The notes beneath the pieces were generated by a model. It saw only the letters and a list, made by a program, of their open reading frames with translations. It had not been told where the DNA came from and made no database searches. The position numbers were made by a program, and so were the translations under genes. A stretch of DNA of 32,850 nt from Actinomycetota bacterium (lineage in GTDB: Bacteria; Actinomycetota; Acidimicrobiia; Acidimicrobiales; AC-9), in assembly GCA_005888295.1 (NCBI GenBank), contig VAWP01000055.1, positions 1 through 32,850 of the forward strand, read 5' to 3'. Positions 1 to 32,850 of this stretch are shown here, piece by piece; position 1 is the first letter of the stretch, and the number at the start of each line of letters is the position of its first letter.

Positions 1-774
<774 letters not shown>

Positions 775-828
775 GAGACGTGCCTCCGGATACTTGGTTT
801 CCTGGATTCGATCTGTCTGACGTAGAGG

Positions 829-860
829 AGTATAGCAAAGTTGAGCCTGGGGATATCAAG
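829..860 (-). promoter_or_regulatory. dnaK promoter with HAIR-like HspR operator
   Basis: Read on the minus strand, CTTGATA-N7-GCTCAAC (860-840) matches the HspR operator HAIR (CTTGAGT-N7-ACTCAAG) at 10 of 14 positions with the exact 7-base spacer. It is followed by a -10 hexamer TATACT (834-829). TTGATA inside the operator could act as a -35 box, but at a long 19-base spacing. Autorepression of dnaK operons by HspR through HAIR is established in actinobacteria; its use here is inferred from position and match. Confidence 0.5.
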
Positions 861-908
861 CCCCTTGGTATCCCTCGCCGGGCACGGGCTGGGGCCCTGG
901 TCGGCGGC

Positions 909-914
909 TACGCT
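909..914 (+). promoter_or_regulatory. -10 box of a probable leaderless promoter (gpmA)
   Basis: TACGCT fits the actinobacterial TANNNT -10 pattern. It ends 8 bases before the gpmA ATG at 923, and there is no convincing Shine-Dalgarno sequence. This is the geometry of a leaderless transcript starting at or next to the ATG. Confidence 0.4.
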
Positions 915-922
915 CGGCGCCC

Positions 923-1666
923 ATGAGCACCCTGGTGCTGCTCCGCCACGGCCAGAGCACCTGGAACGAGCAGAACCTGTTCACCGGCTGGGTCGACGTG
1001 GACCTCACCCGGCGGGGCGAGGACGAGGCCCGGGCGGCCGGTCGCCTCATGGCCGCCGAGACCGGACTGGACGTGGACGTTCTCCACACATCGGTCCAGA
1101 CCCGGGCGATCCGGACGGCCAACCTGGCCCTGGAGGAGATGGACCGCCTCTGGCTGCCGGTCCGGCGCCACTGGCGGCTCAACGAGCGCCACTACGGGGC
1201 CCTCCAGGGCCTGGACAAGAAGGCGACGACCGCCCAGCACGGGGCCGAGCAGGTCAAGGCCTGGCGGCGCGGGTACGCCACCCCCCCGCCGCCCCTCGAT
1301 CCCGACGACGAGCGGCGCCAGCGCCAGGACCCCCGGTACCGGGAGCTGCCGCCCGATCTGCTGCCGACCACCGAGTGCCTCCGCGACGTGGTCGAGCGAC
1401 TGCTCCCGTACTGGCACGACGCCATCGTCCCCGACCTCCGCGCCGGCCGGCGGGTCCTGGTCGTGGCCCACGGCAACAGCCTGCGGGGCCTGGTCAAGCA
1501 CCTCGAGGGCATCTCGGACGAGGACATCCCCGGTCTCGACATCCCCACCGGGATCCCTCGGCTCTACGAGCTGGACGACGACCTGGCCCCTCGCCGCGCC
1601 GTCTACCTCGGAGACCCGGCGGCGGCCCAGGCGGCGGCGCAGGCGGTGGCGGGACAGGCCAGCTGA
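923..1666 (+). CDS. gpmA: 2,3-bisphosphoglycerate-dependent phosphoglycerate mutase
   Basis: Interconverts 3- and 2-phosphoglycerate in glycolysis and gluconeogenesis in the cytosol, through a phosphohistidine. The 247-residue protein has the usual length. Visible catalytic elements of the histidine phosphatase superfamily are R8-H9-G10 (H9 is the phosphorylated histidine), R61 in [11 protein letters not shown]88 in [11 protein letters not shown] and H183 in AHGNSLRG. The extreme C-terminus is an alanine/glutamine-rich tail. The gene is transcribed away from dnaK and is followed by a 136-base gap before the next gene. The start at 923 is favoured because the protein begins directly with the family's first beta strand and a -10 box lies just upstream. 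It appears intact, unlike its glycolytic partner pgi in this window. Confidence 0.95.
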
Positions 1667-1788
1667 TCCCGGCTCGCGGCCCGGAGGTGGGCGTCCCGAC
1701 AGGTGCCGCGCGTTCCCCATTTCGTCGAAAAGGAACCCGGGCGCGAGTGAACGCGGCGTACCTCTCGCCCCGGGACGTGTGCCACCGT

Positions 1789-1794
1789 TACCCT
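1789..1794 (+). promoter_or_regulatory. -10 box of a probable leaderless promoter
   Basis: TACCCT ends 8 bases before the ATG at 1803 of the cyclic-nucleotide-binding gene, which has no Shine-Dalgarno sequence. This is the same arrangement as at gpmA. Confidence 0.4.
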
Positions 1795-1802
1795 GTCGCC
1801 CC

Positions 1803-2234
1803 ATGGCACGCAAGGACGTGAAGCTGGAGCATCTGGGTCGGACCTGGCTGTTCTCGACCTGCAGCAAGAAGGAGCTGGGTCTCATCGGGCGAGCGTCCGA
1901 CGAGGTGGCCGTGGACTCCGGACGGTTGCTGTGCGAGGAAGGCAAGCCCGGCCTCGAGTTCTTCCTCATCCTCGAGGGCCGGGCCGCGGTCAGCAGGGCC
2001 GGGCGTAAGGTCACGACCCTCCGGCCCGGTCAGTACTTCGGCGAGCTCTCCCTCCTGAGCCGCAAGCCGCGCAACGCGACGGTCACTTCCGAGACGCCGA
2101 TGGAGCTGCTGGTGCTCGACCAGCGCCAGTTCGACGGACTGATGGACCAGGTGCCGACGCTCGCCCACAAGCTGTTGATGGCCATGGCCGAGCGGCTGCG
2201 GGAGGCCGACAGCAAGACGCTGGCGCTCAACTGA
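1803..2234 (+). CDS. Cyclic nucleotide-binding domain protein (single cNMP domain)
   Basis: A 143-residue protein made almost entirely of one cyclic-nucleotide-binding beta-roll. The N-terminal [10 protein letters not shown] is the usual lead helix of the Crp/PKA-type fold. The phosphate-binding cassette [16 protein letters not shown] keeps the Glu and Arg that contact cAMP or cGMP ribose and phosphate. There is no DNA-binding helix-turn-helix after the domain, so it is not a Crp-type transcription factor; it may be a stand-alone sensor or a partner subunit. An upstream in-frame ATG at 1779 would add eight residues, but 1803 is favoured by the domain boundary and the -10 spacing. Its 3' end overlaps the convergent Fe-S gene by 8 bases. 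The ligand and partner are not known from sequence. Confidence 0.85.
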
Positions 2235-4362
2235 CCCCGTCGCCGGGAGGCCTCGCCGTCGCCGTGGCCCGGTCGCCGGGCGGGGCGGGGGACGACTCGG
2301 CGGGTGCGGCCCGCTCGAGGATCTGGGCCACGTCGAGCACCTCGGTGGACTCGGCCGCCACGCCGTCCGCCTGCCGCTGCTTGACGGCGTCGTCGAGCAT
2401 GATCATGCAGTAGGGACAGGCGGTCCCGACGACGTCGGCACCGGTCTGGAGTGCCTCGTCCGTACGCTCCAGGTTGACCCGCTTGCCGATGTCCTCCTCG
2501 AGCCACATGCGCGCCCCTCCGGCCCCGCAGCAGAAGCCCCGCTGCCGGCACCGGTGCATCTCCACCTGCTCGACACCGGGCACGGCGGAGAGCACCGACC
2601 GGGGCTGGTCGTAGATCGAGTTGTGGCGACCCAGATAGCAGGGGTCGTGGTAGGTGACGGTGCTGTCGACGCGCTGGCCGGGCGTGATCCGTCCCTCGTC
2701 CACCAGCCGGGCGAGGAGCTGCGAGTGGTGGATCACCTCGTAGTTGCCGCCCAGGGCGGGATACTCCTTGGAGATCGTGTTGAAGCAGTGCGGGCACGAC
2801 GCGATGACCTTGCGGGCACCGACGCCGTCGAGAGTCTCGACGTTCTGCTGGCACTGGGTCTGGTACAGGTACTCGTTGCCGAGCCGGCGGGCGGGGTCGC
2901 CGGTGCAGGACTCGCGCTGCCCGAGCACGGCGAACCGCACGCCGGCGGCGTGGAGGAGCCGGGCGATGGCCTGGGTGACCTTGCGGGCCCGCTCGTCGAG
3001 CGCGCCGGCGCAGCCGACCCAGAAGAGGTACTCGGCGTCGTCGGGGACCGTGCCCTCCACGACGGGGACCTCGAACGGCAGCCCCTGGGTCCAGTCGAGC
3101 CGGTGCGTCGAGCCCAGCCCCCACGGGTCGCCCTGGTTCTCGATGTTGCGCAGCATGGTCCCCGCCTCTGTGGGGAAGCTCGACTCCATGAGGACCTCGT
3201 AGCGGCGCATGTCGACGATCGTGTCGACGTGCTCGATGTCCACCGGACACTGCTCGACGCACGCACCGCACGTCGTGCACGACCACAGGACGTCGGGCTC
3301 GATCACGTCGGGGACCAGGCGGGCCGGTGCGGCGCTCTCACCCGAACCGTTGCCGCTGCCGTTGCCATTGCCGTTCCCGCCCGAGCCGAGGAGCGTGCCC
3401 GCCCGGCCGAACAGATTGTCCCGGAGGTCCATGATGACGAGCTTCGGTGACAAGGGCTTGCCCGTGTTCCAGGCCGGGCACTGGTCCTGACAGCGCCCGC
3501 ACTCGGTGCAGCTGAGGAGATCGAGGAGCTGCTTCCAGCTGAAGTGCGTGATCTCACCCGCACCGAAGACGTCGTCCTCGGACAGCTCCTCGGGGTCCAT
3601 GTTCGGTGTGGTGGCCAGGGCGCCGAGGGCGATGGGCCGCCGGGAGAAGAGGACGTTGGGCTCGGACACGAAGATGTGCAGGTGCTTGGAGTACATGATG
3701 ACGACGAGGAAGATGGCGATGGCGCCGATCTGGGCCAGCACGAAGGTCGTCTCCAGCGCCTGGACCACGCCGTGGCTCAGCCCCGAGAAGATGTTGCCGA
3801 CGGCGTGGGAGGCGAACGCCCAGTCGCTGTAGGGGAAGTGGCCGATCTCGACCTGCGCTCCCCGGTAGAGGAGCAGGGTGGCGATCACGAAGAAGATGAG
3901 CAGCAGGATGAGCCACGCCTGGTCGCTGTGCGAGCGGTAGAAGCGCGACGAGCGGTCGAGGCGCTCGGGCGACTGACGGAGGCGGATGATCGCGAACGTA
4001 GCGATTCCCACCAGCACTGCCACGGCCATGAAGTCCTCGAGGAACCCCAGCCAGGCCGAGTGGCCGATCCCCGGTATGGCCCACGTCTTGGAGAACAGCA
4101 GCCCGTAGGCCTCGATGATCGTCAGGAACAGGATCACGAAGCCCCAGAAGACGGAGAAATGGGCCAGGCCCGGTATGGGCCGCTTCAGCAGCTTCCGCTG
4201 CCCGAAGACATCGGTCAGCTCGGCCCACAGCCGCGGCCCGAGGTCCGTGAACCGGTCGGGAGCGGGCTTCCCCACGGTGACGAGCCGCCAGAGCCACCAC
4301 GCCCGACGCCCGGCGAGCGCGATGGCCACGGCGGTCAGTGCAAAGCCGATGCCAAGTCTCAA
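2227..4362 (-). CDS. Membrane-bound (Fe-S) oxidoreductase, HdrC/HdrD-like with two CCG domains (EtfD-like)
   Basis: A 711-residue electron-transfer protein. The first 240 residues contain several hydrophobic helices of a NarI/HdrE-like membrane domain. Then come two [4Fe-4S] ferredoxin-type clusters ([12 protein letters not shown] and [12 protein letters not shown]) separated by a Gly/Asn-rich linker. The C-terminal part carries two cysteine-rich CCG repeats as in heterodisulfide reductase subunit D, including [34 protein letters not shown] and ACPYCMIML. The mycobacterial homologue type (Rv0338c, EtfD) passes electrons from the electron-transfer flavoprotein of fatty-acid oxidation to the membrane quinone pool; that role is inferred here. 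The start is TTG at 4362 behind a strong GGAGG six bases upstream. It appears intact. No etf genes are in the window. Confidence 0.85.
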
Positions 4363-4539
4363 GCCGTTCCTCCTGTCGCTTCACTGGGCGCCAGCGCAAC
4401 ACAGCCGGGAAGCGATTGCCCAGCTGACCAGGTACGCGACGAACCCGGTCAGATTACTCACCGACCCCGGTGGGGACCCCATTGGGGGACCCCCAGGCTC
4501 TACCCCAGCGGCGACCGAACGATACAGTGGCCGCCTTTC

Positions 4540-4610
4540 GCGGGCGTAGTTCAGAGGCAGAACATCAGCTTCCCAAGCTGAGAACGAGGGTTCGATTCCC
4601 TTCGCCCGCT
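4540..4610 (+). tRNA. tRNA-Gly, anticodon CCC
   Basis: A full cloverleaf can be drawn by eye over 71 bases: acceptor stem GCGGGCG paired with CGCCCGC, D-stem GTTC/GAAC, anticodon stem TCAGC/GCTGA enclosing loop TTCCCAA (anticodon CCC), and T-arm GAGGG-TTCGATT-CCCTT with one G-U pair. The discriminator base is T and CCA is not encoded. GATACAGT at 4521-4528 could supply the -10 box. The 3' end faces a degenerate integrase, as expected at a tRNA used as an integration site. Confidence 0.93.
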
Positions 4611-4672
4611 CTCCGTTGAAGATGCAGGTCAGTGGCGGTTTCGGCCGTCCCTTTCTTCGTGTCCGAGATTCG

Positions 4673-4936
4673 TCATCGCGCGGTCATCGCGCGTCGAATG
4701 CCGATGTCGGTGACGTCGGTTGGGTTGGCCAGGCCGGACAGCGCTCTGGCGATCGCCTGATCGCGGTCCGAGGTGGCGTGCTGGTAGCGCAGGGCGGCGT
4801 CGGAGCTGGCCTGGCCCATACGAGCCATCAGCTCCTTGGTGGACGCCCCAATGGCCGCAGCCCACGTGTTGCCGGCGTGCCGGAGCTGGCTGATGACGCG
4901 GGTCAGCCAAGGAGGAACCGGGCCAAAATGCCCGAA
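4673..4936 (-). pseudogene. Tyrosine recombinase (phage-type integrase), C-terminal remnant
   Basis: An open stretch of 87 codons without a start codon, closed upstream by TAA at 4937-4939. It encodes the end of a tyrosine integrase: QLRHAGNTWAAAIGAS corresponds to the family HxLRHTGNTxAAxxGA box, then KELMARMGQASSDAAL, the nucleophile region RYQHAT, and RDQAIARALSGL. The catalytic arginine and tyrosine are present, but the usual histidine of the MGH motif is glutamine, and the N-terminal and core-binding domains are gone. The remnant ends 63 bases from the 3' end of tRNA-Gly. It points to an old phage or integrative element that used the tRNA as attachment site; no matching second attachment repeat was found by eye. 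Not functional as it stands. Confidence 0.75.
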
Positions 4937-5044
4937 TTAGTAGCAGGGAACGTCCAATTGACCAGGTTCGATCGTGAAGGGCCTCTGTCAACCGCCTAGC
5001 GACCTTTGGGAGTCACAGCCTTCTTTTGAGAAGCGAGGATGAGA

Positions 5045-5413
5045 ATGTCAACGGATGAGTCCGCCCATGGACAAGCCCAGGGTGGTGACGAAGGCCACCA
5101 GTCGCACGACGGCAGCGGTGAGGGCAGGAGCGGCGAGGGTGAGCCAACCCCCGTCAGCCGCCGCGAGGCGCTGCAGCGACTGGGCCAAGGTGTCGCTGGC
5201 GGAGCGATCGTCGGTGGCCTTGCGTGGGCTGCCCCAGAGATCCTCGTCGCCAAGCCGAATCACCCCGGACCGGGCTCTGCCCCCCCTGGAGGAGGAGGAG
5301 GGCAGGGTAACGGCGGAGGCAGCGGCGGAGGTCACGGCGGAGGTCACGGCGGAGGCCACCATGGAGGCGGGAACAGTGCATGGGCGGTCTCCCGTTGGAG
5401 CAGCAGCGCCTGA
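5045..5413 (+). CDS. Small exported protein with Tat-type signal and Gly/His-rich tail
   Basis: A 122-residue protein of unknown function. Residues 1-36 are hydrophilic and rich in Gly, Ser, Glu and His. SRREAL with the arginine pair at 39-40 is followed by a hydrophobic stretch (GVAGGAIVGGLAWAAP), a typical twin-arginine export signal. The mature part is mostly glycine with repeated HGGG units, possibly metal-binding or simply a flexible surface tail. ATG 5045 is chosen because GAGG (5035-5038) lies at good spacing; ATG 5039 in the same frame is the alternative. It is the first gene after the integrase remnant. Low-complexity composition makes homology hard to judge; the Tat signal argues that the frame is real. 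Confidence 0.55.
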   Translation: MSTDESAHGQAQGGDEGHQSHDGSGEGRSGEGEPTPVSRREALQRLGQGVAGGAIVGGLAWAAPEILVAKPNHPGPGSAPPGGGGGQGNGGGSGGGHGGGHGGGHHGGGNSAWAVSRWSSSA

Positions 5414-5727
5414 CGTCTGGGATCAGTTCCGCCGGCCACTAACCGTCTGCTCCCAGCGGTCCTCGACGTTGGGCATGGGGGCGTCCTCATGATTGGCCGC
5501 GGACCATGACTGGACCCTGACGGCCGCGTCAGTTCTTGGGCCACGAACGGGCCACATCCTGCGTTTACGACAGCTACCTCCCGTCAGCAAGCAGTCAGCA
5601 AACAGTCAGCCTCGCGTCAGAGTCGTCACTTATGGTGCTAACTGTCCGAAGTGACAGCAGCAGGAGAGTCGGCGGAAGCGTCGGTCGACAAGGCGACGCG
5701 ATCGCATCTGCAGGGAGGAAATGTTCG
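5414..5727 (+). other. Non-coding gap of 314 bases holding the promoter and leader of the next gene
   Basis: No convincing coding frame. The right part holds the 11-bp repeat array and -10 box described separately, followed by a leader of about 85 bases that ends in a GGGAGGAA ribosome site. The left part (5414-5582) shows no structure beyond one further GTCAG at 5528, placed 55 bases (five repeat lengths) before the first repeat. Confidence 0.6.
5583..5636 (+). promoter_or_regulatory. Four 11-bp-period direct repeats (GTCAG cores) upstream of a -10 box
   Basis: GTCAG occurs at 5583, 5594, 5605 and 5616, exactly 11 bases apart. The first two units are GTCAGCA with 4-base spacers AGCA and AACA, the third is GTCAGCC and the fourth GTCAGAG. 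Eight bases after the last heptamer comes TATGGT (5631-5636), a good -10 box. Heptamers with 4-base spacers ending 8 bases before the -10 are the known geometry of SARP activator sites, and 11-bp direct repeats are typical of PhoB/OmpR-type winged-helix regulators in general. No -35 box is needed or seen. The regulator is not identified. Confidence 0.7.
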
Positions 5728-6753
5728 ATGAACGAGAAGACCACGCGAGCGACGCCCAGGCGGTACACGAAGCTCATCGGAGCCGCATCCGCCGTGGCGG
5801 CGTTGGTGGCATTCGCCTCGCCGGCGACGGTGAACGCCGCGACCAAGGCCCGGACGGCCAGGACCATCACCACGACCAGCACGTCGACGTCACCTGAGCT
5901 GTTTCCGAACAGCTTCTTCGATCACTCGGTTCAAAACCAGCCGGTGGCGGCCAACAGTGGGACGCTCGTGTCGAACTTGGTCCAGCAGACCCAAGCTAAT
6001 AACGGGCACATCGGCGTGAACTACAGGCCGATCTTTACCGTGCCGGCGGACCAGCCGCTGGTACCGGTTACGGTGGCGAGCGGCTGCTACCCAGGCTTCC
6101 TCTCCACCCTTGGGAACGGCGTGCCGATCCCGGCCGCCGCCTACAACTCCAACAACAGCGACAACACCATCATCATCAGCCAGCCCTCGACGGGCCGGGA
6201 CTGGGAGCTGTGGCGGGCGACCCAGACCAACGGGCTGTGGTCGGCGTGCTGGGGCGGCGGATTGAACGCTCTTACATCGAGCGGAGTTTTCCCCTACCCG
6301 TTCGGCTCGTCTGCGTCGGGGATCTCCTATCTGGCGACGACGATCACCGAGGACGACGTCGCCTCGGGGCATATCAACCACGCCATCCCCCTGCAGATCA
6401 AGACGTGCAACGGGTTCACAGCGCCCGCTGACCGCACCGACTGCGGCTCGAACCCGGGCACCCCGCCAGAGGGCACCTGGTTCAGGATGCCGCAGAGCAC
6501 GCCGATGCCGGCCGGGCTCACCCCGTTCGGCCAAATGGTGTTCAGGTCGCTGCAGCAGTATGGCGCTGTCGTGACAGACAGGGCCGGAGCAGTGATGACC
6601 GAGGCCGAGAACACCAACGACTGGGCCCTCGCCGGCCACACCGGGACCGACCCCATCACTACGGCCTCCGCCGGCCAGCCGGAGTGGCTGGTGCTGAACG
6701 GGACGCCCTGGTCGCAGCTTCAGGTGATCCGCCCGCCCTCAGCCTTGGGCTAG
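5728..6753 (+). CDS. Secreted protein of unknown function (Sec signal peptide)
   Basis: A 341-residue protein I do not recognise. It begins with a clear Sec signal (charged MNEKTTRATPRRYTK, a hydrophobic core LIGAASAVAALVAFASPA, and cleavage probably after VNAA). A Thr/Ser-rich stretch follows. The mature part is Asn-, Ser- and Gly-rich with a few cysteines and aromatic patches such as DWELWRAT and WSACWGGGL, as in extracellular beta-rich proteins. The start ATG 5728 sits behind GGGAGGAA (5713-5720); longer in-frame extensions upstream would run through the promoter. It is controlled by the 11-bp repeat promoter and closed by a strong hairpin at 6798. It may act on, or bind, an extracellular polymer; that is only a guess from the composition. 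Confidence 0.8.
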   Translation: MNEKTTRATPRRYTKLIGAASAVAALVAFASPATVNAATKARTARTITTTSTSTSPELFPNSFFDHSVQNQPVAANSGTLVSNLVQQTQANNGHIGVNYRPIFTVPADQPLVPVTVASGCYPGFLSTLGNGVPIPAAAYNSNNSDNTIIISQPSTGRDWELWRATQTNGLWSACWGGGLNALTSSGVFPYPFGSSASGISYLATTITEDDVASGHINHAIPLQIKTCNGFTAPADRTDCGSNPGTPPEGTWFRMPQSTPMPAGLTPFGQMVFRSLQQYGAVVTDRAGAVMTEAENTNDWALAGHTGTDPITTASAGQPEWLVLNGTPWSQLQVIRPPSALG

Positions 6754-6797
6754 CCTGCCCCCTCGATGGGGCGGCGCCACGTCCTGATCATCGCTTG

Positions 6798-6830
6798 GGC
6801 CCCCGGTTCTTCCTGCGCCGGGGGCCCTTG
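6798..6830 (+). terminator. Strong hairpin terminator after the secreted-protein gene
   Basis: A perfect 10-bp stem, GGGCCCCCGG (6798-6807) with CCGGGGGCCC (6819-6828), an 11-base loop and TTGTC after it. It lies between two convergent genes and may serve both, although there is no long T-run on either side. Confidence 0.65.
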
Positions 6831-6901
6831 TCGTGGCCGGGGCATGTTCGCCTCGACGCCCTCGGCCGCTCGAGCCCGGTAGCTGCGCAAACAGCGGAAG
6901 C

Positions 6902-8082
6902 TCAGCAGGCCTGGTCCTGGTCGTACTGACCCGAGGTGGCCAGCTGCAACAGCCAGGGCTGGCCCCCGCCGAAGTCGTGGGAGCCGGAGCACCAGGACGA
7001 GGTGCGCGAGGGATCGGCGCCGGCGATCCAGTTCGGCACGCTGCCACCGCTCGGTACGTAACCGCCCGTGATCACGCCCCACTGGTAGCTGGTCGAGTAG
7101 TCCCCGGCCACCAGACCAAGGTGGCGAAGGGCATCGATCGCACCCTGGATCGTGTCTGCGTTCAGCGCGCGGTCGCAGGACCAGTAGCCGGTCCCGTTGG
7201 TGGGGAACGCATTGCTGCAGCCACCGGCGGTCTCGACGTCGAGCCACCACGTGGGCGCGCCGACACCCTCGTTCCCGGCGATCGCAACGCTGTTGGCCGC
7301 TGCGTTGTAGCCGTAGTTGTACGCCAGGCAGGCGTCGTTCCCCGGCGCGCAGCGTCCCGCCGGTCCTGACTGGTCGGTGCCGTCGATCGAGGTCGGCGAG
7401 TTGATGTTGATGTACAGGTTCAGACCCGAGCCCGCCCAGGACGCCTCACCGCTCAGGCAGGGGTTGGCGCTGAAGGCCTGGCCGTCGTTGACCCCGACGA
7501 TCGCCACGGTGTACGGCCTGGGTGGGTAGCTCTGCCCGCACTGCGGCCAGGAGATGTCGTAGCCCGTCGACCCAGACGGATAGCGCGCCGTTCCCGACGA
7601 CGGCGGGGGGCGCCTGGGGTGACCACGCCCCGGCGGGGCCAGCAGGGGGGGCAGACCAGGTAGCAGACGGGGGCCCAGCCCCGGCGGCGCGGGGGGCCTG
7701 GCCGGCGCAGGCTGGGCTGGCGGCGGGGCCGGGGGCGTCGGGCTCGGACGTGGGGACCGCCCGGCGGCGGGGCGTCGGGGGGCGACCCGACCTGGACAGT
7801 TCCGATGGCGGCACCCGCCGCCACGGCCGTCCCGTTCGGAGCCACCTGGCTCTGGCCGGAGGCGGGCGCCGAAGGCGGGACCGACGCAGCCCGGTCGACG
7901 GACCCCGGTGGTGCCGGCGGTGTCGGGCCGCCGACAGAGAGCGCAACCGGCCGCGAGTGGCCGCTCCAGGTGATGCCACCAGCCACCGCCGCCACCAGCA
8001 GGCTGGCGATCAGCACGGCGGCGCCAGGACGCGAGAGACCCCGGAGCCTCGCTACCCGGTCCCCAGCTGCCCCAGTCATCAC
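6902..8082 (-). pseudogene. Membrane-anchored or secreted GH25-like (glycosidase-fold) protein, frameshifted
   Basis: Two frames make one protein. The first (from 8082) encodes a basic start, a membrane or signal helix (AAVLIASLLVAAVAGG) and a Pro/Ala/Ser linker. The second, open from about 7760 to 6902, encodes a Pro-rich linker and a C-terminal domain of about 210 residues starting TGYDISWPQCG. That domain has AIVGVNDG, NYGYNAAANS, WWLDVET and YSTSYQWG, the strand ends of a TIM-barrel lysozyme-like (GH25-like) fold; WWLDVET would hold the acidic pair. A single-base loss in the C-rich linker near 7735-7770 would join the frames. Six cysteines in the domain support an exported location. Function as a wall hydrolase is inferred. 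The gene would be functional if the shift is a sequencing error. Confidence 0.65.
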
Positions 8083-8337
8083 CTCATACCCACGAACAGC
8101 CCTACGCAGGTGCCATCAAGTAAACCCCACCGCCGGCGGCCACGCCATCCCCCAGCGTGCGGTCCCCGGAAAGAACAGACCGCGCCGCCTGACCCGTGGT
8201 ACGACGGTGGCAGCCACGAGGGGCCAGGTAGCGCGGTCTGGTGCGCCTTAGAGTGACGGCGCCGCGAACATCGCGCAATGGTCTCTACGGACTATTTGTC
8301 GCAACCGACGGACCTACCCCGCCGTAGTCCCACCGTT

Positions 8338-8997
8338 TCAGGTGAAAAGGCCTTCGCGCGCCAACCGAGTCAGCGCATCCGAGCGGTCTCGAGCGTCCAG
8401 CCGCCGATAGGCAGAACGTAGGTGCGCCTTGACCTCGGCGCCGCTGATGCCGAGATGCCGACTGACGCCCCCGGCGGGCTCCCCGCCGGCCACCAGCTCC
8501 AGGATCTGGCTCTCCCTCTCGCTCAGTCCCAGATGGGCGCCGGGCCACGCCGGCGCCAGCTCCTCGAGGTCGAGCCGGGGGCCACCGGCCAGCGTCGGAT
8601 CCACCGCGGTGGCGCCTCCCTGCACCTCGTCGAGGGCCTGGACGATGTCTTCCCCGCTGACCGTCTCGAGGAGGAAGCCGGAGGCGCCGCGCTGGAGGGT
8701 CAGCCAGATGAAGCGGGCCTCGTCATGACGGGCGAGCACCACGATCGGTCGGCCGGCCGACGCCAGCACCAGCTGCGCGACCTGGTCGAGGCCGTCAGGC
8801 CCGCCGAGGTGAACGTCGAACAGCACAGCATGCGGGTCCGATCGGGCCGCCTCCGCCAACGCGGCACTGACACCATCGACCTCTCCGACCACCCTGAGCC
8901 GCCGGAATGTCCGCTGCACGGCGGCCAACCCGGCGCGGACGATGGGCCGGTTGCTCACGATCAGCACCCTCAAACGGCGCTCGGTGCTCGCGCTCAT
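8338..8997 (-). CDS. NarL/FixJ-type response regulator with atypical receiver domain
   Basis: A 219-residue DNA-binding regulator: receiver domain at about residues 9-125 and LuxR-type helix-turn-helix at about 155-219 (LSERESQILELVAGG, then a recognition helix ISGAEVKAHLRSAYRRL). The phospho-acceptor Asp is present (D61 in VLFDVHLGG), but other conserved receiver residues are not: the acidic pair is S15-N16, the switch Thr/Ser is A89, and the Lys after GASGFLL is E111. It may therefore work without phosphorylation. The start at 8997 is set by GGAGGGG six bases upstream; a longer frame to 9135 adds no domain. No histidine kinase gene is next to it. Neighbouring genes give no clear target. Confidence 0.85.
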   Translation of the reverse strand: MSASTERRLRVLIVSNRPIVRAGLAAVQRTFRRLRVVGEVDGVSAALAEAARSDPHAVLFDVHLGGPDGLDQVAQLVLASAGRPIVVLARHDEARFIWLTLQRGASGFLLETVSGEDIVQALDEVQGGATAVDPTLAGGPRLDLEELAPAWPGAHLGLSERESQILELVAGGEPAGGVSRHLGISGAEVKAHLRSAYRRLDARDRSDALTRLAREGLFT

Positions 8998-9135
8998 AGG
9001 CGGCCCCTCCGTCCTGGCACCCGGGAGCACCACGAAAGCCTGTGCCACCAGGACTGTCGCTCGCCCCGGTGCCGCTGCGCGCAGACTAACCCCGCTCGCC
9101 CCCGCCTGCTCCGAGAACGAGTGGACGGGCGGCAC

Positions 9136-9565
9136 TCAACCGGTGCTGACGGTGGTGGCGCCGTAGCGCCGCTTTTCCTTCTCGAGGTCGAGGGGCGCGA
9201 TCTGGACGGACTGGGCGCTCTCGTCCAACAGCTCCACCGGCACCGCCCACATGACCACCGACCAGGGCGCCGCGCTCGGTGAGGACCGCCCGGAGACGAT
9301 CGAGCTCCTCGAGGGTGTTCACCTGCCACGCGAGGTGGTAGAGCCCGACGGTTCCGCGGCCCGCCTCGGATCCACCGACCTCGTCTCCGACGCTGAACAG
9401 CCCGAGATCGTGATCGTTGTCAGAACCGGGCGAGCGCAGGAAGATCGCCTTGCCATCGCCGATCTCGTGGCGGACGACGAGCCCGAGGACGTCGGTGTAG
9501 AAGGCTGCGCTCCGTCGAGCGTCACGGACGTAGAGCACGGCGTGGTTCAAACGGGTGATCGGCAT
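9136..9565 (-). pseudogene. VOC (glyoxalase/dioxygenase fold) protein, internal deletion with frameshift
   Basis: The N-terminal part shows a VOC module: LNHAVLYVRDARRSAAFYTDVLGL with a metal-ligand histidine (H8), and GLYHLAWQV with the second. After TERGALVG the frame is lost at about 9253-9262. The correct ending, VMWAVPVELLDESAQ and then PLDLEKEKRRYGA, is found in another frame and stops at 9136. The family's middle part (the DHG...KSLYxxDPDGxEFE segment, which carries the third metal ligand, Glu) is missing between the two. So about 20 residues are lost and the frame is shifted. Intact relatives are metal enzymes such as glyoxalases or ring-cleaving dioxygenases; the substrate cannot be read here. 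Confidence 0.75.
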
Positions 9566-9661
9566 CTCGTCTCCAATCTCGGAGCACCGCTTGCGCGGCG
9601 CCCCCGCACACTCGCCAGCACTGCCGGGCGCTCGATCATTCCCGCCGCCCCTTCCCCGGTC

Positions 9662-10429
9662 CTACCGGGCGGCCCCGGACGGGTCGTCGCCCGACAGGCG
9701 GGCCAGATCACGCTGGAGCTCGTCCAGGCGAGCCTGCAGGAGGGCCACCTCGGCGGCGACGACGGCGAGCGACGGCTCGCCCGCCCTGGCGGGGCCACGG
9801 GGGCCGCCCGCCCGGGGCTCCACGGCACCGGGCTCCGGGACGCAGAGCGAGGCGTCGGCCGGTCTGCCGGCCGGGGCGGGCTCACAATCGCTCACCACGC
9901 TGATCGTTCCACCGAGGCGCTCTGCGAGGGCCCGGAACGTCAGTCCGGCCGACCACCCTCCACAGCCGGCACACGTCGGTTCGAGCTGGCGCCAGCCGGC
10001 GAGCCCGCTCCCGCTGTCGACGAGCACCGTCGCCGGGCGACCGCACCGGCAACGACCGACACGGACCGTGCGCACCCGTTGTCTGCCGTAGCGAAGGCCG
10101 TCCTGGTAGCGGATGAAGTTCCCGGTGACGGCCACCTCGAGCAGGACCGTGGGTCGATACCTCGTCTCGCACGCCATCGCCCGCGCCGGAGCGAGCGCAT
10201 GGAAGCAGTAGAAGCCACAGCTGCAGGTGCGCTTGGGCGGGGTGTGCCGACGGCTCCATACACAAGCGGCCTCGGCCAGGGGACCGTAGACATGCTGGCC
10301 GCCGATCGACAGGCCGGCGAACCCGGCCCAGCGGTCGTCGGCTGACAGGAACGGATAGGCGAGCTTGTACCCGGTCAGCGGACCGGCTGGCTCTTCGACG
10401 GGCAGTGAGCGGCGGAGCAGCGACCGCAT
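9662..10429 (-). CDS. Cysteine-rich protein of unknown function
   Basis: A 255-residue protein I do not recognise. Residues 65-165 contain paired cysteines in the spacing of zinc-binding knuckles: CSCGFYCFHA, GRCRCGRPATV and CAGCGGW. The N-terminal part includes GPLTGYKLAYPFL and GGQHVYGPLAEA. The end is Arg/Ala-rich with a helical stretch (EVALLQARLDELQRDLARL) that may form a coiled coil. It starts 5 bases after the stop of the small upstream gene, so the two are probably translated from one message. GC-rich DNA can keep false frames open, but regular CxC/CxxC motifs and the linked small gene favour a real protein. No function is proposed beyond likely metal binding. Confidence 0.6.
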   Translation of the reverse strand: MRSLLRRSLPVEEPAGPLTGYKLAYPFLSADDRWAGFAGLSIGGQHVYGPLAEAACVWSRRHTPPKRTCSCGFYCFHALAPARAMACETRYRPTVLLEVAVTGNFIRYQDGLRYGRQRVRTVRVGRCRCGRPATVLVDSGSGLAGWRQLEPTCAGCGGWSAGLTFRALAERLGGTISVVSDCEPAPAGRPADASLCVPEPGAVEPRAGGPRGPARAGEPSLAVVAAEVALLQARLDELQRDLARLSGDDPSGAAR

Positions 10430-10434
10430 CCCAC

Positions 10435-10602
10435 TCAGCGGGCGACGGTGGGCTGATCCTCTGGGTCTCGTGGCGCAGGCCGCGCAGCGGCGGTGGGCTC
10501 GCCTTCCCGCCGGGGATCGGTGTCGACCTCATCGAGTTGCGTGGGCGAGACCTCCGCTGGCTCTTCGATGAAGCCCTTGGTCTCCTCCTTGCCGAGTCGC
10601 AT
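10435..10602 (-). CDS. Small charged protein of unknown function (55 residues)
   Basis: Starts at ATG 10602 behind a very strong ribosome site (GAGGGAGGG, 4 bases upstream) and ends 5 bases before the Cys-rich gene at 10429. The product, beginning MRLGKEETKGFIEEPAE, is rich in Glu, Asp, Pro and Arg, has no hydrophobic segment and looks disordered. The longer frame upstream of 10602 crosses the regulatory region and is not supported. It could be a small accessory protein or a translated leader that couples translation to the next gene. Confidence 0.5.
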   Translation of the reverse strand: MRLGKEETKGFIEEPAEVSPTQLDEVDTDPRREGEPTAAARPAPRDPEDQPTVAR

Positions 10603-10950
10603 GTCACCCTCCCTCTCACGGTGCCCATGGGCACAACGGCTGTTCACAACCGTACGTTCACCGTGACGGCAGACACAGAATAGGTCGCTCGACGATGACG
10701 GGCACGTGGAGCGCAAGCTCGTTTCGCAATTGACCCCTTGTCCTCCGAGGTGCTCACGCGTAACCTCCCCGGAGAGTTCGGTGGAGGAATCTCCGAGTCG
10801 TTGTGCGACTCGGCGGCGAAGAGGGGGAACATCGCGCTGAGCGGCTCGGGTGAGCTTGGCTCCTGAGTCGTAACCACCCATCCAACGGGCATAGATCGAT
10901 GACGCCCTGCGTTACAAGCGTCCCAACGATCGTGCGACACAGCGAGGACC
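10603..10950. other. Non-coding gap of 348 bases with a palindrome and a hairpin
   Basis: Lies between divergent genes (10602 minus, 10951 plus) and should contain both promoters. It holds a perfect 14-bp palindrome GTGCCCATGGGCAC at 10621-10634, just upstream of the minus-strand ribosome site, a plausible operator. It also holds a perfect hairpin at 10793-10813 (CCGAGTCG, TTGTG loop, CGACTCGG). The hairpin is not next to a gene end, so it may belong to a leader of the plus-strand gene or to a small RNA. No coding frame is convincing. Confidence 0.55.
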
Positions 10951-11373
10951 ATGAACCGCATCATGACCAAAACCGACGAGTACGGCGTCGACTTCCTTGA
11001 CCACCAGCGTCAGCTGCTGCTCGAGGAGCGAACCCGGCAGCAGCACCTCGCCGAGGGACTGCAAGCCGATGTGGCCGAGCTCACCGCCGAGCGTGACATG
11101 AGCGACACCGACGTCGAGGACGGCTTCGGCGAAGGAGCCGGCATGGTCGTGGACCGCGACCGCGACCAGACGCTGCATGCCACCGCAATGGCGGCACTCC
11201 TCGAGATCGAGGCCGCTCTGGACCGGGTCGAATCGGGCACCTACGGGCGGTGTGCCTCGTGTGGCGAGCAGATCCCTTCGGCGCGGCTGGAAGCCATGCC
11301 GGCAGCGACCGTGTGCGTGACCTGCAAGGGCGGCAGCCTGTCTCGCCGCCGGGCGGCGGCGACGACGCGGTAG
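10951..11373 (+). CDS. DksA/TraR-family C4 zinc-finger protein
   Basis: A 140-residue protein with an N-terminal pair of helices (about residues 12-50, then 70-95, rich in Glu, Gln, Arg and Leu) and a C-terminal four-cysteine zinc finger, GRCASCGEQI... ending VCVTCKG. This is the DksA/TraR arrangement; proteins of this type enter the secondary channel of RNA polymerase and modulate initiation, or have unknown roles in actinobacteria. The loop between helices carries acidic residues (SDTDVEDGFGEG). ATG 10951 has GAGG just upstream; ATG 10963 is an alternative. The tail SRRRAAATTR is basic. Function is inferred from the family. Confidence 0.85.
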   Translation: MNRIMTKTDEYGVDFLDHQRQLLLEERTRQQHLAEGLQADVAELTAERDMSDTDVEDGFGEGAGMVVDRDRDQTLHATAMAALLEIEAALDRVESGTYGRCASCGEQIPSARLEAMPAATVCVTCKGGSLSRRRAAATTR

Positions 11374-11397
11374 CGCGCCTCCCACCGGGTCACAACC

Positions 11398-12994
11398 TCA
11401 CCGGGAGGCGCGGTAGCGGCGGATCAGCGCGTTGGTCGACGTGTCGTGGTCGAGCTCCGGCTCGGTCGGCGCCGTCAGCTCCGGCAGGATGCGGTTGGCG
11501 AGGACCTTCCCCAGCTCGACCCCCCACTGGTCGAAGGAGTTGATGTCCCAGATCGCCCCCTGGGTGAACACCTTGTGCTCGTAGAGGGCGACGAGCTCGC
11601 CGAGCAGGCGGGGCGCCAGCTTGGGCCCGAGGATGGTGTTGGTCGGGTGGTTGGCGCGGAAGGTGCGATGGGGCACCTGGGCGGCAGGTACTCCCTCGGC
11701 CTCGACCTCCTGGCTCGTCTTGCCGAAGGCGAGGGCCTCGGTCTGGGCGAAGAAGTTCGCCATCAGGAGGTCGTGGTGGCCGCCGACGACGTGGTTGGGC
11801 TGACAGAACCCGATGAAGTCGCAGGGGACGAGCTTCGTGCCCTGGTGGATCAGCTGGTAGAAGGCGTGCTGTCCGTTGGTCCCGGGCTGGCCCCACACGA
11901 TCGGGCCGGTCTGGCAGTCGACGGGCCTGCCTTTCCGGTCGACCGACTTGCCGTTGCTCTCCATGTCGAGCTGTTGCAGGTACGCGCTGAACCGACCCAG
12001 GTACTGGTTGTACGGGAGAATGGCCTGGGTCTGGGCACCGAAGAAGTCGTCGTACCAGAGCCCGATCAGGCCGAGTATCACCGGCATGTTGGCCTCGAGA
12101 GGGGCGGTCCGGAAGTGCTCGTCCATGGCGTGGAAGCCGGCGAGCATGTCCATGAAGTTGTCGGCTCCGATCGCCACCATCAGTGACAGACCGATGGCGG
12201 AGTCGTACGAGTACCGGCCGCCTACCCAGTCCCAGAACTCGAACATGTTGTCGGCGTCGATGCCGAACTCCTCGACCTTGGTCCGATTGGTGGAGACAGC
12301 GACGAAGTGCCTGCTGACCGCCTTCTCGTCGCCCAGGCCGCCGACCAGCCAATCCCGCGCCGTGTGGGCGTTGGTCAGCGTCTCGACCGTGGTGAAGGTC
12401 TTCGAAGACACCACGAACAGCGTCTCGGCCGGATCGAGGTCGCGAGTGGCCTCCCAGATGTCCGTGCCGTCCACGTTGGACACGAAGCGGACCGTCAACG
12501 ACCGGTCGCTGTAGTCCTGGAGAGCCTCGTACGCCATGGCCGGGCCCAGATCGGAGCCGCCGATCCCGATGTTGACCACGTTGGCGATCCGTCGTCCCGT
12601 GTAGCCCGTCCACTCGCCATCTCTCACCCGGTCGCTGAACTCGCGCATCTTCCGGAGAACGGCGTGGACCTCGGGTACGACGTCGGTGCCGTCGAGCAGG
12701 ATCGACGTCCCGACGGGAGCGCGGAGGGCCACGTGCAGGACGGGCCGGTCCTCGGTCACGTTGATCCGCCGGCCGCTGAACATGTCGTCGACCCGCTGGC
12801 GGAGCTCGGCTCGCTCGGCCAGCGCCCGGAGGAGCTGGAGCGTCTCGCCGGTGATCATCGAGCGTCATCGCCTCGCCCCGACGCGGATCGCGGGCGAAGA
12901 GCTCCCGGAGGTGGACGCCTTCGACCTGGGCGAAGTGGCTCTGGAGGGCCTGCCACTCGACCGTCTCGGTGATGCGGGCCGCGGTCTCGGTCAT
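11398..12994 (-). pseudogene. pgi: Glucose-6-phosphate isomerase, frame broken near the N-terminus
   Basis: Catalyses glucose-6-phosphate to fructose-6-phosphate. From 12858 to 11398 the frame is a near-complete Pgi: [35 protein letters not shown], the catalytic-site stretch [26 protein letters not shown]-like [14 protein letters not shown], and [10 protein letters not shown]. The true N-terminus lies in another frame from 12994 ([28 protein letters not shown]). Between MTL and ITGETLQLL the family's (A/V)GDLYxDYSKHR segment, about a dozen residues, is absent at 12853-12860 and the frame shifts there. The gene starts 16 bases after dnaB, probably in the same transcript. Translation from the internal ATG 12858 would give an N-terminally truncated enzyme of 486 residues. 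Identity is certain; whether the break is real is open. Confidence 0.92.
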
Positions 12995-13010
12995 GCCGGT
13001 AGGTTGCCAC

Positions 13011-15665
13011 TCACACCCGAGCCATGTTGGCGAAGCGGGTGTAGTGCTCGAGGAACGCCAGCTGGGTCAGCCCGGTCGGCCCGTTGCGGTGCTTCGACAG
13101 GATGACCTCCGCCGTTCCTCGGTCCGGCGAGTCGGGGTGGTACACCTCGTCCCGGTAGATGAAGAGGACCACATCGGCGTCCTGCTCCAGCGAGTTGTGG
13201 GCGATCACCCCGTTCGCCACGAAGTTGTGGGTGCCTTCCACAGTGGCGTCGAAGGTGGGCACGGGTCCGAGCGGGACGATCTCCACCACCTCGTCCCACA
13301 TCACCTCTGACGAGGCGAGAGCAGCAAGCTCCCGATCACCGAGCGTCGCGGCCATCTGGCCGAGCCGGGTCCTGGAGAACCGGCGTGGACGTCGGGCGTC
13401 ACCGAGAAGATACGAGCCGCAATACCCCTCGTTCAGAGCGGTTGCCAGGGCGCGATGCGTGACTCCCGTACGTCGCAGGGAGTCCCGAACCTGCTCCGCC
13501 ACCGCCCACGGCACCAGGTCGACGTTGGGATTCGGCTTGATGGCCCGCAGGATGTCGTGGCATTCAGGGATCCGGGCTCCTCGCTCCCCATGACATCCAA
13601 CGACCACGAGGAACTTCGAGATCTCTCTCGCTCCATCGATGCGGACATGCCAGTTGTCCCGGGCACCTGCCTTGCGGGCCTTCGACAGCCGCGTGCGGAT
13701 GTCGAGGCGCAGGAGAGCCCGACGTACGCCGTCGGCCAGGCGCCGGCTGGCTGACGCGTAGTAGGCCCGCACCACCTGACCCCGAGCATTTCGAGTGATC
13801 GTTATCGACCCGTCGGTCGCCCACAGGTGACGGAGGAACAGGGCGATCTTGTGATCGGGAAGAGCAAAGATCTCTTCCGGAATGAACTTGTCCGGCGCCC
13901 GAGATCCCCACAACCCCATCGGCTCGAGCCAATTGCGGAGCGGATGACGTCTCCCGTGTGTAAGCCGGTACGGCGCCGGCAGCCACAGCAACCAGGTCCT
14001 GCCCTGTTGCTTGCCCTGGACCCTGATCCCGAACGAGCGGAGGGCCGCTTGCTCGACGGCCAGCTTGTTTGCCTGGTCCGCCGTGGCGTACTTCACGCCA
14101 TTTGGTCCCATCGAGCCGTCGCCCAGAAGGTGAGCCAGGAGGACCAGCTCGTCGTCGCACCAGGCGCTCGGCTGCTGCGGCCGGCCAATCCGGCGCGGGA
14201 CGGCGAGGTGGTCACCGGGAGCGAGCTGGTCGAGGCGGGTCCAACCCGTCACGGTACGGAATTGATGGTTGGCGGTGGCCTCGACCTCGTACCCGGACGC
14301 CAGCCGAAGGCGGTAGACCGGCTTCACCCCTGAAGGAAATGCGTTCACCAGGCGGCGAGGTTCCATCTCCCAGTCCTCGTTCAACGACCACACGAGTGGC
14401 TGCTCCTGACTCAGCACCAGCTCGCCCAGTGTCACCTCCTGGCCGTTGTCGGCACGCAGCAGCCGGGTGGATGCCGGCATGCAGCCCGACTCCCTCAGGT
14501 CCGCGAGCACGGGGCGCTTGTCGGCCCGCATCTCGAGGTTGCGCGACAGCTGGGACAGGGCAACGACCGGTACGTCGAGCTCGCGGGCCAGGATCTTGAG
14601 CCCCCGGCTGATCTCCGAGACCTCCACCTGGCGGTTCTCCGCGGTGGTGCGACCGGACATCAGCTGGAGGTAGTCCACGACCACCAGCCCCAGACCCTCC
14701 CTGCTCTTCAGCCGGCGTGCCTTGGCCCGGATGTCCATGACCGTGACGTTGGGGTTGTCGTCGATGAAGATCGGCGCCTCACCGAGGTGGCCGATGGCCG
14801 TGCTGATCTTCGGCCAGTCGGACTCGAGCAGCCGGCCGTTCCGCATCCGGGTGGCGTCGACCCGGGCCTCGGCGCACAGCAGGCGCTGGGTGAGCTCGAG
14901 GTGGCTCATCTCGAGAGAGAAGAGCAGCACGGGGAGGCGACTCTCCATGGCCGCGTGGGCCACGAGACCGAGGGCGAAGGCCGTCTTTCCCATGCTGGGC
15001 CGGCCGCCGACGATGACGAGGTTGGAGGGCTGCAGGCCGGAGAGCCGCTCGTCGAGATCGTTGTACCCGGTGGGGATACCGGTGATCGCGTCCCCCCGGT
15101 CGTACAACGACTCCAGGTTGTCCAGCGTGCGGGCCAGAAGGTCCCGTACCGTGGCGACCGTGTCGACGCCCCGGCGCTGGGCCACCTCGAACACCATCGT
15201 CTCGGCCCGGTCCACCGCCGCGGTCACGTCGTCCGGCACCTGGTAGCCCAGCTCGGCGATCTCGGCGGCGACGCCGATCATCCTGCGCAGGAGCGCATGC
15301 TCCTCGACGATCCGCGCGTAGCGGCCGGCGTTGGAGATGGCCGGGGTGTTCGCCTGCAGCGAGATCAGCGTCGCCGGGCCCCCGATGGCGTCCAGCAATC
15401 CTGCCCGGCGGAGCTCGTCGGCGATGGTCACCGGGTCGGCCGGCTCGCCCTGGGCGTACAAGGTGGTTACGGCGTCGAAGATGTGGCCGTGAGCAGGCTT
15501 GTAGAAATCGTCCGCCCCGCACTGCTCGACGGCGGTCGCGATGGCGTCCCGCGACAGGATCATCGCTCCGAGAAGCGACTCCTCGGCCTCGAGGTTGTGC
15601 GGCGGGACCCGCCCAGCGGCGCCACTACGCCCCCTGCGGCGGGCGTCGTCGAGCGATTGCACCAT
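13011..15665 (-). CDS. dnaB: Replicative DNA helicase DnaB with an in-frame intein
   Basis: The hexameric helicase that opens the replication fork. The 884-residue precursor has an N-terminal primase-interaction domain (VPPHNLEAEESLLGAM, about residues 20-120), then the RecA-like ATPase domain with Walker A GGRPSMGKTAF, Walker B VVVDYLQLM and SQLSRNLEMR. The ATPase domain is interrupted after DLRESG at residue 394 by a 430-residue intein and resumes at SLEQDADVVLFIYRDEVY. The spliced helicase would have 454 residues, the normal size. ATG 15665 has GAGGG about 9 bases upstream. It lies downstream of rpsF-ssb-rpsR-rplI in the classical order but after a 460-base gap, so it probably has its own promoter. 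No frame damage is seen. Confidence 0.96.
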   Translation of the reverse strand: MVQSLDDARRRGRSGAAGRVPPHNLEAEESLLGAMILSRDAIATAVEQCGADDFYKPAHGHIFDAVTTLYAQGEPADPVTIADELRRAGLLDAIGGPATLISLQANTPAISNAGRYARIVEEHALLRRMIGVAAEIAELGYQVPDDVTAAVDRAETMVFEVAQRRGVDTVATVRDLLARTLDNLESLYDRGDAITGIPTGYNDLDERLSGLQPSNLVIVGGRPSMGKTAFALGLVAHAAMESRLPVLLFSLEMSHLELTQRLLCAEARVDATRMRNGRLLESDWPKISTAIGHLGEAPIFIDDNPNVTVMDIRAKARRLKSREGLGLVVVDYLQLMSGRTTAENRQVEVSEISRGLKILARELDVPVVALSQLSRNLEMRADKRPVLADLRESGCMPASTRLLRADNGQEVTLGELVLSQEQPLVWSLNEDWEMEPRRLVNAFPSGVKPVYRLRLASGYEVEATANHQFRTVTGWTRLDQLAPGDHLAVPRRIGRPQQPSAWCDDELVLLAHLLGDGSMGPNGVKYATADQANKLAVEQAALRSFGIRVQGKQQGRTWLLWLPAPYRLTHGRRHPLRNWLEPMGLWGSRAPDKFIPEEIFALPDHKIALFLRHLWATDGSITITRNARGQVVRAYYASASRRLADGVRRALLRLDIRTRLSKARKAGARDNWHVRIDGAREISKFLVVVGCHGERGARIPECHDILRAIKPNPNVDLVPWAVAEQVRDSLRRTGVTHRALATALNEGYCGSYLLGDARRPRRFSRTRLGQMAATLGDRELAALASSEVMWDEVVEIVPLGPVPTFDATVEGTHNFVANGVIAHNSLEQDADVVLFIYRDEVYHPDSPDRGTAEVILSKHRNGPTGLTQLAFLEHYTRFANMARV
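13194..14483 (-). other. DnaB intein with LAGLIDADG homing endonuclease (430 residues)
   Basis: A protein-splicing element inside dnaB. It begins with Cys (CMPASTRLL), has the block B motif TANH in YEVEATANHQF, and ends VIAHN with Ser as the first residue of the following extein. All residues for standard class 1 splicing are present. The central part shows two LAGLIDADG-type helices, LLAHLLGDGSM and LFLRHLWATDGSI, each with its catalytic Asp, so the homing nuclease may be active. The insertion site, DLRESG / S-LEQDAD, is the site used by the Synechocystis and Rhodothermus DnaB inteins. It spans precursor residues 395-824. Confidence 0.93.
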
Positions 15666-16127
15666 GGCGCCCTACCCTCGCCGCGATGCCTGTGAGGTTG
15701 CCAGGGGACGACTTGTTGATTTGGCTGGGGATTGGCAGTGGATTACGCGCGCACGACCGCCAGGCATACGTCGACCGTACCGACCGGGTGTATCGGTGAC
15801 GCGGATCGCCCCGCGCGTCGGGCGCGTCGCACCTCAGCTCTCGAACCTGTGCGGGCGATCCGGCCGAGCGCCTCGTCCCGGTTCTTCGAAATCCGGGCCG
15901 ATGCGCTCGTCCGGCTCCCCCTGTGCCGTCGGCCGTGTCTCAGCACCCCAGCGTCGGCACGCTGCTCTGAAAGAGAGAGGAGCAGCCGCCCGCCTCTGTC
16001 AGAGAACCGCCATCGCTCGTCGGGCCAGAGGGGCCGGTGCCTCGGGTGGCTGCCATTTCGTAAGAACTGGCAGCCAGCCGAGGTACCGGTTCCTCACCGC
16101 CCGATGGCGCGCCAGCGAACCGGCACG
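15666..16127. other. Gap of 462 bases between rplI and dnaB without a supported gene
   Basis: Long open frames cross it on the plus strand but show no recognisable protein and overlap rplI and rpsR antisense. It should hold the end of the rplI transcript (hairpin at 16047-16076) and the dnaB promoter, which I cannot place with confidence. Base composition is slightly less GC-rich than in the genes. Nothing else was seen. Confidence 0.5.
16047..16076 (-). terminator. Hairpin, probable end of the rpsF-ssb-rpsR-rplI transcript
   Basis: A perfect 9-bp inverted repeat, TGGCTGCCA (16047-16055) and TGGCAGCCA (16068-16076), with a 12-base loop, 51 bases after the rplI stop. There is no T-run after it on the minus strand, so it may be an inefficient or factor-assisted terminator or an RNA 3' stabiliser. 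Confidence 0.5.
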
Positions 16128-16592
16128 TTACCCCGAGCGGGCGGCGGCGCCGGCGACGACTTCCACCGTGAGCTGGAACTCGACCTCGGGGTGGAGCTTG
16201 ACCGTGACCTCGTGCATACCGAGGGTCTTGATCGGCTCGTCCAGGACGAGGCGGCGGCGGTCGAGCTCGACGCTCGACTGGTCGGTGACCGCCTGAGCGA
16301 TGTCCGCCGCGGTCACCGACCCGAACAGCCGTCCCTCGGCGCCTGCTCGCACGGGTATCCGGATCGGCGTGGGCACCAGCTGGCGGGCTACGGCCTCGGC
16401 TCCCTCACGTTGCCTGGCGTCGTGGACATCGCGGGCCTTGCGCATGGCGGCCGCCTGCGCCGTCACGCCCGGGGTGGCCCGCATGGCCTGGCCCTTCGGC
16501 ACCAGGAAGTTGCGGGCGTAGCCGTCAGCGACCTCGACGATGTCCCCCCGCTTGCCGACGCCCGTGACGTCGGCCCTCAGGACGACCCTCAC
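16128..16592 (-). CDS. rplI: 50S ribosomal protein bL9
   Basis: A large-subunit ribosomal protein that binds 23S rRNA near the L1 stalk and protrudes onto the neighbouring ribosome. The 154-residue sequence has the typical N-terminal domain ([36 protein letters not shown]), a connecting helix and the C-terminal domain with [13 protein letters not shown] and [13 protein letters not shown]. The length is normal. ATG 16592 overlaps the stop of rpsR (ATGA, 16589-16592), so the two are translationally coupled. It is the last gene of the rpsF-ssb-rpsR-rplI unit. Confidence 0.97.
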
Positions 16593-17077
16593 TGGTCACC
16601 GCCGGCGCGCACGTCGGCAGCGACAGGTGCCTCGGTGGGGGCCGCCTCGCCGTCTCCGGTGGCGGCAGCGCCATCTCCGGGCACCGCCGGAGCATCACCG
16701 GCGCCCGGCGCTGGTGCTCCTGTGCCCACCGGGGTCTCGACCTCCCGCTCGACGCGCGGCACGACCGGCCTGGGCGCACCGCGGCCTCCACGGCCGGAGC
16801 GTTCGGTCATGGTGCGCTGGCTGTACGGGAGCAGAGCCAGCTCCCGGGCCGTCTTGATGGCCACGGCGACATCGCGTTGATGCTGAGCGCAATTGCCGCT
16901 GACCCGCCGGGCCCGGATCTTGCCCCGGTCGCTCATGAACTTCCTGAGCAGGTTGACGTCCTTGTAGTCGACCCAGTCGATGTGGTCCTTGCAGAAGATG
17001 CAGACCTTCTTCTTGGTTCTCCGCCCCGCATCCTTGGAGGACCGCTTCGATCGGTCCCGGTCACCACCGCGGGGCAT
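16589..17077 (-). CDS. rpsR: 30S ribosomal protein bS18 with a long Pro/Ala/Gly tail
   Basis: The core at residues 20-92 is a standard bS18: [60 protein letters not shown]26, C29, C63 and H66 form a zinc site, so this is the zinc-binding (C+) form. bS18 pairs with bS6 on the platform of the small subunit. Unusually, about 70 residues follow the core: an Arg/Gly patch (ERSGRGGRG) and then an acidic, Pro/Ala/Gly/Thr-rich stretch. The protein is therefore 162 residues, about twice the usual 75-90. The frame overlaps rplI in the ATGA manner, which confirms that the tail is translated through to the true stop. Its start overlaps the ssb stop by one base. Confidence 0.95.
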
Positions 17078-17547
17078 CAGAAGGGCTCCTCACCGTGGTC
17101 GTACCCGGAGGACTGACCGGCGCCGACGGGGCGGGGGCTGCCGCCCCCACCTCCTCCCGACCCGCCGTCGCCGCCGGGACCCCGGCGCTCGTTCTTGGTG
17201 ACCTGGGCGGTCGCCCAGCGCAGGCTCGGACCGATCTCGTCGGCCACCACCTCGATCTTCGATCGCCGCTCACCTTCGGCGTTCTCCCAGCTGCGCTGGT
17301 CGAGCCGGCCGGTGACGATCACGCGGGAGCCGCGGACGAGGCTCTCGCTCGTGTTCTCGGCCATCTCCCGCCAGCACACCACGTCGAAGAAGGAGGTGGC
17401 CTCCTCCCACTCCTGGGTCTGGCGGTTCTGCCAGCGGCGGTTGACGGCGAGCCCGAAGGACGCGGTCGCCTGCCCAGTCGGCGTGAACCGCAGCTCCGGA
17501 TCGCGCGTGATGTTCCCAACCAAGGTGACATTGTTCCCATTCGACAT
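17077..17547 (-). CDS. ssb: Single-stranded DNA-binding protein
   Basis: A tetrameric protein that coats single-stranded DNA in replication, repair and recombination. The OB-fold covers residues 1-115 ([65 protein letters not shown]). A Gly-rich linker follows and the C-terminal tip ends GEEPF, the acidic-Pro-Phe peptide that recruits partner proteins. The length of 156 residues is typical. It lies between rpsF (18-base gap) and rpsR (1-base overlap), the conserved arrangement. Confidence 0.97.
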
Positions 17548-17565
17548 GGTTCCTCCGTTCGAGAG

Positions 17566-17916
17566 TCAGCTCGCCTCGGCCTCGGCACCGGTCCCTGATC
17601 GCGCGCCGGGACGGGCGAGTCCCGCCACCCGGTCGGGCAGCCGTATGACCTTGTGACGAAGCACTTCGTCAGTGAGGGAGAGCACCCGGGCAAGCTCGGT
17701 CAACGCCGGCGGCTCGGCCGTGATCTCGAGGAGGAGGTAGTACCCCTCCCAGCGATGGTCGAGCTCGTAGGCGAAGCGACGCTTGCCCCAGCGGTCGACC
17801 CGGTTGAGGTTGCCCCCTCGGGACCGAATGACCTCGGTCGCCCGGTCGATGACCGCCCGGATGGCATCTTCCTCCAGGCTGGCGTCGAGAATGATCATGA
17901 CCTCGTAGGGCCGCAC
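17566..17916 (-). CDS. rpsF: 30S ribosomal protein bS6
   Basis: A small-subunit platform protein that binds 16S rRNA together with bS18. The 116-residue product begins MRPYEVMIILDASLEEDAI and carries RVDRWGKRRFAYELDHRWEGYYLLLEI and LSLTDEVLRHKVIRL, all typical; a short Ala/Glu-rich tail follows. The start codon is GTG (17914-17916), supported by GGAGGTGAG five bases upstream. It is the first gene of the unit. The leader upstream can fold (paired GGACC/GGTCC at 17935-17968 with a GC-rich inner part), a possible place for S6:S18 feedback control, though I could not match the known motif firmly. Confidence 0.96.
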   Translation of the reverse strand: MRPYEVMIILDASLEEDAIRAVIDRATEVIRSRGGNLNRVDRWGKRRFAYELDHRWEGYYLLLEITAEPPALTELARVLSLTDEVLRHKVIRLPDRVAGLARPGARSGTGAEAEAS

Positions 17917-18120
17917 TGCGACTCACCTCCCTCTGGACCCGGCGCAGCGATGCCCGGGGCCCCGGTCCATCCGGAGCAGGGGTGGTTGGAACCTGATCAT
18001 GGTAGTCGACGTCTGCGATTCACTCATCTCACCATCGAGTATGGCGCGAGGGTGTGACGGAGATGATGAATGGCGAGCTCGCCGCCCGGCAGAGGGTGAC
18101 GGCGGCGAACGTCGAGCGGG

Positions 18121-19053
18121 TCAACGCGAGCGGCGAGCGCCCTCCGTCGGTCCCCCACCGCCCGATCCGACCGAGATCGCCTGGGGCGCGTCGGCCGCCG
18201 GACCCGGCTGGGCGGCGGACCAGAGGCTGGCCGCGACCTCGTCCTTGAGGTGGTAGCTCTCGGCGTCGGCCGGAAATCGTCCCGCCCGGACGTCGGCCGC
18301 GAAGGCCTCCACCGCGGCGGACGCGTCAGCTCCGAGTGACGCGTAGCGACGGACGAACTTCGGAGCCTTCCGCTCCTCCAGACCGAGGAGATCGTGGAAC
18401 ACCAGCACCTGACCGTCGCACCAGGGACCGGCGCCGATGCCGACGGTGGGGACCTCCACGGCCTCGGTGACCATGCCCGCGACGACGTCCGGTATGCCCT
18501 CCAGCACGATGGCGAAACAGCCGGCGTCCTGCAGCGCCCGGGCGTCGGCCAACAGCGTCCGGGCTGCCTCGGCCTCGCGCGCCTGGACCGTGAAACCGCC
18601 CATCACGTGGACCGACTGCGGCGTCAGACCCAGGTGCCCCATGACCGGGATCTCGGCATCGACCAGAGCGGCCACCATCCCGGCGCGCCGTCTCCCGCCC
18701 TCGAGCTTCACCGCTTGTGCACCGGCGCGCACCAGGGAGGCGGCGTTGCGTACGGTGTCGGCCTCGTCGAGGTGGTAGCTCATCCACGGCAGGTCGGCCA
18801 CGACGAGCGCCGCGGGCCCGGCCCGCCTCACCGCGGCCACATGATGGGCCATGTCGTCGACGGTCACCTGCAGCGTGTCCTCGTAGCCCAGCACAACCAT
18901 GGCCAGAGAGTCGCCGACGAGGATCAGGTCCACGCCTCCTCGGTCGGCGATGCGCGCCGTTGGCGCGTCGTACGCCGTGACCATCACCAGCGGTGTGCTC
19001 CCCGTTGCCCGCTTGCGCGATCGTACGGCGGGAACGGTCCCCTGCTGCCCCAT
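18121..19053 (-). CDS. panB: 3-methyl-2-oxobutanoate hydroxymethyltransferase
   Basis: First committed step of pantothenate (vitamin B5, coenzyme A) synthesis: transfers a hydroxymethyl group from methylene-tetrahydrofolate to ketoisovalerate. The 310-residue protein shows the family boxes VMVTAYDAPTARIAD, VDLILVGDSLAMVVLGY, DLPWMSYH, VKLEGG, PVMGHLGLTPQSVH, FAIVLEGIP, PTVGIGAGPWCDGQVLVFHDLLGL and KFVRRYA; the Asp, Lys and Glu ligand positions are kept. The start at 19053 is chosen for GGAGG five bases upstream, rather than 19080. The C-terminal 30 residues are a Pro/Gly/Ser tail beyond the usual end. It is divergent from the small zinc-ribbon gene at 19119. Confidence 0.95.
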   Translation of the reverse strand: MGQQGTVPAVRSRKRATGSTPLVMVTAYDAPTARIADRGGVDLILVGDSLAMVVLGYEDTLQVTVDDMAHHVAAVRRAGPAALVVADLPWMSYHLDEADTVRNAASLVRAGAQAVKLEGGRRRAGMVAALVDAEIPVMGHLGLTPQSVHVMGGFTVQAREAEAARTLLADARALQDAGCFAIVLEGIPDVVAGMVTEAVEVPTVGIGAGPWCDGQVLVFHDLLGLEERKAPKFVRRYASLGADASAAVEAFAADVRAGRFPADAESYHLKDEVAASLWSAAQPGPAADAPQAISVGSGGGGPTEGARRSR

Positions 19054-19105
19054 GTCAGCCTCCTTCCCGTCCAGCGCCACCCGGCTGCCGGCGGTGACCC
19101 GAGTG

Positions 19106-19111
19106 TACTGT
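19106..19111 (+). promoter_or_regulatory. -10 box of a leaderless promoter
   Basis: TACTGT (in TGTACTGT) ends exactly 7 bases before the GTG start at 19119, with no ribosome-binding sequence. This is the standard spacing for a transcript that begins at the start codon. Confidence 0.5.
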
Positions 19112-19118
19112 CAGTCTC

Positions 19119-19307
19119 GTGGAGCGCGTGTGCGAGAACTGCGCCGGGGAGGACGACGAGCTCGTCGCCGTGCACCGGCTCTACGTGGTGCCCGAGTCGT
19201 GGGACAGGCCCGGGTCGACGACCAAGGTCGAGGAGACCGAGCTCTGGTGCTTCTCCTGCCGCTCGCTCTACCCACACGAGCCGACCGAGGCGGCCCAGGA
19301 GCCGTAA
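19119..19307 (+). CDS. Small zinc-ribbon protein (62 residues), actinobacterial conserved type
   Basis: Two CxxC knuckles, CENC at residues 5-8 and CFSC near residue 44, frame a short beta-rich segment (DELVAVHRLYVVPESWD, VEETELW). The pattern matches a small protein widely conserved in actinobacteria and without an assigned function; this recognition is from memory of the family pattern. The start is GTG with a leaderless-type promoter. It is convergent with the DUF5318 gene and divergent from panB. A zinc-binding, possibly regulatory role is inference. Confidence 0.75.
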   Translation: MERVCENCAGEDDELVAVHRLYVVPESWDRPGSTTKVEETELWCFSCRSLYPHEPTEAAQEP

Positions 19308-19374
19308 TTTGGGAGGCCGCCGGGCCGCCGGCGGCCCGCCGGTCACGCGACCAGCCGATCAACCCGTCAGGCAG

Positions 19375-19782
19375 TCAGCCACGATACCGCCCACCGACGA
19401 GGAACATCTTGGCCAGATGGTTCCACGAGCACTCCGGGCACACCTCGACCACGTAGCAGGCGAGCTCGCTGGCCCGGCGTGACAGCCTGGCCAGCTCCTG
19501 CTCGGTGGCGAGGCACCGCCCGCTGGCGGGCAGACGGGGGCCGAAGGCGAACGAGACCAGCACCACCTTGGCCTCCTCGCAGATCGGGCAGTCCTCCCCG
19601 GTCGACGTGCCGACGTTGCGGGCGGCCCGCAGCAGCTCGGGCTGGGCGTCACAGACGTCCAGACGGGACATGCGCCCCCGCTTGAGGTCGCTCACCACCG
19701 CGTTGCGGGCGAGGCGGTAGTCGATGTCTCCCGACAGCCCGGATGACGGACGGCCCCGCAACGACTGGGGGTGCAAGCTCAC
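19375..19782 (-). CDS. DUF5318 family protein
   Basis: A 135-residue actinobacterial protein of unknown function. Recognisable blocks are IDYRLARNAVVSDLKRGRMSRLDVCDAQPELLRAARNVG, then CPICEEAKVVLVSFAFG, and near the end VVEVCPECSWNHLAKMFLVG. CPIC and CPEC probably bind one zinc. The start is GTG at 19782; TAGGCT-type -10 sequence lies just ahead of it, and no Shine-Dalgarno is at normal spacing. In mycobacteria members of this family also lie on the origin-proximal part of the chromosome, near ino1. Role unknown. Confidence 0.8.
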   Translation of the reverse strand: MSLHPQSLRGRPSSGLSGDIDYRLARNAVVSDLKRGRMSRLDVCDAQPELLRAARNVGTSTGEDCPICEEAKVVLVSFAFGPRLPASGRCLATEQELARLSRRASELACYVVEVCPECSWNHLAKMFLVGGRYRG

Positions 19783-19788
19783 GGCGCA

Positions 19789-19794
19789 AGGCTA
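19789..19794 (-). promoter_or_regulatory. -10 box of a probable leaderless promoter (DUF5318 gene)
   Basis: On the minus strand TAGCCT ends 6 bases before the GTG start at 19782, again the spacing of a leaderless transcript. Confidence 0.4.
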
Positions 19795-19887
19795 CCGCCC
19801 TCCGTCGAGCGCGAGACCCTGGCTCTTCGCGCCCTGAGGCCTTCGCAGGACCGGGCGCGTTCGCCAACCCATGGAGACGTTGCTAGC

Positions 19888-20652
19888 ATGTCGATATATC
19901 GATCCGATACATCGGCGGCCCGAATGGAGCGGCTGGGCCCGAATACGTCGGATCGGCAGAGAACGACGAGCAAAGACGTCAGGACGGAGCACGACGTGCT
20001 GGAGATGGCCATCCTCGGCCTCTTGAAGGACCAGGAGCTGCACGGCTACGAGCTGAAGAAGCTGCTCGGCGAGACCCTCGGTCCCCTGTCGAGCGTCTCG
20101 TTCGGCTCCCTGTACCCGGCCCTGGCGCGCCTCGAGGCAGCCGGCGCCGTGAAGGCAGTCGAGGCCAATCGACCCATCGCCAGCATCCCGATGACCGGTT
20201 CGCTCGGAGGCGAGCGGGCCGCCTACCGGGCCCGGGGAGTGATCAGGGGAAGCCGGGGGAAGAAGGTCTACGGGATCACCGAGCAGGGCCAGCGGCTCTT
20301 CGAAGAGCTGCTGGTGGCGGACGCACAGTCGGCGGGCGACGACCGTAGCTTCACGCTCCGGCTCGCCTTCGCCCGGCACCTGCCGCCGGACGGGCGGCTG
20401 AGCCTGCTCGAGCGACGGCGGGCGCAGCTGGTCCAGCGCCTCGCCAGGACCAGACAGACGATCAAGGCCGGACGCGAGCGCCTGGACGCGTACACACGCT
20501 CCCTCGTGGAGCACAACACCGAGACGACCGAGCGGGACATCTCGTGGCTCGATCGCCTCATCGCCGCCGAGCGCAGCTCGGCCCGGCGTGGGGACCGACC
20601 CGCAGCCAAGAGAAGCAGGCAGACCGCCAAGACGGAGGACAGCGACCGATGA
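19888..20652 (+). CDS. PadR-family transcriptional regulator
   Basis: A winged-helix regulator. After a variable lead the domain runs [49 protein letters not shown] and [18 protein letters not shown]; a long helical C-terminal part ([30 protein letters not shown]) would make the dimer. There is a longer insert than usual in the wing. The stop overlaps the start of ino1 by ATGA, so the two are one unit, as in mycobacteria (Rv0047c-Rv0046c), and it may control inositol synthesis. The start is uncertain: ATG 19888 lies in a palindromic AT-rich stretch that looks like an operator, so ATG 19924 could be the true start and autoregulation is possible. Confidence 0.85.
19891..19911. promoter_or_regulatory. 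Palindromic AT-rich site at the start of the PadR gene
   Basis: TCGATATATCGA is a perfect 12-bp palindrome at 19891-19902, followed by CGATACATCG-like sequence. PadR proteins often bind ATGT...ACAT-type palindromes in their own promoters; here ATGT (19888) and ACAT border the site. Function as an autoregulatory operator is inferred. Confidence 0.35.
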
Positions 20653-21719
20653 GCAAGATCCGGGTGGCCATCGCCGGGGTCGGCAACTGCGCCAGTGCCC
20701 TCGTGCAGGGCATCGAGTACTACCGCGGCGCCGAGCCGGGAGAGACGGTGCCGGGGCTGATGCACGTCGTGCTCGGCGGCTACCACGTCGGCGACGTCGA
20801 GGTCGTCGCCGCCTTCGACGTGGACGCGACGAAGGTGGGGCTCGATCTGGGCAAGGCCATCTTCGCCGGCCACAACAACACGATCCGCTTCGCCGAGGTG
20901 GGCGACCTCGGGGTGACCGTCAGCCGAGGGCCAACGCTCGACGGTCTCGGCAAGTACTACCGGCTCGAGGTCGAGGAGTCGCCGGCCGAGCCGGTCGACG
21001 TCAGCGAGGTGCTGAGGCGCACCGAGGCCGACGTGCTCGTGGGCTACCTGCCGGTCGGGTCGGAGGCTGCCCAGCGCCACTACGCCGAGGCCTGCCTCCA
21101 GGCCGGTGTGGCGTTCGTCAATGCCATTCCCGTCTTCGTCGCCAGCGACCCCGAGTGGGCGCGTCGCTTCACCGAGGCGGGTGTGCCGATCATCGGCGAC
21201 GACATCAAGAGCCAGGTGGGCGCCACCATCGTGCACCGCCTCCTGGCCCGCCTCTTCGAGGACAGGGGAATGGCGCTCGACCGCACCTACCAGCTCAACG
21301 TCGGCGGCAACATGGACTTCAAGAACATGCTCGAGCGCGAGCGGCTGGAGTCCAAGCGGATCTCCAAGACCCAGTCCGTGACGAGCCAGCTGGAGCACGG
21401 GATCCGCGACGACGACATCCACATCGGCCCGTCGGACCACGTCAGCTGGCTGGCCGATCGCAAGTGGGCCTACCTGCGGCTCGAGGGTCGCAACTTCGGC
21501 GACGTGCCGTTGAACATGGAGCTCAAGCTGGAGGTGTGGGACTCGCCCAACTCGGCGGGCGTGATCATCGACGCCGTGCGCTGCGCCAAGATCGCTCTCG
21601 ACCGCAACATCGGAGGCCCGCTGCTCGGGCCGTCCGCCTACTTCATGAAGTCGCCTCCGGCGCAGTATCGCGATGATGACGCCCGGGAGATGGTGGAGAG
21701 CTTCGCCGCCGGTCAGTGA
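20649..21719 (+). CDS. ino1: Inositol-1-phosphate synthase
   Basis: Converts glucose-6-phosphate to myo-inositol-1-phosphate with NAD, the first step to phosphatidylinositol and other inositol compounds such as mycothiol in actinobacteria. The 356-residue protein has the compact actinobacterial/archaeal length. The NAD-binding start is [22 protein letters not shown]; further family blocks are [60 protein letters not shown] and [17 protein letters not shown]. The active-site lysine in DDIKSQ is present. The ATG overlaps the PadR stop (20649-20652), implying coupled translation. The 3' end overlaps the convergent pcnA by 7 bases. Confidence 0.95.
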
Positions 21720-23104
21720 GCCCGCTTCGAGCGGTCCTCCCACCACTCCGACAGCCGCCGCCGGGCCTCGGCCTCTCCCAACGGACCTTCGTCCACACGC
21801 AGCTCCAGCAGGAAGGACCGCGCCTCACCCACCTCGGGTCCCGGTGGCAGCTGTAGCTGCTCCATGATCTGGTGGCCGTCGAGGTCCGGCCGCATGGCGT
21901 CGAGCTCCTCGGTGGCCCGCAGCTCCTCCAGACGACGCTCGAGCTCGTCCATGCGCCGGGACAGCGCCCGGGCCTTGGCCACGCTGCGTGTCGTGCAGTC
22001 CGCACGCGTCAGCTCGTTCAACCGGTCGAGCAGCGGCCCAGCGTCGCGCACGTAGCGGCGAACCGCCCGGTCGGTCCAGCCCATCCGGTAGGTGTGGAAC
22101 CGCAGGTGCAGGTCGACGAGCCGGGAGACCACGTCGACGTCGTCGTTGGAGTACCGGAGGGCTCGCAGTCGCTCGCGAGCCATACGCGCCCCCACGACCT
22201 CGTGGTGGTGGAACGACACCCCGCCAGGTCCGATGCGCCGTGTCGCCGGCTTGCCGATGTCGTGCAACAGGGCGGCCAGGCGCAGCAGGCGGTCCGGGCG
22301 GGCCCGGTCCACGACGGCGATCGTGTGGGCCAGAACGTCCTTGTGGCGATGCACGGGGTCCTGCTCCAGCGCCAGCGCCGGGAGCTCGGGCAGAAACTCC
22401 GACGCCAGACCCGTCTCGCAGAGGAACCACAGCCCGTCGGTCGGGTGCTCCACGGTCACGAGCTTGTCCAGCTCGTCGCGGATGCGCTCCGGTGAGACGA
22501 TCTGCAGCCGGTCGTGCAGCCGGCGCACGGCCTCGACGAGGTCCGGCTCCGGTTCCAGGCCGAGGCCGGCGATGAACCGCGCCGCCCGCATCATGCGGAG
22601 CGGATCGTCGGTGAACGACTCCTCGGGTCGCAGCGGTGTGCGCAGCCTGCGCTCGGCCAGGTCCTGCAGCCCCCCGAAGGGATCGATCAGCTCCACCTCG
22701 GGTAGGCGCAGAGCCATGGCATTGACCGTGAAGTCGCGGCGCGAGAGGTCGGTCTCGACATCGTCCGCGAAGCTGACCGCGGGCTTGCGCGAGTCAGGCC
22801 GGTAGACCTCGGCCCGGTGCGTCGTGATCTCGTTGCGCCGCCCGTGATGCAGAAACCCCACGGTGCCGAACGCCTTGCCCTGCAACCACACGGCGTCGGC
22901 CCAGCCCCTGACGAGGTCCTCGACCTCCTCGGGCGAGGCGTCGGTGGTGAAGTCGAGGTCGACGTCGCCAGGATGGGCGCGCGGATCGGCGATGGCGTCA
23001 CGCACCGTGCCGCCGACGAGATAGAGGCGGCGACCGGCGGCACTGAACCGCCCGGCGACCTCTGACGCCTCCTCGATCAGCGGCGCCAGCCGCTCGGGGA
23101 TCAT
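21713..23104 (-). CDS. pcnA: CCA tRNA nucleotidyltransferase / poly(A)-polymerase family with HD domain
   Basis: Class II nucleotidyltransferase that adds or repairs the CCA end of tRNAs. The 463-residue protein has the head domain with [10 protein letters not shown] and the catalytic DVDLD, the basic [11 protein letters not shown] motif, the nucleotide-selecting region [11 protein letters not shown], and a C-terminal HD phosphohydrolase-type domain ([32 protein letters not shown]). This layout is the actinobacterial one (Rv3907c in M. tuberculosis, named pcnA). tRNA-Gly in this window does not encode CCA, so such an enzyme is needed. It starts 10 bases after the histone-deacetylase-like gene, so the two are probably cotranscribed. 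Confidence 0.93.
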
Positions 23105-23114
23105 GGCCGGCTCC

Positions 23115-24185
23115 TCAGGCGTTGCTGCCGGCTCCCGGGGAGGGCTTGGCGACGACCTCGCGCTCGCGCACGAGCCTCGATGCCTCGACCACGGCGGCGC
23201 CAGGGCCGCCGGCCGTCGCCGGCTCGGGCCGGTATGCCGCTCCGCCCAGCGCAGCCAGGCACGCGCCGGTCGACTCGGCCAGCGCCGTGAGGTCGTAGCC
23301 CCCCTCGAGGAAGGCCAGTCGGCGGCCGGGTGGGGCGAGCCCCACGACCGCAGTGGTGAGATCGGCGAAGTCGCCCGCCGACAGCCCGAGGTCGGTCAGC
23401 GGATCAGCCCGATGGCCGTCGAAGCCGGCAGAGACGATCACCCAGGTGGGGACGAAGGACTCGACGGCCTCCGCCAGCACCTGGTCCAACGCCGATCGAT
23501 AGGTGTCACCCGTGGTCCCTGGTGGGAAGGGAAAATTGATGGTCGTGCCCACCCCTGGCCCCTCCCCCGTCTCCTCGAGCCGACCGGTGCCCGGATAGAG
23601 AGGGAACTGGTGCATCGAGACGTACAGCACCCGCGGGTCCGAGTAGAAGGCGGCCTGGGTGCCGTTGCCGTGGTGGGCGTCCCAGTCCACGATGAGGACA
23701 CGCTCGCCTCGATCGGCGAGGCTGGCGGCGGCGACGGCCACGTTGTTGAGCAGACAGAAACCCATCGCCCGTGCCGGGGTGGCGTGATGACCAGGTGGGC
23801 GCACGGCCAGGAAGGCGGCATCTGCTTCGCCCCGGTCGAGCCGCTCGATGGCGTCGACACCGGCGCCGGCCGCCACGGTCGCTGCCTGCCACGAGCTCTC
23901 GCCGACAGTCGTGTCGGCGTCGAGGGCGCCACCGCCTGCGCGACAGAAGCGTTCCACGGCGTCGAGATGCTCCGGCGCGTGGACGGCCTCGAGCTCGGCC
24001 CGGGTGGCGGGCCGGGGCGCGAACGGCACGAGGAGATCGGCCAGGCCCGCCTGCTCGATCCCCCGGGCGACGGCGCGCAGTCGAGCCGGTCGCTCGGGAT
24101 GGCCGACGCCGGTGTCGTGCTCCAGATAGGCGGTGTGGGTACCGAAGAGGACGGCCACCCGGTCGAGGTTATCGGGCGGAACCAT
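23115..24185 (-). CDS. Histone deacetylase-like amidohydrolase
   Basis: A zinc amidohydrolase of the arginase/deacetylase fold. Motifs in order: HPERPARLRA near the start, RPPGHHATPARAMGFCLLNNVAVAA with the catalytic His pair, DWDAHHGNGTQAAFY with zinc ligands Asp and His, MHQFPLYPGTG, VSAGFDGHRADPL with the third zinc ligand, and FLEGGYDL. Bacterial members remove acetyl groups from polyamines, acetoin-related or other small acetyl-amines, or from proteins; the substrate here is unknown. ATG 24185 is chosen because the fold begins just after it, giving 356 residues; the longer frame to 24350 would run over the divergent GNAT gene. The pairing with an acetyltransferase across a 56-base gap is suggestive but not proof of a common pathway. 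Confidence 0.92.
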   Translation of the reverse strand: MVPPDNLDRVAVLFGTHTAYLEHDTGVGHPERPARLRAVARGIEQAGLADLLVPFAPRPATRAELEAVHAPEHLDAVERFCRAGGGALDADTTVGESSWQAATVAAGAGVDAIERLDRGEADAAFLAVRPPGHHATPARAMGFCLLNNVAVAAASLADRGERVLIVDWDAHHGNGTQAAFYSDPRVLYVSMHQFPLYPGTGRLEETGEGPGVGTTINFPFPPGTTGDTYRSALDQVLAEAVESFVPTWVIVSAGFDGHRADPLTDLGLSAGDFADLTTAVVGLAPPGRRLAFLEGGYDLTALAESTGACLAALGGAAYRPEPATAGGPGAAVVEASRLVREREVVAKPSPGAGSNA

Positions 24186-24241
24186 CGCTGCTCGCCGCAG
24201 CAGCCACCTGCCCTGACTCCCTCTGTAGGCTCCCAGGCAAG

Positions 24242-24994
24242 GTGAGCACAGCCAACGTCCAGGTCGTCCGCTGGGGGGCCGAGCAGGCGCGGATCGGGCC
24301 ATGGCAGGGCGACGACCGGGTCGCCTTCCTGAGCCCTCTGGCCGGGACACCGCCCCCGTCGGTGACCTTCGTGCGGCGGTGCCTCGACCAGCTGGCCGGT
24401 CGCGGGTTCTCCCGGGTCGTGACGGGGGCGCTGGCGGCGCCGGAGCAGATCGCGTTCCTCGGTGCCGGGTTCGAGGTGGAGGAGAGCCTCCACGTGCTCA
24501 GCGCCGATCTCAGCGACCTCGCCAGCGGTTGGAAGCGGCACACGCCCTCGGGGCTGCTCATCCGGCGGGTGCACAGCGCCGATCGACCCGACGTGCTCGC
24601 CCTCGACCATCTGGCCTTCGACGCTTTCTGGCAGCTGGACGAGACGGGGCTCGCCGACGCGCTGCACGCCACCCCGCGGACGCGCTTCCGGGTGGCGTCC
24701 GACAGGCAGACCGCTGCGGTGCCGGCGACGGGAGTCGTCGGCTACATGATCACCGGCCGGGCGGGAGGTCACGGGTTCCTGCAACGTCTCGCCGTCGACC
24801 CGGCATGGCAGCGGCGTGGCGTGGGCCGGGCGCTCGTGCTCGACGGCCTCGCCTGGTTGCGACGCAGGGGCGTCGAGCGCGTGGTGGTCAACACCCAGCT
24901 CGAGAACCGCAAGGCCCTTGCCCTCTACGAGAGCCTCGGTTTCCGCCGCGAGCCGCGAGGCCTGTCGGTGTTGAGCGCCGGCGTCCGACCATGA
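24242..24994 (+). CDS. GNAT-family N-acetyltransferase
   Basis: A 250-residue protein with one clear GNAT domain in the second half. The acetyl-CoA loop is LQRLAVDPAWQRRGVGRALVLDGLAWL (Q/RxxGxG type), then VNTQLENRKALALYESLGFRREP. The first half (residues 10-120) looks like a degenerate second GNAT repeat. The start is GTG 24242, with a TAGGCT -10 ten bases upstream and no Shine-Dalgarno. Its stop overlaps the DUF6049 start (ATGA, 24991-24994), so it leads the unit that continues into murJ. The substrate is unknown. Confidence 0.85.
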   Translation: MSTANVQVVRWGAEQARIGPWQGDDRVAFLSPLAGTPPPSVTFVRRCLDQLAGRGFSRVVTGALAAPEQIAFLGAGFEVEESLHVLSADLSDLASGWKRHTPSGLLIRRVHSADRPDVLALDHLAFDAFWQLDETGLADALHATPRTRFRVASDRQTAAVPATGVVGYMITGRAGGHGFLQRLAVDPAWQRRGVGRALVLDGLAWLRRRGVERVVVNTQLENRKALALYESLGFRREPRGLSVLSAGVRP

Positions 24995-27027
24995 TCCTCC
25001 GCCAGGCGGGACGGGCGGCCACCGTCCTGGCCCTCGCCGCAGCGACGCTGACCATGAGCGGCGCCGTGGGCACCGCCGTCGCCGGTGCGGACACCCCAGC
25101 CGGTGGACGCCTCAACCTCACCCAGCAGACGCCCTGGGTGAGCCCGGGCCAGAGCTTCCAGCTACGCCTTTCCGTCTCGTCCGCCCTTCCTCGCACCCGC
25201 CTCGGCGTGGCGGTCACGGTGTTCGACAAGCTCACGAGCCGCTCGGCGTTGAGCCAGACGCTGCAAGGTCGCAGCGTGGGTGTTCTCCGGGCTTTCGCTC
25301 CGACCGCGGTCAGCGCCCTCCCGGCGGGCCCGGCCGGCGAGGTGACCGTCACCATCCCGGTGGTCTCCTCTCCACCGCAGCCACCAGTGCCGCCCGGCGG
25401 GGAGAGTCTCGACCTCGGATCCTGTGCGGGCGGATGCGGGGGCGTCTACCCCGTCCAGGTCGAGCTCCGGGACCAAGCGGGAAACCGGGTCCTCGACCGG
25501 TTCACGACCCACCTCGTGTTCGTCGGAACGCCATCTACCGGCACCAAGCTGGGCTTCACCTGGATCCTGCCCGCACACGCCCGGCCCGCGCTGGCGCCCG
25601 ACGGCCGCCGGAGCCTGCCGCCGGACCAGTCCCGCCAGCTCGCCGAGCTGGCGGGATCGCTCGCCCGCCACGAGACCGTTCCGGTGACCCTGGCGCCCAC
25701 GGCCGAGACCATGCAGGCGCTGGCGGACAGCGCGCGCGTCACCGACCATCAGACGCTCGCCGCCCTCGCCGCCGTGGCGGCCGACCCGACCCAGCAGGTC
25801 CTCACCGGGCCCTACGTGCCGGTCAGCCTGCCCGGACTGGCGGACCTCGGCCTGGCCGACCAGGCCACCGCGCAACTGACCCGGGGTGTCCAGGTGCTGG
25901 GGGCCACGCTCCACGCGCAGCCGAACCCGCACACCCTGGCCATGGGCAGCCCCATCGGCCAGGGCGACCTGGCGCCGCTCCGCTCCCAGGGGGTCGACCA
26001 CCTGGTGGTGCCGGACACCAGCCTGGCGTCGTCGGGAAGCAAGCTGACGCTGACCCAGCCCTTCCAGGTGGCGGGAGCCCAGTCGGGCCTGCCACTGGTC
26101 ACGGCGTCCGACTCGGGGCTGGCGGCGCATTTCACGCGGGGCGGCGACCAGGTCCTGGCCGCCCACCAGCTCCTGGCCGACCTGGCCGAGATCTACTTCG
26201 AGCAGCCGGGTTCGAGCCAGCCCCGCGCCGTGGCGGTCGAGACGCCGCTCGACTGGCCGGCGAGCTCTGCCTTGCTCAACGCCGCCCTGGACGGCCTGGC
26301 CCAGAGCCCGATCGTGCAACCGCTCACGCTCTCGTCACTCGACGCCAGCATCCCCGCCGTCGGATCGAGCGGCACGCCCGTCGTCCGTCAGCTGGCCAGC
26401 CAGGGCGACGAGACGCGGGTGCCGGTGGCCAGCCTGCGGACGGCACAACGCCGGTTGGCCTCCTTCTCCACGGTCGTGGCCAACGATCCTCGCCTCCTGG
26501 GCGAGATCGGGGACGTGCTGTTGACCGGCCAGTCGAGCGACCTCCGCCCGTCGGAACAGACCCGCTACATGTCCGGGGCGCAGGCCCAGATCAGCGCCCA
26601 GCTTTCCAAGCTGACGCTGGCCCAGGACCGCACCATCACGCTCACCTCCCGGACCGGCCGCATCCCGATCACAGTGATCTCCCAGACCGACTACACGGTG
26701 CACGCCGTGCTCAGTGTCGCCAGTGACAAGCTCAGCTTTCCGAACGGCTCGAGCCAGGTCCTCGCCCTCGACCGGCGGGACAACCCCGAGTACTTCGACG
26801 TCAGCGCCCGCGCGTCGGGCGACTTCCCACTCTCCGTCTCGTTGGTGTCGCCCAACGGCGACCTGGTGCTCCTCAACAGCCGGTTCACGGTGAGGTCAAC
26901 CGCCACCTCGGCGGTCGCCATCGTCCTCTCCGTCGGGGCGGGGGCGTTCCTGCTTGGTTGGTGGGGCCGCTCCCTCATCATTCGCCGGCGTGAGCGCAAC
27001 CGACGGCTGGTGCGGACCGGACATTGA
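24991..27027 (+). CDS. DUF6049 family membrane-anchored envelope protein
   Basis: A 678-residue exported protein. It has an N-terminal Sec signal (AATVLALAAATLTMSGAVGTAVAGA), a large extracytoplasmic part of beta-sandwich and alpha/beta regions, and near the C-terminus one transmembrane helix (SAVAIVLSVGAGAFLLGWWG) followed by a basic cytoplasmic end RRRERNRR. The size, topology and position directly before murJ match the actinobacterial DUF6049 family (Rv3909 type). The constant linkage to the lipid II flippase suggests a role in wall assembly, but no activity is known. ATG 24991 overlaps the GNAT stop, and the stop overlaps the murJ TTG. Confidence 0.85.
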   Translation: MILRQAGRAATVLALAAATLTMSGAVGTAVAGADTPAGGRLNLTQQTPWVSPGQSFQLRLSVSSALPRTRLGVAVTVFDKLTSRSALSQTLQGRSVGVLRAFAPTAVSALPAGPAGEVTVTIPVVSSPPQPPVPPGGESLDLGSCAGGCGGVYPVQVELRDQAGNRVLDRFTTHLVFVGTPSTGTKLGFTWILPAHARPALAPDGRRSLPPDQSRQLAELAGSLARHETVPVTLAPTAETMQALADSARVTDHQTLAALAAVAADPTQQVLTGPYVPVSLPGLADLGLADQATAQLTRGVQVLGATLHAQPNPHTLAMGSPIGQGDLAPLRSQGVDHLVVPDTSLASSGSKLTLTQPFQVAGAQSGLPLVTASDSGLAAHFTRGGDQVLAAHQLLADLAEIYFEQPGSSQPRAVAVETPLDWPASSALLNAALDGLAQSPIVQPLTLSSLDASIPAVGSSGTPVVRQLASQGDETRVPVASLRTAQRRLASFSTVVANDPRLLGEIGDVLLTGQSSDLRPSEQTRYMSGAQAQISAQLSKLTLAQDRTITLTSRTGRIPITVISQTDYTVHAVLSVASDKLSFPNGSSQVLALDRRDNPEYFDVSARASGDFPLSVSLVSPNGDLVLLNSRFTVRSTATSAVAIVLSVGAGAFLLGWWGRSLIIRRRERNRRLVRTGH

Positions 27028-28670
27028 GCGACGACACGCTGCCGATCCCCGCGGTCCCGCCCGTACCGCCTCCGCGGGGTCCGAGACGTCCTGGGTCGCG
27101 GGTGTCGTGGCCCGCCGCGCTGTCCCGCACCACCGGAGCCATGGCCGTCGGGACCCTCCTGTCGAGGCTCACGGGCTTCGCCCGGCTGTTCGTATTGGCG
27201 TACGCGCTCGGCATCGGCCCGCTGGCCGACTCGTACAACCTGGCCAACAACACCCCCAACATCATCTTCGACCTGGTGCTCGGCGGCGTGCTCTCGGCGA
27301 CCTTCATCCCGGTCTTCGTCGATCGGCTGGCCAGGCGCTCCGAGGACGACGCGTGGGAGGCCATCTCGTCGGTCGTCACCTTGTCGGCGGTGCTGCTCGT
27401 CGGGGTGACGATCGTCTTCGCCCTGCTGGCCCCGCTGATCATCGACCTCTACACGGTTGCCAACAACTCCGCCTCCGCCGCGGACCAGCGAGCGGTGGCC
27501 ACGACGCTGCTTCGTCTCTTCGCTCCACAGGTCGCCTTCTACGGAGCGGTGTCGCTCATCACGGCGTTGCTCAACTCGCGCCGGCGCTTCGTGGTCCCGA
27601 TGTTCGTCCCCATCCTCAACAACCTCGTGGTGATCGGGATCCTCCTGGAGTTCGCCCATCTCGCCCACCACCCGACGCTCGACGGCCTGCGCCACGACCA
27701 GGGCCTCGTCCTGCTGCTGGGGCTCGGGACCACGCTCGGCGTGTTCGTCCAGGCCGTTGCCCTGGTCCCCAGTCTGTGGCGGGCCAAGATCCGCCTGCGG
27801 TGGAGATGGGACCGTCACAACGACGCCGTGCGAACGATCCTTCGACTGTCCGGTTGGACGTTCGGCTTCGTGGTGGCCAACCAGGTCGCCAACTTCATCG
27901 TGCTCGCCCTCGCTGACACCATCGCCGGCGGCGTGTCCGCCTACACCTACGCCACGATGTTCTTCCAACTGCCCTACGGCATCGTGGCGGTGTCCATCAT
28001 GACCGCGGTCCAGCCCGACCTCGCCGAGCGCTGGTCGGTCGGAGACCTCGCCGGGTTCCGCCGGCGGCTCAGCGCCGGGATGCGGGCGATCCTCGTCGTG
28101 CTGCTGCCCGCCGCCGTCGGGTACCTGGTCCTGGCTCGGCCGATCATCGCCCTCGTGCTCGGCCACGGTGCCGCGGTCGGCGGAGGCACGGGGATGACGG
28201 CCAGCACCGTGGCCCTCTTCGCCGTGGGCATCCCCGGCTTCTCGGCGTACCTGTTCCTGATGCGGGCGTACCAGGCCATGCAGGACACCCGCACCGCGTT
28301 CTTCATGTACCTGATCGAGAACGGGATCAACATCGTCCTGGCCTTCGCCCTGTACCAGCCCCTGGGCACCAAGGGGCTCGCCCTGGCGTACTCCGTCGCC
28401 TACACCGTCGCCGCCGGCGTCGCCCTGTGGGACCTGCGGCGCAAGGGCACCGGCATCGAGATCCGCCTCGTCGCCCGGCCGGTCCTCCGGGTGGCCGTCA
28501 TCTCTCTCGTCATGGCGCTCGCCGTCGCTCTGGTCTCGGCCGCCCTCGGCTATACGAACGGGGTCGGACTGCTGCTGCGGGTCCTTGCGTCGATCGCCAC
28601 CGGCGTGGTCGTCTTCGTCCTCGGGGCCGGCCTGGCCGCCCAGCTGAGCCTGCGGAGGGGACGGACGTGA
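27024..28670 (+). CDS. murJ: Lipid II flippase MurJ (MviN family)
   Basis: Flips the peptidoglycan precursor lipid II across the membrane. The 548-residue protein has a short Pro-rich cytoplasmic lead and then about 14 hydrophobic helices, with family signatures GTLLSRLTGFARLFVLAYALG, ADSYNLANNTPNIIFDLVLGGVLSATFIPVF and, later, LPYGIVAVSIMTAVQPDLAERW. The conserved arginines in the first helix and the LxGGxLSAxFIP loop are kept. The start is TTG 27024, overlapping the DUF6049 stop by TTGA. Unlike the mycobacterial homologue it has no kinase-like C-terminal extension. It is probably the last gene of the GNAT-DUF6049-murJ unit. Confidence 0.94.
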   Translation: MSDDTLPIPAVPPVPPPRGPRRPGSRVSWPAALSRTTGAMAVGTLLSRLTGFARLFVLAYALGIGPLADSYNLANNTPNIIFDLVLGGVLSATFIPVFVDRLARRSEDDAWEAISSVVTLSAVLLVGVTIVFALLAPLIIDLYTVANNSASAADQRAVATTLLRLFAPQVAFYGAVSLITALLNSRRRFVVPMFVPILNNLVVIGILLEFAHLAHHPTLDGLRHDQGLVLLLGLGTTLGVFVQAVALVPSLWRAKIRLRWRWDRHNDAVRTILRLSGWTFGFVVANQVANFIVLALADTIAGGVSAYTYATMFFQLPYGIVAVSIMTAVQPDLAERWSVGDLAGFRRRLSAGMRAILVVLLPAAVGYLVLARPIIALVLGHGAAVGGGTGMTASTVALFAVGIPGFSAYLFLMRAYQAMQDTRTAFFMYLIENGINIVLAFALYQPLGTKGLALAYSVAYTVAAGVALWDLRRKGTGIEIRLVARPVLRVAVISLVMALAVALVSAALGYTNGVGLLLRVLASIATGVVVFVLGAGLAAQLSLRRGRT

Positions 28671-28756
28671 CCGTTTGTGTCCCATGTCACCACCGGCGGG
28701 CCCGAGAGGTCGTATAAGGGGCAGCGCACCGCCCCCACGAGCGGAGTGAGGGAGCC

Positions 28757-29596
28757 ATGGGCGGCATCAAGATCGTCACCGACAGCGCCAGCGATCTGGC
28801 GCCGGACCTGGCCGAGCGTCACGACATCACCGTCGTGCCGCTCACCATCCGCTTCGGCGACGAGGAGTTCCTCGACCGCCGGGACCTGACCCCCGACGAG
28901 TTCTGGTCGCGGTGCGCGACCTCCCCGGTCCTGCCGGAGACGTCGGCTCCATCGCCCGGCGCCTTTCAGGACGCCTTCGAGAAGGCGTCCGGGGCCGGCT
29001 ATGACGGCGCCGTCTGCATCTGCCTCTCGGCTGCGCTGTCGGCGACGCTTCAGGCCGCCACCGCGGCCGCCCAGTCCGTCGCCGACGACTTCCCGGTACG
29101 GGTGATCGACTCTCGCTCGATCACCATGGGACAGGGGCTGATGGCCCTGGCAGCCGCTCGCCTCAGCGCCGAAGGCAAAGGCATCGACGACGTCGCCGGC
29201 CTCACCCATGAGCTCATCACCCGGACGCGGGTGTTCGGAGCCCTCGACACGCTCGACTACCTCAAGAAGGGCGGCCGCATCGGCGGAGCCTCCGCCTTCC
29301 TCGGGTCCTTGTTGTCCATCAAGCCCATCATCGAGGTGCGTGACGGCGTGGTCGAGGCGGAGTCACGGCAGCGAACGCGCACGCGATCGCTGCGCTATCT
29401 GGTCGACAAGGTCCGTCAGCAGGGCACCATCGAGCAGCTCTCGGTCCTCAGCGCCGCCGCCCCCGACGTCGAGGACCTGCTGACGATGCTGGCCGAGGTC
29501 TACCCCCGCGAGGACACGATCCTCGCCGACGTCGGACCCATCATCGGGGCCCACTCCGGTCCGGGGACCGTCGGCGTGACCTTCCTCGTCCCTTGA
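28757..29596 (+). CDS. DegV family fatty-acid-binding protein
   Basis: A 279-residue two-domain protein of the DegV/FakB type. The opening IKIVTDSASDLAPDLAERHDITVVPL, the ligand-binding TSAPSPGAFQDAFE, the ICLSAALSATLQAA loop, and the domain 2 motif DTLDYLKKGGRIGGA are characteristic. Members bind a fatty acid and in firmicutes present it to the FakA kinase; no fakA gene is in the window, so the partner is unknown. ATG 28757 has GAGGGAG four bases upstream. The 86-base gap after murJ suggests its own promoter; TATAAG at about 28714 could be the -10 box but no -35 is evident. Confidence 0.92.
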   Translation: MGGIKIVTDSASDLAPDLAERHDITVVPLTIRFGDEEFLDRRDLTPDEFWSRCATSPVLPETSAPSPGAFQDAFEKASGAGYDGAVCICLSAALSATLQAATAAAQSVADDFPVRVIDSRSITMGQGLMALAAARLSAEGKGIDDVAGLTHELITRTRVFGALDTLDYLKKGGRIGGASAFLGSLLSIKPIIEVRDGVVEAESRQRTRTRSLRYLVDKVRQQGTIEQLSVLSAAAPDVEDLLTMLAEVYPREDTILADVGPIIGAHSGPGTVGVTFLVP

Positions 29597-29694
29597 GGCC
29601 CGGCCCCGAGAGCCCGGCCGCCGCTGGCCGCCCGCCGACGCGTACCGACCGCCAGCCCGGTCTCGCAAGCGATTCCACCCACCCCACGCGGGGG

Positions 29695-29700
29695 TAGTCT
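29695..29700 (+). promoter_or_regulatory. -10 box of a leaderless promoter
   Basis: TAGTCT ends exactly 7 bases before ATG 29708, with no ribosome site. This promoter probably drives the small membrane protein and trxB. Confidence 0.5.
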
Positions 29701-29707
29701 CTCACCC

Positions 29708-30028
29708 ATGACCTCTGTGGGCGGGGCCTCTTCGGGCGACTGGCCCGCCCAGGCCACCGAGACCGTCGAGAACGTCGTCGTCGCCGTACGGGACAAGTCG
29801 GTCAGGCCGCTGACGCTGGTGGCCAGGGCGCTCGTGTACGGCCTCGTCGCCGGGTCCGTCGCCCTCGTGGTGCTCTGGCTGTCGTCGGTGGGCGTGCTCC
29901 GCCTGCTCAACACCTACGTGTTCAAGGGGCCCCAGCGGGTCTGGGCCAGCTACACCCTGCTGGGAGGAATCTTCACCCTCACGGGGCTGTTCTTGTGGAC
30001 GCTCAGGAGACCGAAGTCCAAGAGGTGA
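29708..30028 (+). CDS. Small membrane protein (106 residues), two transmembrane helices
   Basis: A hydrophilic start of about 38 residues is followed by two hydrophobic segments, LVARALVYGLVAGSVALVVLWLSSVGVLRLL and ASYTLLGGIFTLTGLFLWTL, and a basic end RRPKSKR. Both ends probably lie in the cytoplasm. Small proteins of this shape occur next to trxB in actinobacteria, without known function. It ends 4 bases before the trxB start codon and is evidently cotranscribed with it. A role linked to thioredoxin reductase is possible but not shown. Confidence 0.75.
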   Translation: MTSVGGASSGDWPAQATETVENVVVAVRDKSVRPLTLVARALVYGLVAGSVALVVLWLSSVGVLRLLNTYVFKGPQRVWASYTLLGGIFTLTGLFLWTLRRPKSKR

Positions 30029-30032
30029 GAGC

Positions 30033-31019
30033 TTGAGCGGTATTCGCGACGTCATCATCGTCGGATCAGGGCCAGCCGGGCTGACGGCTGCCATCTACAC
30101 CGGCCGCGCCAACATGGTGCCGCTGGTCATCGAGGGCGAGCCCTCGTCCACCGGCGACCAGCCCGGCGGACAGCTGATGCTGACCAGCGACGTCGAGAAC
30201 TACCCGGGGTTCGTGGACGGGATCATGGGTCCCGATCTGATGGGCACCTTCCGGGCCCAGGCGGCCCGCTTCGGCGCCGAGATCGTGACCGCCAAGGTGT
30301 CACGGGTCGATCTCACGTCCCGCCCCTTCTCGGTGTGGACCAACGGAGACAGCACAGGCGAGCCGACCTTCCAGGGCCGCTCGTTGATCATCGCGACGGG
30401 TGCCCGCGCCCTCATGCTCGGGTTGCCCGCCGAGCAACAGCTCCTCGGCCGCGGCCTGTCGACGTGCGCCACCTGCGACGGCTTCTTCTTCCGCGAGCGC
30501 GCCATCGGTGTGGTCGGCGGGGGCGACTCGGCCATCGAGGAGGCACTGTTCCTCACGAAGTTCGCCAAGTCGGTGACCGTGATCCACCGGCGCAAGGAGC
30601 TCCGGGCGTCCAAGATCATGCAGGACCGAGCCTTCAGGAACCCCAAGATCGAGTTCCGCTGGGACTCGATGGTGACGGAGATCCTCGGCAACGGCTCGGT
30701 GAGCGGTGTGCGCCTCCGCGACGTCACCTCCGGCGAGGAGTCCACACTGGACCTCGGCGGTCTGTTCGTCGCCATCGGCCACGCTCCCAACACCGACCTG
30801 TTCAGGGGTCAGCTGGACATGGACCCGAACGGCTACATCACCACCCACGACGGCACCAGGACCAGCGTGGAGGGAGTCTTCGCCTCTGGCGACGTGCAGG
30901 ACTCCGTCTACCGCCAGGCGGTCACCGCCGCCGGATCGGGGTGCATGGCGGCCATCGACGCCGAGCGATGGCTGGAGGCCACCGCGCACGCGGCAGAGCA
31001 GGCGCAGTCGCAGTCGTGA
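30033..31019 (+). CDS. trxB: Thioredoxin-disulfide reductase
   Basis: Reduces thioredoxin with NADPH via FAD. The 328-residue protein has the FAD-binding GSGPAGLTAAIYTGRA (residues 11-26), the redox-active disulfide CATC (C145 and C148), the NADPH-binding GGGDSAIEEALFL with the HRRKELRA phosphate-binding arginines, and the C-terminal FAD motif ASGDVQDSVYRQAVTAAGSG. The length is normal. The start is TTG 30033, supported by GAGGTGAG just upstream. It precedes trxA by 100 bases, the classic actinobacterial pair. Confidence 0.97.
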   Translation: MSGIRDVIIVGSGPAGLTAAIYTGRANMVPLVIEGEPSSTGDQPGGQLMLTSDVENYPGFVDGIMGPDLMGTFRAQAARFGAEIVTAKVSRVDLTSRPFSVWTNGDSTGEPTFQGRSLIIATGARALMLGLPAEQQLLGRGLSTCATCDGFFFRERAIGVVGGGDSAIEEALFLTKFAKSVTVIHRRKELRASKIMQDRAFRNPKIEFRWDSMVTEILGNGSVSGVRLRDVTSGEESTLDLGGLFVAIGHAPNTDLFRGQLDMDPNGYITTHDGTRTSVEGVFASGDVQDSVYRQAVTAAGSGCMAAIDAERWLEATAHAAEQAQSQS

Positions 31020-31119
31020 GGCGGCTCGAGGGCCCGACCGGCTGGAATGGCCGGCGGGCCAGCGCTGTTTTCGACTGCAGGTAGCATTGTCAGAACCAAT
31101 TCGAGGAGGTCGAGCGACC

Positions 31120-31446
31120 GTGCCCCCCAACATCGTCACCCTGAGTGACAGCAACTTCGACGAAGAGATCAAGTCTTCAGAGGAGGCCGTGCTCGTCGAC
31201 TTCTGGGCCGAGTGGTGCGGACCGTGCAAGATGGTCGCTCCCATCCTCCAAGAGATCGCCACCGAGCAGGAGGGGCAGCTGCGGATCGGGAAGCTCAACA
31301 TCGACGAGAACCTCGAGACGGCTCGTCGCTTCGAGGTGATGAGCATCCCCACGCTCATTCTGTTCCGCGATGGGGAACCCCAGCTGCGGATCATCGGAGC
31401 CAAGGGCAAGGGTCAGCTCCTCCAGGAGCTGCAGAGCGTTCTCTAA
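31120..31446 (+). CDS. trxA: Thioredoxin
   Basis: A small disulfide reductase of the cytosol, electron donor to ribonucleotide reductase and other enzymes. The 108 residues carry the active site WCGPC (C33 and C36), then VAPILQEIA, the buried Asp in LVDFWAEW, the cis-proline loop SIPTLILFRDGE, and a normal end LLQELQSVL. The start is GTG 31120, with GAGGAGG about ten bases upstream. TAGCAT at 31082-31087 may be the -10 of its own promoter. The stop TAA at 31444-31446 is directly followed by the frame of the amidase-like gene. Confidence 0.96.
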   Translation: MPPNIVTLSDSNFDEEIKSSEEAVLVDFWAEWCGPCKMVAPILQEIATEQEGQLRIGKLNIDENLETARRFEVMSIPTLILFRDGEPQLRIIGAKGKGQLLQELQSVL

Positions 31447-31448
31447 GC

Positions 31449-32350
31449 GAGCTCGCGCTGCAGCGGGGCGCCAGCGGGGAGAACGTCCAGGACCTCCAAC
31501 AGCGGTTGGCGGTCATCGACGTTCCCGCCTCGCTCGACCCACCAGGTGAGTTCGGCCCACACACCGAGGCCGCGGTCAAAGAGTTCCAGCGTCGCCGCGG
31601 CCTGCGGGTCGACGGGGTGTGCGGACCGCAGACGTGGTCCGCTCTCGTCGAGGCCGGCTATCGGCTCGGGGATCGTCTCCTGTACCGTCGCAGGCCCATG
31701 CTGCGGGGCGATGACGTCGCCGACCTCCAGCAGCGGTTGGGCGCGCTGGGGTTCGACACCGGTCGGGTCGACGGCATCTTCGGAGACGACACGTCACTGG
31801 CGCTCTCGGACTTCCAGCAGAACGTCGGACTGACAGCCGACGGCATCCTGGGGTCCTCGACGCTCGACGAGCTTTACCGGATCCAGGCGCGCAGTCAGGG
31901 CCCCGAGCTCGTGAGCGACGTCCGCGAACGTGAGACGCTGCGACGAGGGCCGCGGACGCTGCAGGGCCGCCGCATCGCGGTGGGTGAGCACGGCGGTCTC
32001 GGCGCCGCCATCGCCACCATCGCCAGAGTGCTCACCGGTGCCGGGGCCGACGTCGTGGACCTGCACCATCCCGACGGATCGCGCCAGGCGGCGGATGCCA
32101 ACGCCGTTGCCGCCGAGGTCTACCTGGGCCTGATGCTCGACCCCACGAGCAGCAGGAGACGATCCCTGCCCAGCTCTGCGTCCCCGACCGGGGGGTGCAC
32201 GGCATGTCGCTGCCCGTTCTCCGGGAGACGAGGATGCCCGCCGTGGTCTGCGAGCTCGGACCACCGCTGATGTTCGTGGAACGCTCCAGCGACGTCGCTC
32301 GCGCCGTCCGCCAGGCCTTGGACACCTGGGTGCGCGCCACCTGGGATTGA
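31449..32350 (+). pseudogene. CwlM-like N-acetylmuramoyl-L-alanine amidase with two peptidoglycan-binding domains, disrupted
   Basis: Two PG-binding-1 repeats come first (ENVQDLQQRLAVI with AAVKEFQRRRGLRVDGVCGPQTW, and DDVADLQQRLGALGFDTGRVDGIFGDDTSLALSDFQQNVGL). An amidase_3-type domain follows (RRIAVGEHGGLGAAIATIARVL, RQAADANAVAAEVYLGL). At about 32139-32148 the frame changes. The ending, GVHGMSLPVLRETRMPAVVCELGPP, lies in another frame and stops at 32350; the part normally between (a YYSG...GGRxLAEL-like strand and helix) is missing. No ATG, GTG or TTG begins the frame after the trxA stop, so the start is also lost or unusual. The second zinc His position reads L. In mycobacteria CwlM is an inactive homologue that regulates MurA; such a role is possible here if the gene is really intact. 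Confidence 0.8.
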
Positions 32351-32379
32351 ACCATCGAGCGCCGCTGGAGCCCGGCCAA

Positions 32380-32410
32380 ATCCACAACCTCCTCCACAGG
32401 TTGTGGATAA
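32380..32410. promoter_or_regulatory. DnaA box within a perfect 11-bp hairpin
   Basis: ATCCACAACCT (32380-32390) and AGGTTGTGGAT (32398-32408) form a perfect inverted repeat with a 7-base loop. The right arm extends to TGTGGATAA (32402-32410), an exact DnaA box (TTATCCACA on the minus strand); the left arm is a weaker, opposite box. It lies between the convergent ends of the amidase-like gene and parB, so it could also be a terminator for one or both. Confidence 0.55.
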
Positions 32411-32437
32411 CTCTCGAGGTGTCCTAGAGGATAAGCC

Positions 32438-32850
32438 TCAAGCGCTGGTCGAGGGTTCGCCCACCATGACCCGGTAGATCCGCTCGAGATCCTCCAGTGT
32501 GGCGAACTCCACGGTCATCTTGCCCTTCTTCGAGCCCATCTCGATGTTCACCCTGGTGTCGAGGTGACCCGACAGCAGCTCCTCGAGCTCCAGCAGCCCA
32601 GGTGGGCGGAGCCGCTGCGGGGGCTGCGCCACCTGGCTCGCAGGAGCCGGTGGGGTACCGACGTCATCGGGATCGCCCGTCGCCACCGCCGGTTCGGTGG
32701 CCCGCTGACGGATGGCCTCCTCGACGGCGCGGACCGACAGGCCCTCGGCCACGGCCCGCCGGGCCAACTGCTCCTGGAAGCTGCGATCGGGCGTCCCCAG
32801 CAACGCCCGGGCGTGGCCCGCCGAGAGCTGTCCGTCGATGACGAGCCGCT
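32438..32850 (-). CDS. parB: Chromosome-partitioning protein ParB, C-terminal part, runs off the window
   Basis: DNA-binding CTPase that spreads from parS sites near the origin and drives chromosome segregation with ParA. Only the 3' part is inside the window. It reads IDGQLSAGHARALLGTPDRSF and ARRAVAEGLSVRAVEEAIRQ, the end of the central DNA-binding domain, then a variable Pro-rich linker and the C-terminal dimerisation domain (LLELEELLSGHLDTRVNI, KGKMTVEFATLEDLERIYRVM). The frame is open to the window edge. parA and the origin are expected beyond 32850. It is convergent with the amidase-like gene. Confidence 0.95.
   Translation of the reverse strand, partial: RLVIDGQLSAGHARALLGTPDRSFQEQLARRAVAEGLSVRAVEEAIRQRATEPAVATGDPDDVGTPPAPASQVAQPPQRLRPPGLLELEELLSGHLDTRVNIEMGSKKGKMTVEFATLEDLERIYRVMVGEPSTSA

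Follow-up and report, generated by a model that had tools for sequence, protein, structure and literature searches.

Several described systems read direct repeats upstream of genes. The core of the E. coli PHO box contains GTCA. In the enterobacterial CpxR/CpxP pair, the gene of an OmpR-type regulator stands back to back with that of a small exported protein, and the two share a direct-repeat operator. In M. tuberculosis, PhoP recognizes 7-bp motifs separated by a 4-bp spacer (an 11-bp period), binds them as a tandem dimer and does so with tighter affinity when three or four motifs are present (PMC4832192). PhoP contacts the CAGC half of its motif TCACAGC through residues N212 and E215, and the TCA half through V213, Y217 and Y220. 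Finally, the promoters of SARP activators follow a rule of 11- or 22-bp direct repeats, the last of which lies 8 bp from a poor -10 (PMC10936776).

Here we describe an array of this general kind in the window, that is, the whole stretch of 32,850 nucleotides that was analysed, from an actinobacterial genome (G000). This array belongs to a genus-specific regulon with about 6-9 promoters in each genome. We propose that positions 5583-5636 are an operator together with a core promoter and that they are read by a tetramer of an OmpR/PhoB-type activator, the likeliest candidates being two regulators encoded on contigs C169 and C153; we put the probability of this reading at about 0.58. What began as one odd repeat has thus become a defined regulon with a candidate regulator in an uncharacterised genus.

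Four GTCAG repeats precede the gene of a secreted protein

All elements of the promoter lie on the + strand. Within 5580-5640, ccc is followed by GTCAGCAAGCA, GTCAGCAAACA, GTCAGCCTCGC and GTCAGAG, then by a gap of 8 nt, TCGTCACT (5623-5630), and by the -10-like hexamer TATGGT (5631-5636). The GTCAG cores begin at 5583, 5594, 5605 and 5616, a period of exactly 11 bp, and each opens a heptamer: GTCAGCA (5583-5589), GTCAGCA (5594-5600), GTCAGCC (5605-5611) and the promoter-proximal GTCAGAG (5616-5622). The first is read from the sequence and from a profile match (C143:5580-5637, E 5.9e-10), the other three from the sequence and from both pattern and profile matches. The first-pass annotation had called these four exact 11-bp repeats; four cores do recur every 11 bp, but the full 11-mers (GTCAGCAAGCA, GTCAGCAAACA, GTCAGCCTCGC and GTCAGAGTCGT) differ, and identity is limited to the 5-bp cores. 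Its statement that the last heptamer ends 8 bases before TATGGT is borne out by the sequence.

A further GTCAG at 5528-5532 (+), 55 bases upstream of the first core, had been put forward as a fifth repeat. It is real and in register, but a core at -55 is present in 0 of the 18 other arrays, and we reject it as an operator repeat. Since, in addition, the four intervening positions do not carry GTCAG, it is probably a chance occurrence outside the operator.

The gene downstream (5728-6753, +) encodes a 341-aa protein whose hydrophobic N-terminal stretch has the character of a Sec-type signal peptide, so the claim that the array precedes the gene of a secreted protein stands. This protein has no Pfam or NCBIfam family, no match in the sister species G001 and G002 and no relative in the genome_contigs search, and a structure predicted from its single sequence was uninformative (mean pLDDT 33). 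Its two paralogues in G000 (64% and 70% identical) both lie on the small contig C9 (L094), about 9 kb apart (5418-6284, +, and 14817-15827, -), and no array was found in their promoters. Because these homologues lack it, the array belongs to the regulon and not to the protein family, and the window gene was probably recruited into a regulon that already existed.

Other reading frames of the neighbourhood were also inspected. Upstream, a 124-aa ORF (5039-5413, +) has a Tat-like N-terminal SRREALQRLG and a Gly/His-rich tail that is encoded by 12-bp DNA repeats; it has no Pfam family. Downstream, two ORFs on the - strand (6902-7507 and 7453-8082) overlap in different frames, neither with a Pfam family, and look like a single gene for a secreted protein that a frameshift, or else an error of assembly, has broken in two.

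The array recurs as a genus-specific regulon

How often would such an array arise by chance? From the frequency of GTCAG in the window, about 3e-7 four-in-register arrays are expected. With up to two mismatches, the three-repeat pattern matches the window twice, in overlapping positions that both fall within the array, where dinucleotide shuffles predict 0.19. Over the whole of G000 there are 14 three-repeat matches with at most one mismatch and 1 for the reversed control; across all searches, reversed patterns gave 0-1 matches. In a survey of the order (59 genomes), the three members of the genus had 9, 10 and 6 exact matches to the three-repeat pattern, and the other 56 genomes 0-2 apiece. 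GTCAG-N6-GTCAG pairs number 25 genome-wide, and the other 18 spacings yield a mean of 9 each (total 187), so that pairs alone are not diagnostic. The array is a real regulon signal.

To collect the regulon we used a sequence-only profile, R1, built from 18 promoters. At E <= 3e-5 it finds 9, 6 and 6 promoters in G000, G001 and G002, and in nine genomes of other families it has no match below E 0.01. As 18 of these 21 promoters were also in the training set (the exceptions being C193, C168 and C47 of G002), profile scores are high by construction, and it is the raw pattern counts, read against their controls, that provide independent evidence. The first-pass annotation had suspected a new regulon behind the repeats, and they do recur as one, at nine promoters in G000: on contigs C31, C121, C52, C38, C169, C143 (the window), C59, C193 and C168. 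The signal itself is of a known kind; a search of the literature for response regulators together with GTCAG repeats returned nothing relevant, and we found no description of this regulon there.

Throughout the regulon the architecture hardly changes. Most arrays have four repeats with the consensus CGTCAG(C/G), and the period is 11 bp everywhere except in C193 and C168, whose first spacing is 10 nt; the second repeat is degenerate in C38 and in its orthologue C47. The gap between the last heptamer and the -10 has the same length in 18 of the 19 aligned promoters. All but one of these promoters were collected by the GTCAG pattern alone, and still the sequence downstream of the arrays aligned: the -10 follows [CT]A-n-n-GT and then G, with A and T each in 18/19 and the next G in 15/19. 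In this DNA the frequencies of A and T are about 0.15 each, and this agreement is far from chance. Together, the 11-bp direct repeats, the constant 8-nt gap and the weak -10 uphold the earlier assignment to the class of activator operators of the SARP/PhoB kind.

At five loci the array has been kept in two species or in all three. These are a regulator/lipoprotein locus (C169 of G000, C34 of G001, C155 of G002); a membrane protein followed by a Tim44-like protein (C193, C178, C132); a protein with an LPG-synthase domain (C31 of G000, C34 of G002); a small zinc-ribbon protein (C38, C47); and a small membrane protein with one helix (C121 of G000, C26 of G001). The expectation that the repeats would be conserved upstream of homologues is thus borne out at these five loci but not at the window protein's homologues on C9. 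At the regulator/lipoprotein locus, the three species are identical at 20 of 20 core bases, at 15 of the 28 remaining bases of array plus gap, and at 2 of 40 bases upstream; cores are kept between species while spacers diverge.

These data bear on the idea that the arrays are repressor operators, or else tandem repeats with no regulatory function. A repressor would find some comfort at the regulator locus, where the array lies 4-26 nt from the regulator gene and binding could block that gene's promoter. Yet the constant distance to the -10 across unrelated genes is the geometry of an activator, the number of such arrays expected by chance is vanishingly small, and conserved cores amid varying spacers do not fit neutral repeats. 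We regard both versions as very improbable.

The products encoded downstream of the arrays are mainly lipoproteins, secreted proteins or membrane proteins. They also include a protease of the trypsin-like (HtrA-like) type that carries a zinc ribbon as well as a transmembrane helix (C206 of G001) and a protein with a phosphatidylglycerol lysyltransferase-type domain. On C168, and on C24 and C152 of G002, the array has no clear downstream gene. This list of targets suggests that the regulon serves the cell envelope, which would probably give its unannotated protein families a shared context.

Which protein reads the array?

The geometry of the window array (11-bp repeats, 8 bp to the -10) is exactly that of the SARP promoter rule (PMC10936776). 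It is therefore natural to ask whether a SARP, a BTAD-type activator, reads it through AfsR-like sigma adaptation, as a SARP would in the antibiotic clusters of Streptomyces. GTCAG arrays with this geometry do occur in Streptomyces biosynthetic clusters and in other actinobacteria, several of these loci have a SARP gene, and in L181 and L182 that gene is divergent from the array. Moreover, BTAD matches are present in both sister genomes (two in G001, one in G002), and one orthologous SARP-type protein, 64% identical, is common to them. But G000, the genome richest in arrays, has 0 BTAD matches, an absence that is not certain, the assembly being 91.6% complete. Both neighbours of the G001 SARP gene are found on C195 of G000, where the SARP is missing between them, and none of the arrays of the genus adjoins a SARP gene, the nearest lying about 10 kb away (C24 of G002). 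The earlier label "SARP/PhoB-like" is thus right in that the geometry fits both families equally, but its SARP half is the weaker one, because G000 has no detectable BTAD protein and the place of the G001 SARP is empty there. SARP-box geometry by itself does not identify a SARP, and we consider this reader improbable; an orphan response regulator of the OmpR/PhoP type is the likelier one.

G000 encodes 11 OmpR-type (Trans_reg_C) proteins. One of them, on C169, has intact receiver and DNA-binding domains, and in each of G000, G001 and G002 an array lies about 4-26 nt from the start of its gene. On C169 the array sits between the regulator gene and a divergent gene for a 156-aa lipoprotein with no Pfam or NCBIfam family. 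No histidine kinase gene was recognized next to the regulator, which is thus an orphan. In the 59 genomes, its clade (E <= 1e-60) comprises the genus plus one relative at 51% identity, and its phyletic range equals that of the arrays. Each genome of the genus also has one paralogue, 73% identical (C153 in G000), with the same recognition helix; in the neighbourhood of this paralogue no array was found in the three species. The paralogue gene lies beside an arylsulfatase-like gene in 3 of 3 cases (L264, G000 C153; L265, G001 C238; L266, G002 C78). By our own estimate, a single conserved regulator neighbour among some 8 loci could come about by chance in roughly 5% of cases, and the linkage of the C169 regulator to the arrays is circumstantial.

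The recognition helix offers a second line of evidence. The nearest solved homologue of the C169 regulator is M. tuberculosis PhoP, and relative to it the helices of the C169 and C153 proteins keep N212, V213 and E215 and change S216R, Y217H and Y220A. Relative to the PhoP site, the array keeps the CAGC half and has CGT in place of TCA. Changes in helix and in site thus appear to agree, although V213 is retained where the base it contacts differs, which counts against a reading by C169/C153. A testable prediction follows: the three substitutions would rewrite half of the operator, from TCA to CGT.

Could another OmpR-type regulator of G000 read the arrays instead, with the C169 regulator merely one of its targets? 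There are, after all, 11 to choose from, and since its gene abuts an array, the C169 regulator could simply be regulated. Two others, on C147 and C149, are present in all three genomes and carry PhoP-like helices. Those helices ([NS]V[VL]ETY[VI]SYLRKK) nevertheless keep the residues with which PhoP reads TCA, whereas the site has CGT, and we think such a reader unlikely.

The preferred reading, in which the C169 or C153 regulator acts on the array, would then work as follows. The active regulator would form a tandem head-to-tail tetramer over the four subsites, its winged-helix protomers side by side on the four GTCAG cores, one per helical turn. At this promoter, whose -10 is weak and which lacks a useful -35, the promoter-proximal protomers, placed at the -35 position, would recruit RNA polymerase. 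Activation would switch on the secreted-protein gene at 5728; transcription is expected to begin near 5643, which would leave a leader of about 85 nt ahead of the ATG at 5728. On C169 the array would activate the lipoprotein gene, and it overlaps the region before the regulator gene; because the two genes share this array, autoregulation of the C169 regulator is expected.

GTCAG arrays in other bacteria

GTCAG arrays also occur far from the genus. In Streptomyces, five loci (L108, L141, L150, L154 and L162) have divergent pairs of four-repeat arrays with a CAGACT-like -10 after 8 nt, and in L108, L141 and L154 these lie between the ketosynthase and acyl-carrier-protein genes of a biosynthetic cluster; they are likely SARP-type sites. 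Among 80 public loci with such arrays, the array precedes an OmpR-type gene in two, both from Brevundimonas (L116, 2969-3022; L174, 1101-1154). There, four repeats lie upstream of the OmpR-type gene, from which a LuxR-type regulator gene diverges; in L116 a sensor kinase gene follows. L110 and L142 also have an OmpR-type gene, in a different arrangement. In L106 and L128 (Comamonadaceae, Azohydromonas), four-repeat arrays stand before a conserved transporter gene of the major facilitator type; L137, L159 and L167 have similar arrays, and spacer sequence is related in several genera.

Comparison with known systems

The array has the 10-11 bp direct repeats upstream of a -10 that mark an OmpR/PhoB operator. 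Its core had been described as neither the usual SARP sequence nor the PHO box. It is not, however, unrelated to the motifs of OmpR-type regulators, because it has GTCA in common with the PHO box of E. coli, and CAGC with the motif of M. tuberculosis PhoP (PMC4832192).

Like the PHO box of PhoB and of Streptomyces PhoP, the array consists of 11-bp direct repeats, and the PHO box is read by an OmpR/PhoB protein. A Pho regulon, defined by phosphate-acquisition targets and a PhoB equivalog, is a different thing: no phosphate gene was recognized among the targets, and the candidate regulator scores 155 bits against the PhoB equivalog, far below the cut-off of 296. With the promoters of AfsR-type SARPs, the array has in common the 11-bp direct repeats, the 8 bp to a suboptimal -10 and the poor -35 (PMC10936776); it differs from them in its GTCAG core, in targets that are envelope proteins and not an antibiotic cluster, and in a genome, G000, that has no detectable BTAD protein.

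Tentatively, and with the odds against so specific a scenario, we envision that a genus-specific pair of orphan regulators may have evolved a near-fixed operator of four subsites with SARP geometry, bound by a full-length tandem tetramer that would adapt sigma in SARP-like fashion and control an envelope regulon.

In arrangement, and as a resemblance only, the C169 locus recalls CpxR/CpxP, with its pair of regulator and exported protein and with envelope targets that include an HtrA-like protease in G001; unlike that system, it has no adjacent histidine kinase, its motif is different and its lipoprotein belongs to no Pfam or NCBIfam family. M. tuberculosis PhoP differs from the system described here in that its sites (TCACAGC-N4-TCACAGC, with a strict 4-bp spacer) begin with TCA where ours have CGT, in the three helix residues that are substituted in the candidate, in the number of repeats, which is nearly constant at four here, and in that our candidate has no adjacent kinase. 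What the consensus shares with the PhoP site is only the period and CAGC. The two systems are nonetheless alike in the tandem arrangement of up to four repeats every 11 bp, in the CAGC half-motif and in an OmpR-type reader, PhoP being the closest solved homologue of our candidate.
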